Virus record (IMG/VR): IMGVR_UViG_3300022921_000002
Coordinates: 1 to 64,000 of that record
Direction: 5' to 3' (one strand)
Source of the DNA: a virus
Length of the DNA: 64,000 bases
Made by a program: the position numbers and the translations under genes. Shown here piece by piece: positions 1-64,000 of this stretch (positions are counted from its first letter, which is position 1; every line of letters starts with the position of its first letter). Below the pieces are notes generated by a model, which saw nothing but the letters and a program-made list of their open reading frames with translations, had not been told where the DNA came from and did no database searches.

Positions 1-1021
1 CACCGGCGCCTGTTACCACACTGGCAGTAGCTGTGGTTACTGGGCTGTCTGGTTCGTTAATAGTAATAGCTGGTACTGATGAATAATATCCGCCGCCAGT
101 GTCAACATTAATTGCTGAAATAGATGTTCCGGTAATAAGAGAACTAATTACAGCATCAACCGTGGATGGCGAAGAAATGTCAACGGTGATAACATTGTTT
201 GCGTTATATATTTGACCGTCGTCAGTAATGTTAATGGCTGATACTTGGCCTAACGTAATTTCTGCGGTAGCTGTCGCGGTTTCACCTAATTCATAAACAG
301 GGTCACCATTGCTATCCAAGCCTGGCTGAATAGTAATTCTTTCTTCAGGCGCGGTATTAGCTAATGTGCCTGTTGCTACACCAATATCAATAAACTTAAT
401 AACCTTTTTCTTTTTCTCAGGACCAAAATAATATCCTTTGAGTGTAAAGTTTAATGTATATAATATTGATTGTCGTGTTTCAAAGTCGCCTTCATATAAA
501 TCCTCGGTTGTTACACTATTCAATATGATAGGAATATCGAGTGGATCCATGTCTGCTATCATTTTAACAGAGGCAGTCCAGTCAGGAGTAAAAAATGGAA
601 TGATCTGTTCCATGATTTTTGTTGCGTCTTCCTGATATTTTGTCATAATATACAAAGAAAAATCTATATTGTACGGAACCGGGGCGTACTGAAAAGCTCT
701 GCTGCCTGATGATTCTGCCGAACTCTTACGAATTTTCGTTGTAGAGTTAACCTTTCTCACTGGATCATATAACAAGCTCGTGATTTCAAAAGACATCCGC
801 GGTAAACGAATAGATTGAGTTCTACTATTCAGCAGGTCAGGATCTTGAGCAACTCTTGCTAATACTTTTTGGAACGGCGCATAGGATATTGGAACAATCA
901 TAGATTGAACTAAATTTCCGGCGTTATCTTTTCGTTCAATTTTAAGCTGATTAAAAAGAGTACCAAATAAAGCTACATATTTTCGTGTGGTTTCATTATA
1001 GAAATAATTTGCAATTGCCAT
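1..1021 (-). CDS. gp15: Tail sheath stabilizer / tail completion protein gp15, C-terminus cut by window edge
   Basis: The frame opens with ATG at 1021 and stays open for 340 codons to the left edge, so the C-terminus is missing. The start reads MAIANYFYNETTRKYVALFG, followed by a region with IVPISYAPFQKVLAR and FQYAPVPYNIDFSLYI, which I recognise as the gp15 family of T4-like phages. gp15 forms the hexameric ring that caps the tail tube and sheath and docks to the neck. After about residue 205 (GPEKKKKVIKFIDI) the visible part is Ala/Thr/Ile-rich repeat-like beta sequence (GQVSAI, TGTSISAI, GGGYYSSVPAI), which looks like an added C-terminal beta domain that T4 gp15 lacks. The position directly after gp14 matches the T4 order 13-14-15. 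Identity is strong; the role of the extension is inferred. Confidence 0.85.
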   Translation of the reverse strand, partial: MAIANYFYNETTRKYVALFGTLFNQLKIERKDNAGNLVQSMIVPISYAPFQKVLARVAQDPDLLNSRTQSIRLPRMSFEITSLLYDPVRKVNSTTKIRKSSAESSGSRAFQYAPVPYNIDFSLYIMTKYQEDATKIMEQIIPFFTPDWTASVKMIADMDPLDIPIILNSVTTEDLYEGDFETRQSILYTLNFTLKGYYFGPEKKKKVIKFIDIGVATGTLANTAPEERITIQPGLDSNGDPVYELGETATATAEITLGQVSAINITDDGQIYNANNVITVDISSPSTVDAVISSLITGTSISAINVDTGGGYYSSVPAITINEPDSPVTTATASVVTGAG

Positions 1022-1022
1022 T

Positions 1023-1712
1023 TTAATCGCCTATACTAATTGATTCACTGAATGGATCAATTTCTGAAAAGTCAAGAATATCGTCAGCGACTGATTCAAA
1101 ATCAAAGTTTTGAGATATAGGATCAGTATTTGCTAATTGGGTAAGAGTAGTTACTGCGTTATTCCCGGTCATTACTGTTGTTACATCATCAAAATAATGA
1201 TCAATTTCATATCTGCCCGTGTCAAACCTCTCGTTAGAGTATTCCATAAGCTCGCATTTCATATCGTAAACTTGCAATGCGCCAGACTGATAGAATACAG
1301 ACTCGTGTTCAACATAAGTAATTCTGTACATCTTCTGATTTAACGGCATCCAAATAATATCGTTTTCTTTTGGACGAACCTTTTCAGCGTCTTTGCGAGT
1401 AACGTGTCTTTCAAAAGTTCTGATTGCTACCGCAAATGTTACTGTGTCTCGTATTTCCAAACCAAAGCGAGACATGAAATCGCCTTCGCCTTCAAACCCA
1501 TCTACGTTTTTAACATATACTTCAAATTCATACATTTCATCATATAGCGGGGTGTCATTTTCGTTAAAGATAACATCTCTATCTTTATTAAACTCGCCGC
1601 TTATATAATCAATGTCAATGCCATAAACTTGAATAGACTCAATTACTAAATCGTCTATTAAGTTCTGTTCATTGAAATTATCGTAATTTCTAAAATATAC
1701 GTTCGTTGCCAT
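1023..1712 (-). CDS. gp14: Neck protein gp14
   Basis: This 229-residue protein begins MATNVYFRNYDNFNEQNLID and continues with VESIQVYGIDIDYI, the typical opening of T4-like gp14. The middle segment with ENDIIWMPLNQKMYRITYVE and VFYQSGALQVYDMKCELMEY also fits the family. gp14 assembles with gp13 on the filled head to form the neck to which the tail attaches. It sits one base upstream of gp15 and three bases after gp13, in the same order as in T4, and at about the usual family length (T4 gp14 is about 256 residues). The acidic C-terminus (DFSEIDPFSES) is unremarkable. No promoter is seen directly ahead of it, so it is probably read through from the upstream genes. Confidence 0.88.
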   Translation of the reverse strand: MATNVYFRNYDNFNEQNLIDDLVIESIQVYGIDIDYISGEFNKDRDVIFNENDTPLYDEMYEFEVYVKNVDGFEGEGDFMSRFGLEIRDTVTFAVAIRTFERHVTRKDAEKVRPKENDIIWMPLNQKMYRITYVEHESVFYQSGALQVYDMKCELMEYSNERFDTGRYEIDHYFDDVTTVMTGNNAVTTLTQLANTDPISQNFDFESVADDILDFSEIDPFSESISIGD

Positions 1713-1715
1713 AAC

Positions 1716-2459
1716 TTATCCAATAAAATTGTAAGTGAGAGGCTGTAGAGAATTAATTGCGTCCTCTTCCATTTTTTCTCGTTCAGCGCGCGCCTCTTGT
1801 AAAATCTGTTCCCCATTAAATTGTACACCACCAACAAGCTGCATGTTTGTAAATTTAGTTAGGTTAAGACCCCATTGTTCTCTCACGAGTACTGAAGCGT
1901 AATTTTGTAACCAACGATCTGACCAAACATCGGCGTATTCGTCTGGATCAATAATATCATATGCTTCAACGATAATATATTTTCCAACACTTAAACTTGA
2001 TTTTGAAACATCAATATAAAGCTTATTGACATGCTTATTATATCGTACCATTTGTTTTCCTACAAGCATCTCTTGTAAAAACTCTAGGTGCTGCATAGTC
2101 ATATAATAGTTGGTAATACCATATGATGTAAGGTCCGTAAGGTTATTTAAAACAAATTGGTATTGAACATTAAACATACCAGTACTTGCTGAAATAGAAG
2201 TGTTCAAATCAAACACTTTTGAAATTCCAAGAATATTTGGCGGTAACTTGATATATCCGTTGTCTACGTCATTTTGTGTAAGCTCGTGTTTTAAGTAAAC
2301 CATTTGAGAACCATTGTAATGGTAATCTCTCCAAAACGAAACCGCCTCGTCTACTCTATCTTCAATCTGTTCTTCAGAAACGTTAACTTGAATAACCGGC
2401 GCGCCGATTTTTCTTAAGATATAATCTTTAAATTCTTCTCTTGATGCTGGTTGTGGCAT
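1716..2459 (-). CDS. gp13: Neck protein gp13
   Basis: This 247-residue protein begins MPQPASREEFKDYILRKIGA and contains RVDEAVSFWRDYHYNGS and a central FNVQYQFVLNNLTDL with YYMTMQHLEFLQEMLVG, matching the gp13 neck protein of T4-like phages. gp13 initiates neck assembly on the head portal vertex and works with gp14. Its C-terminal half (WSDRWLQNYASVLVREQWG, then QEARAEREKMEEDAI) is the conserved helical part of the family. The ATG overlaps the stop of the upstream 110-residue gene in a TAATG junction at 2457-2461, suggesting translational coupling. Length is somewhat below T4 gp13 (about 309 residues). Identification rests on sequence style plus the 13-14-15 order. Confidence 0.87.
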   Translation of the reverse strand: MPQPASREEFKDYILRKIGAPVIQVNVSEEQIEDRVDEAVSFWRDYHYNGSQMVYLKHELTQNDVDNGYIKLPPNILGISKVFDLNTSISASTGMFNVQYQFVLNNLTDLTSYGITNYYMTMQHLEFLQEMLVGKQMVRYNKHVNKLYIDVSKSSLSVGKYIIVEAYDIIDPDEYADVWSDRWLQNYASVLVREQWGLNLTKFTNMQLVGGVQFNGEQILQEARAEREKMEEDAINSLQPLTYNFIG

Positions 2460-2791
2460 TATGCTATCTCGTCTTTTATGACTACTTTAATATAGCCAGT
2501 GTTTGGAAAAGTTTCAATTTTACCACTGTTATAAGTAATTTGAAACTCAGCGCTATGAATACCCGTGTTTGCGGTATCGCCAGTTTGCCATTCATATGCA
2601 ACAATACCTTTTGTACCATTAACAATCGTGCCTACACCGTTTGTGACTAACGCATTATTTTGCTCGTCTCTCATGTGGAATCTAACCAATGACGCGTCAG
2701 CCATAGATTTTACACGACCGTTAGAATCTGTAAGCACAGCTTGAAGCGATGGAGCAGTATCGTTTTGTTTTATATAAAAGCTTGCCGCCAT
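2459..2791 (-). CDS. Small Ig-like/BppU-N-like beta-sandwich protein
   Basis: This 110-residue protein starts MAASFYIKQNDTAPSLQAVL and has the pattern of a short domain found at the N-terminus of phage baseplate upper proteins (BppU_N-like): an opening strand with KQND.P, then L.D..G, then RFHMRDEQNNALV, a G-Y-W-type core (VAYEWQTGDT) and a final strand NTGYIKVVIKD. I infer a single beta-sandwich domain with a structural role in the tail or on the capsid; no enzyme motif is seen. It precedes gp13 with a TAATG overlap. A late-promoter variant (AATAAATA at 2814-2821) lies 22 nt ahead of its ATG, so it may start the neck-gene transcript. It resembles in style the 108-residue protein at 24044-24370. 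Confidence 0.6.
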   Translation of the reverse strand: MAASFYIKQNDTAPSLQAVLTDSNGRVKSMADASLVRFHMRDEQNNALVTNGVGTIVNGTKGIVAYEWQTGDTANTGIHSAEFQITYNSGKIETFPNTGYIKVVIKDEIA

Positions 2792-2813
2792 TATTTTTCT
2801 CCGCTTTTTCTTA

Positions 2814-2821
2814 TATTTATT
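2814..2821 (-). promoter_or_regulatory. Late promoter variant AATAAATA
   Basis: The minus strand reads AATAAATA, one base off the T4 late box, 22 nt ahead of the ATG at 2791 and in non-coding DNA between two genes. It would drive the 110-residue gene and the neck genes. Support is position and spacing only. Confidence 0.4.
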
Positions 2822-2825
2822 AATA

Positions 2826-3416
2826 TTAATATAGTAAAATTTCTACGTCAGTAGCACCATCGCTTATAATTTTTACTGCGTTAGATTCTTTTGGTATCAA
2901 ATAACCATTAAAGTCGTTATCTATAAATTTCAAAGAATTATCACCAGTTGTACTAAATAAATGCGTGGATAAGTTTGTTCCTTTGCCCTCAACACTAAAA
3001 TCAAACCCTGTAAGACCATCACCAAGAGAAAATACGAATATGTTTGTATCAAGGGTAAAGGGAAGTGTAATATCACCAACACCGGCAACAACAGTTTCAG
3101 CAAAACCATTTGCGCTAAACTCAATTCTATTAATCCATTCTGAGCTTAAAAAGCTTTGGATACCAAACTCTAAAAATGAGTTTCCGGTAAATCCAAATGA
3201 TAAGTCAGCTGAAGCCTGAATAATAGGGGGAGTAATTGCCGCTGAAAATACGAAATCCAACGGTAGTGTTTGCATGTCACCGGTAATTGGAACAAATACA
3301 TCTGAGTTAAGTGTGTAATCTATCGTTTGCGCAGGCACGCCACCTGTCACAATAGAAAATCCACCTGCAAAAAAGGTGTAATCTAAGCTTGATGTAAATA
3401 CTCCGTTTGCGGACAT
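2826..3416 (-). CDS. Unknown beta-rich protein, probably virion structural
   Basis: I do not recognise this 196-residue protein. It is rich in Phe, Gly, Thr and Ser with alternating hydrophobic residues and imperfect internal repeats built around D-Y-T/F-x-F (LDYTFFAG, IDYTLNSD, LDFVFSAA, FGFTGNSF, FDFSVEG), suggesting an all-beta repeat fold. It has no signal peptide, membrane helix or catalytic motif that I can see. It ends with VEILLY and is followed by a 34-bp gap before the 110-residue gene. Its place between a conserved phage beta protein and the neck genes suggests a decoration, fibre-tip or tail-associated role, but that is inference from neighbours only. Confidence 0.6.
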   Translation of the reverse strand: MSANGVFTSSLDYTFFAGGFSIVTGGVPAQTIDYTLNSDVFVPITGDMQTLPLDFVFSAAITPPIIQASADLSFGFTGNSFLEFGIQSFLSSEWINRIEFSANGFAETVVAGVGDITLPFTLDTNIFVFSLGDGLTGFDFSVEGKGTNLSTHLFSTTGDNSLKFIDNDFNGYLIPKESNAVKIISDGATDVEILLY

Positions 3417-3428
3417 TTAACTAGTCCT

Positions 3429-3836
3429 TTATGCACCGCCGGCAGTAATTGTAAACGCTGTAATTGTGATTTGCTGACCGACTGCAATATTAGTATTATC
3501 TAATTGCATGTCTCCGCCTGCACCAGTAGCTGTAATAGTACCTTGCATATGGCATGTTGTTCCGCCGTTGTCATGCAATCTAAAATATCCAGCAGTTCCT
3601 GAAGCATCAGCTGATAAGTCTTGCCACGTGCCAGATAGAACAATTGATCCCAAAGCAGGAGTGTCAAGCCAATTAGCAGGTAATACCATAGTTGCTAAAA
3701 CCGTACCTGTATTTGCTGAACCGCAATCCGCTGGAACTGTGCCCGAGGAAACTGTCATAATTGGATTAGTGCCGATTGTAGTTTCTAGTGCTTGAAGCGT
3801 AGCATTCCTAGTGTCTACTGATAACTGAAAAGCCAT
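3429..3836 (-). CDS. Conserved small phage protein of the tail/head-module type
   Basis: This 135-residue protein begins MAFQLSVDTRNATLQALETT and carries a TGTVLATMVLPANW strand, SGTWQDLSADASGTAGYFRL, and TTCHMQGTITATGAGGDMQL. I know this pattern from small conserved proteins of unknown function in many tailed phages and prophages, where they sit near head-tail or tail genes. The predicted fold is all beta. Two Cys are present (in ADCGSA and TTCHMQ). The gene is preceded by a perfect T4 late-promoter box (TATAAATA, 3874-3881), 37 nt from its ATG, with a GGGAG Shine-Dalgarno-like sequence in between, so it is the likely first gene of the last transcript in the window. Biochemical function is unknown. 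Confidence 0.75.
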   Translation of the reverse strand: MAFQLSVDTRNATLQALETTIGTNPIMTVSSGTVPADCGSANTGTVLATMVLPANWLDTPALGSIVLSGTWQDLSADASGTAGYFRLHDNGGTTCHMQGTITATGAGGDMQLDNTNIAVGQQITITAFTITAGGA

Positions 3837-3873
3837 CCTTTTCTCCCTTTTATTGAGTAAATTATTTCATATA

Positions 3874-3881
3874 TATTTATA
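3874..3881 (-). promoter_or_regulatory. T4-type late promoter box TATAAATA
   Basis: The minus strand reads TATAAATA, identical to the T4 late promoter consensus recognised through the gp55/gp33/gp45 system. It ends 37 nt upstream of the ATG at 3836. It lies in non-coding DNA, as expected for a real site. Neither gp55 nor gp33 is encoded in this window. Confidence 0.75.
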
Positions 3882-3899
3882 AAAATTGCAATATAACCG

Positions 3900-3927
3900 T
3901 TGACAATAAAAGAGAGTATGTTATAAT
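3900..3927 (+). promoter_or_regulatory. Perfect sigma70-type promoter on the plus strand
   Basis: The plus strand has TTGACA at 3900-3905 and TATAAT at 3922-3927, separated by 16 bp. Both hexamers match the bacterial housekeeping consensus at all positions. It points right, antisense to the nucleotidyltransferase-cupin gene (3955-4728) and its cluster. No credible plus-strand gene follows, so any product would be a non-coding or antisense RNA. It could be a chance match in A+T-rich DNA; no transcript can be shown from sequence alone. Confidence 0.4.
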
Positions 3928-3954
3928 AGTCTTATCTACTATAAAATAATATGT

Positions 3955-4728
3955 TTATCTTCTTTCAATATCTTCTTCAGACAACAAATCACCCATCCAA
4001 ACCTCAATTACTTTAACAGGTCTGTCTCCAACGTTTGTTGCTTTATGCCATGTATTGGTAGGAATGTCGATACTGTCACCGGTTGAGTAAACCTTAGATG
4101 TTTTGTATCCATTTGGAAACTCAAGATTCATTTCAAGTTTACCATCAACAATATGCCAGTGTTCTGAGCGAACAAAATGTCTTTGGTCTGATAGTGATTT
4201 TTTAACATCAATAGACAACTCCTTAACTTTCCAATGACCATTGTTATCAAGGTTACGATATTTACCCCATAGTCTTTGTGTTTCAGGCTTATCCCAGTTT
4301 TCAAGTAACCAAGATGAACTGTTCTTTTTATCATTACCACCAACACCAAACACAAAACCAATATCGCATTCGTCTTTGAGTTGACGTGCATATTCTACTT
4401 CAGGTGTTGTACCTTTTTGACGATCCCCACCATTAGCAAATATGATTTTAGAGTTTCTAGGAAATGTATCTTTGATATGTCTAATAGCTTCACAGGCATG
4501 ATTTTCGCTATCGTCAAATTCAAATACACCGCCGACACATTTAATTTCTTTAACAATAGCAGAGCGTTCAGACATAGGCATAAACGGTCTACCTTTTTTA
4601 CGAGTTAACCATTCATCAGAATTTAAACCAACCATAAGAATATCACCGAGTTCTTTGGCGGCTTTAAAATATTCAATATGTCCTGAATGGAGTGGATCAA
4701 ATCCACCAGTTACTACAACTACTTTCAT
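3955..4728 (-). CDS. Nucleotidyltransferase-cupin fusion (RfaE/TagD-like plus mannose-6-P isomerase type II cupin)
   Basis: Residues 1 to about 135 are a cytidylyltransferase-family domain: VVVTGGFDPLHSGHIEYF contains the nucleotide-binding HxGH motif, followed by GLNSDEWLTRKKG and the MSERSAIV helix typical of RfaE C-terminal and TagD-like enzymes that activate sugar- or polyol-phosphates with ATP or CTP. From about residue 152 (WGKYRNL) to the end is a cupin of the type found at the C-terminus of type II phosphomannose isomerase/GDP-mannose pyrophosphorylase: LSDQRHFVRSEHWHIVDGKL, IDIPTNTWHKATN, then VIEVWMGDLLSEEDIER. The metal-site histidines of the cupin core appear intact. The gene follows the TPR-methyltransferase by one base and ends the cluster. 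I infer nucleotide-sugar or polyol activation, for modifying virion glycans or mimicking host surface sugars; the exact substrate is unknown. Confidence 0.78.
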   Translation of the reverse strand: MKVVVVTGGFDPLHSGHIEYFKAAKELGDILMVGLNSDEWLTRKKGRPFMPMSERSAIVKEIKCVGGVFEFDDSENHACEAIRHIKDTFPRNSKIIFANGGDRQKGTTPEVEYARQLKDECDIGFVFGVGGNDKKNSSSWLLENWDKPETQRLWGKYRNLDNNGHWKVKELSIDVKKSLSDQRHFVRSEHWHIVDGKLEMNLEFPNGYKTSKVYSTGDSIDIPTNTWHKATNVGDRPVKVIEVWMGDLLSEEDIERR

Positions 4729-4729
4729 A

Positions 4730-5950
4730 TCAATTACCTTTCATAAAATAATCCCACGCAAAACTAACTTTTGATTTATCAGAAATCATATTTCTTTTAT
4801 TATTATAAATTGACGGATGTACCCACCAATCTTCATGAGCGTTAATAGGATCAACACTAAGGTCTTGTACCATCAGTTTATATCCTATCTTATGAAGTAT
4901 ATCCCGTGAGTTATCTTTAAAATCGTTTTGCCACCAGCAATAATTGTGTTGGAATTGGATAATCCCAAATTCATATTTGTTAAATGGTATTTTTGTTAAT
5001 ACATCAAGAGATGTTTGTTCAGAATTAATGCGTAAAAAATCAATGTATTGTTCCATACAAGATTGATTAAACAACAAGTCAAAATTAATTTGGGAGGCAT
5101 CACTAAGGATAATCTGACTTGTTCTTTCTCTTGAATGTATATAACACATTCTTTCATCGTTGTCAATACTAATACCTTTCCACCCAAATTCTTTTTCAAG
5201 CAATGCGGTATTATTACATTCAGTTGGATGCCCAGAACCTATTTCAATAAACGATCCACCTTTTTTACCATCTGTTACTGATAATACAAATAAGTCTTGC
5301 ATATGCCGGGCATAGTTTTGTTTAATATTTTCAAATCCAGGAAACGGAAACTTGTACAGGTCTTTATCTTCATCGGTGTATGGTATACGATGTGGATATC
5401 CTATTTTATTAATCCATTCGCAAACATCCTGAAACGATTCTTTGTCCAAACTTTCTCTATGCTTTGCTTTGAATAATAATAGTTTTGAACTATCAACACC
5501 ATCAGATTTCCAACGAGCAATTGCGTATTGTGCCGCAAATGCCGACATACCTGGAAACCCTATATTAAGATCACCTTCCGCAGTTGTATTTTTGCCAATA
5601 CTACTCCATACAAGTGCATCTCTATAATTGTCTTGAGTTATTGATAATTGTGCAAGAAAGTAATATGCTTCAGGTCTTTCAGGCATAACCTGAATTGCGT
5701 TTTTAAGTAATCCCCAAACGGTTTGAGATCTCCTACCTGCTTCATCATAAACCGCAGCACCACGTATCAAACTTTTATATTGTATGATACGTTCTTCTTC
5801 TGTAACACCGGGTGAATAATCCGCGGCTCTTAAATAGAATGTAAAGGCGGCAGCTAATTGGCCAAGTTTAAAATATTCTTCTGCAAGTGCAAATGATTTC
5901 CAAGGATTATCATAGTCAAGAACGACTTCATTTAGTAAATTATTAATCAT
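4730..5950 (-). CDS. TPR-repeat protein with FkbM-like SAM methyltransferase domain
   Basis: This 406-residue protein has an N-terminal helical part (about 1-150) with TPR-like helices: WKSFALAEEYFKLGQLAAAF, then KNAIQVMPERPEAYYFLAQL and DNYRDALVWSSIGK. The C-terminal part (about 225-400) contains GGSFIEIGSGHPTECNNTAL, LLEKEFGWKGISIDND and ILSDASQINFD, which fit motifs I to III of the FkbM-type class I S-adenosylmethionine methyltransferases that often methylate sugars. A late segment LDVLTKIPFNKYEFGIIQFQ is consistent with the post-core strand. It sits between a GH130-like propeller gene and a sugar-activating fusion gene, which supports a carbohydrate substrate. Similar TPR-linked sugar enzymes occur in large marine phages. 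Substrate and activity are inferred, not shown. Confidence 0.7.
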   Translation of the reverse strand: MINNLLNEVVLDYDNPWKSFALAEEYFKLGQLAAAFTFYLRAADYSPGVTEEERIIQYKSLIRGAAVYDEAGRRSQTVWGLLKNAIQVMPERPEAYYFLAQLSITQDNYRDALVWSSIGKNTTAEGDLNIGFPGMSAFAAQYAIARWKSDGVDSSKLLLFKAKHRESLDKESFQDVCEWINKIGYPHRIPYTDEDKDLYKFPFPGFENIKQNYARHMQDLFVLSVTDGKKGGSFIEIGSGHPTECNNTALLEKEFGWKGISIDNDERMCYIHSRERTSQIILSDASQINFDLLFNQSCMEQYIDFLRINSEQTSLDVLTKIPFNKYEFGIIQFQHNYCWWQNDFKDNSRDILHKIGYKLMVQDLSVDPINAHEDWWVHPSIYNNKRNMISDKSKVSFAWDYFMKGN

Positions 5951-5952
5951 AG

Positions 5953-6993
5953 TTATACCTTAGTTAAAAAATCAAAGAATACGCCTTTTGGCATTTTCAA
6001 AATATATGATGCGTTATCACTTAAACCAAATGAGATTAAGATATCTGTTTCGGTAAATGTAACACCGGTTACAAACTCAATATTAAATTCCTGACTTTTT
6101 GCATGGTCATAATAAGTACCCATAAAATGAAATTCTTTTGATGTATGTATAATGTTCCAATCATTATCCCAAACAACTACACGGTGTGCATAATTACCAT
6201 CTTTTCTAAAGAAAGAGTCTTTGAGCAAATTTGTTTCATGGCAAAATGCCATTTGCTTATTATCATCAATACGAATAACCTGAGAACCGCCGCGCAAATC
6301 TTTTTGTAAATTAGCACGTTGGTCTTCACTTAACTGAACGGCATCCTCACAAGTACCTTCTTCAATGTTAAATTTAACAACCTGAGTTGGGTTTGACCAT
6401 TTAACAAAATGCCAAGGCATATCTAAAATAGGCATCCAATTCTTTTCACAATATGATTTATCACCATTTGGTGCAGGAATTGGGTGACGACTAATTTCTT
6501 TCCATTCAGTACCATCGTGTTCAACGTGGCACATTTCCATACGTCCTGTACCTTTATCATCATAGCAATCACGGCGAACACCGCAAAGGTACATTTTATC
6601 ATCCCATTTAAATAAACGTGCATCCTCAAGGCCGACAAAGTTCCATGTTGGTTTAGTATCTAAAACCATATTTACTCGACCTGCCGACAGCAGTTTGAAA
6701 TCTTTATCGTATTCGCATAGAATGTTATGTGTTCCTAGTTTAACATCATCTTCAGGATGTATATAAACTAATGGTCCCCACTGATGTGGAAACTTTTTAC
6801 CTTCACTGTGATATAGGATATAATTGATATGGCGAACATTAACAAACATCCTATCACCATCTAAAAAGATGCTAGGATTCATTAGGCCGGTATCTTCGCC
6901 GCCTAGTACTTCTCTTGGAATAATAATAGGATGTATTTCACCGCCACGTTTAAGAGCGTATGTAGCCAGCCCACCTATATGCAAATCGTGCAT
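5953..6993 (-). CDS. GH130-like five-bladed beta-propeller protein (possible mannoside phosphorylase or sugar-binding protein)
   Basis: This 346-residue protein shows features of the GH43/GH130-type five-bladed propeller fold: MNPSIFLDGDRMFVNVRH near residue 40, FVGLEDARLFKWDDKMYLCG near residue 120 (compare the G-x-E-D-P/A-R motif of GH130), CEKNWMPIL, then RGGSQVIRIDD near residue 235, and a closing blade TDILISFGLSDNASYILKM. GH130 enzymes split beta-mannosides with phosphate or water; the acidic residue of the EDAR motif is present. Whether the phage protein is catalytic or only binds sugars is open. The start is well supported by a strong GGAGG site just before the ATG. It opens the three-gene cluster ending at 3955, with only 2 bp to the next gene. 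Confidence 0.65.
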   Translation of the reverse strand: MHDLHIGGLATYALKRGGEIHPIIIPREVLGGEDTGLMNPSIFLDGDRMFVNVRHINYILYHSEGKKFPHQWGPLVYIHPEDDVKLGTHNILCEYDKDFKLLSAGRVNMVLDTKPTWNFVGLEDARLFKWDDKMYLCGVRRDCYDDKGTGRMEMCHVEHDGTEWKEISRHPIPAPNGDKSYCEKNWMPILDMPWHFVKWSNPTQVVKFNIEEGTCEDAVQLSEDQRANLQKDLRGGSQVIRIDDNKQMAFCHETNLLKDSFFRKDGNYAHRVVVWDNDWNIIHTSKEFHFMGTYYDHAKSQEFNIEFVTGVTFTETDILISFGLSDNASYILKMPKGVFFDFLTKV

Positions 6994-7022
6994 TATGCCT
7001 CCATAATATAAACATTATTTAA

Positions 7023-7355
7023 TTAAACCCAAACAGGGTTTCTTTGTGTCATAGTCAATTTGTCAATCTTTTGTTGAATTTTTTGATTGATAATTTGCTC
7101 ATGAGGTTCGTCTATCGTTGCTTTCACCCAATTGATAACCGTTTCTTCAGTTAAGGAATCGAGTGATACAAAACTGTCAGCGGATGTATCAACGGCAGAC
7201 AAAGTGGTACGTCCCAAATATGTTGCTTCATTACCACTTAAATCTGTACCGATCTTTTTCCACTTAACTTCAATAACGGCATTTTCAAGAGTGTCGCCGT
7301 TACTATTAACCTGATTTTTTGTTCCAAGTTTTACGACTTTCCATTCATATACCAT
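7023..7355 (-). CDS. Small conserved phage protein, paralogue of the next upstream gene (DUF7936-like)
   Basis: This 110-residue protein begins MVYEWKVVKLGTKNQVNSNG and shares its whole plan with the adjacent 128-residue protein at 7373-7759: a Y-E-W opening, V-N-x-D/N-G-x-T, N-A-V followed by W-x-K-x-G-T-D, then an acidic S/T-rich strand, L-T-E-x-x-V-I-x-W, and a final helix with I-x-x-x-I-Q-x-x-I-D. I recognise this as a small protein family common next to tail-fibre genes in marine T4-like phages (named DUF7936-like from memory). Function is unknown; a structural or fibre-assembly role is plausible from context. The 17-bp gap to its paralogue shows a tandem duplication in one transcript. 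Confidence 0.75.
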   Translation of the reverse strand: MVYEWKVVKLGTKNQVNSNGDTLENAVIEVKWKKIGTDLSGNEATYLGRTTLSAVDTSADSFVSLDSLTEETVINWVKATIDEPHEQIINQKIQQKIDKLTMTQRNPVWV

Positions 7356-7372
7356 TTAGTTCTTTCCTTATC

Positions 7373-7759
7373 CTAAGCTTCAGGGTCTGGCGTTACTGAT
7401 TCGCCTGATGCCCAAGGCAAGTCATTTGGTGCAACTTCTTCTTCATTTTCTCTATCAATTTGCAATTGAATTTGCTCATCAATGTGTGCTTTATAAGATG
7501 GTGAACCATCAACAACTGCTGTGATCCAACCGATAACAGCTGCTTCAGTTAAATCTTCAAATGCTGTAAATGTTCCTGCTGGTACATTAGCCGCGGTAAA
7601 AGGTGTTGCTCCTGCAAACTCTCCTGCGTTACCATTTGCGTCTGTTCCTTTAACTCTCCAAAAAGTTTGAACAACAGCGTTTGTATTAGTTTCGCCGTCG
7701 ATATTAACCTCATCTTTTACCTTAAGGCTTTCGACCGACCATTCATATGTAAATGCCAT
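7373..7759 (-). CDS. Small conserved phage protein, paralogue of the 7023 gene (DUF7936-like)
   Basis: This 128-residue protein begins MAFTYEWSVESLKVKDEVNI and is the longer of two tandem paralogues. The shared core includes NAVVQTFWRVKGTDANGNAG, the LTEAAVIGWITAVVDG segment, and the helix IDEQIQLQIDRENEEE; the acidic, Pro-rich tail (PNDLPWASGESVTPDPEA) is missing from its partner. Its ATG is preceded by GGAGAT and, 29 nt upstream, by the late-promoter variant AATAAATA (7789-7796), which overlaps the end of the giant S74 fibre gene. It may therefore be expressed from its own late promoter, starting the transcript that also covers the carbohydrate cluster. Function is unknown. Confidence 0.75.
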   Translation of the reverse strand: MAFTYEWSVESLKVKDEVNIDGETNTNAVVQTFWRVKGTDANGNAGEFAGATPFTAANVPAGTFTAFEDLTEAAVIGWITAVVDGSPSYKAHIDEQIQLQIDRENEEEVAPNDLPWASGESVTPDPEA

Positions 7760-7788
7760 TTTTAAATCTCCGTCTGTGATTGTAGTTA

Positions 7789-7796
7789 TATTTATT
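7789..7796 (-). promoter_or_regulatory. Late promoter variant AATAAATA
   Basis: The minus strand reads AATAAATA, one base off the T4 late box. It lies 29 nt ahead of the ATG at 7759, which matches the spacing of the perfect boxes in this window. It overlaps the stop-codon region of the 3119-residue fibre gene. Supported by position only. Confidence 0.4.
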
Positions 7797-10700
7797 CTTT
7801 ATTGCTCATGAGCATTGTAACCATTTCTGTCAATTTGTCAATGGCTTTTTTCTGCTCATCTATTTGCTTTTGTTGTTTATTTATTGTTTCCTGCTGCTCT
7901 TTTGTTGACTCAATAAGTAGTCCAACCATGTTGCCATAGTTAACTGCTTTACGTTTACCACCGCCAGCATCATTTGGATCGAGTGTGTCAATCTCATAAA
8001 CAATACCTGGTAAAACTTTTTCAACTTGTTGAGCGATAACGCCGGTATGTCGGCCATCACGGTCGATATATTTATAAGTGATACCATCAAGTGACATTAC
8101 CTTTTCAACAGCATTATCAATAACTTCAACATCTTCTTTATAGCGGATATCCGAGAAATCAACATATGCTGTAATATTCTCATCACACTGAATAGCACCA
8201 TAAGAATTTATCCCATTCATCAGTGACGTGCCGGCGGGATTAGTGTAATATGTGGTGTCATTTTGGTCATAGAAAATTGGAGCACGGAAAGAAGATCGAG
8301 CTTCAAAGTAATTAGATCTCGTACGACCTTCCCAGGTACCATTGTAGTAAATATATGTAATATAGTCTTGGTCAGCATAAATAATTGCTTCACCATTGTC
8401 ATGGTACATCGAGAAAATAGAACCGTCATCATCCCAATAATGCCGTCCACACGCAGTACCGTTCGAGTCGCGGTAATAAATTTCACCATGGTCGTTGTTG
8501 TTTGAACGGATTGAGCAAGTATCTGAATCATCATCGTACCAATCCCAACCATCATTCAAAGAATAAATGTTGGCGTTAATGCCATTCATACGTGAAGTTG
8601 AGGCGGGGTTTGTGTAATAGCCTGTGTCATTTTGGTCATAGAAAAGTGGTGCCCGGAATGACCCGCGTGCTTCAAAATAGCTAGATCTTGTACGACCTTC
8701 CCAAGTACCGTTATAATAAATGTAGGTGATATAATCTTCATCAGCATAAATAATTGCTTCACCGTTATCGTGGTACATTGAGAAAATTGACCCATCATCA
8801 TCCCAATAGTGTCTACCACAGGCTGTGCCATTACTATCACGGTAATAAATTTCACCGTGGTCGTTGTTATTTGAACGAATATTGAAAGTATCACCGTCAT
8901 CATCGTATAAATCCCAACCATCATTGAACTGAAGGAAGTTAAGATTAATTTGGTTCATACGAGAAGTTGATGCAAAGTCTCCGTAATAAGCACTGTCGTT
9001 TGAGTCGTAATAACGGCCTGCATACATTGATCCGCCGTTTGTACTGTTTTCATCAAGTACAGGAATTGTTCTCCAAGATCTAAACGAACTACCCCAAGTT
9101 GAGCGGAACCGAAGGTTTGTAATCGGACCACCAACCATTTGCCAACCATAACGGTTGCTACCGTTTGAGTAGTGATATGACTGAATACCAACCCAGTGAG
9201 AAGTACCTGAAGGCTGGTTGCCTGGGTTTGACCACGAGTCAATAAATCCTGAACCCCAGTCAGCAACAGTGGAGGTCATATCTTGACGACCCCAACCCAT
9301 GGCGCCTGTCCAATAGTCGCTGTTACTTGTAATACGAATACGAGCACGATAGTATTCACCACTATCACGAGTATGCCCAGGCATTGATAGGTAAGACATT
9401 GTTTGGTTGTTCACACCACGGAAACGAGTAGAGTTGGTTGAACCGCCGTTAAACATACCAAAGGTATCATTTGAGTCATACCATAATTGACCGCGTGCCG
9501 ATGAACCTTCAAACAGACCGTAGTCAGCACCAACAATTCTAAATCTCCAACTTGCACCGTTATTAAGGAAACCAACGTTGTTACCATTGTCGGCATACAC
9601 ATAGCCACGAACGGTACCAGCATACTCATCTCTAAACCTAATACCGTTTGCGCCGGTGCCACCAGCAATGTTCCAATAATCATCGTTATCAGAATACCAA
9701 TGTTGCCCTGATCCTTGGTTATATAGACCTTCACCAGAGTTATCGTTGCGGAACCAGTTTCTTGCATAGAATTCGTTACCACGAACACCGGTGTTAAAGT
9801 TAGAGAATGACGATGGATCACAATAGTAACCAGTATTATTTGAGTCATAAAAGATTGGTGCTCGGAGTGAGCTTGATGCTTGTGTTACACCATCATTTCT
9901 TGCTTGGAATACCCAAGTGTTTGTAATATTACCTGAACCGGCACCATGTTGTCCAAGATATATACCAGATCCGTTATCGTTATTGTTATTTGAGTCGGCA
10001 TTAAAATAAAAGTTGTTATATGAGTTAAATCTCAAATCATCAGAAATACCACCACCGTTATTACGTGAGGAAATACTATGATAATCAGAATCATTACCGT
10101 AGAATGTGATAAAGTCACCGCGGTCACGCATATCGAGCCTATCAGCACGAACTGTAACCATTTCAGATGTTGAATTTGGATTTACATAGTAACCTGTGTT
10201 GTTACTATCATAAAAGATTGGTGCTCTTAAAGATGAGCCAGCTTGCAAGTTATTATTAACATAGACGTTATTTGCACCTAAAGGATCAGAACCGTTGTTA
10301 ACTGACATAACCTGAGTAGCCATGTTATAATCATTATAAAAACGCATACCTTGGTAGCTAGCGTTTGCACCAAACTTAATACCTGTATGGAATGCAATGC
10401 GCATATCTGGGTATGGGTATGACCAACCACCAGATTCTCGGTAAATAGCGTAAGCAGTAGATCTTCCTGAATCCCAGTATAAACCAAAGCCATCGTTAGA
10501 AGAAACAGCGCCATCATTTGTAAAGTAATTGGCTCGGACGTTATTAAATCGAGAAGTACTTGCCGGATCTGCGTAATAGGACGTGTTATTTCGGTCATAC
10601 ATAATCGGTGTATCAATTCTTGAATTGAACAACGTCTGACCATCGCCACGCATAATAACATTCCATTGGCCACCTACACCGCCATCACGGAATGAGATAT

Positions 10701-13700
10701 CCTCACCACCTGATGTTGCAATAATTAAGTGAGCATCATTAGTATCAGTAGATTGAATATACCCACGAGTGTTTCCTGCTGATGTTTGGAAATGAGCAAT
10801 ACCACCACTAACATGGTATGTGGTATTAACATTAATTTGGTTCATACGTGAAGTCGATGCAAAGTTACCATAATAACCTGTATTATCTAGGTCATAGAAT
10901 ATCGGTGCACGGAACGAACCGTTTTGTGATACATATCCGTCTGAGTTATAAAGACGGTGACCGTATGTTAGTTTCCAATGTTTTGTTGGATAAGAGTCAT
11001 TACCACCTAATGCAACATACATCCCGGTATCATTATCACCCCAACCACTTGCTCTTTTATAAAGACCCACGTTCATATGAGTTCTATAACCTGAGTTATA
11101 TAAAGCAGTTGTATGTATAAGTGGCAAGAACGTGTTTGTTGTTCCTACATTTGTATCACGGTTTCTTGTTGAAATAGGAGCATTTGTTAAGCTTGTAACA
11201 GCAGTTGCGTCATAATCCAACACATTATCAATATACATAATACCATTGAATGTCGCCGTACTTGCAGTACTTAGTGAACCATTCAGCGTTAAGCTATTAA
11301 ATACTGATGTACTCGCCATATTTGCGTAGTAGCCTGTATTATCTTGGTCATAGAAAATTGGTGCTCGATAAGAACCGCGAGCTTGCATATAACCGCTTGC
11401 TGATACTTCTTCCCACTGTCCATTATAATACAATTCAGTACGGCCGTTGTCAAACCATCTTGTCATCCATTCGTTGCGCGTATCGTTATAGATACCTGCT
11501 TCTGCTGAGCCGTTTGACATAAAGACCCAGTCATTACGAATTGCATAACCAGCCCAAGAACTTGTTTTATCACCTTCAACTCTAATTGAACCGTAGTCAC
11601 CTGATGGTGAGTCAATTATGTATTCCGAACCATCAAGCTGAATTTGATTAACACGAATAACATTCATACGTGAGGTTGATGCAAAGTCACCATAGTAATC
11701 TGTGTTGTTTGAGTCATAAAAAATTGGTGAACGCATTTGAGCAGGAGCGATAGCATAACCTGATCTTGTTTCTAATTGTACTACGTTATGCGCATATATT
11801 TTAACCTTATTGGTGTTACCATTTGATCCATCGTTCTGTGCAACAATTATATTATGAGAACCACCTGAACCACCGCGGAGATGAAGTCCACGATAAACAT
11901 TCCAATACATTCCATCAAAGCCAGTATTAGCTGCGCCGCGAGCGCCAGGTCCGCCATAATAATGGTTCCAAAGAACGTGGTTAGTATCAGTACCGCCGTT
12001 AAACCATATACTGTTATGAGTATAAGCACGATTTAATCTTAAACCGTAATTTCTTATTTCTACATTATGTAAAACTGATTGGCTATTAGGATCAACAAAA
12101 TAGTTGCCATCGTTTGCATCAACAAATCTTTGAGCATGGGAATAACGACCAGTGAATGTGTCACCATCAGACTCAATACGGAAACGTGATGTTCCTGCAC
12201 CTGATCCTGTTGTGAAGTGGAGATTACCACCGGAGTTGGTTGTCAAATTATTTGGAGATTCATAAATCTTCCAATCATTACCGCCTTTCCAACGAATACC
12301 TTCTTGAGGACCTGGGTCATTGAATGAAAGATTGTTTAGATTTTCAATTGAACCGTTTGTCCAATCCCAAGAACCTGCAACCTTACCGCCCGAAGCAGGG
12401 TTCATAAAGTAAGCAGTATTATCTCTATCTCTAAAGTTACTAGCATCAACTATATTCATTTTAGATGTGCTTGACGGATCAACGTAATAAGAATTATTAT
12501 CAGAGTCAATCATACTTGCAGCATAAATGCTATCAGGTGTACGAATACGGTTTTGAATATTTGAGCGTTTTAGAATTGGTGGACCGTACTCACGAAGAGC
12601 ACCACCTGTGCTATGATTCATTAATAGACGGATACGAATGTATTTACAACCTGCGCCGTCAGAACCATTATAAACTGTATGGCTTGTTGGAATTGTTGTA
12701 TATCCACGGTATGTTTGCCACGAAGTAGATGTTTGGTTTGAGTTACTTGCAACAAAGTACGTGGTGCCTGCATTAGAAGAAATTGGCTTTTTATCTTTAT
12801 CGTATCTTTCAATACCATAATAAACAACACCGCCTGAACCAGATATTGTTCTTACTGAAACCTCACCGTAAATTTCTTCGCCAGGTTCAACAGGAATATA
12901 ATCAGAATAGAAATCACGGTATCCCGACGTTCTTAGTGCGTAAGTTGCAGAGAATGGGCCGTTACCGTTTTTAACGTATTCACTTGTTACAGTGGTAGGT
13001 CCATTTTCAGCACCTTGTAATGCTTTGATTGCGCGCTTTTCCCAATACTCAGTTCCGTCAAATACCATGGTTTCGGCAAAGCCTGGTCCATAAACTGGGT
13101 TCAATGATATATTTTCATTGCCTGCGTTTAGATTATAGTTTGAGGCAGCCATTTCACCATCAATGAGCATATCGCCGTCTTCATTGATACGTGCTTTATC
13201 GCCAATGCCGTTGAAGTGAATAATAAAGGCATCTCTATCACCTGATCCTGAATTATAATTATCGTGGACAATCCATGGGTAATTACCATTGTTTGTAAAC
13301 GAGAGATTGCTGTTACGGAAACCTGCAAGATATCTGTTATTATGCCAAATTCCTAATGGATATGATCCACCAATATAGTCACCGCCATTGCCGAGTGCCA
13401 ATTGGTTCATACGAGATTTTGCATTAAAGTCACCACGATAGGCAGTATCGTTACTATCATAATAAATTGGTGAACGCATTTGAACCGGTGCTAAAGCATA
13501 ACCGACTTCTGCTGAAATTTGGTGAACACCATTTCCATACAAACGAGTCCAACTGTTTCTATCAGCATATAATACCCACTCATTATCAGTATCGTTATAA
13601 AGACCCATATTGGACAAGCTGTCTGACATAAATACCCAGTCATTTTCAATGGCATAACCTGCGTAACCGCCTTTACCACCTTGTACCATAATAGTACCGT

Positions 13701-16700
13701 ACTGACCTGATGGTGAGTCAATAATATATGATGTTTGGTCCATTTGAATTTGATTTAGGTGAACAACATTCATACGTGAAGTTGATGCAAAGTCACCAAA
13801 GTAAGAAACATTGTTTGAGTCAACAAATACTGGTGCACGCATTTCTGCGGTGTGAGAAATCCTGTCCGCATTAATAATCGTGTGGTTTACGCCGTCGGTA
13901 TAGAATTTATAACCAACATCAGAGTTGAACCACATATGGTCACTCTCGATACCGATTGAGTAATCTCTGCCTGATCCAATAGGATAAAGAATTAATCTTG
14001 CACCTGTTGTGGCATCGGTAGCCGTTGGAGCATTTGGTGTTTCGGTATCAAATTCAATCTGATGCATAACAGACTTGCCAGCAAAATCACCATAATAGTC
14101 ATTATCATTATAGTCATAGTATATTGGGAAATAGGCATAAGAAGTTGCGTCAAAGGCATATGCACCGCCATCGTGGTAAGTAGGCTTATTAAAAAAGAAC
14201 CTAGCACGGTCAGTATCAAAATGCGAATACGTTGCATCCATTGGACCAATATCAACACGGCCAGTTGGTGTTGAGAATCTATGAGCAGAGTTAGTATTTG
14301 GGTTCCAGCTATAATCTGTATCGGCGCTATCTTTAAAGATTGGCGCACGGATTTCGTGGTCAATTTGAGCATATGTGTTATTAATAACAGCACGGCGTGT
14401 TCCGCCTGTGTAGAATACTTGCTGATCTGCGGCATCAAAACCAAAATAGTTATTTGTATCACCTTTATGGATAATATAATCATCAAGCTGAATTTGGTTC
14501 ATTACTGATGTGCCAGCAAACTCACCTCTATAATTGGTGTCAGTATAATCGTAATAAATTTCAGCATACATATTACCCGCGGTGGATATGTTTTTACCGT
14601 TGCGTACTTTAACGTCATTGGCATCGGTCATATAGAAACCGCCACCTTGACCAAACCCAAGCTCATTATTTTTAAAGAACGAGGCAGTACCGTTACCTAC
14701 AACATAAGCATCATCGTTGCTATTTAATTGAACTGATCCGTTGACGTGTAGTTTATTATCTGTATTAGTACCAACAAGCGGTGTCATATCACCAGTAGTA
14801 TATTGTGCAGTTTGGTCACCGACAACAACATCGCCTGTGCTTGTATCGGCACTTAACGTAAAATTTGCACCTGAGTCAATAATATAGAAACCTGCATCAC
14901 CTTCCATAACATTGTAAATATTTCTGAACTGGTCACCACGAATGGATAGGTCAGTTGAATCACCATCACTGAAATCAACATATCGGTTTGTCGAAGCAAA
15001 TGGGTTCGCTCCCATTGTTGAAGTTTGTTTAATACTCAATGGCGAAGTTGGTGCTACATTAATACCAAAGTTTACACCTGTCTGCAATGCAGTTGAACTT
15101 GAGTCAAGTGTTGTTACTCCACCTACAACTAATTCAAAATTATCATCGGAGTCATATCCGAAATAAGTATCAGGATCACCGTTGTGTTTTATATAATCAT
15201 TAATGATTACGTTATTCGTAAATGTAGTTGCAGCATCTGTAATTTGAACTCTGACAGCACCACCTGTTGATAAATCAATCTGATCCGTACCGAATGAAAG
15301 TTTAGTATCGGTATCACCATTGTGGAATAAGTCATCATCAATACCAATATCATTTATAACTGATGTTCCTGCAGGATCAACAAGATATGCATTGTTATCT
15401 GAGTCGAGTAATCTTGGTGCAATCAAATCAACTGATGATGTAACCGCACTATTAGTAATTTCTAATCTTGTTGCTCCACCTGTGTCCAAATCAATTGTGT
15501 CGGTGTCAAACGAAAGTTTAGTATCAGTATCGCCGTTATGGAAAAGATCACTATTAATTCCAATCGTATTCATTACTGATGTACCGGCAAAGTCACCAAG
15601 GTACGTATTATCATCACTATCTAAATATCGAGGAGCCTTTACATCAACCGATGCTGTAACTGCAGTATTAGAAATTTCTAATCTTGATGTGCCACCTGTT
15701 GCTAAATCAATTTGATCTGTATCAAATGAAATCTTTGTGTCAGTATCACCATTATGGAATAAGTCATCGTCTAAACCAACTGAATGTAAAACTGAGTCAC
15801 CAGCAGGATCAACAAGATAACTATTATCGTCGGCATCTACAAACCTTGGAGCAATTGCATCGCCTGTGCTTGTGATGGTACCGGTTATTTCTGTTCCTGT
15901 TGTGCTTACATCAATTTGCTTTACACCGTTGAGATATAGTACCCAACTATCATCGGCATCAAAACCAAAATATGAATTTAAATCACCATTGTGGCTAACG
16001 TAATCATCAATAGATATTGAGGCAAGTACTGATCCACTTGCAGGATCAACAAGATAAGTATTATCATCAGCATCTACGAATTGTTTTGCAACTATGTTAT
16101 TATCAACAACCCAATCAAAACTTGTATTTAATTGAGCACCGTAGTTTTGGTCAGGTTTTAAGAAACCAATTACACCGTTGTTTGAATAAAGTACACCGTC
16201 TGTACCTGAGCCGTCAAGGTTAATTCTTGCACCGCCGACATTATCACCAATAGTCAAATTACCTTCAATAGTGATATTACCTGTTGCGGTATCATCAGCA
16301 TCAGAACGTAGGAATTGTTCTGCTTCTAATCCGTCAACTGTATCAGCATCAAACGAGTTACCTGAGCCTTCATCGGCTGTTGTAATGATACGACCTAAAT
16401 CTGTGCCATCTGAAATGAGTTTAAAGTAATCATTTGTTTCATCCCATTGTATAGAAGAAACACTTTCATCACCACGAAGTACTTCCCAACCAGCGTTTTC
16501 TGTTGGTGTACCTGATGTAAAATTAGAATTAAGAGTAAGAATATTATCAGCAATTAAAACGGTTTCAGTATTTACAGTAGTTGTTGTACCGTTGATTGTT
16601 AGATTACCAGTAATAATATAATTACCGTCCAATGTATCATCGGTATCTGAACGTACGAATTGTGTTGAATCTAAAGCATCAAGTAAGTCGGCATCAAGGC

Positions 16701-17151
16701 CTGATCCTGTACCGTCGTTTCCTGCGTTCCAAAATACGTTACCCAGGTATGTTGGTTCACGTTTGAAATCAATACCACCGCTATCAAACTCTAGGTCAAC
16801 AACATCATTATAAAGAATTTGAATACCAGGCGTTCCATCATAAAATATGATAGAGTTATCTTGACCTGTGTTTGTAAGTTTATAGTCACCTGCGGAAATA
16901 TATTGAATTTCCATTGAGTCTTGTGCTTCACCACGGAACCTTGCAACAATAGGATTATTGAGAAGTCCTGCATCATTGAAAATATCAATAGATGGTGTAG
17001 AACCAGTCGATTGCTGAACCGTTAATTGTCCTGAAAGTTTACTTGGTCCTGTTACCTGAAGTTTATTTGTACCATCATCGGTAGTGGTACCTACAACAAC
17101 ATTATTTTGGGTCTGCAGACCATGCTTTACTATAAATTTCTTATCGGCCAC
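7792..17151 (-). CDS. Giant modular tail fibre with C-terminal S74 self-cleaving chaperone
   Basis: This 3119-residue protein uses a GTG start at 17151, preceded by GGGGAGAG and a perfect late box at 17184-17191. The N-terminus (ADKKFIVKHGLQTQNNVVVG) is of the type that anchors marine phage fibres. The body holds about 21 copies of a short motif like F-Y-D-S-N-N-T-x-Y-Y-x-D-P-x-S-T-S-x-M-N-x-I, spaced by beta-rich segments of variable length. The C-terminus is an intramolecular chaperone of the S74 class: FSDIRYKEDVEVID with the predicted catalytic Ser3000 and Lys3005, then GVIAQQVEKVLPGIVYEI and VNYGNMVGLLIES, ending in a coiled coil (KQQKQIDEQKKAIDKLTEMV). The chaperone should trimerise the fibre and cut itself off before Ser3000. 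I infer a host-recognition fibre. Confidence 0.88.
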   Translation of the reverse strand: MADKKFIVKHGLQTQNNVVVGTTTDDGTNKLQVTGPSKLSGQLTVQQSTGSTPSIDIFNDAGLLNNPIVARFRGEAQDSMEIQYISAGDYKLTNTGQDNSIIFYDGTPGIQILYNDVVDLEFDSGGIDFKREPTYLGNVFWNAGNDGTGSGLDADLLDALDSTQFVRSDTDDTLDGNYIITGNLTINGTTTTVNTETVLIADNILTLNSNFTSGTPTENAGWEVLRGDESVSSIQWDETNDYFKLISDGTDLGRIITTADEGSGNSFDADTVDGLEAEQFLRSDADDTATGNITIEGNLTIGDNVGGARINLDGSGTDGVLYSNNGVIGFLKPDQNYGAQLNTSFDWVVDNNIVAKQFVDADDNTYLVDPASGSVLASISIDDYVSHNGDLNSYFGFDADDSWVLYLNGVKQIDVSTTGTEITGTITSTGDAIAPRFVDADDNSYLVDPAGDSVLHSVGLDDDLFHNGDTDTKISFDTDQIDLATGGTSRLEISNTAVTASVDVKAPRYLDSDDNTYLGDFAGTSVMNTIGINSDLFHNGDTDTKLSFDTDTIDLDTGGATRLEITNSAVTSSVDLIAPRLLDSDNNAYLVDPAGTSVINDIGIDDDLFHNGDTDTKLSFGTDQIDLSTGGAVRVQITDAATTFTNNVIINDYIKHNGDPDTYFGYDSDDNFELVVGGVTTLDSSSTALQTGVNFGINVAPTSPLSIKQTSTMGANPFASTNRYVDFSDGDSTDLSIRGDQFRNIYNVMEGDAGFYIIDSGANFTLSADTSTGDVVVGDQTAQYTTGDMTPLVGTNTDNKLHVNGSVQLNSNDDAYVVGNGTASFFKNNELGFGQGGGFYMTDANDVKVRNGKNISTAGNMYAEIYYDYTDTNYRGEFAGTSVMNQIQLDDYIIHKGDTNNYFGFDAADQQVFYTGGTRRAVINNTYAQIDHEIRAPIFKDSADTDYSWNPNTNSAHRFSTPTGRVDIGPMDATYSHFDTDRARFFFNKPTYHDGGAYAFDATSYAYFPIYYDYNDNDYYGDFAGKSVMHQIEFDTETPNAPTATDATTGARLILYPIGSGRDYSIGIESDHMWFNSDVGYKFYTDGVNHTIINADRISHTAEMRAPVFVDSNNVSYFGDFASTSRMNVVHLNQIQMDQTSYIIDSPSGQYGTIMVQGGKGGYAGYAIENDWVFMSDSLSNMGLYNDTDNEWVLYADRNSWTRLYGNGVHQISAEVGYALAPVQMRSPIYYDSNDTAYRGDFNAKSRMNQLALGNGGDYIGGSYPLGIWHNNRYLAGFRNSNLSFTNNGNYPWIVHDNYNSGSGDRDAFIIHFNGIGDKARINEDGDMLIDGEMAASNYNLNAGNENISLNPVYGPGFAETMVFDGTEYWEKRAIKALQGAENGPTTVTSEYVKNGNGPFSATYALRTSGYRDFYSDYIPVEPGEEIYGEVSVRTISGSGGVVYYGIERYDKDKKPISSNAGTTYFVASNSNQTSTSWQTYRGYTTIPTSHTVYNGSDGAGCKYIRIRLLMNHSTGGALREYGPPILKRSNIQNRIRTPDSIYAASMIDSDNNSYYVDPSSTSKMNIVDASNFRDRDNTAYFMNPASGGKVAGSWDWTNGSIENLNNLSFNDPGPQEGIRWKGGNDWKIYESPNNLTTNSGGNLHFTTGSGAGTSRFRIESDGDTFTGRYSHAQRFVDANDGNYFVDPNSQSVLHNVEIRNYGLRLNRAYTHNSIWFNGGTDTNHVLWNHYYGGPGARGAANTGFDGMYWNVYRGLHLRGGSGGSHNIIVAQNDGSNGNTNKVKIYAHNVVQLETRSGYAIAPAQMRSPIFYDSNNTDYYGDFASTSRMNVIRVNQIQLDGSEYIIDSPSGDYGSIRVEGDKTSSWAGYAIRNDWVFMSNGSAEAGIYNDTRNEWMTRWFDNGRTELYYNGQWEEVSASGYMQARGSYRAPIFYDQDNTGYYANMASTSVFNSLTLNGSLSTASTATFNGIMYIDNVLDYDATAVTSLTNAPISTRNRDTNVGTTNTFLPLIHTTALYNSGYRTHMNVGLYKRASGWGDNDTGMYVALGGNDSYPTKHWKLTYGHRLYNSDGYVSQNGSFRAPIFYDLDNTGYYGNFASTSRMNQINVNTTYHVSGGIAHFQTSAGNTRGYIQSTDTNDAHLIIATSGGEDISFRDGGVGGQWNVIMRGDGQTLFNSRIDTPIMYDRNNTSYYADPASTSRFNNVRANYFTNDGAVSSNDGFGLYWDSGRSTAYAIYRESGGWSYPYPDMRIAFHTGIKFGANASYQGMRFYNDYNMATQVMSVNNGSDPLGANNVYVNNNLQAGSSLRAPIFYDSNNTGYYVNPNSTSEMVTVRADRLDMRDRGDFITFYGNDSDYHSISSRNNGGGISDDLRFNSYNNFYFNADSNNNNDNGSGIYLGQHGAGSGNITNTWVFQARNDGVTQASSSLRAPIFYDSNNTGYYCDPSSFSNFNTGVRGNEFYARNWFRNDNSGEGLYNQGSGQHWYSDNDDYWNIAGGTGANGIRFRDEYAGTVRGYVYADNGNNVGFLNNGASWRFRIVGADYGLFEGSSARGQLWYDSNDTFGMFNGGSTNSTRFRGVNNQTMSYLSMPGHTRDSGEYYRARIRITSNSDYWTGAMGWGRQDMTSTVADWGSGFIDSWSNPGNQPSGTSHWVGIQSYHYSNGSNRYGWQMVGGPITNLRFRSTWGSSFRSWRTIPVLDENSTNGGSMYAGRYYDSNDSAYYGDFASTSRMNQINLNFLQFNDGWDLYDDDGDTFNIRSNNNDHGEIYYRDSNGTACGRHYWDDDGSIFSMYHDNGEAIIYADEDYITYIYYNGTWEGRTRSSYFEARGSFRAPLFYDQNDTGYYTNPASTSRMNGINANIYSLNDGWDWYDDDSDTCSIRSNNNDHGEIYYRDSNGTACGRHYWDDDGSIFSMYHDNGEAIIYADQDYITYIYYNGTWEGRTRSNYFEARSSFRAPIFYDQNDTTYYTNPAGTSLMNGINSYGAIQCDENITAYVDFSDIRYKEDVEVIDNAVEKVMSLDGITYKYIDRDGRHTGVIAQQVEKVLPGIVYEIDTLDPNDAGGGKRKAVNYGNMVGLLIESTKEQQETINKQQKQIDEQKKAIDKLTEMVTMLMSNKE
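8221..8958 (-). repeat. Two tandem 123-residue repeats within the giant S74 fibre
   Basis: Two adjacent 369-bp units (8221-8589 and 8590-8958) encode nearly the same protein, including a 46-residue stretch without any change that contains NNNDHGEIYYRDSNGTACGR. The DNA of that stretch differs at about two dozen positions by my hand count, all synonymous, including Ser codons of different families (TCG against AGT). Confidence 0.85.
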
Positions 17152-17183
17152 GGTTCACTCTCCCCAGTTGGCGTTATTTTATC

Positions 17184-17191
17184 TATTTATA
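17184..17191 (-). promoter_or_regulatory. T4-type late promoter box TATAAATA
   Basis: The minus strand reads TATAAATA, identical to the T4 late consensus, 32 nt upstream of the GTG start of the 3119-residue fibre gene. It overlaps the last codons and stop of the 807-residue fibre gene. Confidence 0.72.
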
Positions 17192-19610
17192 CGTCAATCA
17201 GTGTTGCCACTATTTTGTATGTTGTACTATTACTACTTGCTGGTGTTCCAACAATTTTAACGTCACCGCTACTTAAACTTACATCATATTCTGCAAGTTC
17301 AGAACTTGTTGTAATGGTAGCAAACTCTGTTGCGTGTGCGGTTGTTCCGTTATGTGTTACCAATATTTTTGTCGTATGTCTTTCAGCACCATCTTTTGCG
17401 GTAATAACAATTTCAGCACTGCCGTAAGTTGAGGCATCAAATGTATAGATATCCTGCGGGAAAATGGTTGATGTTGTAACTTCGGTAGAAACAGATCTTG
17501 ACTCATCTTGAATAATATCATCATTGACAGTCAAGGAGCCAGACATCGTATCGCCGGTTACATTAACGTATCTTAAATCACCTTGTGCTTCTGTGATAAA
17601 ATTTCTTGTTTCTTTTGTTGCTGTCTGTACGTGACCATGGGTGTCAAACGTAATACCTGTTAAGAATTCAAGTGTACCAAATGTCTCATCGGCAACAGAA
17701 GAAGTATCGCCGTGGTCAATTGTAACATTGGCGGTTAAGGCACCACCACCCGTCAGTGCAGTACCTGCAATTACTTGTACTGTATTATCAACCTTATCGT
17801 CTAATAAATTATCTACTTCTGTTTCTGTATAATAACGGCCATCTAAATCAGTAGATGTTGTTGTTTGAACGTGACCATATGTGTCAAATGTAACACCAGT
17901 AAGTACGTTACCATCTGCTAATGAAACATCAACCACGCTAGATGTATCGGAGTGGTCCAAAGTTATAATAATATCGGTAGAATCATTTAAATTAAATGTG
18001 CCTGATCCGTCGATTGCGTTACCACCATTTACTTGAACTTCACCATTACCAATTTGACCTGCCGCAGAGTTAGCAGCTTGTGCTAAAATATCAGATGCGT
18101 GTAGACCATCAAGCCTATCGGCATCAAGGTTTGATCCTGTTCCATCGTTTGACGTATCATAAAATCCAAGAGCACGAATATCAGCAGCGGTTTGGTCGGC
18201 AGTTGCACCGTCCTCAATTAAATCAAGTTTAGCACCGTCAACCGAAACGTCACGGCCATCAACAGTACCTGTAATAATTATATTTCCATTAACTGTGATT
18301 TCATCAAACTCGTCAACGGTAACATAATAACTACTGCCATCACCAGTTTCTAACACCAATGTGCTATTAGCGGAAACCCAACTAAAGTCATCAACACCAG
18401 CAACGGCGGTTGTTGAAGCAGCAGTAATACGACCATCTTCATCAACGGTTATAACAGGAATAGCGGATGCAGTACCATATTGCCCAGGAGTTACACCAGT
18501 ATTTGCTAATTCAGTTACAAAAGAAATAGTACCAGAATTGTTTGTACCTGTACCTTCAATATCACCTGTGAGTGTAACTGTTAATCCATCAAGCTCTGCA
18601 CCGTCTGCTGAAACATCCCGGCCATCAACAGTACCGTTACCTACCATTGTGATTTCATCAAACTCACTAATTTCTGTTGAATAAACAGAACCGTCGGATG
18701 TAGCAATATTAAATGTTGAGTTAGCGCTTGTCCAAGATGTTGCCGAAACACCAGCAACAGCAGCAGTTGTAGCGGCAGTAATACGACCGTCTTCGTCAAC
18801 TGTAATGACAGGCACCAATGAAGATGAACCGTAAGATCCTGAAGTTACACCGGTGTTTGCTAATTCGGTTACAATGTCAAGGATTGATGTATTAGATGTG
18901 GCAGTACCTTCAATATCACCAGTTAAGTTAACAGTAATATCAGTTTCTAATGTATCTAATCTTGCACCGTCTGCAGCTATGTCGCGGCCGTCTACAAGAC
19001 CTGTAACAGCAATGTCGCCGTTAACTGTAATGCCTGTAAACTCATTTATAACCGCGTCATAGTTGGTTCCATCGGATGTAGCAATCCTTAGAGTGTTGTT
19101 TGCAACGGTCCATGTGAAGTCATCAACACCACCAACAGAAGTTTCAGATGCCGCTGTAATTCTTCCGTCTTCATCAACTGTAATAACTGGTATTTGTGAG
19201 GATGAACCATATTGTGCAGGGGTAACACCGGTATTTGCCAACTCGGTGATGAGTTCCATAACACCTGTATTTGAAAAGGCAGTACCTGTTACTTTACCTG
19301 ATAATGTTAAATCAAAGGTGGCAGGTGGTACGTTTGTAAAATTATTATAATCAAGATAATACGTACCTTCTTGACCATCAAGGAGATCAGCATCTAAACC
19401 TGATGTTGCACCGTCAACGGTTTTAATAAGTGTAAGTAAATCTGCGGCGTGTGGTGATAGTTCTTCTATAAAGCTAACACTTGAATTACCCGACTTAAAG
19501 TAAACTTTACCGTCCGCGGTGTTAATAGCGATTTCGCCGAATTCTAATTGTGCTGTATTCGGTACTCGACCGGGAATACTACTCCTGCGGAGCTTAATTG
19601 TTGTTGACAT
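17187..19610 (-). CDS. Repeat-containing tail fibre protein, 807 residues
   Basis: The N-terminus (MSTTIKLRRSSIPGRVPNTA, then QLEFGEIAINTADGKVYFK) is a motif I know from marine phage fibre proteins, where it probably attaches the fibre. Residues about 105-460 hold three tandem repeats of about 120 residues, each with ITELANTGVTPAQYGSSS, IPVITVDEDGRITAAS and VDGRDVSADGAELD. Later parts carry the G-H-V-Q-T-x-T-x-x-D/E-type segments (GVTFDTYGHVQTTT, GITFDTHGHVQTAT) and an LRYVNVTGDTMSGSLTVND motif shared with other fibres. The last 100 residues (STIFPQDIYTFDASTYGSAE) form a separate beta domain common at marine fibre ends. No S74 tail is present. I infer a fibre or fibre-joint subunit; receptor unknown. 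Confidence 0.8.
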   Translation of the reverse strand: MSTTIKLRRSSIPGRVPNTAQLEFGEIAINTADGKVYFKSGNSSVSFIEELSPHAADLLTLIKTVDGATSGLDADLLDGQEGTYYLDYNNFTNVPPATFDLTLSGKVTGTAFSNTGVMELITELANTGVTPAQYGSSSQIPVITVDEDGRITAASETSVGGVDDFTWTVANNTLRIATSDGTNYDAVINEFTGITVNGDIAVTGLVDGRDIAADGARLDTLETDITVNLTGDIEGTATSNTSILDIVTELANTGVTSGSYGSSSLVPVITVDEDGRITAATTAAVAGVSATSWTSANSTFNIATSDGSVYSTEISEFDEITMVGNGTVDGRDVSADGAELDGLTVTLTGDIEGTGTNNSGTISFVTELANTGVTPGQYGTASAIPVITVDEDGRITAASTTAVAGVDDFSWVSANSTLVLETGDGSSYYVTVDEFDEITVNGNIIITGTVDGRDVSVDGAKLDLIEDGATADQTAADIRALGFYDTSNDGTGSNLDADRLDGLHASDILAQAANSAAGQIGNGEVQVNGGNAIDGSGTFNLNDSTDIIITLDHSDTSSVVDVSLADGNVLTGVTFDTYGHVQTTTSTDLDGRYYTETEVDNLLDDKVDNTVQVIAGTALTGGGALTANVTIDHGDTSSVADETFGTLEFLTGITFDTHGHVQTATKETRNFITEAQGDLRYVNVTGDTMSGSLTVNDDIIQDESRSVSTEVTTSTIFPQDIYTFDASTYGSAEIVITAKDGAERHTTKILVTHNGTTAHATEFATITTSSELAEYDVSLSSGDVKIVGTPASSNSTTYKIVATLIDV

Positions 19611-19632
19611 ATCTATGCCTCTTTGTTATAAT

Positions 19633-19644
19633 AGGTATATACCT
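19633..19644. repeat. Perfect 12-bp palindrome between two fibre genes
   Basis: AGGTATATACCT is a perfect inverted repeat in the 62-bp gap between the 1455- and 807-residue fibre genes. No U-tract follows in the direction of transcription, so a terminator is unlikely. No late box is found in this gap. It may be chance, an RNA hairpin or an operator-like site. Confidence 0.4.
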
Positions 19645-19672
19645 TAAATGATAATCTATATGGTTTGTCTAA

Positions 19673-22600
19673 TTAAAATGATCCACCGTCAATCTCATTA
19701 ACAGCAATTGAAACAGTTCCCGAAGTGACAGTTGTATCTACACCATCAACACCATTGAACTGTAATGTTTCACCTAAAGTGATTGCTGTATTAGCATCGG
19801 TTTCATCAGAAACAGTAAATGTCGGGTTTGCCATTTTAGCATTAGTAACACCGCCATCTTTTAATTGTAACGTATCAGCAACAATCTCAATTCCGGTGTC
19901 ATCAACATTAACTGAGAAATCTGTTCCTGTTAATGTTAAACCTTCACCACCTGAATATGTGCCAGCACCAGAGAACTGATACCAGATCACATCACCAACA
20001 CCTAGAACAAATCCTTCAGCATCGGCAACTGTTGCTACATAACCTGTATTTTTATTTTGAGTACCATCAGTTACGAATTGAAATGCACCAGGAATTTCTG
20101 ATGTTTCATTAAAGTATTCACCACGAGTAAGTACCCATGCTGTTGTACCATCGCCGACAGTTGTTACTTCGTATGAACCGTTTTCAATTTCATCAGTCTG
20201 ATCTTTAACAAGTACTCTATCACCAACTGACCACTCTGTTACACCATCCAATTCAAATGCAGCAAGTGTACCGTTGTTTGTGAGTGTCCCATCAGTGTTA
20301 TTATATGTTGCACCTAAATCAGCAGTTGTTGCAGCAAGCGCCGACGGAATAACTCTTAAACCTTGAGCAACACTATCAACATAAACCTTTGTAGCTGCAT
20401 CCTGGTCATTTGTAGGATCAAGTAGGTTTAGTAATCTGTTGTTACTAAAATCAATTGTATTTGTTGATGAGTCAATTGAGTTATTATCAAATGTAAGATC
20501 GGCAACATCTAATTGAGTTTCAATATTAACTTGTTTTAAATTTGAATCTGTGCCACCTGGGTGTAAGAAATATGATGTGGATTCAGTATCAACAAATCTT
20601 TCGGCAATTACATCACCGCTTTCCACATAGAAATCTGATGTATCTTTACGGCCATAGAACACATAGTTAAATGCATTATTGAGCTGACCGATTTTTGTAC
20701 CATCAGAATAAAGTGTTGCGGTTCCTGTAGAACCTTCCATTTTAATTTGAGCAGCGTTTTGTAAATAACCAACACGGATTGAGTTTAATTGAGATTCAGA
20801 TGCAAAATCACCATAGAACCTAACATCAGAACTATCACGGAACCGAGGTGCATCAAGGTTACCGGTCATTGTATCACCAGTTACGTTGATATATCTTGCA
20901 TCAATTGTACCGACATTAAGTGCAACATTTTGGGCATATCCTGGTGCAGGTGTGCCTGTTGTTGTGATACCAAATCCTGCCGTAACAGAACCGACATAAT
21001 TAGCGGTAATCTCAACATTCATTTTATCGGTTGGGTCATCATATACAATAGAAACTCCGTCTTCGGTATTGTTTCTAAACATTTCACCAATAAGATCGTG
21101 TACCGTTTCTGTAAAGTCAGGAATAGCGTTTGCTTGAAGCTCAACGGGAATTTCTGTAGCAAATGTAACTTGACCTTGTTCGTTAAGAACAACACGAGCA
21201 GTAAAACCATCGTTACCATATGAACCTGGTGTAACACCTGTATCCTGAATACCGATACTAATTGCATTATTACCAGCATCTTCATCAAAGGCAATAAGAC
21301 CATTACCAAGTGTAAGTGTTGGGTTTTGAATGAGGTTAACTGAGTTAAATGTGTTTGCTTCATCAATAACTGTTAACTGTGAAGTAAATGCACTGGCAAG
21401 ATAACCTAATGGCACAGCATCAGTATTTGCTACAGGTGTACCAACGTTTGTAATAACATGGCCGCTTACATCAATTTGATCTGAAGCTGTATTTGCGCCA
21501 AGTACAAGATCACCGTTTGCGGATATAATACTATTTTCATCTAAAATAACATCATCAACCACCATTTTTCCATTGACAGAAAATAATCCTGTGTTATAAT
21601 CAATTATAACTTTTGATAATCCACTACCAAATTTAAATGATCCATCAGAATCAATCTGCATGGCAATCTGATTATTTGCAAAGAAATCTAATTGGTTATT
21701 ATCAGCACCTGGTGAAGACTCGGCACGTATAAAGGTATTTTGGTCAACATCAATAACACCACCAAGGCCTGTCCATGCTGTGCCATTGTATGCTTCAAAT
21801 CTAGCATCCTGTGTGTTATAACGGATCATACCTTGTTCGGCTGTAGGTCTTTCCGACACATTCCCAACTGGAATTATGAAACCACCTGTAGAATTAACTT
21901 TTACAACATCAGCGGTAAGTTTAATAAAGTCAGCAGCATTTCTTATTTCAGCAACATATGCCGCTAACCAATCTTTAGTTGCAGATCCCAATGTATAAGT
22001 ATCAGTTACATCAGGGATTAAGTTACTTTCAAAATCAGCACTAACTGTAATTGCGTCTGTATCGGCATCACCGATTTGAATATTACCACCAATAGTTACA
22101 TTACCTGTTACACCAAGGTTACCGCTGATTTGCGTATCACCTGTTAAGTAATCAATTGTAAACTTATTTAATCCATCACCAAATTTAAACAAACCAACTT
22201 CAGATAGTTGTAATCTTTCGGTACCTGCTGTAAAGAATTGTATTTGGTCATTATCGGCACCGCTTGATGATTCGGCAACAATTTTTGTATCTCGGTCAAG
22301 GTCAATAACTGAACCTGCAATTGAACTCCATGAACCTGTATTATCAAATCCTTCAAACCTTTGGTCATCTGTATTATAACGGATCATCCCAGTTTGAGGT
22401 GAAGGTCTTTCGAGTGTTGTACCTTTCGGGAATTGAATTGCGCCAGTCAGATTAAACTCTGCAACTTCACTATGACCTAATTGAATATTATCGTTAATGG
22501 TAATAGAGCTATTTGCTTCAATACTACCATTCGTATTAATAATAAGTTGCTGTGTTCCACCAACAAAGAATTTTAATTCATCGTTGTCGGCATTCGGTGT

Positions 22601-24040
22601 TGTTTCCGCCTGAACAAATGTATCTTGGTCGGTGTCAATTGTACCGCCTAAACCTGCCCAAGCTATACCATTATAACCTTCAAACCTTGTCTGATCGGTG
22701 TTGAAACGTACCATACCTGCAGCAGGCTGTGTTCTTTCTGCCTGTGTTCCAACAGGTAATACCAAACCACCATTCCCAACAATTGTTAGAACATTATCAG
22801 GTGTATTAATGGTATCAAGAATTTGCTGTTCGTTTACACTAAACTCAGTTCCTGTTAATGTTAAACCTTCACCAGCAGTGAATGTGCCAACACCTTGGAA
22901 TTGAACCCAATTAATTGAATGAACGTCAATCTCAAAAGTTTCGGCATCAGCAACAGTTGCAACAAAACCTTTATTCTTGTTTACAATACCATCGGTTACA
23001 AACTCAAAAGTACCTGGTATTTCAACACTTTCATTATTGAAATCCGATCTTGCAAAAATCCATTCCAAATTAGCAGTTGGATCACCAACCTGTATAAGGT
23101 CATAAGAACCGTTTTCAACAGGGTTTGCCTGATCTTTAACAAGAAGTTGTGATCCTACAGTCCAATTTGAAACACCATCAATTTCAATTGTAAAGGCTTC
23201 AGGTAATGTGATTGTGGTATCTATCGACGAGTTACCAGCTTCAAATACAGCACCTGGGAATGTAATACTAATATCTTCGGTTGTTGCTGCAAGTGATGAT
23301 GGGCGAACCGAAATACCTTGGGCAACATTATCAACGTATCTTTTATTTGTTGCGTCAGTTGGTTTAACGGGATCTGAGATAATCAAAAGACTTAATTCAA
23401 GTGCTTCGAGTGTATCACCAAGATAGTTATTTGTAACAACGTCATACGGATCAATAGGATCACGGACATTAACAATTCTATGGTTTGTCATATCAATGAC
23501 GTTATCAACAGGTGGCGTTAAGGTAATATTACCTGTTCCTGAAATCCCAGAACCTGTAATTGTTAGGTCGCCAACCTGTATAAGGTTTAGCCCTAAGAAT
23601 TGGTCAGTTGTTCCACCTAATGTAATTGCAGTATTACCAAACGTAATATCGTTTGAACTGATTATATTATTAGCTGCTGTAAAGTTTGTAGGATTTAATT
23701 CTGTGTTTGTTAAATCAGTCAAATGCCCAAATTGGTCAAGTGAAATATTTTTAACAAAACCTAATGGAGAGTTTGCGGTGTTTGCTTGGTCTGATGTATT
23801 AACGTGGGTAATAGTTACATTAGCGGACTCGCCGCCATCACCGCCAAGTGTTTGAACCGTAATGCCGTCGCCTGCAAAAATCTCTCTTGTATATGGACCA
23901 ATCGTATCAACACCAAGTACAACAGAATCAGGTACAATAACCGGTTTCTTTTCACCTTGGGCAATAATTGGTCTTAATGTGTCTTGCTTCGGTACCGAAC
24001 GGATTGAACGTGAACCGCCGACTTTTACTTTAATGGCCAC
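19673..24040 (-). CDS. Modular tail fibre protein, 1455 residues
   Basis: The GTG start at 24040 is preceded by GGAGG inside the end of the upstream gene (3-bp gap between stop and start). Two copies of a long module (about residues 215-405 and near the C-terminus) carry DATNKRYVDNVAQGISVRPS or DAATKVYVDSVAQGLRVIPS, then LAATTEDI or LAATTADL, LLVKDQ or VLVKDQ, and a G-S-Y segment. Three further modules carry RPTAEQGMIRYNTQDARFEA-type sequences followed by W-x-x-x-G-G-x-I-D-x-D-x-x-T. Near residue 1060 the YINVTGDTMTGNLDAPRFRD segment leads into the same Y/F-x-D-x-x-x-x-x-Y-x-x-D/H-P repeat that dominates the 3119-residue fibre. I infer a fibre subunit, perhaps the proximal or middle part of the fibre. 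No catalytic motif or S74 domain is visible. Confidence 0.8.
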   Translation of the reverse strand: MAIKVKVGGSRSIRSVPKQDTLRPIIAQGEKKPVIVPDSVVLGVDTIGPYTREIFAGDGITVQTLGGDGGESANVTITHVNTSDQANTANSPLGFVKNISLDQFGHLTDLTNTELNPTNFTAANNIISSNDITFGNTAITLGGTTDQFLGLNLIQVGDLTITGSGISGTGNITLTPPVDNVIDMTNHRIVNVRDPIDPYDVVTNNYLGDTLEALELSLLIISDPVKPTDATNKRYVDNVAQGISVRPSSLAATTEDISITFPGAVFEAGNSSIDTTITLPEAFTIEIDGVSNWTVGSQLLVKDQANPVENGSYDLIQVGDPTANLEWIFARSDFNNESVEIPGTFEFVTDGIVNKNKGFVATVADAETFEIDVHSINWVQFQGVGTFTAGEGLTLTGTEFSVNEQQILDTINTPDNVLTIVGNGGLVLPVGTQAERTQPAAGMVRFNTDQTRFEGYNGIAWAGLGGTIDTDQDTFVQAETTPNADNDELKFFVGGTQQLIINTNGSIEANSSITINDNIQLGHSEVAEFNLTGAIQFPKGTTLERPSPQTGMIRYNTDDQRFEGFDNTGSWSSIAGSVIDLDRDTKIVAESSSGADNDQIQFFTAGTERLQLSEVGLFKFGDGLNKFTIDYLTGDTQISGNLGVTGNVTIGGNIQIGDADTDAITVSADFESNLIPDVTDTYTLGSATKDWLAAYVAEIRNAADFIKLTADVVKVNSTGGFIIPVGNVSERPTAEQGMIRYNTQDARFEAYNGTAWTGLGGVIDVDQNTFIRAESSPGADNNQLDFFANNQIAMQIDSDGSFKFGSGLSKVIIDYNTGLFSVNGKMVVDDVILDENSIISANGDLVLGANTASDQIDVSGHVITNVGTPVANTDAVPLGYLASAFTSQLTVIDEANTFNSVNLIQNPTLTLGNGLIAFDEDAGNNAISIGIQDTGVTPGSYGNDGFTARVVLNEQGQVTFATEIPVELQANAIPDFTETVHDLIGEMFRNNTEDGVSIVYDDPTDKMNVEITANYVGSVTAGFGITTTGTPAPGYAQNVALNVGTIDARYINVTGDTMTGNLDAPRFRDSSDVRFYGDFASESQLNSIRVGYLQNAAQIKMEGSTGTATLYSDGTKIGQLNNAFNYVFYGRKDTSDFYVESGDVIAERFVDTESTSYFLHPGGTDSNLKQVNIETQLDVADLTFDNNSIDSSTNTIDFSNNRLLNLLDPTNDQDAATKVYVDSVAQGLRVIPSALAATTADLGATYNNTDGTLTNNGTLAAFELDGVTEWSVGDRVLVKDQTDEIENGSYEVTTVGDGTTAWVLTRGEYFNETSEIPGAFQFVTDGTQNKNTGYVATVADAEGFVLGVGDVIWYQFSGAGTYSGGEGLTLTGTDFSVNVDDTGIEIVADTLQLKDGGVTNAKMANPTFTVSDETDANTAITLGETLQFNGVDGVDTTVTSGTVSIAVNEIDGGSF

Positions 24041-24043
24041 GTG

Positions 24044-24370
24044 TTAAACCTCCGTGATTGTTGAGACGACAAATGCCAGTCCTTCAACAATTTTAGACAT
24101 CTCCCCGGTAGTCTTTTTCATTAAAACATCGTATTGGTATTTACCAGGCTTCAAAGTGCGGGTAACATCATCTGTTAAGACAAGTGTAATATCGTTATTA
24201 GCTTTTTCAATATCAAAATCCGCGACTGTTAAAGTCGAGTACATTTTCTTCATACTTGAATAAAAATCATAAGTCGCTATGCCAAGCTCAGCATTTTCAT
24301 CATCATAAAGATCAAAACTAATACGAAAGTCTGAACCTTGGTCAATGTATATGTTTGCTCTTGATGCCAT
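24044..24370 (-). CDS. Small beta-sandwich structural protein
   Basis: This 108-residue protein begins MASRANIYIDQGSDFRISFD and continues LYDDENAELGIATYDFYSSM, with later strands DITLVLTDDVTRTLKPGKYQ and YDVLMKKTTGEMSKIVEGLA. This pattern is familiar from small proteins next to tail-fibre genes of marine phages and looks like a single Ig-like or BppU_N-like domain. The ATG lies 30 nt after a perfect late box (24401-24408) and downstream of a terminator, so this is the first gene of a new transcript that also includes the 1455- and 807-residue fibres. Function is unknown; a fibre or baseplate adaptor is a reasonable inference. Confidence 0.72.
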   Translation of the reverse strand: MASRANIYIDQGSDFRISFDLYDDENAELGIATYDFYSSMKKMYSTLTVADFDIEKANNDITLVLTDDVTRTLKPGKYQYDVLMKKTTGEMSKIVEGLAFVVSTITEV

Positions 24371-24400
24371 ATCTCAATTCTCTTTTTATGCTATTTACTT

Positions 24401-24408
24401 TATTTATA
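24401..24408 (-). promoter_or_regulatory. T4-type late promoter box TATAAATA
   Basis: The minus strand reads TATAAATA, identical to the T4 late consensus, 30 nt ahead of the ATG at 24370 and just after the terminator at 24427-24455. The pairing of terminator and promoter marks a clear transcript boundary. Confidence 0.8.
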
Positions 24409-24426
24409 ATATTCTCATCCATATTT

Positions 24427-24455
24427 AAAAAAAGGGAGCACAAAGCCCCCTCTTT
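24427..24455 (-). terminator. Intrinsic terminator after the collagen-like fibre gene
   Basis: On the minus strand GGGGGC, a TTTGT loop and GCTCCC form a 6-bp stem (one G-T pair), followed by a run of seven T. It starts about 28 nt after the stop of the gene ending at 24478. This is the clearest rho-independent terminator in the window. Confidence 0.85.
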
Positions 24456-24477
24456 AACTTGTGCTATGGGAATATCA

Positions 24478-27400
24478 TTATTGATTTAAATTATCAACTT
24501 CCTCTTTGAGATCTTTAATTGCTTCGATAAGTAATCCGACAATGTTACCGTAAGCAACGGCTTTCATTCCATCATCAGTTGTGTTAATAACTTCTGGCAA
24601 TATTTCTTCAACCTCTTGAGCAATAACACCTAGTTTTACGTTACCTAATTCAGCTTTTCTCTCATATGTAACACCACGCATACTTAACACTTTATTAAGC
24701 GCATCGGTAATAGTTTCAATATTAGTTTTTGTTCTTACATCAGATTGTGCGTTAATATCACCTGTTGATGTGAAGTTACCAGTTCCCATATCAAACGTAA
24801 ATCTCAATGTACCGTTATCTCTTATAGTATAATCAATACCGGTATCCATGTTTAATTGAACCTCGGCATCCGCAGATGCATATAAAAGTGCACCGCCAAT
24901 TGAGCTACCAAATGCAAGTTGAAGGTCATTTTGGAACCTTAATTCACCGCCTGTTTTTACATCGGACACCGAAGCTTCGAGGAAGTCACCTGATCCACCG
25001 TTAAGTGTACCTGTTACAACCAAGTTACCGTCAACATTCAAATTCTCAACAGTTAATTCGTCATCAGTACCTGTATAGAAGAAGTTTGATTCACCACCTG
25101 GGTTAGGTGATAGGGTTGCATATAATGGTTGTGCTCCACCACCTGCTTGTGTCATAGTAAGGAATAGTGGTGAACCTTGTAATGCTGTTCCATATAGATC
25201 GTTTGTTTCAATTGCTTGGGCATCTGCATCACCTTGAATACCTTGCATACCCTGAATACCATCTGCACCAATGATACCTTGTGGACCTTGCGGGCCTTGG
25301 TTACCTTGAATACCATCTTGCCCAACACCTTGAATACCTTGTGGACCCGCCCCACCTTGGAAACCTTGAACGCCTTGAACACCTTGGGTACCTGCACCTG
25401 TGAAGCCTTGTAGGCCATCATCACCAGGAGGACCTTGAACACCTTGTGGACCCTGAGTACCGCCACCACCGCTAAGACCTTGTGGACCTTGTGTGGACTG
25501 AATACCTTGCACACCTTGAATACCTTGAGAACCGCCTCCGCCGCCCTCACCTTGAACACCCGGTCCACCTTGAATACCTTGAATACCTTGGTTGCCTTCA
25601 CCACCAGGACCTTGAATACCATCGTCACCGATAGTACCTTGAGTACCTTGAAGACCGCCTTGACCTTCTTCACCCGAGGTCCCCTGAAGACCTTGAACAC
25701 CTTGAGGACCTTGTGTACCATCAGCACCTTGTCCATCTACACCTTGAACACCTTGTGTACCTTGGATACCAAATCCTTGAATACCCTGCGTACCTTGGAT
25801 ACCTTGCGCTCCATCATTACCTAATGAACCTTGAGCACCGATACCTTGTGGTCCTTGCGTACCCTGAATACCTGTTCCTGTTTCACCTTGAGCACCAGTA
25901 AATCCTTGTGTACCTTGAATACCTTGAGCACCAAATCCTGCGGGACCTACCTCACCTTGAACACCTTGGTCACCTTGTAAGCCTTGGGCGCCTTGTGTAC
26001 CTTGCGAACCTGCTGAACCAACACCGCCTGCACCTTGGAAACCTTGGAAACCAAGATCACCTTGGAAACCTTGTGTGCCCTGTAAACCTTGAACACCCTG
26101 GAAACCGTCACCACCTGTAGCACCGTCTTGGCCTGTAGTACCTTGCGGACCTTGTGGGCCTTGAATACCTTGGTTGCCATCACCTGCAGTACCTTGAGCG
26201 CCTTCTTCACCAGCATCACCTTGTAGGCCTTGAGGTCCTTGCGTACCTTGTAGACCTACGCCGCCTTCATCACCTTGAACACCTTGAGTTCCTTGTGGGC
26301 CTTGAATACCTTGTAAACCTGTGTCACCTTTATCACCTGTTCTTGCAAACGTAATTCTAACATCAGAATTATTTCCAAATGATGTAACGGAACCTGTTAA
26401 GAAAGTACAGTCATATTCAAAAAAGCCTGATCTTTCAATAACATCATTGATTCTAAATGCAACATAGTTACTTGTTGTTGTACCATCAATAACCCTAAAG
26501 AAACCTTTTATAGTACTTGTTGGTTCATCTGTTGTTCTTAAGAATGCTTGAACATCGGTAAACGAGTCATCTCGGTCGTCAATACGCATTTCAGTTGCAG
26601 AAGCAATGTTTGCCGCATTGAATTTAAGTAAACCAACACCTGGATCTGAAGTATCCGTTGCGGTACTAAATGTATAATCAAGAGTCATACCACCAAATTC
26701 ACCGGCAGGACCTAAGTCACCTTGAATACCTGTTGTACCTTGGATAGATTGTGGACCTTGTGTACCTTGGTTACCTAAATCACCTTGAGTACCTTGCCAA
26801 CCTTGTGTACCTTGCCAGCCTTGAGTACCTTGTGGACCTTGAACTCCTTGTAATCCTTGCGGACCTTGGACACCTTGGTCACCTTGTAATCCTTGAGTAC
26901 CTTGCGGACCAACTTCAGATGTAAAGATATTCCCAACCATTCCTGAGTGAATAGAACATTGATAAACTAAAGTAGCGGGAGCATTAAACGGCACCCTGAA
27001 TATCAATCTACCAGTTTCATCATTACCGACAATTGTTATGCCGTTAGTGTAATCTGAACCACCTGCACTTGTTCTAATTTTAAATGGGTGACCTGATACA
27101 TTCAAATCAAATGTATAAGTAAATCCTCTCAACAGATGTAGGTTAGGCTGTGTTACACCGTCTATTTCATATGAAGTAGAACCTGTGTTTGTTACAACAA
27201 ATTCTCTGCCGCCTTCCATACCTTGAACACCTTGGTAACCTTGGAAACCTTGTGTTCCTTGATCTCCCTGGAAACCCTGAGTACCTTGTGCTCCTTGGAA
27301 GCCTTGAGTACCTTGTGAGCCTTCATCACCTTGAATACCAGTAAATCCTTGGAAACCCTGAGTACCTTGCCAACCTTGTGTTCCTTGGAAACCCTGAGTA

Positions 27401-29217
27401 CCTTGCCAACCTTGCGTTCCTTGAGTACCTTGGAAACCTTCATCACCTTGAATACCTGTTGTACCTTGGAAACCCTGAGTACCCTGATTACCTTTATCAC
27501 CATATGGGATAAAATCAATAATTGCAGTAGCACCATATGATGCTACCGCACCTGTATTCCAACTTGTACCTGGTGAAACATCAGTTCCGCCCAAAGTACT
27601 TCGGTCAACATAGGTAATATCAAAGTGTCCCCAGTCAGTTGGACCTGAATCCCAAGTCCAATTTGTGAAGTTATAAATTAGGAATTCGTAATTACCGTTT
27701 CCTACATTCTTTGGTGTTCTAATAAAGATTGAACCTTTTGGAGAACTTGTAAGTGTATCAAGGAAATCAAACAATCCATCTACTCGGCGACCTGTATGTG
27801 TGAGGTCATCAATATACAACTTATCAGCTTGAGTAACATCAGCGTTATTAAGTAACCAACCGTTTAATCCCGGGAAACCTTCAGTTGTTGACGAATTAAA
27901 ATCCCACTCAAATGTCAGACCACCACTATAACCGATTTCACCTTGGAAACCTTGGAAGCCTTGAACACCTTGGTAACCTTGTGTACCCTGTAATCCTTGC
28001 GGACCTTGAACACCTTGGAAACCTTGAACACCGTCGTTTCCTTGAATACCTGTTGTACCTTGGAAACCTTGAACACCTTGGTCACCTGATTGGTCAAGGG
28101 CAACAACCAATGGATATGATGTTGTTATACCTGGAGTTGGAAAATCGGCAGTTTGCCAATTTGCTCGAGTAGCAGGACCGCCGATATATGTAACATCCAA
28201 TTCAAAATAATTAAATGGATCTGTACCTTTTTCAGTAATTTCTTGTACTGAGAATATAAGATAATATGCTGGTTCGTCACGTTTAGTTATTTTGATATAT
28301 GCTTTATTTGCCGATGTTGATAAATCAATTGCACGGAAATAGTCAACCAAATCTACATTATAAGTATCGTCTCTATTAAACCATAGTTTGGTAGCACTTG
28401 CAATAACTGTGTTGTTTGTATTAAATGACCCACCTGTTGGATTTTGATCTGTTACTTCTGTACCGAGTGTATAGTCAATGACCATTCCTGAGTCGGTACC
28501 ATTCCAACCTTGTGTACCTTGAAAACCTAAGTCACCTTGGATACCTGTTGTACCTTGGATCGACTGCGGACCTTGAACGCCTTGTGGACCCTGAACTCCT
28601 TGTAACCCTTGCGGACCTTGAACGCCTTGGTCACCTTGCAATCCTTGTGGTCCTTGAACACCTTGCAATCCTTGGACGCCTTGTGTGCCTTGATAACCTT
28701 GTGTACCTTGGAAACCACGATAACCGCGTGAGCCTTGAATACCTTCTTGTCCTTGGTCGCCTTGTAAACCTTGGTCACCTTGAACACCTTGGAAACCTTG
28801 AACACCACGGAATGATCCAATGTTAACCCAATTCGTTCCATCCCAAATCCAGAGTTCATCATCTGCTTCATCAATTACACCTTCGCCGATATTTGGTGTT
28901 GGGAATGCTGCAGTAAGTGTTGCTTGTGGATCACCGCCTGAATCTACATCAGCAACCGATCCTAAGATTGTAAACCCCGGACCGTAATCACCTTGTAGGC
29001 CTTGGTCACCTTGAATACCAGTAAATCCTTGAGTACCTTGTGGTCCTGTACCCATATCTTGCCATACAGTACCATTTGAATACTTCATTGTGCCGTTGTC
29101 GGCATATACAATAGATCCTTCAAACGGAGCTGGATCCAACCCTATCGGAAATGCTTGTGGAATACCATGACCGAGGGTAACGGTCCTAGCTCGCATTGAC
29201 TTGAACCTAGTCGACAT
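24478..29217 (-). CDS. Collagen-like tail fibre with cupredoxin-like domain and S74 chaperone
   Basis: This 1579-residue protein is built from blocks of Gly-X-Y repeats in which Y is most often Gln (GTQGFQG, GLQGVQG): about residues 57-80, 135-242, 375-432, 570-675, 770-840 and 960-1330. Between them lie three related domains of about 110 residues (near 240-375, 433-570 and 840-955) and one cupredoxin-like domain (about 676-768) with HPFKIRTSAGG and YQCSIHSGMVG, giving candidate copper ligands His710, Cys754, His757 and Met760. The C-terminus is an S74 chaperone: QSDVRTKTNIETI with predicted Ser1492 and Lys1497, then GVIAQEVEEILPEVIN and VAYGNIVGLLIEA. The protein should form a long trimeric triple-helical shaft. 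Its ATG overlaps the end of the upstream gene by 11 bp; an intrinsic terminator follows its stop. Confidence 0.88.
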   Translation of the reverse strand: MSTRFKSMRARTVTLGHGIPQAFPIGLDPAPFEGSIVYADNGTMKYSNGTVWQDMGTGPQGTQGFTGIQGDQGLQGDYGPGFTILGSVADVDSGGDPQATLTAAFPTPNIGEGVIDEADDELWIWDGTNWVNIGSFRGVQGFQGVQGDQGLQGDQGQEGIQGSRGYRGFQGTQGYQGTQGVQGLQGVQGPQGLQGDQGVQGPQGLQGVQGPQGVQGPQSIQGTTGIQGDLGFQGTQGWNGTDSGMVIDYTLGTEVTDQNPTGGSFNTNNTVIASATKLWFNRDDTYNVDLVDYFRAIDLSTSANKAYIKITKRDEPAYYLIFSVQEITEKGTDPFNYFELDVTYIGGPATRANWQTADFPTPGITTSYPLVVALDQSGDQGVQGFQGTTGIQGNDGVQGFQGVQGPQGLQGTQGYQGVQGFQGFQGEIGYSGGLTFEWDFNSSTTEGFPGLNGWLLNNADVTQADKLYIDDLTHTGRRVDGLFDFLDTLTSSPKGSIFIRTPKNVGNGNYEFLIYNFTNWTWDSGPTDWGHFDITYVDRSTLGGTDVSPGTSWNTGAVASYGATAIIDFIPYGDKGNQGTQGFQGTTGIQGDEGFQGTQGTQGWQGTQGFQGTQGWQGTQGFQGFTGIQGDEGSQGTQGFQGAQGTQGFQGDQGTQGFQGYQGVQGMEGGREFVVTNTGSTSYEIDGVTQPNLHLLRGFTYTFDLNVSGHPFKIRTSAGGSDYTNGITIVGNDETGRLIFRVPFNAPATLVYQCSIHSGMVGNIFTSEVGPQGTQGLQGDQGVQGPQGLQGVQGPQGTQGWQGTQGWQGTQGDLGNQGTQGPQSIQGTTGIQGDLGPAGEFGGMTLDYTFSTATDTSDPGVGLLKFNAANIASATEMRIDDRDDSFTDVQAFLRTTDEPTSTIKGFFRVIDGTTTSNYVAFRINDVIERSGFFEYDCTFLTGSVTSFGNNSDVRITFARTGDKGDTGLQGIQGPQGTQGVQGDEGGVGLQGTQGPQGLQGDAGEEGAQGTAGDGNQGIQGPQGPQGTTGQDGATGGDGFQGVQGLQGTQGFQGDLGFQGFQGAGGVGSAGSQGTQGAQGLQGDQGVQGEVGPAGFGAQGIQGTQGFTGAQGETGTGIQGTQGPQGIGAQGSLGNDGAQGIQGTQGIQGFGIQGTQGVQGVDGQGADGTQGPQGVQGLQGTSGEEGQGGLQGTQGTIGDDGIQGPGGEGNQGIQGIQGGPGVQGEGGGGGSQGIQGVQGIQSTQGPQGLSGGGGTQGPQGVQGPPGDDGLQGFTGAGTQGVQGVQGFQGGAGPQGIQGVGQDGIQGNQGPQGPQGIIGADGIQGMQGIQGDADAQAIETNDLYGTALQGSPLFLTMTQAGGGAQPLYATLSPNPGGESNFFYTGTDDELTVENLNVDGNLVVTGTLNGGSGDFLEASVSDVKTGGELRFQNDLQLAFGSSIGGALLYASADAEVQLNMDTGIDYTIRDNGTLRFTFDMGTGNFTSTGDINAQSDVRTKTNIETITDALNKVLSMRGVTYERKAELGNVKLGVIAQEVEEILPEVINTTDDGMKAVAYGNIVGLLIEAIKDLKEEVDNLNQ
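25228..26338 (-). repeat. Longest collagen-like Gly-X-Gln repeat block
   Basis: About 370 residues of uninterrupted Gly-X-Y triplets are encoded by imperfect 9-bp units seen on the plus strand as CCTTGNNNN. Shorter blocks of the same kind lie near 26697-26912, 27217-27509, 27931-28095, 28495-28816 and 28980-29050. The third-position variation between units shows they are old repeats, not a recent expansion. Confidence 0.9.
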
Positions 29218-29662
29218 CGTATTCCTCCGCTTGGCCTAATGTGAATGATAAAGTTGCATCTAATGTTGTATTAGCACTTGATTTAACTTCTAACGTATCA
29301 CCCGAGGCAAAGAATTGTCCGTTAAGTGGGATTGGTATTGTATCATATCCAGGTACGGGCATTTCCCGTACTAGGTAAAATTCTAAGTTTTCAGAGTAAC
29401 GATAAATTTTTACATCAACCGTCGCGGTATTTGTTGTCTTGTTTGCAACAATCAACGGTGAGATAACTTCGCCAACACCTGGCTCAATTGTTGTTGAACC
29501 ACCAAATACAAGTTCAGGTACTTTAAATTGAGGTACCGTGATAACTTCTTGCCAGTTCGTGGATAGTTCTAAATTTTTGCCGACGGGCAAAGCGTCAGGC
29601 GCCTGAGTAGTCACAACAATTGTGATACCAGTGTTTGAGTCGACGTATGATTCAAATGACAT
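29207..29662 (-). CDS. Small beta-rich structural protein, 151 residues
   Basis: I do not recognise a named family. The protein begins MSFESYVDSNTGITIVVTTQ and contains ELSTNWQEVITVPQFKVPEL, IVANKTTNTATVDVKIYRYS, YLVREMPVPGYDTIPIPLNG and a final LEVKSSANTTLDATLSFTLG. The run of strands with a V-P-x-Y-x-T/S-I-P-x-P core resembles small beta-sandwich virion proteins that marine phages encode next to fibre genes. It lies between the 3666-residue protein (12-bp gap) and the collagen-like fibre, whose start it overlaps by 11 bp, so the three are probably co-translated. I infer an adaptor or decoration protein; there is no catalytic motif. Confidence 0.65.
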   Translation of the reverse strand: MSFESYVDSNTGITIVVTTQAPDALPVGKNLELSTNWQEVITVPQFKVPELVFGGSTTIEPGVGEVISPLIVANKTTNTATVDVKIYRYSENLEFYLVREMPVPGYDTIPIPLNGQFFASGDTLEVKSSANTTLDATLSFTLGQAEEYDVD

Positions 29663-29674
29663 TTTTTATTTCCT

Positions 29675-32600
29675 TTATACTACAGCGCGGCTGTTAGATG
29701 CTCGTCTTGCAAGTTTACGAACCGATGATGTAAACGGCCGGCCTTCAATTCGACCTGTTCTACCGTTAATTCTTAATCCTCTTGCAAAGTATTGGTTGTT
29801 AAGTTCGTCTGCACCTGACCAACGAACCCTACCGCCATCTTCTGAAAGTACAGATGCAATAGCAGAGATCGGCAAGCCGAGGTTTCTAAAGTTAATTGGG
29901 AGCGCATTTCTGTTAACACCTGCCGAAGCACCGTTAAACTGGTGAGCAATTGATTCAACAAGTGAACCAAAGGTCAATACACTCGGTCTTAGGACAGACG
30001 CACGAAGAACATCGTCAAACAAACCATCAATCATTGCATCGTGGTCTATATCTGGTGTGTAATTCGTTTTAATAAATGTTTTCATTCTTGTCCATGCCTG
30101 ATAGAATGATACAAGTAGATCCACGTTATTAGCTCCATCTGTTTGCCATGCTGTTCCGTCCCAATAGTAAATAGTACCGTCATACCTATTTCCGGCATAA
30201 TCCGTTGATACTATATATGCGTGATTTGGTTTTTGTCCAGTGACATTACTCAATGCGCCCAATCCGTTCAGTGTACCTTGGAAACTTAATCCTGGTGTTG
30301 TTGGATTGAATACTGGGAACACGTGCTTACCATTGTAATCGAAGAATGCTGCTGCATATGTTCTTGTGGATGTTTGACTTCCATCTTGACCTGTAACGAT
30401 ATTTTGGAATTTAAAGTCATTTGCCACTGATTGCAACAAGTTACCTGCGTCACGGCGAGTCAAGTTAATATCAAAGAATTTATAATTCTGTCCAACAAAT
30501 CTTACAGTCTCAACAGACAATTTCTTTCTGTTGGCAATAAGGATTTCTCGAGCAAATTTAAACACTTTATTATCTTCCCAGTCAAAGTCAGGTAGGATTG
30601 TTGGTCCAAAGTCTTTTTCATCTTTGTTCAGGAACGAGCGATAATAGATATCGGCAAGGTCATAAACGTGTTGTGCTTCAACTGCTGTTGTTGACTCACC
30701 TTTAATAGAAACACCTGGTAGTGTTTCAAGAAGTGCGTCACGAGCAATCTCACCTAATTTACGGTATGCTTTTGCAGTTGGCACACGTTGATCTTCTGGG
30801 ATACGATATACGTTGTTCCAAAAGTAGAATGCCGCATTCCATTTAGAAGCAGATGTTCCGCCGTAGTTCAGGTCATATGCAAATGCGTCAACAAGATATC
30901 CTGCATCTCGGCGACACTTAACTTTGTTATAATCCAATACATTATAAGTAGTATTTATCCAATTTGTTACATCGTCTGCGAGGATATCCAAATTATCATC
31001 AATTTCTTTACCCGCCCAAACAAGGCTGTTATCAATCCATGAAGTATCAGGTTCAATAATTTCAGGAATACCATCAATGCTATCACGGCGGATTGCATCT
31101 TCAATAATACGGATCATATCGGCAACATATTCACCTTCAACCGCAGTTGCTGGTGCACCTGATATATCTTGTGCTTGTCTTGTAACAATTGCTTTTCTGA
31201 TTGCACCTTCTGTTGCTGATACAAATGTATGAGCTTTATCAACACCTGCCGGTCCGGCATTCATTGTAATTGTGGTACCGTCAACAAATTCAACTCTACA
31301 TGGTTTACCATCTGCCCATTCATCACCGCCAACACGTGGGTGAGAAATCTCAATCGGTGTAGGATCAACATCTGATGTTGGGCAAGAGAATGTAATGCCC
31401 AAGTTATCAAATGTTACAAAGTCACCTGCTTCAATGTTATGAGAACCGATTGTTGCTGTCATCATACCAGTAAGTGGATCATAAACTACATTTGTTGGAG
31501 TGTAACCGTAATTGGTTGGTGTTTGCTCCTGAACAACTGCTGATACCACATCTGCCATTACAGTATATAGATCTGCGGTTTGCTGACGTTGGTCATATGG
31601 CAGTACGCTTGTTGCGTTTCTAAAGTAGAACTGTGCAGATTGCACCGATGCAAAGTTGGTTGAGTAGTTAACGTCATGTGATATAGCATCTACAAGGATA
31701 CCAATGTCACGGCGACATTTCTGTTTCGGATAACTGATACCATTCCAATTGTTTGTGATATAATTAATAACCGATGTTGCAAGAGCAGGAATTGAATCTT
31801 CAATTGCTTCTTTTGCTGTGATAAGATCAGATTGGATCCAATTTGTAAATGGTGGCACCTCTAATGGAATACCTTTTTCATCATTATCATCTGCAATATT
31901 TGCAACAATCCATGCCAAGTTTTTAGCTTCAGTTGCAATTGTTCTTCTTGCTGCAAGATGAGATGTATCTTGTTTGATAAGGTTTCCTGTTACTTGTGAA
32001 ACCGCATTTGGTAATGCTGATACGAATGTATGAGCACCGCCTGCAGCAGGACCAACATTAACAGTAATAGTTGTTGATGATGTTGCAAGTACAGGAATTG
32101 CACGGAGGTATGCAGGATGGTGCGGTTGTGGCGCTGCGTGGTTTGTTGTGTTTCCATCCATGTCACAAGTAAATGTCATACCATCTTCAGTTAGCATAAC
32201 ATGGTCATTAGTTGTTAACTCATGCTGACCAATTGTGATTACAATTTCACCAGTTACGTTATCGTATACTGCAGTTGTTGGTGTATATTTTGCACCAAAT
32301 TCAACAGGTACCAATTCATTTCTGGTTACGTGCTCAACAATTTCACCGAGTCGAGTAAATGCCATTCTTGTTGCATCACGTTGATCTGTTGGTAATAGGT
32401 TAACTGCATTTTTGAAATACAATCCTGCGGCATTTACCATTGCTGAATTACCACCGTATTGAATATCGTGGCAAATCGCATCAATGATATAACCTGTATC
32501 ACGGAAACAACGGTCACGGTCATACTCGAGGTAGTTGAATGTTGTTTTTAGATAATCAGTAATTGTTGATTGTAATGCGTCTTTTCTTGAACCAATCAAT

Positions 32601-35600
32601 GCTGCTTCGGTTTCATAATCGTAAGATGCAGCACCAACTGCTCCTGCGAATACTTCAATATCATCTGGCATATCAACCAATGAGTCGGCAGCAATTACAG
32701 TTGCAATAATTTCCCAAAGATCTTGCATATCATTTCCGATTGCCGCAGCAACAGGACCGAATACTTTATTTTGGATTACAGTGTTACCTGCTGATGGTGT
32801 AACATCAATCTTAAGGATTAAGTCACGAGAAACATCACCGAGGTGTGTATATAATGCGGCAGTAGGTGCACGTTGATCTGCGGACAATGTTGATAGTCCG
32901 TTTTCAAAGTACAATTTAGCAACATCAAGCATAGCGGTGTTAGTTACGTGCTGAATGTCATATGATGCCGCATCAGCCATGATGCCAGTATCTCTTTCAC
33001 ATTTAGCAGTATCGTATGACAATGATGGGTAATTAGCTGCAACCCATGCTGTTGCTTCAGCCTGCAAGAATGCGCGGTTCAATTGTAATGCTTGTCTTGC
33101 GTTTATATTATTTGACCCACGGTTTCCTGTACCGTAATCATAGTTTGTACCGTCAGGTGTGTAATCGTTTACCATTGCGGTAATAATATTACTGAAGGAA
33201 TTCTGAGCTCTTGTTAATGCCACACCGGTCAATCTTGACTCAATGTCTTTTTGTATATATTGAATTCCTTCAATTGTTTCGGCAAGTTGGTCTTCAATAA
33301 CCTTATCAGCTCCTACAGTACCAATGCGGTACGATTTGCCTACGTACTTACCATTATAGTTTGAACCTGTTTGAACATCTCTTCTAACTGCGTCAAGGAT
33401 AAATCCTGCATCACGAGCACATTTGTTTTCATCAAATGTATAGAATTCGTCATCAATATAATTAACGATTTCATTTTGAATAAACTCACGGTTCATGGCA
33501 AGTGATTGTCTTGCGTATGTTCTTGATGGTTCCATCAATGGTTTTGATGTAACCGCAGGTATTTTGATAGGTGAGAAATCATCAACTGTTTGTGCGATAA
33601 TTTCAACAAGATCGTGGGCACGAGAACCAGTTGCAACATCCGCCGCTGGGATAGATGTTGTATCTTGTACTCTTACATTACCTGTTGTCGCTGTTACAGT
33701 GATAGCACGAGAAACTTCATCAATAACATCAGCAAGGTGTTGATATGCTAATCTTGTCGGTCCTCTTTGCTCAGGTGGTAATGTATTAACTGCACCAAGG
33801 AAGTAATAATTTGCAGAATGTACTGTCGCGGCATCTCCGCCGTATTCCAAATCTTCGGTGATTGCGTCAACAATGTAACCAATATCACGGTAACATTTAG
33901 CTTCGTTATATGCAAGACCTGAATATGTCACAGCAATCAAATCAATGATTTCTGTTTGATATTTTGGTTTTGATCCACCAATTAATCTTGCTTCTGATAT
34001 GATTGTTGTGCCGTATGCCGATGTTGGTTTTGGCTCAATAACTGTAGGAACAGTGCCATCGTTATTTCTGATTGTTTGGCCTACACCGTCAAACAGATTA
34101 ACTACTGAACTTGATACCGTCGGTGCAAGTGATCTTCTAATACCGTTTGCTGTTGCTGATACGAAAGTATGTACCTTATCAACCTTAGCGTCACCGACCT
34201 GCATTGTAATTGTTGTTGAAGTTACAGCATCAATTCTAACTGGTTTGTTAAAGATTGGATCAGTTGGGCGTGGGTGTGAGATATTAATTGGCGTAGGATC
34301 AGTTGGTGATGTTGGGCAAGATAGTGTGATTGCATTCTCATCAAAGATAACATAATCGCCAACACTAAATCTATGTCTATCACCAAGAGTAACTTCCATT
34401 ACACCTGTCATATGAGCATATGCAACATCAGTTGCGGTATATGCCTCGGCAACATTTGCTCGGCGGATACAATCAGCATCAGCAGATACGAATGTGTGAG
34501 CACCTGTGTAGCCATTTGCAGACCCGGCATTTACAGTAATTGTAGTTGCATCAGCAGCAGTAATGATAAATTGTTTACGTAAGTTAGGATCCGCGGCATT
34601 TGGATGTGAGTCTGTTCCACCACCGCCAAATCCACAACTGAATGTGATTGATTCAGGATCAATTGTAATTCTATCACCGATAACAAAATTATGAGTACCA
34701 ATTGTTGCTACCATGATACCAGTAACAGGATCATAAGTTGCAGTCGTTGGTGTGTAAGTATCTTCATCAGTTTTAACTTGTGTAACAACACTTTGAAGAT
34801 TATCAACTTCTTCACCACGAACAATTTGACCTGCAATTTTAGCAATGTGGTCATATACTTCTGATGTTGGTACAATTTCATCATCTGCCAAAACAGGTAA
34901 TGCATTTTCAAAATACAGTCTTGAATTATTTACAGTTGATGCAGTTGAACCGTGTTGAACATCCCAAGAAACAGTATCAACAAAGATACCAAGGTCACGC
35001 TCACAAGCAACAGTATCATAAACAAATCCAGGATGGTTTGCTGTGATCCATGCAATTGCTTCTTTTTGGATGAATGATTTATTAAGTTGTAGGATATGGC
35101 GTGCTGCAAATGCATCTTCTGATATTGATTGAATACCAAAGTCGATTGCATCAGCTGCGGCATTACCGTTTGACATAATATCAATGATTTCATCAAATGC
35201 TGCGTCAGAGCGAGCAATTGCTGTTGCATCAGTTAATACGTCAGTGTTAATTTTACCTTTGAGCCATGTGATAGCACCAACAGTTTCTGTTAATTGGTTA
35301 TTAACAACATTGTTAGCACCTACAGTACCGATGCGATAACCCAGACCTGTGTAAACTGCATTATTGTTTGAACCTGTCAAAACGTCACGCATTACAGCGT
35401 TAAGGATATATCCTGTGTCACGCATACATTTTTCTTTATCATAGATGAAGTAATTATCATTCAACCATGCAGTAATTTCTTCTTGAATAAAGGTTTTGTT
35501 TTTCTGCAATTGTCTTGCGGCATACTTACCTTTTTCAGATGAGCTTACTTTAATAATTGAACCTTCTTCAGCAGATACGAATGTGTGAGCACCTGTATAA

Positions 35601-38600
35601 CCACCTGCTGAGCCTGCATTGAATGTAATTGTAGTTGCATCCGCTGCGGTTACTTCTTGTGGGTGTTCGTACATCGGCTCACCGATACGTGGGTGATAGT
35701 CTGTTCCACCGCCATTAAATCCACAACTAAATGCGAAACTCAACGGTTTTGTTTGAACATTATCGCCTACTTCAATATCGTGTCCCGGGATTGTTACAAC
35801 CATGTCACCTGTGTTAGGATCATATGTTGCGTTGGTTGGTGTGTAAGCTTTAACAAATTTTGCTGGGTCAGTAAAGTACAATGCGTGCCCATCAATACAA
35901 TCTTTTGTTGCCGATACGAATGTGTGCGTATTAGCATGCCCGTTAGCATTACCAACATTAACAGTAAATGTTGTTGAAGTTGTTTCTGTAATTCTTACAG
36001 GTTGATTATATGCTGGGTGACCTGGTAATGGTGCAGGATCTGTTCCTACAACACCGCCAACATCACAACTGAATACGATTGACTCGGGAGCAATTGAAAT
36101 CCATTGTCCTACAGGCAAATCATGCTGACCAATTGTTACAACCATTTCACCGTTTACAGGATCGTATGTTACATCTTGTGGTGTATATTTTCCTGTCCAC
36201 ATGCCATCTTCACGAATAGCATTTGTTGTTGCTGATACAAATGTATGAGCAGAAGTATCTTGTGATTTACCAACATTAACTGTGATAGTTGTTGCGGTTC
36301 TTGCGCTGATTTCAACAGGGTTTTCGTATGCAGGATGCTGACGTTCTGTTGTCAAACCATCAGCCAATGCTGATACGAATGTATGTACTCCGCCGCCATC
36401 TGTAACTGCACCAACATTCATTTTCAAAACAAAACCGTTAACTTCATCAATTGTTACAGGCTTATTAAAGAATGGGTGATGTGACTCAGGTGCGGCATGC
36501 TCAGTTACGTTATCATCAAGCTCACAAGTGAATGTGATAGCACCTGGTTTAAATGTTACGGTATCACCTGCTTTTAATTGGTTAGCAGAAATTGTAACCG
36601 TGAACTCACCAGTTGATGGAACGTATGTTGCGGTTGATGGTGTCCATGTTTCAAATGTTGTTGATGGATACGCATGCTGTGAAGTGTTTCCATCAAGAGC
36701 ACAGGTAAATACCATGCTGTTCTTTTCAATACGGATCTTATCACCTACGGCAAAATCGTGAGCACCGATTGTAATTTCAACTACACCGGTTACAGGATTA
36801 TATGCTGCGTCGGTTGGTGTATATTTTTTACCGTTGTTATTCAACAATGCAACCATTTGGTCAAACGATGTGTTAACTCTATCAACTGCAAGTGTATTAC
36901 CTGTTACTGTGTTTGCAGTTTCAGATTTCATATGGTTGATTGAAGCAACAGTTTGCTCAAGTTGTTTTGTAACACTTACTTCACCTGATTTGGAACGGTA
37001 AGCAATACCTGTTTGGTATGCGTTAAAGTTTGTACCTAACAACAAATCTCTTTGAACGGCAGGCATGATATATTCTTTAGTATCTCTTTCACACTTTTTG
37101 CTGTCATAGAAATACCATTGATTTTCTGCCCATCCTTCCATGTAATCCTGGATGAATTCTTTGTTTGCTTGCAATTGCTTACGAGCATTACGTTTATCAG
37201 CAGGGATACCAGCATCATCAGAGAATGTTAATGCTTCACCTAATACGGATACAGATGATGGTTTTGCCGATACGAATGTATGAGCAAAGTTAGCACCTGT
37301 TGTGCCTGCATTGATTGTAATAGTCTTTGCCGAAACTTCATCAATTGGTATAGCACGGCGGTAGTTAAATGTATCACTCTTACGTGGGTGAGAGATTTCT
37401 AACTTGTTGCCATCACTATCACAAGTGAATGTAAATGCTTCATCAGCAATTGTTACGAACTGACCTTTTTGCAAAGTATGGGCACCGATTGTGATAACCA
37501 TTCTTCCTGTATCAGGTTCGTATGTTGCTTTTGTTGGGTTGAATTTTTGAGTTCTTGTGTTATCAAGAATATCAATAATTGTGCTCATTCTATCGTATGA
37601 TCTTTCTGCCATGATTGCAGAGTTTGCTTCGACAAGATCATCGGTAATTTTGCGTAATCTTTCAAATGATCCAACAGTTTCTTCACGTTGATTTTCAACA
37701 ACTGTTTGACCTTGTTTAGAATAATATGCCTGTCCTGCAACTACTGAGTTGTAGTTTGTATCAAGCATTGAGTCCCACTTAACAGCAGGTAGAATATATT
37801 CTTGAATATCACGGCGGCATTTAGCACTATCGTATGAGAAGAATTCGTCATTGTTATCAATCCATTCAACCATTCCATCAATAATAAGTTCACGGTTGTC
37901 TTGGATGATTTCACGAGCAGCTGTTCTTGCAACATTACCTGTATCTGTAAAGAATAGGTCAGATGCATATGACTCGCCATTCTCAAGAATATTTAATGTC
38001 TCATCAAGGGAAACGTTGGCACGAGTATTAACTGCTGCTTCTGAATTGCTAAACAATCTGTTAATTTCTGATTTCAAATGTTCGTTGGCACCAAGAGTTT
38101 CAGTCAACTGCTCGTTTTTAACAACATATGAAATTGGGCTTGAATAAGCAATACCGTTTAGTCGACCCCAATAGTTTGTATTGAGTGCAACGTCATACCC
38201 AACACTATCAATGATAATTCCTGTGTCTCGTTTACATTTTTCAGCATCATAACCTTGATAACCCAAACCACCTTGTGATACTGGTGTTGTCAAATAACCA
38301 ACCATATCTTCAATAATGTCTTGCTTGTTATCCATAAGGGTATCGGCAAATACAGTGTTAGAGAACAGAATTGCTTCATCGGTTGATGATGGTGTAAACA
38401 CTTCAGTTGAGCCTTTAGCTCTCATTGAAATGTCACCAAACTGAGTACCTGAGTTGTTCAAGGTCATTTGACCGCCGTTTAGTGCATAGAATGCTGTACG
38501 AACGAAGATTGACAATGAACCAATACCGTTAACACCTGCACCGTCTCGTGCCACATAACCCATACCGTTTTGAGTACGAGGTGTAAAACCAAAACAAAGA

Positions 38601-40675
38601 ACATATGTAAACAATGAGTCAGGATCGAGTACACGACGGTCCGCGAGCATACACCCACCACCGCGACCAACAAGTCTGTTCGGGAAGTCATCAATACCAA
38701 CTGATGCAACTTGACCTGTACCACCACTTTCAGAATACAGCATATCACCTGGTTCAACATTACCAACAAGGTTTCTTACATAAATTGCTGAGTCAGACGT
38801 AACACTTGTTGTCCAGGATACGTAACCTGATGCACCTGATGAGAAAGTGATATAATCACCTTCGGCAAATAATGATTCAATTGAGTGACCTGGTTGCATA
38901 AAGAATTCTTGACCAAGGTCGGCAATTGTACCTTTTGAGTTGAATGGGTTAAGAGGTGGTTCGACATCCAAACGGTTAAAGTTTGACAACTGAGAACTAT
39001 CTCGAATATATGGTGAACGTCTTAGCAACGCACCTGGGCGATATGCAACTGCAAATCCTCCTTCAGGATAATCAAAGTTATCAACTTCAAAGTTCATATA
39101 TGCAAAACCTTGAACATAACAACCTGATCCAACAAGAACACCGTTAGTTCTTTCAAATCCTGGTTTCTTTTGAATAACTGTTGCATACTGACCGGCTGTT
39201 GAAGTCATAGAACAATCGTCAGGTAATTCAATTGGGTCATCTACATAATAAGTACCTGGACCTACTGAAATATGAACTGCTTCGTTTAATGCGTTTCTGT
39301 TATAAACACCGCCTGCTTTTTCAACTGCAAGTTCCGCACCGCGTTTTAGTGTTTGAACAGGTCTAAGAATTGTACCTGGGTTGTTGTCATCGCCATCAAC
39401 GGCAACGTGTACTTTAAGAGCTTTTTCTGTTGATTTAGAAATTTCGTCAAAGAATTGGCGATAGCTGATCTGTTGTGTTTCATTTGTTTTAACATTTTTA
39501 ATGGCGAAGTAGTTATCTTCATCCATGTTTGGTTGCCACACTTTGTGTAGTTCCATGTCAAAGTCAACAAGTGTTGAGCTATCAATTGTTGTGTTTGAAA
39601 CTTCTGAGTCCTGAATAGAACCATCAATAAATGATGATTTATCAGAGATTGCCATTCCTTTTGTTTCGGAACTTGTGATGGTCATATTTGACGCTGTCAC
39701 ATTATCCATAACACCTTGGAACGATGAATTAGTAATTACGTTATTATCAAGAGTACCATCTTGAATTGTTGTATCGGTAAATACATTATTGGATCCTGTT
39801 CCGTCACTGAAATCAGAGTCAGTAATATTTACTGAATTAATGAACCCGCCTGTTATGGAGGATGAAGTCATCGTAACATTGTTGGCAGTTGAATCTATAA
39901 TCCGACCTTGTAGAATAGTACTAGTAAATACGTTATTATTACCAGTGCCATCACTGAAATCAGTGTTTAGGATTGTTGAGTTAGCAATTGCTGTATCCCA
40001 AATTTGGCCGTTTGAAAATCTTGAGTTTGTAATATCAACATCATCAAGATCAACATTGAAGATAGAACTGTTAGAGATAGTACCTTCAGAAAAATCAGTT
40101 GTAACGATTGATGAGTTAGAAATCGTAGCATCTTCAAGAATAAGTTCGTCGATACTAATGTTTGTAAGGATCAGGCCATTTGCAGTACCTTGGTCAATAG
40201 TAACATTATTATATTCGGAATTGTCAATACGAGAATTCGTAAAGACCATATTGTTACCTTGGCCGTCATTGAATGTTGAATTGTCAATTGTTGAATAAGT
40301 AAATACATCGTTGTTACCTGTGCCATCACTGAAATCAGAGTTCAGGATAGTTGAGGCATTCATCGAGATATTGTTTGCGGTTGCAGTCAGAATGGTGACA
40401 TTAGATATCACGGTCTGTTGCATTGTTCCGCGGTTTATTGCCGAGTCATTAATTTGTGTAGTATTAATAACTGAGTCGGACATTGTAACACCGGAGATTG
40501 TACCTCCAGTGATTGTAATTCTATCAAAGATTTCATATTGTATAGCTTGAACTAATTCAGCTCTAGTTAGGTTCTTTGTACCGTCATCACCTTGGATAAG
40601 GTTAACTATAACAAAGAGGTCTTCGGTGCGTGTATTTGCACCGGTTATAGGACCTAGTTCTGTAATCTTTGACAT
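29675..40675 (-). CDS. Giant 3666-residue virion protein: pentapeptide-like and pectate-lyase-like beta-helices plus long alternating repeat array
   Basis: Residues about 50-370 are rich in N/D-x-S/T-x-F/V repeats such as STILNTDFSDGTGNNNVFT, suggesting a pentapeptide-like beta-helix. From about 420 (KVHVAVDGDDNNPGTILRPV) to about 700 is a pectate-lyase-superfamily right-handed beta-helix. Residues about 817-3410 alternate two modules: a helical one seen 12 times, with Y-D/N-x-x-K-C-x-R-D-x-G-x-I-x-D-A (one copy lacks the Cys), and a beta one seen nine times, with T-I-T-V-N-V-G and HTFVSA. The C-terminal 80 residues (LSEDGGRVRWSGADELNNQY, FARGLRINGRTGRIEGRPFT) are conserved in marine T4-like phages. 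A perfect late box lies 25 nt upstream. I infer a large fibre or tailspike-like virion protein, possibly with polysaccharide-binding or degrading activity; no catalytic residues can be assigned. Confidence 0.85.
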   Translation of the reverse strand: MSKITELGPITGANTRTEDLFVIVNLIQGDDGTKNLTRAELVQAIQYEIFDRITITGGTISGVTMSDSVINTTQINDSAINRGTMQQTVISNVTILTATANNISMNASTILNSDFSDGTGNNDVFTYSTIDNSTFNDGQGNNMVFTNSRIDNSEYNNVTIDQGTANGLILTNISIDELILEDATISNSSIVTTDFSEGTISNSSIFNVDLDDVDITNSRFSNGQIWDTAIANSTILNTDFSDGTGNNNVFTSTILQGRIIDSTANNVTMTSSSITGGFINSVNITDSDFSDGTGSNNVFTDTTIQDGTLDNNVITNSSFQGVMDNVTASNMTITSSETKGMAISDKSSFIDGSIQDSEVSNTTIDSSTLVDFDMELHKVWQPNMDEDNYFAIKNVKTNETQQISYRQFFDEISKSTEKALKVHVAVDGDDNNPGTILRPVQTLKRGAELAVEKAGGVYNRNALNEAVHISVGPGTYYVDDPIELPDDCSMTSTAGQYATVIQKKPGFERTNGVLVGSGCYVQGFAYMNFEVDNFDYPEGGFAVAYRPGALLRRSPYIRDSSQLSNFNRLDVEPPLNPFNSKGTIADLGQEFFMQPGHSIESLFAEGDYITFSSGASGYVSWTTSVTSDSAIYVRNLVGNVEPGDMLYSESGGTGQVASVGIDDFPNRLVGRGGGCMLADRRVLDPDSLFTYVLCFGFTPRTQNGMGYVARDGAGVNGIGSLSIFVRTAFYALNGGQMTLNNSGTQFGDISMRAKGSTEVFTPSSTDEAILFSNTVFADTLMDNKQDIIEDMVGYLTTPVSQGGLGYQGYDAEKCKRDTGIIIDSVGYDVALNTNYWGRLNGIAYSSPISYVVKNEQLTETLGANEHLKSEINRLFSNSEAAVNTRANVSLDETLNILENGESYASDLFFTDTGNVARTAAREIIQDNRELIIDGMVEWIDNNDEFFSYDSAKCRRDIQEYILPAVKWDSMLDTNYNSVVAGQAYYSKQGQTVVENQREETVGSFERLRKITDDLVEANSAIMAERSYDRMSTIIDILDNTRTQKFNPTKATYEPDTGRMVITIGAHTLQKGQFVTIADEAFTFTCDSDGNKLEISHPRKSDTFNYRRAIPIDEVSAKTITINAGTTGANFAHTFVSAKPSSVSVLGEALTFSDDAGIPADKRNARKQLQANKEFIQDYMEGWAENQWYFYDSKKCERDTKEYIMPAVQRDLLLGTNFNAYQTGIAYRSKSGEVSVTKQLEQTVASINHMKSETANTVTGNTLAVDRVNTSFDQMVALLNNNGKKYTPTDAAYNPVTGVVEITIGAHDFAVGDKIRIEKNSMVFTCALDGNTSQHAYPSTTFETWTPSTATYVPSTGEFTVTISANQLKAGDTVTFKPGAITFTCELDDNVTEHAAPESHHPFFNKPVTIDEVNGFVLKMNVGAVTDGGGVHTFVSALADGLTTERQHPAYENPVEISARTATTITVNVGKSQDTSAHTFVSATTNAIREDGMWTGKYTPQDVTYDPVNGEMVVTIGQHDLPVGQWISIAPESIVFSCDVGGVVGTDPAPLPGHPAYNQPVRITETTSTTFTVNVGNANGHANTHTFVSATKDCIDGHALYFTDPAKFVKAYTPTNATYDPNTGDMVVTIPGHDIEVGDNVQTKPLSFAFSCGFNGGGTDYHPRIGEPMYEHPQEVTAADATTITFNAGSAGGYTGAHTFVSAEEGSIIKVSSSEKGKYAARQLQKNKTFIQEEITAWLNDNYFIYDKEKCMRDTGYILNAVMRDVLTGSNNNAVYTGLGYRIGTVGANNVVNNQLTETVGAITWLKGKINTDVLTDATAIARSDAAFDEIIDIMSNGNAAADAIDFGIQSISEDAFAARHILQLNKSFIQKEAIAWITANHPGFVYDTVACERDLGIFVDTVSWDVQHGSTASTVNNSRLYFENALPVLADDEIVPTSEVYDHIAKIAGQIVRGEEVDNLQSVVTQVKTDEDTYTPTTATYDPVTGIMVATIGTHNFVIGDRITIDPESITFSCGFGGGGTDSHPNAADPNLRKQFIITAADATTITVNAGSANGYTGAHTFVSADADCIRRANVAEAYTATDVAYAHMTGVMEVTLGDRHRFSVGDYVIFDENAITLSCPTSPTDPTPINISHPRPTDPIFNKPVRIDAVTSTTITMQVGDAKVDKVHTFVSATANGIRRSLAPTVSSSVVNLFDGVGQTIRNNDGTVPTVIEPKPTSAYGTTIISEARLIGGSKPKYQTEIIDLIAVTYSGLAYNEAKCYRDIGYIVDAITEDLEYGGDAATVHSANYYFLGAVNTLPPEQRGPTRLAYQHLADVIDEVSRAITVTATTGNVRVQDTTSIPAADVATGSRAHDLVEIIAQTVDDFSPIKIPAVTSKPLMEPSRTYARQSLAMNREFIQNEIVNYIDDEFYTFDENKCARDAGFILDAVRRDVQTGSNYNGKYVGKSYRIGTVGADKVIEDQLAETIEGIQYIQKDIESRLTGVALTRAQNSFSNIITAMVNDYTPDGTNYDYGTGNRGSNNINARQALQLNRAFLQAEATAWVAANYPSLSYDTAKCERDTGIMADAASYDIQHVTNTAMLDVAKLYFENGLSTLSADQRAPTAALYTHLGDVSRDLILKIDVTPSAGNTVIQNKVFGPVAAAIGNDMQDLWEIIATVIAADSLVDMPDDIEVFAGAVGAASYDYETEAALIGSRKDALQSTITDYLKTTFNYLEYDRDRCFRDTGYIIDAICHDIQYGGNSAMVNAAGLYFKNAVNLLPTDQRDATRMAFTRLGEIVEHVTRNELVPVEFGAKYTPTTAVYDNVTGEIVITIGQHELTTNDHVMLTEDGMTFTCDMDGNTTNHAAPQPHHPAYLRAIPVLATSSTTITVNVGPAAGGAHTFVSALPNAVSQVTGNLIKQDTSHLAARRTIATEAKNLAWIVANIADDNDEKGIPLEVPPFTNWIQSDLITAKEAIEDSIPALATSVINYITNNWNGISYPKQKCRRDIGILVDAISHDVNYSTNFASVQSAQFYFRNATSVLPYDQRQQTADLYTVMADVVSAVVQEQTPTNYGYTPTNVVYDPLTGMMTATIGSHNIEAGDFVTFDNLGITFSCPTSDVDPTPIEISHPRVGGDEWADGKPCRVEFVDGTTITMNAGPAGVDKAHTFVSATEGAIRKAIVTRQAQDISGAPATAVEGEYVADMIRIIEDAIRRDSIDGIPEIIEPDTSWIDNSLVWAGKEIDDNLDILADDVTNWINTTYNVLDYNKVKCRRDAGYLVDAFAYDLNYGGTSASKWNAAFYFWNNVYRIPEDQRVPTAKAYRKLGEIARDALLETLPGVSIKGESTTAVEAQHVYDLADIYYRSFLNKDEKDFGPTILPDFDWEDNKVFKFAREILIANRKKLSVETVRFVGQNYKFFDINLTRRDAGNLLQSVANDFKFQNIVTGQDGSQTSTRTYAAAFFDYNGKHVFPVFNPTTPGLSFQGTLNGLGALSNVTGQKPNHAYIVSTDYAGNRYDGTIYYWDGTAWQTDGANNVDLLVSFYQAWTRMKTFIKTNYTPDIDHDAMIDGLFDDVLRASVLRPSVLTFGSLVESIAHQFNGASAGVNRNALPINFRNLGLPISAIASVLSEDGGRVRWSGADELNNQYFARGLRINGRTGRIEGRPFTSSVRKLARRASNSRAVV
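30430..38260 (-). repeat. Alternating CxRD and HTFVSA protein repeats in the giant virion protein
   Basis: Twelve copies of the K-C-x-R-D module and nine of the HTFVSA module are spread over this region. At DNA level the HTFVSA copies often share the plus-strand string GATACGAATGTATGAGC or close forms, for example near 37265, 36370, 35575, 34480 and 32020, which shows common ancestry. Confidence 0.88.
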
Positions 40676-40700
40676 ACGGCTATCCTGCTTCTTTTTATTT

Positions 40701-40708
40701 TATTTATA
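40701..40708 (-). promoter_or_regulatory. T4-type late promoter box TATAAATA
   Basis: The minus strand reads TATAAATA, 25 nt upstream of the ATG of the 3666-residue gene, in a 71-bp gap. A second, imperfect box (AATAAATA) lies at 40725-40732 in the same gap. Confidence 0.78.
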
Positions 40709-40724
40709 AAGGTATCTTACCGAC

Positions 40725-40732
40725 TATTTATT
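40725..40732 (-). promoter_or_regulatory. Second, imperfect late box AATAAATA ahead of the giant gene
   Basis: The minus strand reads AATAAATA, 49 nt upstream of the ATG at 40675 and 16 nt upstream of the perfect box. It may be a weak second start or chance in A+T-rich DNA. Confidence 0.3.
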
Positions 40733-40746
40733 GTAAAAGGATATTA

Positions 40747-41523
40747 TTATAAATCAGGAAATAAAGATTGGTTTGGCAGTGGTCTGCTAAATAGCAAGAA
40801 ACCTATTCCACCTTGTTCTCTGTTATCACGCTCAGTCAATTTAAAGTTTAGGTAATGTTCTCTTCCGTTTCTAATTTCGTTCAATTCGTGTGCATAATTT
40901 AATTCTGTTGTGAACCTTGAATAAAATTCACTGATGCTATCAAGATCAGTATCCTCATCCACGTTTGTGTGAGTGCAAATTTGTGTATCAACTAATGTAA
41001 GACTTTCATCATCTTCGACATTAAAAGTCTTTCCATTGCTATCTGCTGTTCCTGGCGCTTGAAAATATATTTTAAAGGTTTCAAATTTTTCTGTATTTAG
41101 ATTATATATGAATTTAAAGCCACCGCGAATACAGATATCATTGATATTAGCATATTCAGAGTATGGAAACCTATCTTTAAAAGGTACATCACCGTCTGAT
41201 CTAAATGTAGCACCAAAGTTAATAGTTTGTCTATCAATAAATGATGCTGAACCGATTGCAAGTTTACCACCATGAGCAACACCAAGACTAGTAATAAAGT
41301 TTCTTAATTCGTCATTTACATTTACGTTATTATCTTGAAGATATTGTAACGCTATTTCAGATCTGTTTTCTTCTGTAAAAATAAGTGCAAATTCTTTTGT
41401 TGCGTTATCGTCTTCAGTATTACGTTTACGCATAGTCATAAGATACACGTCTTCTATAATGTTATCACCTACAACGGTTGTAGTGTCCTTGCAGACATCA
41501 GTAATCAATTGTCTTAATATCAT
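40747..41523 (-). CDS. Unknown structural protein, 258 residues
   Basis: I do not recognise the family with certainty. The protein begins MILRQLITDVCKDTTTVVGD and has no signal peptide or membrane segment. An early part with YLMTMRKRNTEDDNATKEFA and ALIFTEENRSEIALQYLQDN is mixed charged; the middle is FKFIYNLNTEKFETFKIYFQ and the end is YLNFKLTERDNREQGGIGFL. Overall it looks like a soluble mixed alpha/beta protein. It follows the glycine-rich adhesin by a single base and precedes the gap with the late promoter for the giant gene. Location between fibre genes suggests a fibre attachment or assembly role, which is inference. Length and codon use do not stand out from the neighbours. Confidence 0.62.
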   Translation of the reverse strand: MILRQLITDVCKDTTTVVGDNIIEDVYLMTMRKRNTEDDNATKEFALIFTEENRSEIALQYLQDNNVNVNDELRNFITSLGVAHGGKLAIGSASFIDRQTINFGATFRSDGDVPFKDRFPYSEYANINDICIRGGFKFIYNLNTEKFETFKIYFQAPGTADSNGKTFNVEDDESLTLVDTQICTHTNVDEDTDLDSISEFYSRFTTELNYAHELNEIRNGREHYLNFKLTERDNREQGGIGFLLFSRPLPNQSLFPDL

Positions 41524-41524
41524 A

Positions 41525-42955
41525 TTATAATCCCCATCTTCCGCGGATGTTGTTCCACCGCTCGGTAATTTGTGTATCAGTTAATCCTGTATTATGTACT
41601 GCCCAATATCCTAAGCGCGCATACCAAGAACTGTTAACTCCACCATATTCATTACTTGCCCCGCCTACGTTCATTGCAGTTGAGTTCAATGAAATATTTG
41701 CAGCGTTCGTTGTATTTGTTGCGATAATGGTACCGTTTCTAATAATATGTCTACGTGATGGAGTAGAACGCAATACAATATGTTGATATGTGGTTTGGAC
41801 GTTTTGAACACTAAGTCTTTGGCTTGCTGCGCAACAACCACCTTGGTCAAAATACCAATTCCCGTTTGTCCATGTTGGGTGAGAGAATATTCCTCTAGAA
41901 TATCCGACACTACCGTGGAATTTAAACGCGGCATTTTGTGTATAAATCTCAGTTCTACATACCAATTCAATTGTATAACCTGATGTATTGGTGATCGTAA
42001 AGCTATCTGATGCCGGGCCAGTAAATAGGTTTTGATACATAAAGAAGTTCGGAGCAGTGCTACTTGAATCGTGCCAACCTAATCCTGAGAAATTATTATA
42101 AGGACCAGGAAATTCATCCGCCTGTAAGTCTCTGCCTTTACCTGAAATATCCGGCCAAGTACCAGAAGTAGAATTATAGTATTGAGCATCACATTCTTGC
42201 ATCAAGTTAGACGAGGTTGTAACCGAACCAATAACGTGTGTTCCTGTTAATGAATAGATAAGAGTTAAACCATTATATTGAAATTGAATAACACCACTTT
42301 TACCATAACCGCCAAATGTACTTGCTTGCCCTCTTGTGGCTGATGCGGCGCCAAGGGTATATGTTACTGTTTCACCGATGCCGCCTACGGTTGTGACTTC
42401 ATTCACTCCCCCGGCAGATCCGCCATTACCACCTTTACCTTCAGAATCATTTTTACCTGAGTCTGCATCACCGCCACCGCCCCCGCCACCTGCACCAAAC
42501 CCGGTTGCATTCTGACCCTGTTGTTGTTCGTTTGCTGCTGCTCCACCACTACCAAAGTTTGTGGCGCCGCCAGCATTTCCGATATAGTTTGTTGAAGCTG
42601 CACTATTACCGCCAGCGCCGCCGTTTACTGATACATTAGCAATGCCGCGATCACCGCCATAACTTGAACCGCCACCTGCCCCGCCGTTGTTAGTAATTGC
42701 TGGAGTATTTGGCTCATACCGGCCGCCACCACCAGCCCCGCCTGCGCCGGCAATTGTGATTGTAACTTCGATACCGTTAACAGCACCGTAAAAATCGCCT
42801 AAAGAAATTGTTCCATCTGTTGGCACACTATTATTAACAGTGAAATCAGGAACAAGCCCGCCTCCCCTATAATAATCGTTAATTGACCAAGTGGTTCCTT
42901 CAAATTCAACTTTAATATCGTCTAATGATATTGGGCCGCTAGTCTGTAGAGCCAT
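41525..42955 (-). CDS. Glycine-rich tail fibre adhesin with LamG/ConA-like C-terminal domain
   Basis: The N-terminus (ALQTSGPISLDDIKVEFEGT, WSINDYYRGGGLVPDF, ISLGDFYGAV) is a fibre-attachment motif common in marine phages. Residues about 78-220 are very rich in Gly, with runs like GAGGAGGGG and GAGGGGGGGDADSGKND, resembling the polyglycine adhesin loops of gp38-type tail-tip adhesins. Residues about 270-476 show the strands of a laminin-G or concanavalin-like sugar-binding domain: FTITNTSGYTIELVCRTE, GNWYFDQGGCCAASQRLSVQ, HIVLRSTPSRRHIIRNGTII and a final WNNIRGRWGL. The start overlaps the preceding S74 fibre gene by 17 bp. I infer a receptor-binding adhesin at the fibre tip; the receptor is unknown. 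Confidence 0.78.
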   Translation of the reverse strand: MALQTSGPISLDDIKVEFEGTTWSINDYYRGGGLVPDFTVNNSVPTDGTISLGDFYGAVNGIEVTITIAGAGGAGGGGRYEPNTPAITNNGGAGGGSSYGGDRGIANVSVNGGAGGNSAASTNYIGNAGGATNFGSGGAAANEQQQGQNATGFGAGGGGGGGDADSGKNDSEGKGGNGGSAGGVNEVTTVGGIGETVTYTLGAASATRGQASTFGGYGKSGVIQFQYNGLTLIYSLTGTHVIGSVTTSSNLMQECDAQYYNSTSGTWPDISGKGRDLQADEFPGPYNNFSGLGWHDSSSTAPNFFMYQNLFTGPASDSFTITNTSGYTIELVCRTEIYTQNAAFKFHGSVGYSRGIFSHPTWTNGNWYFDQGGCCAASQRLSVQNVQTTYQHIVLRSTPSRRHIIRNGTIIATNTTNAANISLNSTAMNVGGASNEYGGVNSSWYARLGYWAVHNTGLTDTQITERWNNIRGRWGL

Positions 42956-43868
42956 TTTTCAAATTATCCACTTCATCTTTGAGCTCTTTAATTGCTTCAA
43001 TAAGAAGGCCAACAATGTTTCCATAACGTACTGCTTTGAAATTTCCATTTTCTTCAGAGTGTGTTTCGTATACTACTCCGGGAAGTACTTTTTCAATTTC
43101 TTGTGCTATAACACCTGTGGCAATTTCTTCTTTGCCAATATAGTTAAACGTATATCCGTTAACTTGTGATACTTTATCGAGAGCGTTATCAATTACGTTT
43201 ATATTTTCTTTTAGTTTCCTATCTGATGCAGCATAAGCTGTTGTAACTTCGCCTGTTGCAAATACATCCTGGGCATATACATCAACACAAGTTAAGTCAC
43301 CCGATAAAGTTAAATCATCCGCTGTCAGTGTTCCACCGAATGACGTATTACCTGTAACCGTGAGGTCACGGCCAACTGAAACATCTTCAGTTGCTACAAT
43401 TGATTCAATTGTTTCAAGGTTTGGAACTTTTAATGTACCTGCTGCTGACAATTCAAAACGAGTTGCGCCAACACCTGTATTAATAATGAAGTTAAGATTT
43501 GTATTATCTTCAATACCAATATCCCATGAGGATGTACCGTTTGTATATCGTGTTAATGCACCACTTGCGCCATATTGAAATGTTGCGGCAATTTCTGACG
43601 CAGAACTTGTAACCTGAAGCGGTGAACCCAACACGACGGTGGCACCACCTGTATAGGAAACAATTGAGTCTGTTTTAATTTGTGTATCAGCAAGAAGATT
43701 TGTAACTGTCAAATCACCGACTAGATTGACATCCCCGGTTGTAATATCCCCGGCAACGGACGCGGTAACCGCTGAAGTTCTAAAAAGATCAACCATTTCA
43801 TTTGTTTTATCAAACCAGTTTTGAAATGATTGTGCAGTTGTAATATTTTGAATATTCGACTTGGCCAT
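42939..43868 (-). CDS. Short tail fibre with S74 chaperone domain
   Basis: This 309-residue protein has an N-terminal attachment segment (MAKSNIQNITTAQSFQNWFD, KTNEMVDLFR), then beta-rich fibre repeats (DVNLVGDLTVTNLLADTQIK, VSVGRDLTVTGNTSFGGTLT), and ends with the S74 intramolecular chaperone: AASDRKLKENINVIDNALDK, with predicted Ser215 and Lys220, then YTFNYIGKEEIATGVIAQEI, KVLPGVVYETHSEENG, VRYGNIVGLLIEAIKELKDE. The domain should trimerise the fibre and cleave itself off. It begins one base after the 59-residue gene and overlaps the adhesin gene, so all three are likely translated together. It is probably the shaft that carries the neighbouring glycine-rich adhesin. Confidence 0.88.
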   Translation of the reverse strand: MAKSNIQNITTAQSFQNWFDKTNEMVDLFRTSAVTASVAGDITTGDVNLVGDLTVTNLLADTQIKTDSIVSYTGGATVVLGSPLQVTSSASEIAATFQYGASGALTRYTNGTSSWDIGIEDNTNLNFIINTGVGATRFELSAAGTLKVPNLETIESIVATEDVSVGRDLTVTGNTSFGGTLTADDLTLSGDLTCVDVYAQDVFATGEVTTAYAASDRKLKENINVIDNALDKVSQVNGYTFNYIGKEEIATGVIAQEIEKVLPGVVYETHSEENGNFKAVRYGNIVGLLIEAIKELKDEVDNLKNGSTD

Positions 43869-43869
43869 T

Positions 43870-44049
43870 TTAATTCTTCTCTATTAAATCTAATCGTTCG
43901 CAGATACGTGTGATACAAATTTTTATATCAGAGATCTCTTCAGCTAACGCAGTAACATTGCGGTGTAATGCTCTTTCCTGTTTATATTTATTAAGAGCAG
44001 CGGCGTCATTATTTAGAACGGCATTACTATTTTTATCGCGAGTATACAT
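43870..44049 (-). CDS. Small coiled-coil protein, 59 residues, between DUF4815 and S74 fibre genes
   Basis: A 59-codon frame runs from ATG at 44049 to a stop at 43870-43872. It begins MYTRDKNSNAVLNNDAAALN and continues KYKQERALHRNVTALAEEI, ending ERLDLIEKN. The heptad-like spacing of hydrophobic residues (L-x-x-x-V, L-x-x-x-I, I-x-x-x-I, L-x-x-I) suggests a coiled coil. Its ATG overlaps the stop of the 1819-residue gene in a TAATG junction, and the next gene starts one base after its stop, leaving no room for anything else, which supports it as a real gene. I recall similar small proteins at this place in marine T4-like phages. Function is unknown; a fibre or baseplate assembly aid is plausible. 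Confidence 0.8.
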   Translation of the reverse strand: MYTRDKNSNAVLNNDAAALNKYKQERALHRNVTALAEEISDIKICITRICERLDLIEKN

Positions 44050-47000
44050 TATGTCAAAGCAATCCCTCTATAATCTTTTACGAATGGAACAGAATATTGG
44101 TTTGGTGATCTCAATTCAATTTTGATAGCAAACTTTCTATAACCTGTAAATGTTCCTGCGGTATTTGTATATTCAAGAACACCTGAACCGTTTTTCGCTG
44201 TTGCAGGTACTCGGTATTTAAACTCACGGAAATCATTCAGATTTGCCGATGATGAGAAAGAACCAACACCTTCAAACAATTCCATCTCAATCCAATCAGC
44301 ATTTTCAAATGATGCAGGATCATATTGGTTTTGTGGTTTAATATAAAGTTTAATGTCTGATCCTGCGGGTCGATATCCAGTTACAAACACTTCCATATCT
44401 TCGGCATCAAGATCTTCTTTAAGTTCAATTGTTTTTGATACATATTTAGAAGTATCTTCAGTATTTGTAATCTTATACTGATAAGCAATAACCGATGATC
44501 CATCAAGGTCAATAAACGGTGACGATGTGGTATTGTTGTTATTAGTCATGCTGATAGTCATATCAAACGGACGAGAATTTGCGGTATCATTTGACTTACT
44601 GTAAATGATATTACCTTTATTTGTAAAGTGATTTGATGCACCGAACCGCATTGGCAACGTATAGTTGTTCAAAGTATTTGTTGCATCAACAAAACTTCCT
44701 GAGATTGATGTTGTGGTTTCAGTATCATTACTACGATAAATCATCGGTTGAATATAACTGACAGTCACGTTATCAACAGTTGAAATTGTTGCTTCTGTAC
44801 CTGAGTCCAATCCTAAGATTGTTGAACCTGTTCCGAAGATCCTTACACCTGAAGCATTTGAAGATCTCAAATATAACAAGTTTGGCTCAAATGGGTTATA
44901 GTATGAAACAACACCGGTTACAACTGGTTTATGGAAGTGGTTTGTCCGAATGATTGTTGAAGGTTTATTCAGCGTGATTTGAGTATCAGAATCTACACTT
45001 ACAACTTCAAAAATATCAATGTTGCCTCCACCTGTATCTGTAACAAGTATAAAGTCACCATTATTATAAGTATCAGTTAATGTAGTACCAGTCAAGATAT
45101 TACTTCCAACAGGAATATTAATTTGCGTTCCTGTTGAACCGCTGATAGTCATTTCACGGTAAACTCTTTCACCTTGTTTAAATGTGCCATTCCATGTTGT
45201 TAAGGTAAAGAATTCATTTGCATCTTGTGTTAATGTAATAGAACCTGTTGCCGCACTAAAGTTATGACGATATAGTGTGAATTTTAAATCTTCATCTTGA
45301 TATGATTGCCATGCTTTATTGTTTGTAGAAGTGAATAGAACACCATCACCCCAGTCTTGAACAATTGCTTGGCCGTTTGTGGCACCAGGTGTTAAATCGG
45401 TTCCACCAACTTTTGATGTAAACAACAAGTAGTTTGGATCACAACCGTCAGGCATGATAACAACTGAATATTCTTTTTCAACATCAAGTCTTACAGGTGC
45501 GGTAAAATCAATTGTTGTTGCTACACTTGAGTCGTCGGAAATATTTACATCCTCGGGATTTAGGTGTATTTTTGAGAAAGGAATAATTGATGTAGAAGGA
45601 TAACCGTTTACAACTTCACGAAGCATTACGGTAACACCTTGAGTTGTTGATTTCTTTTTGAAATACAAATCAATTTTAGATGCGAAAATTGTACCAGAAC
45701 CGCGGCCCATACCACCTTTAATAAAGAATGTTTGTGCTAATGGATCCCAATCAACACCACGGATACCTGGAGGTGTTGGTCTTGGATCATCGTCATCGCT
45801 CGGCTCAGGACGTGGTCTTGGGCGTCTTGCCAAGTTACGTTCAGTCATTGAAGCGGTACCAACGGTTGCAGGAACACGAGTTGATTGTGTCAGTGTTGTT
45901 TTCTCGACATTAATATTCCATGCGTGGTACGATAGTGTTCCGATAGATGTTGCACCAGATCCGATTTCCGAATAGGTATCAACGTCAACAACTTCAAGGC
46001 TTCTATCACCGCAATAGAATGTTTCAGAAGGAATACTAAACACCGCTCTGATAACACCATTTGCGTCGGATACAACAGGATCACCTTTTGCACCATAGCG
46101 ATTAACTGCTCTTGCACTATTACTTGATGTACCTGGGAATACGTGAGCGTTTACATCAACGGCATCAAAGAAGAAATAATGACGAGTATTAGGACGAAGA
46201 CCTGCCATATAAACATTGACATCTCTTGACCGCATAAACGGATTGAACTCAACATTTGATGCAAATTCACCAACGTCTGATTGAACAACTGATTCTGTTG
46301 CTGACAATTCCCAAGTACGAACTTCTGCAACTTGTGTTGGGAACCAATTGTTGTCACCGCCAACTTCACGCAAAATTCTACCTGTATCAATTGATCCTGT
46401 TAATGGAATAAATTGCTGTACGTTTTCAAGGAAATCTGCAAACGGACTTACGAGATTAATATCAATTGAAACTGGGTCAGCAACTGTATCTTGTACCGAG
46501 TCAAAGGCAGGGAACAAATCACCTAACCCAACATACTTATAAAAGTTACTTACGGCATTTCTAAATCCTGATGCGTATGGTTGTTTGATAACTGAAATAT
46601 GACTATCACGGCTAAGTGTGGCAGCCTCAGGTTCATCAGTATTTGGGAATACCGATGCACTTGATGTAGATTTTAAACGTAAATCTAATGGGAATGTTCT
46701 TACCGCAGGTTGTAGTTGCTTTTTATCAAAAGGAACAGATGCGTTAAATTCATTGTCTTGTACGTTTGCAAGATCTAGGTTGTTCAATGGATCTACTATA
46801 TAACCATTCTTAAACCTTGTCAATCCATTTTCATCAGTAATTAGCAAGTTTGTTGTTTCGGTTTCCAATTGGTTCAACTGAATATAATATTCCATTGCCT
46901 CCAATCTTTTCTCGATTGACTTAATATCTCGCATAGTATAATTTTCAACTGTCTTTGAAGACATCTTGATTGCATATTGTTTTTTACCTTCACGAGCAGC

Positions 47001-49508
47001 TTCTTTTGGTGTTAGTGCAGGCAATCCTGGTACAACAACTTTTGAAATTTGTAGTTGGTCAGGAGCAATTCTAGGTGGCACAGGGCTTTCTTCCTCAGTA
47101 CCTAAGATGTAATCAAATCGCCCAAATGAGTCCACGGCTATAACGTCTATACGTGCCATGTAGTGCTCAATATCACAGGTAATTGAATTGCCATTAGATG
47201 GAGTAATGAATGTGGATCCAGTAAAGGTTACAGAGGTGTCATCCACTATACCAGAGATAGTTGGTGCACCGCCTGGCAAAGTCTGAGTATATAGAGCATT
47301 TGGGTTCTTATCGACATAAGGTCTAAAGTCAAAACATTCTCTTAGATTATATACTCTTCCGTTATTTGCACGGTATACTGGAATTTTATTTGATCTATAT
47401 GAAGTGGATGGCAAATCAGCGTCAGGAGTTGTATCATCAATTCCACCATAACTATTAACGGTAAAGTAATATTCACCTGATGCGTTATTTAGTTGGAATA
47501 CTTTTAATTTGATTACAATGTCACCTGCTGGCGGTTTTGGACGACCAGGAATATATTCCATATAAGATATGTCATAATAACTATCTTTTTGATTTGTTTT
47601 CAGACGGAAACTGTTTGTGTAATCATCACCGTTTGTTGAGTCGGCAATAGAAACAATTTCATATACGTCAGGAAAACCTAATGTGTATTTTGAAGTTGAT
47701 GTAGAATAAGTAACTTTAATATACGGTTCAACTGAAAGCTTTGAGTGATTTCCTGCCAATTGAATTCTTTTATTAAAATAAACAGTACAGTCACCAGTTG
47801 GTGTAGTATTCAAGGCAATTACGAGATTGCTGTCATTAACTGTTGTGGTTGTACCGCCAACAAGAATACGAGTATTTGTGCTATCAACAACTACAACGTC
47901 ATCATTGTTACAGTTAAAATCATCACTAGGACCTGCAGGAATAGTAATTGTTGTTCCTGTTGGTGTAACACTTGATTCTTTAACACGGCGAGGAATTGAC
48001 ATATCAGTTATTTCTTTCAAACTGAATGTGCCTGTATCAAAAATCATCGGTGCTTGTTTTTGACCTTTAATTGTTGAACCTGCGGCAATTCCGATATATC
48101 CTGTTCCACTCGAAATTCTTTCAACGTCGGCAAATGTTTTTGCGGCATTTGTAATTCTTACACCGAAAATATATGCGCGGTCAGGTGTTAAGTTACGAAC
48201 AAAACATTCACCGATTGTTGCACCTGTTCCGTCTTGGAGGTTGCTTGTGGTAAAGTCAATATCAAGAACACCGGTAATAGAAGTAACATCAACATAGTTA
48301 CCATAATTCATTCCAACCGGTTCGTTTTGTTGAATTGTTGTTGAAGTGATTGGAGGAATTGTGAATTCTCTTTCACCTGCGTTTTCAACTCTAAATCCTT
48401 TAACATATGCAACACCTGGGCTAACCAAAGCCTTAAGAAGGTTTTCTTCAGCATCAACGTCATATCGACGGTCGGGTTTTACGATGAATTTTTCAGCAAC
48501 ATAGTTACCTGACTCTTCATATGTTCGGCGAGCCATTTCTTCACCCAATACATTGAACTGAGTTACATCTCTAAGCTCAATTGCGTTACCTGTTTCATAA
48601 CGGATTAGTGTGAAAAAGTCAGAGTCAATATCTGCAGTAGCAGTTGTGAGTGCAACCAAATCAGGTACAAGTTTTAATCTATCAGCACCAGGTGCGTTTT
48701 CATTTCTTGATCCGTTTGCATTATCATATAGTGTAGGATCTTGTAAGAATGAAATAAGTTCTTCATCAACTTTAAAACCAACATTAACATTATTAGGAAA
48801 TCTTGAATATTTTTCAACAACTAATGTTTGCTGAGTTGTAAACAAGAAATGACCTTTTTGGAAAATAATACCAGGTGATGCTTTCAAACCAAACGATTTA
48901 CCAACTGGGGTAAATCCTGCGCCGGCTACACTGATTGTATCAACAAGTGTCGGGCCAGGTTCAGTTGGGTGAGGTGCACCGCCAACAGTTTTTGAACGGT
49001 AAATGGAAAGTGTTTCACCAGCATTGAATTGCTTGATAGTATTAGCGGAGTTAGCCAAATCTTCCGTTGTGTTTAAGTAATTAACAAAGAAAGTATTTAG
49101 ATCAGGTGGACGAGTTGTATAACCAATTTGTGCCGAAACGATTTCAGCCTCCAGGCTTGTAGTACCACCTGTTACCGTATATACAACATCAACAAGTGTT
49201 TTAACACCTGAGATTGTTTCTTCTACTGTTCCGCTAATAAAATCTGTTGGAGTAAAACTCGGTTTCTCACCAAGCTTAACAAATTCCAATGCATCCAATT
49301 GTGTAAAGTTACAACCTTTAATGATTGAACCTTCTTTATAGATGTTATCACCAAATTGTTCAATCTGATTTTGCAAGATTGTTTGAAGCTGTATTAGCTC
49401 TCTTGCTTGAACCGCATATGCGGGTTTAAACAAAACTCTATAGAATTGATTCTCCTGGTCGAAGTCATCGAAGTATGGAGAAATGTTTAAATTTGTATTA
49501 ATTGGCAT
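44049..49508 (-). CDS. Large baseplate/tail protein with N-terminal DUF4815-type domain (gp10-position)
   Basis: This 1819-residue protein begins MPINTNLNISPYFDDFDQEN and has QFYRVLFKPAYAVQARELIQ and LQTILQNQIEQFGDNIYKEG, the signature of the DUF4815 family in marine myoviruses, which occupies the place of T4 gp10 and is thought to link fibres to the baseplate. Other conserved parts are VAYVKGFRVENAGEREFTIP near residue 370, DVNVYMAGLRPNTRHYFFFD near 1100, VDWDPLAQTFFIKGG near 1255, and a C-terminal region with EVFVTGYRPAGSDIKLYIKP and FTGYRKFAIKIELRS. A Pro/Arg/Asp-rich linker (RRPRPRPEPSDDDDPRPTPP) lies near residue 1230. It follows the gp8-position gene by 13 bp. Confidence 0.82.
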   Translation of the reverse strand: MPINTNLNISPYFDDFDQENQFYRVLFKPAYAVQARELIQLQTILQNQIEQFGDNIYKEGSIIKGCNFTQLDALEFVKLGEKPSFTPTDFISGTVEETISGVKTLVDVVYTVTGGTTSLEAEIVSAQIGYTTRPPDLNTFFVNYLNTTEDLANSANTIKQFNAGETLSIYRSKTVGGAPHPTEPGPTLVDTISVAGAGFTPVGKSFGLKASPGIIFQKGHFLFTTQQTLVVEKYSRFPNNVNVGFKVDEELISFLQDPTLYDNANGSRNENAPGADRLKLVPDLVALTTATADIDSDFFTLIRYETGNAIELRDVTQFNVLGEEMARRTYEESGNYVAEKFIVKPDRRYDVDAEENLLKALVSPGVAYVKGFRVENAGEREFTIPPITSTTIQQNEPVGMNYGNYVDVTSITGVLDIDFTTSNLQDGTGATIGECFVRNLTPDRAYIFGVRITNAAKTFADVERISSGTGYIGIAAGSTIKGQKQAPMIFDTGTFSLKEITDMSIPRRVKESSVTPTGTTITIPAGPSDDFNCNNDDVVVVDSTNTRILVGGTTTTVNDSNLVIALNTTPTGDCTVYFNKRIQLAGNHSKLSVEPYIKVTYSTSTSKYTLGFPDVYEIVSIADSTNGDDYTNSFRLKTNQKDSYYDISYMEYIPGRPKPPAGDIVIKLKVFQLNNASGEYYFTVNSYGGIDDTTPDADLPSTSYRSNKIPVYRANNGRVYNLRECFDFRPYVDKNPNALYTQTLPGGAPTISGIVDDTSVTFTGSTFITPSNGNSITCDIEHYMARIDVIAVDSFGRFDYILGTEEESPVPPRIAPDQLQISKVVVPGLPALTPKEAAREGKKQYAIKMSSKTVENYTMRDIKSIEKRLEAMEYYIQLNQLETETTNLLITDENGLTRFKNGYIVDPLNNLDLANVQDNEFNASVPFDKKQLQPAVRTFPLDLRLKSTSSASVFPNTDEPEAATLSRDSHISVIKQPYASGFRNAVSNFYKYVGLGDLFPAFDSVQDTVADPVSIDINLVSPFADFLENVQQFIPLTGSIDTGRILREVGGDNNWFPTQVAEVRTWELSATESVVQSDVGEFASNVEFNPFMRSRDVNVYMAGLRPNTRHYFFFDAVDVNAHVFPGTSSNSARAVNRYGAKGDPVVSDANGVIRAVFSIPSETFYCGDRSLEVVDVDTYSEIGSGATSIGTLSYHAWNINVEKTTLTQSTRVPATVGTASMTERNLARRPRPRPEPSDDDDPRPTPPGIRGVDWDPLAQTFFIKGGMGRGSGTIFASKIDLYFKKKSTTQGVTVMLREVVNGYPSTSIIPFSKIHLNPEDVNISDDSSVATTIDFTAPVRLDVEKEYSVVIMPDGCDPNYLLFTSKVGGTDLTPGATNGQAIVQDWGDGVLFTSTNNKAWQSYQDEDLKFTLYRHNFSAATGSITLTQDANEFFTLTTWNGTFKQGERVYREMTISGSTGTQINIPVGSNILTGTTLTDTYNNGDFILVTDTGGGNIDIFEVVSVDSDTQITLNKPSTIIRTNHFHKPVVTGVVSYYNPFEPNLLYLRSSNASGVRIFGTGSTILGLDSGTEATISTVDNVTVSYIQPMIYRSNDTETTTSISGSFVDATNTLNNYTLPMRFGASNHFTNKGNIIYSKSNDTANSRPFDMTISMTNNNNTTSSPFIDLDGSSVIAYQYKITNTEDTSKYVSKTIELKEDLDAEDMEVFVTGYRPAGSDIKLYIKPQNQYDPASFENADWIEMELFEGVGSFSSSANLNDFREFKYRVPATAKNGSGVLEYTNTAGTFTGYRKFAIKIELRSPNQYSVPFVKDYRGIALT

Positions 49509-49521
49509 ATGTTTATCTCTC

Positions 49522-51156
49522 TTAGAATTGCAAGACCAGTTTATATTCTTCTCTTGAAGCGGCGGATCTATTTAATGGAATAATATCTTCCATAAAGTAT
49601 ACTTCGCCTGATCTTTGAACATAATCGGATGTTATTACATTATCGGCTGTCGGAGTATTTATATTAATTGTCTGGCCGGACGAAGTGAACAAAGGTAATG
49701 ATGTGTCTAATGATACCGATGTTCCTGGCTGGTTTTCATATGCGCCCATATACTCTGAAATATAAATCGTGTTGGCAGTATTATCAACTTCATGGACTTT
49801 ACCGACAAATACAGTTTCTTGACTGTTATTAACTTGTGTTAGTGTATCATTAACAACGGCGGCAGGCCATTGGTCAGATACAATAGAAATCCTGTTATCA
49901 AATATTGACGGCGCAGTATATGACGGATCAGTGTTTGCCCACTCAGGGTTTTTAACCACACCGATATATGAATAACTATTTGTTGCGCCGATTTGGGTAT
50001 TATCTGTTTCTGTGATATATCCGTAAAGTAATACGTGGCGGGAATGCAGTTCGTTAAGGAAGTTCGTTGCGTGCCCATTTGTTGGTGACAAGATCGGTCT
50101 TAGTTCCGCACGAACATCAATAGATAAAGCATCCTCAGGTTCAAAGTCATATAATGGATCAACAACTCTTGCTGATATACTATTATATCCTGAACCTGCT
50201 TCAATAATGTTAATTTTCGTAATTGAGTTATTTACAATTGTTGGGATTGCTGCTGCACCTGTTCCATCACCATTGATTTCAATCTTTGGGAATATTTGAA
50301 AACTTGCTGAATCAACAACACCGTCAAATTTTGGATCACCTACAACAAAAACTGTTGCTTTTTGTGTTGAAGCATTATATGAATAAGATCCAATATCATA
50401 CAAAAAGCTTTGGCCGTTAATGTTAGTAATGTAAATTGCCATGCCCGCATAATAATCTGCGATTTCCTGTAATGTTGTACCTGTTATAATAAGTTCACCC
50501 GCTGATAAAACACCATCTTCAGCAATAACACCATTTTCATATGGATAGCCGTAATTTCCTACAATATTTTCAACAAAGATTTGGTCAACCTTTGATCCCG
50601 TATCAACATATGACGCATTTGCAGTTGGGTCAACATCAAAGTCACCCATAATAGGAATATAACCGACCGCGTTATATGCTTCAAACTCTGATTGTGTTAG
50701 TGAATACATAAATTTCCATACATAACCGTCAGCAGTTTCATAAATTTGATTTGGTGTAGCTGCTGAATAGTTTGGTGGGGTGTCAACTTCACTAAGTTCG
50801 TTATTATATAGGCATTTATAAATTCTATAATCACCTGTATCATTACTTGTCGGACCAACAACGGCGTAAAACTTTTCACCGTCAAGGTTAACACGGTCAT
50901 CGTATTGAATATAAGTTTGACCTTTTTGCCAAGGATAATATTTAATTAAATATTTTACGTCATCGTTACTAATTTGTTTACCGAATAGTGTTTTTTCAAG
51001 AAATAAGTTTTTATTATATTGTGAGTCGACCGCGGACAACCTATTAAGCCCAGTTGTAACTGAGGAAACAAAAATATAAAAATCATTTGCCTGAATGTCG
51101 TCTTTAAACAACCTCAGTGTATCGGTATTTAAATTTGTTGTAAGTACTTCTGACAT
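49522..51156 (-). CDS. Baseplate wedge protein, gp8 position
   Basis: This 544-residue protein begins MSEVLTTNLNTDTLRLFKDD and continues YIFVSSVTTGLNRL and LIKYYPWQKGQTYIQYDDRV, then FYAVVGPTSNDTGDYRIYKC and QIYETADGYVWKFMYSLTQS. I recognise this as the wedge protein usually annotated as gp8 in marine T4-like phages. It should form part of the baseplate wedge between gp7 and gp10-like proteins. A perfect late box lies 21 nt upstream (51178-51185), with GGAAGTG as ribosome site. Length is larger than T4 gp8 (334 residues), with added beta-rich segments in the middle and an ending with YFMEDIIPLNRSAASREEYK. Confidence in virion role is high; in the exact T4 equivalence it is moderate. Confidence 0.75.
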   Translation of the reverse strand: MSEVLTTNLNTDTLRLFKDDIQANDFYIFVSSVTTGLNRLSAVDSQYNKNLFLEKTLFGKQISNDDVKYLIKYYPWQKGQTYIQYDDRVNLDGEKFYAVVGPTSNDTGDYRIYKCLYNNELSEVDTPPNYSAATPNQIYETADGYVWKFMYSLTQSEFEAYNAVGYIPIMGDFDVDPTANASYVDTGSKVDQIFVENIVGNYGYPYENGVIAEDGVLSAGELIITGTTLQEIADYYAGMAIYITNINGQSFLYDIGSYSYNASTQKATVFVVGDPKFDGVVDSASFQIFPKIEINGDGTGAAAIPTIVNNSITKINIIEAGSGYNSISARVVDPLYDFEPEDALSIDVRAELRPILSPTNGHATNFLNELHSRHVLLYGYITETDNTQIGATNSYSYIGVVKNPEWANTDPSYTAPSIFDNRISIVSDQWPAAVVNDTLTQVNNSQETVFVGKVHEVDNTANTIYISEYMGAYENQPGTSVSLDTSLPLFTSSGQTININTPTADNVITSDYVQRSGEVYFMEDIIPLNRSAASREEYKLVLQF

Positions 51157-51177
51157 TTGTTCACTTCCACTTTTTCT

Positions 51178-51185
51178 TATTTATA
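51178..51185 (-). promoter_or_regulatory. T4-type late promoter box TATAAATA
   Basis: The minus strand reads TATAAATA, identical to the T4 late consensus, 21 nt ahead of the ATG at 51156, in a 39-bp gap after the S8 protease gene. Confidence 0.78.
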
Positions 51186-51195
51186 TACAATTGGC

Positions 51196-53739
51196 TTATC
51201 CTCTTTTCCTAACTCGACCGCGTGGCCATACAATGGAGGCCGACGGTCTTGTTTTGAAATTTACCACTGGAAATGACTTCCCAGACACAGGTCTTTGATT
51301 AATCCAACGTAAAATTTTATTAGGTGCACCTTGAAGGCTATCGGTATCCATTGGATCATCTGTCTCACTATCAAACATCTCATCGTATGTTGAAACTGTG
51401 TCCAACCAAGCTTGTGCTTCTGTTTGTGTCATATTAGGATCTTGTTGAGCAAGTATAGCTAAAACACCTGCAACTTGCGGCCCTGACATACTTGTCCCCT
51501 GATATTTACCAAGCCTATAAGTACTGTTTCTGGCATCAGCACCATAACCAGTGTGCAATGATGATTGAATAGCTTCACCTGCAGCAAAGATATCAACCTG
51601 ACTTCCACAGTTTGAAAAGATTGCTTTATCTTCAGCTACGTTATTTGACATTGCGCCTACGTTAATTGCATTAGCAAATCCTGCAGCTGATCCTGTGCCT
51701 CGGTGTAGATACCAAAAATAATTAGAGCCATTGTAAGTCATATAATATGTGTTATTATAATCTTGATCTGTAGATTTAACTGTTTTCCATGCATCATTAC
51801 CTGCCGAGCAAACAACTATAATTCCATCATCAATTGCGTCTTGTATATCAGCAAACCTTGATGTGAAATAGTTCGGTATAGCAAAACCTGATGTTGATGA
51901 AGCATAAAAACCGCGGGCCTGCAATTCTGCAGCAGTTAAATCACGCCCAGGATTAAAATCAACACCACGGAAATTAACACGAGTTACTAAACCTGTAGTA
52001 TAATCTCCTGAATAACCAACTTCAATTGATGATCCATAACTGTGATTTGATATTGTTGGATTTTTTCTACCTGTTGCAGGATTGATTGGTTTTGAATTAT
52101 GCCATTCTCTCATATAATCCCAAATATTTATGCCGCCGTTTGGGTTTGTGCTATATGGGCTGATGTTATAGATATTAGCATCTCTGGCCCAGCCCTGAGT
52201 ATTACCAGCAACTGTTCCTGCACAGTGGCAGCCATGGTTATTATCTTGTCTATCCGCGGAATCTGTATAGGAGCCTGATCTAGGATAATCGTAAGTTCCG
52301 GAACCACCGTAATCAAACCAATTTATCTGCTTTATTCTTGGTGCACCGTTTGCTGCTGGTGTATAATATGAAGGACCGGTATCATTATCCCTAAAAATAT
52401 CTCTTAAAACAACAAAGTCTGGTTTACTTAACACTGGTTCAAAATATGATTTAAATAAGGCGTACCCTTTCGGATTATTAGTTAACATTCCAGATGGAGT
52501 TTTTACTGAGTCAGACCATTCCGGTGACAGTGATCCGCCATCCCAAAAAGTACTCATATCCCACATTGACCAGTTAATTAAATACATATATTCTTTATAA
52601 GCTACCTCAGCTGCCTCATCTACTGTTGCCCAATCAGGGGCATAATCAGACGGATCAAAAAATCCGCCATCAATAGCTTCTTTCATAGCAAGGTGCAATT
52701 CTGTTGTTTGCCAATTAACATTATTAGTTGCTAACCAATTCACAGCTGTTTCAGATCCCGGCACCGCACCCATAATACCAAACAAATGTATTGTGTGCAT
52801 AAGATGTTCTACAAGTTCTTCAATATCTCTATCACCAACCGACGGGCTTGGCCCGCTAATATTAGCATACCAAACCATATCGTTATGTACGTGGTTATCT
52901 AAAAAATCTACGTATCCTGTATACTGTGCAGCGCCTACATCTGTTAAAAAGTTTGGACTATATTCAGAACCACCACCGTATGCAATTCTTTGAACGGCAG
53001 GAAGTCCTGCGTGTATAGTTCCTGTATCGCCTTGTAATGTTTTAATTAAATTGATTTGATGGTCTACATTAATAAGAGGATATGTTGGATCAATTAACAA
53101 TGTTACCATTTTGGCAGTTTTTTCTGCCCACATATCAGGTACTGCGGTTTGACCTCCAACTGCGCCCGCAACAACCATCTTTAAACCACGAGCTGTTATT
53201 TGTCTATCAAATACTGCACCATTTGAACTATTATTTGCTAAAGACGTGTCAACATAATCTGAAACGGTATTTGTCTGAGCAAACTCTGGATGCGCAGGAT
53301 CAATATGACCGTCTACAATTACAACATCAACATTTTTACCTGAGGAAGTAATTTCTACATCATCAACTATAAGGCTTGTCCCAGGATCACCCCAATTGCT
53401 TCTATTCAATTCTTCAACGTGCCGTAGCAAACCCCAGTTAGTGTCACCACTATCAGTATTCCAGTCCTTGGCAAAATCACCGTTAGTAATTTTATATGCT
53501 GGTTTTGTTGTAAAGTCAATCAATTCTTTTAAGTCGAGATCCCAAACTCTTGGATCTTGTCGGATCAAATCAACTTCATCATCTTCAAGCATATAATGCG
53601 TGTTCCGACTAATTGGCCTTTTATCAGAACACTCAACAGCGCGCCCAGGAATATAAAGTTTACCTCCTGGCGTTTCCATATCATTATAGAAATCTTCAAG
53701 GTCTTCTTTATTATGAAGCGTGATAATCCACTCTTTCAT
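51196..53739 (-). CDS. Subtilisin-like serine protease (S8 family) in the baseplate gene block
   Basis: This 847-residue protein has a complete S8 catalytic set: Asp143 in VDVVIVDGHIDPAHPEF, His502 in DNNHGCHCAGTVAG, the oxyanion Asn648 in VVCSAGNDAW and Ser750 in GTSMSGPQVAGVLA. Residues 1-100 (starting MKEWIITLHNKEDLEDFYND) may be an inhibitor-like pro-region that includes the fold-typical L-x-x-D-P-R-V-W-D-L-D motif. About 360 residues separate Asp and His, far more than the few dozen usual for subtilisin, so a large insertion domain is present. No signal peptide is seen. It lies between a small fibre gene (4-bp gap) and the gp8-position gene. It may mature virion proteins or act on the host surface during infection; both are inferences. 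Confidence 0.88.
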   Translation of the reverse strand: MKEWIITLHNKEDLEDFYNDMETPGGKLYIPGRAVECSDKRPISRNTHYMLEDDEVDLIRQDPRVWDLDLKELIDFTTKPAYKITNGDFAKDWNTDSGDTNWGLLRHVEELNRSNWGDPGTSLIVDDVEITSSGKNVDVVIVDGHIDPAHPEFAQTNTVSDYVDTSLANNSSNGAVFDRQITARGLKMVVAGAVGGQTAVPDMWAEKTAKMVTLLIDPTYPLINVDHQINLIKTLQGDTGTIHAGLPAVQRIAYGGGSEYSPNFLTDVGAAQYTGYVDFLDNHVHNDMVWYANISGPSPSVGDRDIEELVEHLMHTIHLFGIMGAVPGSETAVNWLATNNVNWQTTELHLAMKEAIDGGFFDPSDYAPDWATVDEAAEVAYKEYMYLINWSMWDMSTFWDGGSLSPEWSDSVKTPSGMLTNNPKGYALFKSYFEPVLSKPDFVVLRDIFRDNDTGPSYYTPAANGAPRIKQINWFDYGGSGTYDYPRSGSYTDSADRQDNNHGCHCAGTVAGNTQGWARDANIYNISPYSTNPNGGINIWDYMREWHNSKPINPATGRKNPTISNHSYGSSIEVGYSGDYTTGLVTRVNFRGVDFNPGRDLTAAELQARGFYASSTSGFAIPNYFTSRFADIQDAIDDGIIVVCSAGNDAWKTVKSTDQDYNNTYYMTYNGSNYFWYLHRGTGSAAGFANAINVGAMSNNVAEDKAIFSNCGSQVDIFAAGEAIQSSLHTGYGADARNSTYRLGKYQGTSMSGPQVAGVLAILAQQDPNMTQTEAQAWLDTVSTYDEMFDSETDDPMDTDSLQGAPNKILRWINQRPVSGKSFPVVNFKTRPSASIVWPRGRVRKRG

Positions 53740-53743
53740 ATTC

Positions 53744-54673
53744 TTAACTCTCCAATTGAAGAACAGTTAATGTAACTGCGACATTTTCAGTACCACCTGA
53801 TTTGTTTGTAACCGTGGCATAGATATCTGTACCTGTTGAACAATAACCAATAACTGCAGGGCCAAAATCTACTTTCTGTCCCGAGGTTGTAATTACCTCG
53901 GCAATAACCCCAGCATCTGGTGCAGGATCGGTATTGATAGTTCTAGTTGAATCTGATGAACGCGCAGTCGTGTCGATATATAATCTAACCCATGCCGCGT
54001 GAGATGTTTCAATTGAGTATAATGCATAGCCTTTAAATCCACTTATAGTTAAATTTGCTGTTGCTTCATCTGCAAGTGATGATGCCGTTGCAGCTTTTGT
54101 TGTTCTTGTTTGTAGTGAACTACCGCCACCACCAAGATCTTCAGCATTTGCGAGTTCAACCCACGCACCGGCATGAGCATAGTATGCTGCGCCTGTACCG
54201 TGTACGTGAGCAAACATACCGTGGTATGAACTTGCATTTGGTAAATCATTTACCGCATCATAGACGTTACCAAATAATACTTTGTTCCCGCCCATATCCA
54301 AATCAGCACCAACGACCGCGGCAATTGCATCAGAGTCAGTATAAGTTGAACCGCCACCACCTGTTTGGTTAACGAATGTAAATGTTCCGTTTCCATCCGT
54401 GGAAAGTACTTGGTTTGCTGTTCCGTCGGTAATACCTAAACTCAAAAGTCCCAATGTTTGGAACGTGAAATTTGCACCACCGTTTGTTGTTAATACTTGG
54501 CCGTTTGTTCCGTCAGTAATACCCAACCCTGTTAATGATGTTGGGACAACAATATCATCCAGTCCATCATATAACTCAGTAAAGTTGCTATTAGTTTTTT
54601 GGAACGCGGTCCTTAAAATATCACCTGTTCCGTCATTGGCGCTTGCGCCGACGCCGATAATTTGCTTGACCAT
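53744..54673 (-). CDS. Small tail fibre / virion protein, 309 residues
   Basis: The N-terminus MVKQIIGVGASANDGTGDIL with RTAFQKTNSNFTELYDGLDD is a well-known opening of marine phage structural proteins. It is followed by two short repeats (GITDGTNGQVLTTNGGANFT and GITDGTANQVLSTDGNGTFT) of a fibre type, then a segment with VYDAVNDLPNASSYHGMFAH and AAYYAHAGAWVELAN, typical of fibre proteins, and a C-terminal beta domain (TIS.GFKGYALYSIETSHAA, ending VAVTLTVLQLES). A late-promoter variant (GATAAATA, 54697-54704) lies 23 nt ahead of the ATG. It sits where T4 keeps gp9, which anchors long fibres, so a fibre or fibre-socket role is plausible. Confidence 0.75.
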   Translation of the reverse strand: MVKQIIGVGASANDGTGDILRTAFQKTNSNFTELYDGLDDIVVPTSLTGLGITDGTNGQVLTTNGGANFTFQTLGLLSLGITDGTANQVLSTDGNGTFTFVNQTGGGGSTYTDSDAIAAVVGADLDMGGNKVLFGNVYDAVNDLPNASSYHGMFAHVHGTGAAYYAHAGAWVELANAEDLGGGGSSLQTRTTKAATASSLADEATANLTISGFKGYALYSIETSHAAWVRLYIDTTARSSDSTRTINTDPAPDAGVIAEVITTSGQKVDFGPAVIGYCSTGTDIYATVTNKSGGTENVAVTLTVLQLES

Positions 54674-54696
54674 CTCTATCTCCTATAGCTTTATGC

Positions 54697-54704
54697 TATT
54701 TATC
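54697..54704 (-). promoter_or_regulatory. Late promoter variant GATAAATA
   Basis: The minus strand reads GATAAATA, one base off the T4 late box, 23 nt ahead of the ATG at 54673. It overlaps the end of the gp7-position gene. Support is position and spacing only. Confidence 0.35.
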
Positions 54705-56964
54705 CGTTAACTATGTCAACTGTTATTACACCATTGTCTGCTGTTAGTACCGCGGTATCAACTCGAATGCTTTGATCCCCAACAATTTGACCTGGGCCAA
54801 CAACAGGATCACCGCCTGGTATATAATCTTCAGTAATGTTAAACCCAAAGCGGTGTGTTACCACTGCACTAAATTCTTTTTGCCATGAAAACTTATCAAA
54901 CATTTTTGTCCCGGCAAGATGGACAGTGTTTCTTAGTGGTTCTTCATATGTTTCCCTTGATACAACAGATTGGATCTCATATGAATATTCTTGGTAATAA
55001 TCTGAATCTTGCAAACGCATTGATGAGTCAAAGTATTTTAAAGTACCTGCTTGATTTTGTTCATAACCATTTAAGTGTGAATTCTTTTCAGCCCAGAAAC
55101 CTGATGTTGTACCTTGAGTTCTTGCTGATGCTGTACCTTTTGCTTGAATAACGCCGTCATCATCTGTGATAAAGACAGACTCATTATCAACATATCCAAG
55201 GCCTGAATTATAAACATCAACCCCGGTAATTCTACCTCTTGTGAAAAATGTTTCAGTTTCCATGTCGGCGTTTTCACCAGCTTTTTCTGAATCATAATCG
55301 CGGTATACTACAAGTGGCGTATAGGTGTTACCTTTATGAGTAATAACATTTGTGCTATCAAAACCGTAATACGAATATGCTCTCACATTAAGATATGACT
55401 TTTGAGAATTAATACCAGTAATAATTCCGCTCACACCTGAAACTGCTTGTGTAATTGTATCACCGACTGAAAACCCTGAACCAAATGTAGTAAAAGAAAT
55501 AATCTGTTCAAACCTATCAAAGATATTTGTTGTGTAATCTCGAATGATTGCAAACGCATCATTGGTATAATTTGTACCTGGGTTAATGTTGATAAATTCG
55601 TTAATCGTTCCCATTTCAAATGCTTGAAGTGCAAACGCCTGATTAATTGGTGTTGCTAATGTTACTGGATCGGCAGTACCTGACATTGGTTGTAGTGCAG
55701 GTGGTACGGTATTATAATTTGTACTATTAATTAAAACATTCGTAAAGTCACCAATAATATCAGTAATCAGATTAGCTGTTTCTATATTTGACAATGACCC
55801 AACTTGAACATCGGTTGCAGGTGTGTTATTTTCAGGTAGGATTGGTCCAGGAGATGTTGAGTTTTTAGCAGAAACTGTAAGAACACCAGGAAGATTAAAA
55901 TTAATTGCTCTATCGTTTGTTCCGATTTCTCTTGATATATCAAAACTGTCACCCGGGTTCATTCTTACACCAACCGCGGTTGAATTTTGACCTGTAACAG
56001 TACCAACGTTTGATGCAGTATCGGTAAGTGTTTCACCTACAATAAAATCTAAATCTGGGTTTGGTAAAACAATAACTTGATCTGAAACTAACAGGCTCGT
56101 GCCTGCAATTGTATAACCCCAACCGCCGTCAGTTAAGTTATATTGTATTTCACCTTTTCCGATATCAGAAACTTCAGTAACAATAACTTTACCAGCAACA
56201 CCAAGATTGCTTTCTACATTATATAACTGTCCTACTAAATTTCCTTCTGTCCCGCCATAAAGTGCATCAATTTCAATATCGGAAAGTGACCCGTTAACAC
56301 GACCGAATGAAACTTCTTCACCGTTAATTTTAGCAACAATGTCATCGTATTTTTGAAACTGTCCTTTTGGATTATTGATATAAACAATAGGAAGGATTGT
56401 TTTGTTTAATAGAATAAAGTTAATTTTATCAACAACCGCTTTAGCACCTGATACGGCACCACGAATGTTTTTATTAATAACATCAGAATAAGAATATACT
56501 AATCCTTCGGCACTTGTAAAGCTACCATTATTTGGGATCATTTGTAGATAAGTACCATTCTTCCATTGAGAGTCTGATACTTTAAACATATGCTTTGCGG
56601 GATATTCAACCTTTGCATTCTCGGCATAAAATATTCTAAAGAATAACTTAATGCCACCTTCAGTACCTTTTGCTCGGTACAGATCAAGGATATTTTTTAC
56701 AATAAACCGTACCTCGGCATTTGGCATAAGAGGCAGATCTTGTAGGAATGTCTTTTGAAAAAATACCAGCATTTCCTGAATAGTTGTTGTAATATCACGG
56801 TATTCAAACATACGACGAGAATTATACGTCGCATTATTTGTTTCAGTTTCAAGGAACCTGTAATAATCTTCAACTAATTGAATAAGTTCCGCGCCATCTT
56901 CACGATAAATGCCGGGAAACTGTTGCCTAATTCTAAATGCTATATTTTTTTCTATTTCAGACAT
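54700..56964 (-). CDS. Baseplate wedge protein, gp7 position
   Basis: This 754-residue protein begins MSEIEKNIAFRIRQQFPGIY, with EDGAELIQLVEDYYRFLETE, VRFIVKNILDLYRAKGTEGG and IKLFFRIFYAENAKVEYPAK, a conserved N-terminal region in marine T4-like phage baseplate proteins. The middle is beta-rich, with segments such as GEIQYNLTDGGWGYTIAG and IVGETLTDTASNVGTVTGQN that recur in this phage group. The end holds FSWQKEFSAVVTHRFGFNIT, DYIPGGDPVVGPGQ. The ATG overlaps the stop of gp6 (TAATG at 56962-56966). By position it stands where T4 has gp7, but I cannot show homology to T4 gp7 from sequence alone. Confidence 0.7.
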   Translation of the reverse strand: MSEIEKNIAFRIRQQFPGIYREDGAELIQLVEDYYRFLETETNNATYNSRRMFEYRDITTTIQEMLVFFQKTFLQDLPLMPNAEVRFIVKNILDLYRAKGTEGGIKLFFRIFYAENAKVEYPAKHMFKVSDSQWKNGTYLQMIPNNGSFTSAEGLVYSYSDVINKNIRGAVSGAKAVVDKINFILLNKTILPIVYINNPKGQFQKYDDIVAKINGEEVSFGRVNGSLSDIEIDALYGGTEGNLVGQLYNVESNLGVAGKVIVTEVSDIGKGEIQYNLTDGGWGYTIAGTSLLVSDQVIVLPNPDLDFIVGETLTDTASNVGTVTGQNSTAVGVRMNPGDSFDISREIGTNDRAINFNLPGVLTVSAKNSTSPGPILPENNTPATDVQVGSLSNIETANLITDIIGDFTNVLINSTNYNTVPPALQPMSGTADPVTLATPINQAFALQAFEMGTINEFININPGTNYTNDAFAIIRDYTTNIFDRFEQIISFTTFGSGFSVGDTITQAVSGVSGIITGINSQKSYLNVRAYSYYGFDSTNVITHKGNTYTPLVVYRDYDSEKAGENADMETETFFTRGRITGVDVYNSGLGYVDNESVFITDDDGVIQAKGTASARTQGTTSGFWAEKNSHLNGYEQNQAGTLKYFDSSMRLQDSDYYQEYSYEIQSVVSRETYEEPLRNTVHLAGTKMFDKFSWQKEFSAVVTHRFGFNITEDYIPGGDPVVGPGQIVGDQSIRVDTAVLTADNGVITVDIVNG

Positions 56965-58838
56965 TAGTAACCGCTGCTCCCGCTACTTGATGAAGATGAA
57001 CTTGAACTCGAGGTTGTTGTTCCTGCTGCCACGGTTGTTGCGGTTGAGCTCTCATCAATAATATTAACTGTTACGTCAGTGTCACGGATTGTAAACAATC
57101 TACCTTTAGGTGCTTTAATATCATTTCGTTTTGTTTCCGCAATAATTTTAATTGCTGATCCTGTATAACCATCTGTCTTAAAGCCAATTAATTTGATTTC
57201 ACCTGTTGTATAATTCACTGTACCAAGGTTTGGGATAACAACTTGCGGGTTATTAACATCAGATGTAATCATTTGAATTTTACCAGCACCGTCATCTTGT
57301 AAATAAACATTAACACTATCGTATGAAAAGGTTCCACTAATAATAGATGGTTTATAATCCGTAAATCCTGTTGCCAATTTGAAAGGATATGGTTTAATTA
57401 TTTCTGCCTCAAACTTAAACACTGGGTTTTCCGAAACATTCAATGCCGGTGAATATTCAATATATGGACAAGCAGTTACTTTATTACTCAAAATTGAAAT
57501 GTCACCTGCATCAATTTCAGATGATAGCGTGGACAATCTCAACCTTTTATTAAAGTCATCAAGATTAACTATAACGTGATTTGAGATAATATTACGGATA
57601 ATAGTTTCAAGTTCACCTACTGACTTACGAGTAATCTTTGCATTGTAATAAGCATTAACAGTTACATTTGAGTATAAGTAATTTGTTGCTACGAATACAG
57701 GTTCAACCGCAAGTGGTGTTTTATCTTTTAAGTAATCAACATATGTATTAGATAAGGTTGATGATAGCTGATCTTCACCTTGTCCTAGATAAATTGATAT
57801 TGCAACTCTACCAAACTGTGGAGGATTTAATTCATCACCGCCATATGCTGCAACTGCTTGGATTTCAGGAAATCTTTGCTTTAACAAAATTTCATAATCC
57901 GACGCTGTAATAGCACGTTCTTGAATTTGAATTGATTTTGGAGCAAAGTAACGAATGCTTTCAATTGATTCTTGTTCAGCACCACCTGTTGCTGGTGCTA
58001 CCGTCGTAACTGTTGTTGTACCAGTGTTTGTAACATTAATTGAGAACAAACTTGCACCGTTAGGTTCTGATCCTGAACAAATTCTATACTTAACACGGAT
58101 ATCTTGTGTTTCTGTTGGTTGCATACCAAACTTATTATTACCAAAGTAAATAGTATATCGGCCATCGTAATATGGTTCAACATAAAATACTTTATCGAGC
58201 GGTCCTACACCAAAGATATTGTTTTTACGAATATATTGGTTCGCGTCATCACTTGCTTCGGCATCAACAAACACTGAAAGTGATTCTGTATCAGCATTTT
58301 CGTTTGAAAGGATAACTCTTAGTGTTCCGTCAACATCAACAAAGTAACCTTCTCTTTCAAAGCTTGTTAGCATTTGACCTTCAAATATTTCTACATTTTC
58401 TGCAACAAAAACACCTGGTGCAGTTTTGCGAGCAACGTATGCTTTATCAGAAACGAATTCGTAATTTACACCAAGATAAGATGTTGTAAATGCCGCATTC
58501 TCTTCAATTGTAATAGTTTGACCGATTACAGTATCATCATTAATTGTTACGTTTACAATAGCACGTGCCGATGTTCTTGAACGTGGTAAATAATTCAATT
58601 CCTTGGCGTGTGAAATAACTGAGTTTCTCAATACCGCACTGTCAATAAACATTTCATTCATTGCCATATTGGTATAGAAGTTATTCTGATACGTGTTATA
58701 TGAAAGCACATCCATTAAGACCGATAGGTTTGACCCATCAAAGTCATAATCTTTATATCGAGTTTGACCTTTTAAATAATTTTTGAGCTGTTGTTTTGAA
58801 TTCTCAAAATCTAATTCCGTAATATTTAATTTAGCCAT
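56964..58838 (-). CDS. gp6: Baseplate wedge protein gp6
   Basis: This 624-residue protein begins MAKLNITELDFENSKQQLKN, then YKDYDFDGSNLSVLMDVLSY and NTYQNNFYTNMAMNEMFIDS, LRNSVISHAKELNYLPRSRT, the clear gp6 signature of T4-like phages. gp6 dimers make the inner ring of the baseplate wedge and work with gp25 and gp53. A central part, IESIRYFAPKSIQIQERAIT, ASDYEILLKQRFPEIQAVAA, fits the gp6/baseplate-J type core. The length is close to T4 gp6 (660 residues). The C-terminus ends in a ten-residue serine run followed by GSSGY, which is unusual. It follows gp25 by one base and overlaps the gp7-position gene. Confidence 0.9.
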   Translation of the reverse strand: MAKLNITELDFENSKQQLKNYLKGQTRYKDYDFDGSNLSVLMDVLSYNTYQNNFYTNMAMNEMFIDSAVLRNSVISHAKELNYLPRSRTSARAIVNVTINDDTVIGQTITIEENAAFTTSYLGVNYEFVSDKAYVARKTAPGVFVAENVEIFEGQMLTSFEREGYFVDVDGTLRVILSNENADTESLSVFVDAEASDDANQYIRKNNIFGVGPLDKVFYVEPYYDGRYTIYFGNNKFGMQPTETQDIRVKYRICSGSEPNGASLFSINVTNTGTTTVTTVAPATGGAEQESIESIRYFAPKSIQIQERAITASDYEILLKQRFPEIQAVAAYGGDELNPPQFGRVAISIYLGQGEDQLSSTLSNTYVDYLKDKTPLAVEPVFVATNYLYSNVTVNAYYNAKITRKSVGELETIIRNIISNHVIVNLDDFNKRLRLSTLSSEIDAGDISILSNKVTACPYIEYSPALNVSENPVFKFEAEIIKPYPFKLATGFTDYKPSIISGTFSYDSVNVYLQDDGAGKIQMITSDVNNPQVVIPNLGTVNYTTGEIKLIGFKTDGYTGSAIKIIAETKRNDIKAPKGRLFTIRDTDVTVNIIDESSTATTVAAGTTTSSSSSSSSSSGSSGY

Positions 58839-58839
58839 T

Positions 58840-59256
58840 TTATCTTGTCCTCTCTAGAAACACGCTTAGCGATACTGGCTGCTCGTCGTTCGTAACGTAA
58901 AATTCTATTGTGATTGCAACCTCATTTGAGTCAAGGTTTGCTGAAACGGTAACATCAATGAGTTCTGCCCGTGGTTCGTATAATTCAATAGTTGTTCTAA
59001 CCTGTTCTTCCATTAACCTAACGGTTGCAGGTGTTAGATTTTCAAAAAGCATTGCTCTTATATTGCCACCAAGGTTTGGTTGCATTAATCTTTCACCGCG
59101 ATCGGTTAGTATTAAATTCCGTATTGCTTCTTTAACTGATTCATCATCTTTGTTTAATGTAATATCTGAAGATATTGGACTTAATTCAAGATTCTTTTTA
59201 AAATCCTGATAAAGCGAAATCTTTTTTGATTTTGCGGTTATTAAATTAACTACCAT
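58840..59256 (-). CDS. gp25: Baseplate wedge protein gp25 (GPW/gp25 lysozyme-like family)
   Basis: This 138-residue protein matches the GPW/gp25 family: LYQDFKKNLELSPISSDITL near the start, then VKEAIRNLILTDRGERLMQP, NLGGNIRAMLFENLTPATVR, and TIELYEPRAELIDVTVSANL. The E-P-R-A/I motif (YEPRAEL) of the gp25-like fold is present. gp25 joins gp6 and gp53 in the wedge and starts sheath assembly. Length equals that of T4 gp25 (132 residues). It lies directly after the M15 peptidase gene with no gap and one base before gp6, so gp25 is adjacent to gp6 rather than far away as in T4; this is the usual arrangement in marine relatives. Confidence 0.93.
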   Translation of the reverse strand: MVVNLITAKSKKISLYQDFKKNLELSPISSDITLNKDDESVKEAIRNLILTDRGERLMQPNLGGNIRAMLFENLTPATVRLMEEQVRTTIELYEPRAELIDVTVSANLDSNEVAITIEFYVTNDEQPVSLSVFLERTR

Positions 59257-61071
59257 TTATTTGTACCATGTTGCTGCATCTTTTCGATCCCTGTGGTCTA
59301 TATGTAAGAATGTACTCCCAGGCGCTTCGTATACTCCTAATCCCCAAAAACCGTTTGCTTGTGCAATCGCCATTAATTCGTTCCTTCTAGTCGGGTAAGT
59401 TTCCCAATCTAAATCAAACGCAATCCCTGCCGTGTGCTTTGAATGTATCGCTACGTTCTCAATACCCACCACGTCTCTTAAAAATCTGTTATATTCCGGT
59501 GTCCTATATCCGCTTACTAATTGTACTTTTGGACCATTCCATTCAATAAGTGTTCTCATTAATGCTAACCGTTCTAATGGTTCACACCCTACCCAAAATG
59601 TATCGTAATGCGGCATTACATTATTTGCTCTCATTAGTGCATCACCGTAAAGTGCTCTTGCACTATAATTAGCATCAATCCAAATATAACGATTTGTATT
59701 TTCAATCAAATCTTCAAACGTTGGAAAAACCTCCATTACTTCATCAAAACTAATTTGCCGATCGCCATAACTTCTTGGTCTTGGTACAGGTCTTACGGAT
59801 CCATCATATATATTTGGGTTTACTGGAGGCAAAGTCGACACTTCAGTTTGACCTGGCGGTACTGAAGCTTCGGGTGGTTGCCAAACCTGCCCATCACGTG
59901 TAGAGTCTGCTATAGATTGTTCTACCCTTTCTGTGTGTAACTGTTGTTGATTATTTATTCTTTCTTCAAGGACCTCAGGTGGTGTTCGAGTGCCATTAGC
60001 TGCAATTACTTGAGCGGTTGCAGCATTTCCTTGAACTGTTAATGCTTCTTCGGCTACTTTAAGATCATCGGCAAATGTTGTAAGTGGTTCTTTAACTTTA
60101 TTAACCTGATCTTCAACACCTGTTAGTAATCCACAGAAACGTGAGATAAGAAATTGAATTTCACCAATACCAGGATTGGCAAACAATCCAACCGCATAAT
60201 CAAACAAACCAGTTAATTTGTCTTTAATAGATTGAATATTAGTTTTTTCAAAGAAAGCCAATGCTTTATCTCTGATTTTAAGAAATGCTCTTGTGATACC
60301 TTTTAAAGAAGGTCCTGTAATACCTTGAATTAATGAACCTAAATCAAAGTTCTTAATTGCTGATTGTACTTGCTTTACAACAGAATCAAACATACCAACA
60401 AGTTTATTTTTAATAGCTTCAATTAATGCTTTTACTTTAATCTTTTCAAAAAGTGCCTCTGATGGATTTTCAATGTTTTTAAGTTTTGATAAAAATGATA
60501 AAGCATCATTGAGAAGGAAACCTACTTGACCGATTTTATCAAAGAATGAATCAATAGCACCAAAGACGTTTGGCAATGTGCCACACAACCCACCAGCAAT
60601 TGCTAATGAAAAACCACCAGAAAAGAAACCGTCAAGTTGTTCTAAAAGATTTTTATAATCATTTGCAGTTGCAACACCAAAACTAAATGGTGTATAGCCT
60701 TGACTTTCAAGGAAAGATGCAAATTCAATATCAGTTATTGGACTTTTTTCTAACCGTGGGCCGAGGTATTTAAATTTCGGCAATTCTTTAACAATGTAAT
60801 CTTCTTTAATAAATGTATTATTAAAATTGTTAAGTTGCGTATATAATTGTTCACCGTATTTTTCAACAGCCTTTGCAACAACATTGATAGGTTTACTAGT
60901 AGAATTAAAACCAGCAATATCAAATGCCATTTTATTAATTGCTTGTTTAGTATAATTACCTTTACTATCAACAAACAATTCTACTGATGGTGAAGTTCCA
61001 CCTGGCGTTAAAACGGTTGAAGCTTTTAGAGCCGATGGAATAAACGGATCTGGATCTTTACAAGCTGTCAC
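59257..61071 (-). CDS. Baseplate-associated protein with C-terminal M15-type zinc peptidase domain
   Basis: This 604-residue protein starts with GTG (61069-61071) behind GGAGA. Residues about 460-604 are a peptidase M15/VanY-like domain: VSGYRTPEYNRFLRD, then SKHTAGIAFDLDW with His546 and Asp553, and TFLHIDHRDRK with His590 and His593, giving the full zinc site. These enzymes cut peptidoglycan cross-bridges. The N-terminal 350 residues are helical with Gly-rich hydrophobic stretches (FFSGGFSLAIAGGLCGTLPN) and many amphipathic helices, and a Gln/Glu/Pro-rich linker lies at about 365-440. It sits between the gp5-like spike and gp25. I infer a tail-borne cell-wall enzyme, filling the role of the lysozyme domain that is absent in this phage's gp5. 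Confidence 0.85.
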   Translation of the reverse strand: MTACKDPDPFIPSALKASTVLTPGGTSPSVELFVDSKGNYTKQAINKMAFDIAGFNSTSKPINVVAKAVEKYGEQLYTQLNNFNNTFIKEDYIVKELPKFKYLGPRLEKSPITDIEFASFLESQGYTPFSFGVATANDYKNLLEQLDGFFSGGFSLAIAGGLCGTLPNVFGAIDSFFDKIGQVGFLLNDALSFLSKLKNIENPSEALFEKIKVKALIEAIKNKLVGMFDSVVKQVQSAIKNFDLGSLIQGITGPSLKGITRAFLKIRDKALAFFEKTNIQSIKDKLTGLFDYAVGLFANPGIGEIQFLISRFCGLLTGVEDQVNKVKEPLTTFADDLKVAEEALTVQGNAATAQVIAANGTRTPPEVLEERINNQQQLHTERVEQSIADSTRDGQVWQPPEASVPPGQTEVSTLPPVNPNIYDGSVRPVPRPRSYGDRQISFDEVMEVFPTFEDLIENTNRYIWIDANYSARALYGDALMRANNVMPHYDTFWVGCEPLERLALMRTLIEWNGPKVQLVSGYRTPEYNRFLRDVVGIENVAIHSKHTAGIAFDLDWETYPTRRNELMAIAQANGFWGLGVYEAPGSTFLHIDHRDRKDAATWYK

Positions 61072-61092
61072 AACTATTCTCCTTAAGTTTCA

Positions 61093-62481
61093 TTATGCTG
61101 GTTCCCCATCATCTGATTGAAAAATTGAAGCGGGTGTACGCATTCCAAATTTATTTGCCGCGGTTGCTTTAACGGAAGTTGATTTCTGTGGTGGCTCAGG
61201 CATTTCTGGTGTAATTGCGCCAATAGCATCTTCGGCAAATACTGCTTCTGTTGCTGTAGCGTTTCCACCTTCTGCCATACTCACATAATCATTAATATAA
61301 ACAGTACTACTTGCGGTAACACTAATGTTACCTCCTGACTCTACCTGAAGGTTTGTACCTGATAGTATACTAACATCAGATTCACCAAATATATTTAAAA
61401 CACCTTGGTTAGCTTTAATATTCATATCAGTGATGGCAGTCATATTCAAATTGTTTGCTTTAATATTCATATTAGATGCAGCTTGATCCCACATAAATGG
61501 TGCCTTGCGATACATCCCAATGCCCGCTTCAATTTGCATTTCTTTTTCGGCGCGTATTGATAATGTACCGGCATTTGCTTCCATTCTTATATCACCGGCG
61601 CGCATTTGAATTTGCTCGCTGACATTATAATTTGATTGTCCGCCAACTGAATGACTGTGATTTCCGTGTACTATTGTTTTAAGATCACCTGTAATTTCTT
61701 CAGTTTTGTTTCCGTCAACATATACACTTGCATCACCGTCAATTGTTACAAAAGATTTGCCGCCAATATGAACATATTGATTTTCGTCCGTAACATCAAA
61801 CCTTGTTCCTGTTGCCTTTGTTGTAAGACTACCACCACTCCCAATCTGAACATAAGATTGAGTTTGAGTATTAGTAATCGTAATTCTTTCAGAACCTGGC
61901 GTATCATCAAGTTCAACTACATGGCGTGCTGATTGGATAACACGGTTATATGGATATGCTGCCTGATACCCGGGATCTGGTTCATCCCAGCTTTGTCCGC
62001 CGTCAGGATCATCCGCAACAGTAACTTTGGTAACACGAGACATTTTTTGTCCATGAAGGTGTGTTTTCTGTAGCTCTTCACCACGTTCTAATCTGGAATG
62101 ATGCGGTTGCCCTAAGTTTTCTGGTTGTTTTGCTCTACTGTTCAATTCAGGTTGTTCTGTTATTACACCCCAACCTTTTGTTTCAGGATTGATTTCTTCA
62201 TTATATTGAGTAGGAACTGTTCCGATAATAATTGGTTGCTGTGCATCTCTACCATCAATAAACAAACCAAAAACGAAATCGTTTTCATCAGGAATTTGAT
62301 TAAATAAGTCATTTACAAGGCAACTTGCCCATGGTAATGATTGAGTCGGAACTTTATCATTCAAACCATGTACTCCAAATGCTCTTACTTGAACTCGTCC
62401 TTGCTTTTGTGGATCATCTCTATTCTCAATAACACCAATAAAGAATAAAGGTTCTCTTATGCCAACACCGTATGGGAACAT
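61093..62481 (-). CDS. gp5: gp5-like baseplate hub spike (OB domain and beta-helix needle, no lysozyme)
   Basis: This 462-residue protein starts MFPYGVGIREPLFFIGVIEN with RDDPQKQGRVQVRAFGVHGL, an OB-fold of the gp5/VgrG type. Then comes a region ending in HSRLERGEELQKTHLHGQKM, and from about residue 180 the needle: VVELDDTPGSERITITNTQT, VQIGSGGSLTTKATGTRFDV, VHIGGKSFVTIDGDASVYVD, TIVHGNHSHSVGGQSNY and repeated alternating strands. No glycosidase motif is seen where T4 gp5 carries its lysozyme domain. The spike should pierce the outer membrane. The ATG overlaps the stop of the hub gene (TAATG, 62479-62483). The C-terminal 50 residues are Ala/Pro-rich (GAITPEMPEPPQKSTSVKAT). Confidence 0.85.
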   Translation of the reverse strand: MFPYGVGIREPLFFIGVIENRDDPQKQGRVQVRAFGVHGLNDKVPTQSLPWASCLVNDLFNQIPDENDFVFGLFIDGRDAQQPIIIGTVPTQYNEEINPETKGWGVITEQPELNSRAKQPENLGQPHHSRLERGEELQKTHLHGQKMSRVTKVTVADDPDGGQSWDEPDPGYQAAYPYNRVIQSARHVVELDDTPGSERITITNTQTQSYVQIGSGGSLTTKATGTRFDVTDENQYVHIGGKSFVTIDGDASVYVDGNKTEEITGDLKTIVHGNHSHSVGGQSNYNVSEQIQMRAGDIRMEANAGTLSIRAEKEMQIEAGIGMYRKAPFMWDQAASNMNIKANNLNMTAITDMNIKANQGVLNIFGESDVSILSGTNLQVESGGNISVTASSTVYINDYVSMAEGGNATATEAVFAEDAIGAITPEMPEPPQKSTSVKATAANKFGMRTPASIFQSDDGEPA

Positions 62482-63854
62482 TAATCATTACTCCAATCAT
62501 ATTTAACAAGCTCAAAGTTGGTCCGTACTTTATCGTTTTCCAATGTATGCTTGGTTGTAAATACAAGATACCTACCTGATAGCTGTTGATGGTTATTAGA
62601 AGTACCTAAAGCATCAAATCCTTGAACTGTAAGATCAATTAATTGACCAGGCATAATATCCATTCGGCCTGTTAATGATGCCGATACTTTAGTGTTGTAT
62701 AAATGGTGCCTGTATGCTATTCGGTTTGAAACTAAATCATCAAGTCTTTGGTCAGATGCCAATTCACGTGAAGTAGCATAAGGTCCGGTAAAATCACGGA
62801 ATGCAAGAAACCGTGGACCGTTGTCAATTCTAAATGTTTCTTCAGCAAATTCTCTAGAATGTGGAAAATCAATTTGGCCTCTTCGTGCCTGAACTCCTGA
62901 CATATCAACAAACTCAGCTTCTTCGGTATACTTATATGTTGATTCAGTATAGTTGTGGTTTAATATATCAACTACACAAACCGTACTTGCATATCCGCCT
63001 GATTTTATATCTTTACCAATATCACTACCTCTTGAATTAATAGTGATATATTCAATACGATTAAGTTGCTTTTCAGGTTCAGTAGGATCATATGTTGCAT
63101 TAGGTGAATAAAAGAATTTTTGTATTACGTCATCTGCTTCAACTGATTCTTTAATTAAATATTCATCAGTCACAAAAAAGTAATCAGTTAAATTTTCAAA
63201 GAAACGATAAGTCTGTGAATTTGCTTCACCATAAGCACGTCGAGCAAGGAACAACATTGTTTCCGACGGTGTGTAATGCGGGATAGCTAAATTGTTTAAA
63301 CCAATTGTAGGTTGTATTGTAAACTTTCGGCTTTCATTTGTTGCAAAATTAACTAATGGAAATTTAGCAGTACCATATGGGAATGTTCTGCTTCCTTCAT
63401 TTCTAACAGCAGTGCCAAGTGTTGCGAAATAATTTCTAAACGTATATTCAACAATTTGGTTTATTGATTTATTGGCAAACCCTTCTTCAACATCCGACGC
63501 AACGGCTGCCGAATAAGTAACTGCTGATATAAAATGAATATTATACCGAACACCATTCATACTTTCAGTAGGTACTAAATTATCAATACGAATAACCTGA
63601 CACGCCAAATCATATTCAGTATCAAGGTCGTGGGATACAATTTTTAAAATTAATTGTTCTTCGCCAAGTAATGGTGTCTTGTCAAGGAAACCAACGGTGT
63701 CTAGGACAGCGGCTACACCACTCCATGAAGTCATACCCATCGACTGATTGATTTCAATACCATCAATCATCCCGGCGATATTTTCATCAAGGTTTGTGTA
63801 TTTGTTTCTTAACGTAAATGAAACAATCGTATATGATGATGGATTAAATGCCAT
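62481..63854 (-). CDS. Baseplate hub protein, gp27-like
   Basis: This 457-residue protein begins MAFNPSSYTIVSFTLRNKYT, with IDGIEINQSMGMTSWSGVAA, VLDTVGFLDKTPLLGEEQLI and YDLACQVIRIDNLVPTESMN, the pattern of tail-tube-like hub domains in T4 gp27 and phage late-control (GpD-type) proteins. Later it has IPHYTPSETMLFLARRAYGE, typical of the hub family, and ends with GRMDIMPGQLIDLTVQGFDA and FTTKHTLENDKVRTNFELVK. gp27 trimers form the central hub that holds the gp5 spike, and this gene directly precedes the gp5-like spike with a TAATG overlap. In T4 gene 27 lies elsewhere, but hub and spike are adjacent in many myoviruses. Identification is by style and position. Confidence 0.7.
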   Translation of the reverse strand: MAFNPSSYTIVSFTLRNKYTNLDENIAGMIDGIEINQSMGMTSWSGVAAVLDTVGFLDKTPLLGEEQLILKIVSHDLDTEYDLACQVIRIDNLVPTESMNGVRYNIHFISAVTYSAAVASDVEEGFANKSINQIVEYTFRNYFATLGTAVRNEGSRTFPYGTAKFPLVNFATNESRKFTIQPTIGLNNLAIPHYTPSETMLFLARRAYGEANSQTYRFFENLTDYFFVTDEYLIKESVEADDVIQKFFYSPNATYDPTEPEKQLNRIEYITINSRGSDIGKDIKSGGYASTVCVVDILNHNYTESTYKYTEEAEFVDMSGVQARRGQIDFPHSREFAEETFRIDNGPRFLAFRDFTGPYATSRELASDQRLDDLVSNRIAYRHHLYNTKVSASLTGRMDIMPGQLIDLTVQGFDALGTSNNHQQLSGRYLVFTTKHTLENDKVRTNFELVKYDWSND

Positions 63855-64000
63855 TTATAGTTTTATACTTTTTACAAATTCTTCGGTTACTTGTGGTAAA
63901 TACTTTTTATCAATTAAAAAGATCTCACGTTTGTTTTCGTTTATTGCTCGTTCGTTATCCCAAATGCGCCAAGGTTTCCATTCTTCAGGAATAATACGTT
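63855..64000 (-). CDS. gp53: C-terminal fragment of baseplate wedge protein gp53 (runs off the window edge)
   Basis: The last 47 codons and the stop (63855-63857) of a gene entering from the right edge are visible. The fragment includes EEWKPWRIWDNERAINENKR and ends EIFLIDKKYLPQVTEEFVKS. The pattern N-E-x-x-I-N-E-x-K-R-E-I-x-L-I, followed by a helix, resembles the C-terminus of gp53, the wedge protein that starts sheath assembly with gp25. The place upstream of the hub and gp5 also matches the T4 order 53-5. Only the end is visible, so identification is moderate. The hub gene starts at once after its stop. Confidence 0.6.
   Translation of the reverse strand, partial: RIIPEEWKPWRIWDNERAINENKREIFLIDKKYLPQVTEEFVKSIKL

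Follow-up and report, generated by a model that had tools for sequence, protein, structure and literature searches.

A predicted cupredoxin domain with a putative blue-copper-style site inside a collagen-like phage tail fibre

A collagen-like tail fibre encoded in the 64,000-nucleotide stretch analysed here (positions 1 to 64,000 of IMG/VR record IMGVR_UViG_3300022921_000002, hereafter the window) contains a domain that is almost certainly a cupredoxin by its predicted fold. Its four conserved ligand residues probably form a real copper site. We lean slightly towards the view that the domain is a genuine cupredoxin on the virion exterior, with a putative type-1 (blue-copper) style site of amicyanin spacing, and that it might contribute to stiffening or adhesion there.

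The open reading frame which the preliminary description had placed at 24478-29217 is real; it runs on the minus strand, and its product has 1579 amino acids. The motifs HPFKIR and YQCSIHSGM, with the four proposed ligands, can be read in its translation at the claimed positions, and the domain is indeed flanked by two collagen blocks. The label "tail fibre" is sound, since the frame lies among T4-like genes for the baseplate, hub, and fibres. The features are as follows.

24478-29217, minus strand: collagen-like tail-fibre protein of 1579 residues (open reading frame; Pfam Collagen 1e-80 in 14 stretches; Peptidase_S74 1e-14; PHROG tail fibre families)
27205-27501, minus strand: collagen-like Gly-x-y block N-terminal of the cupredoxin domain, residues 573-671
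26911-27201, minus strand: predicted cupredoxin domain of about 95 residues, fibre residues about 673-769 (AlphaFold2; Foldseek; profile match to plastocyanin)
27088-27090, minus strand: His710, putative first copper ligand, at the start of HPFKIR; 94.5% weighted conservation
26956-26958, minus strand: Cys754, putative copper ligand in YQCSIHSGM, at a strand end in the model; 92% weighted conservation
26947-26949, minus strand: His757, putative copper ligand in YQCSIHSGM; 92% weighted conservation
26938-26940, minus strand: Met760, putative axial ligand in YQCSIHSGM, closing the C-x2-H-x2-M loop
26686-26910, minus strand: collagen-like Gly-x-y block C-terminal of the cupredoxin domain, residues 770-844, with a short break
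24589-24744, minus strand: Peptidase_S74 intramolecular chaperone at the end of the fibre, residues 1492-1543 (Pfam 1.1e-14)
24044-24370, minus strand: small gene downstream of the fibre, matching an L-shaped-tail-fibre assembly family (phrog_3304 8e-15, phrog_1084 2.5e-17)
53744-54673, minus strand: gp9-like baseplate wedge/tail-fibre connector of the same phage, without a cupredoxin (matches only positions 1-242 of the 412 in the phrog_677 profile, where the cupredoxin occupies 309-407)

The whole fibre contains only two cysteines (754 and 937) and only six histidines (17, 474, 531, 694, 710, and 757), none of which are spaced i, i+2, so that the HxH motif is absent from it. Three further non-collagen domains of 115-140 residues lie between collagen blocks at about residues 245-372, 433-571, and 844-959 and, judged by eye only, resemble diverged copies of one another. 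Elsewhere in the window, a 3666-residue virion protein (29675-40675, minus strand) bears many repeats matching phrog_701 and phrog_5342, with 11 stretches each.

The domain was modelled with AlphaFold2 from 44 related sequences, giving nine short strands with a pLDDT of 92.5 and a pTM of 0.86, in keeping with the Greek-key beta-sandwich of about eight strands that characterises the cupredoxin superfamily. When the model was searched against the PDB with Foldseek, every match at E<1e-3 (22 of 22) was a copper protein; these included rusticyanin, AcoP, the cupredoxin domain of copper nitrite reductase, plastocyanin (3cvb being counted as such), and multicopper oxidases, with moderate TM-scores (about 0.5-0.63 when scaled to query length). 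Another model, built with an archaeal homologue as the lead sequence, agreed with the first, and lower in its list stood azurins with the short loops CTPHPFM and CAAHAAM, whose spacing is that of the fibre domain. These are chimeric azurins of solved structure with the C-x2-H-x2-M spacing, and the deposition of the CTPHPFM variant names it Cu(II)azurin. The models also arrange the residues as in a cupredoxin: the first His stands before a strand, the Cys is at the end of one, and the loop that follows holds the second His and the Met. The cupredoxin-like fold originally proposed from the sequence is therefore borne out by the prediction and by the structure search, plastocyanin included. Among BFVD structures, Pithovirus LCPAC and Marseillevirus LCMAC have beta-sandwich proteins that also resemble the domain.

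Homology to solved cupredoxins is also detectable at the sequence level. A profile built from 24 diverse domain members, restricted to those with C-x2-H (A2), matched plastocyanin among PDB chains with E=1.6e-4, followed by nitrite reductases and rusticyanins, and its His, Cys, His, and Met columns were aligned with the copper ligands of these PDB matches. The suggested profile search against cupredoxins thus picked up plastocyanin with the ligand residues in register. Comparison by hhalign with seven known or Pfam-recognised cupredoxins, among them amicyanin (identical in sequence to 1aac in a PDB search), scored 34.2, whereas none of 59 column shuffles exceeded 15.3 and reversing the alignment gave 11.2. 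Single-sequence searches with the window domain alone returned no cupredoxin match in Pfam, NCBIfam, or the PDB, and a profile in which one subgroup was dominant (A1) yielded mostly chance matches to antibodies in the PDB. The Pfam family PF00127 (Copper-bind) did not match the window domain and matched 3 of 44 members, with a best E of 0.028, short of the curated cut-off. Weak matches to PF25489 (At5g54830-like domain) were seen in 15 of the 44 members (best 4e-4), a hint of a eukaryotic relative.

The evidence for a metal site includes the conservation of its ligands. Of 50 clusters that share less than 62% identity, 48 retain all four residues, a count that leaves out copies gapped at the ligand columns, and in both exceptions the Cys and the second His were missing together. 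Among 176 distinct domains, C-x2-H followed by Met occurred in 165, the Met coming after two residues in 125 and after three in 40, and in two relatives the Met was replaced by Gln or Lys. Gln is present in some natural blue-copper sites, and we know of no natural blue-copper site with Lys as the axial residue. The ligand positions rank among the most conserved columns of the domain family; the invariant columns of A2 are F36, H43, C87, H90, and M93, where the invariance of C87 and H90 follows by construction because the rows were chosen for C-x2-H. Ligand-poor copies do occur: locus L061 has one intact copy and two further copies without ligands, and L232 and L250 each combine one degenerate and one intact copy within the same protein. 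In these copies, the Cys and the second His are lost jointly while the rest of the domain is still recognisable. The domain can thus do without the site but as a rule retains all of it, the pattern expected from selection for metal binding. Judged by sequence conservation, the ligand motif is not a chance occurrence, since all four residues recur in nearly all such divergent clusters. Conservation in homologues, on which the preliminary description had made its copper site depend, is thus found, with the residues aligned to the copper ligands of plastocyanin. The ligand order His, Cys, His, Met and the Cys-x2-His spacing that it had noted also stand, but the likeness of the loop to plastocyanin does not, because C-x2-H-x2-M is the spacing of amicyanin.

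Far from being confined to this fibre, the domain recurs on many ocean phages. The suggestion that similar domains may occur in other marine phage proteins proved right: we found the domain in 351 of 50,697 phage records, nearly all from Synechococcus or Prochlorococcus phages, with pelagiphages and other marine phages in addition, and a search of IMG/VR gave hundreds of relatives. The domain often makes up the C-terminal end of the gp9-like connector between baseplate wedge and tail fibre (PHROG 677), as in cyanophages S-ShM2 and P-TIM68, and in P-SSM2 it lies inside a collagen fibre. Several phages, P-SSM2 and P-HM1 included, have between two and four copies, most of which retain all ligands; in the 221 kb record of the window phage, no copy besides that in the fibre was found. 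Weak and apparently ligandless relatives were noticed inside giant wedge or structural proteins of S-SRM01 (L286), S-ShM2 (L275), and P-TIM68 (L276). There was no domain match in five phages from freshwater, soil, or ponds or in an estuarine cyanophage, and a reservoir cyanophage had a ligandless remnant only; a marine-only rule is not established by this comparison because the marine phages were picked for matching. The window phage itself appears to be T4-like, and its host is apparently not a cyanobacterium but perhaps an alphaproteobacterium. We weighed a cyanobacterial host and set it aside: no Photo_RC gene turned up, and the closest baseplate gene among named phages belongs to Sinorhizobium phages (40.8% identity), which is a hint of an alphaproteobacterial host and nothing more.

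For one homologue, there is direct evidence of a virion location. The protein S-SZBM1_206 ends in an intact domain (...YQCTIHSGMIGNIVVV) and was detected by mass spectrometry in CsCl-purified virions with nine peptides and 24.9% coverage of the protein as a whole (PMC9146016). A domain-bearing protein is therefore part of the virion in another phage. In the open-access literature searched, we came across no description of a cupredoxin domain on a phage fibre or virion, and the papers retrieved there on cyanophage virion structure and on Marine Group II cupredoxins had nothing on this domain. Cyanophage plastocyanin has been described as the metabolic gene petE (PMC2984593). Iron has been reported on fibres, at the HxH sites of T4 gp37 (as cited in PMC11705849) and of the fibre of Alteromonas phage R22Y (PMC11705849).

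Outside viruses, a scan of 84,980 cellular genomes keyed on one conserved peptide gave 16 loci; for 15 of these, the record title names Euryarchaeota, Poseidoniales, Thalassarchaeaceae, or Marine Group II. The complete archaeal proteins are collagen-like, carry a lipobox-like signal, and end in the cupredoxin. Two inspected loci had syntenic cellular surroundings, and each of six genomes searched had one copy of the lipoprotein. This conserved collagen-like lipoprotein (L137 4074-5333, L145 4326-5297, and other loci among L136-L151) ends in a cupredoxin domain that is unnamed in Pfam. One such lipoprotein has a second, small module in common with the fibre; in the window, this module lies between collagen blocks at 28807-28980 on the minus strand (residues 80-137, GPGFTILG...LWIWDGTNWVNIG; BLASTP 6e-6). 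In an unrooted tree based on few columns, the archaeal domains fall into a single clade that lies among viral sequences, with 96/99 support. The lipoprotein domain of L149 (NZKZ01000064.1), binned as Acidiferrobacter, is nearly identical to that of the archaeal L150, and the contig is probably a mis-binned archaeal one.

How might such a site work on a fibre? The collagen stalk would be a trimer, so that each fibre would carry three adjacent copper sites. The cytoplasm in which virion proteins fold holds little free copper; the fibre protein would fold there as the apo form and might take up copper at or after lysis of the host. The metal could then lock the His/Cys/Met loop and turn the domain into a stiffer bead. 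The exposed end of the site, on the second-His face, which is the docking side in known cupredoxins, might bind to the host surface. As the domain is internal in the fibre and not at its tip, a role in direct receptor contact is weakened. Electron transfer by the virion site is possible but less likely, as no redox partner is known on the virion.

Alternatively, the fold might serve purely as a spacer in the structure or as a bead for receptor binding, its ligand residues being inherited and the site empty or put to another use, for example through a buried Cys or hydrogen bonds. The ligandless yet recognisable copies in L061, L232, and L250, the weak matches in the giant wedge proteins of S-ShM2, P-TIM68, and S-SRM01, and the use of the domain as one movable bead among many spacer domains are what this account would predict. 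Idle ligands, however, should decay singly, whereas 48 of the 50 clusters keep all four, losses are joint, and the ligand columns are among the best conserved of the family; we consider an empty site unlikely. A His2Cys set is also able to bind zinc, and the site could hold zinc or iron for rigidity, as iron is held at the HxH sites of T4 gp37. Although metal-bearing phage fibres are thus known (T4 gp37, cited in PMC11705849), a metal other than copper appears very unlikely because a conserved Met as the fourth ligand typically marks a copper site, solved relatives with the same arrangement are copper proteins, and our fibre lacks the HxH motif.

A working redox or copper-capture device, exchanging electrons with carriers on the host surface or delivering copper to host copper receptors, would fit the Marine Group II collagen-like lipoproteins that end in the same domain, for which extracellular copper capture or electron transfer is plausible. 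In the phage, however, no partner redox gene adjoins the fibre and the neighbours are baseplate and fibre genes, which makes this function quite unlikely. We thus return to copper in a stiffening or adhesive bead as the preferred reading. With more doubt, we entertain the wider possibility that working blue-copper sites are common on the baseplates and fibres of marine tailed phages, that the module has been exchanged with Marine Group II surface lipoproteins, and that copper is needed for attachment or virion stability. Were such copper sites real, very abundant ocean phages would carry copper on their outside, copper would have to be added to iron, the metal considered until now, in accounts of the trace metals of viral particles, phage attachment would include a metal-dependent step, and phages and uncultured archaea would share an unnamed cupredoxin subfamily.

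Compared with known systems, the domain resembles the amicyanin and plastocyanin type-1 copper proteins (PF00127) in fold, in the H...C-x2-H order, and in the alignment of ligands by profile comparison. Its loop CSIHSGM has the same C-x2-H-x2-M spacing as CTPHPFM of amicyanin and differs from the C-x2-H-x4-M of plastocyanin. Those proteins are free electron carriers, and the amicyanin gene adjoins methylamine dehydrogenase, whereas our domain is embedded in a fibre among baseplate and fibre genes, with no methylamine dehydrogenase or photosynthetic partner nearby. The iron fibres of T4 gp37 and R22Y likewise bear metal ligands, putative in our case, on a tail fibre, but they differ in residues, architecture, and metal, using HxH motifs. 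In the cyanophage connector of PHROG 677, the homologous domain (E 3e-28) keeps all the ligands and stands at the C-terminal end, whereas the window fibre carries it as an internal bead and shares only that C-terminal part of the profile (309-407). A Marine Group II lipoprotein (L145 4326-5297) has the same domain, with 38% identity over 131 residues including collagen, and likewise combines it with a collagen stalk and the second common module; unlike the fibre, these lipoproteins are cellular and predicted to be lipid-anchored, carry the domain C-terminally, and adjoin nitroreductase-, ParA-, and EamA-like genes, as named by reading the sequences. The P-SSM2 fibre PSSM2_028 differs in its C-terminal part and has about 43% identity in the domain, but it shares with the window fibre the order collagen, cupredoxin, collagen and the full ligand set.
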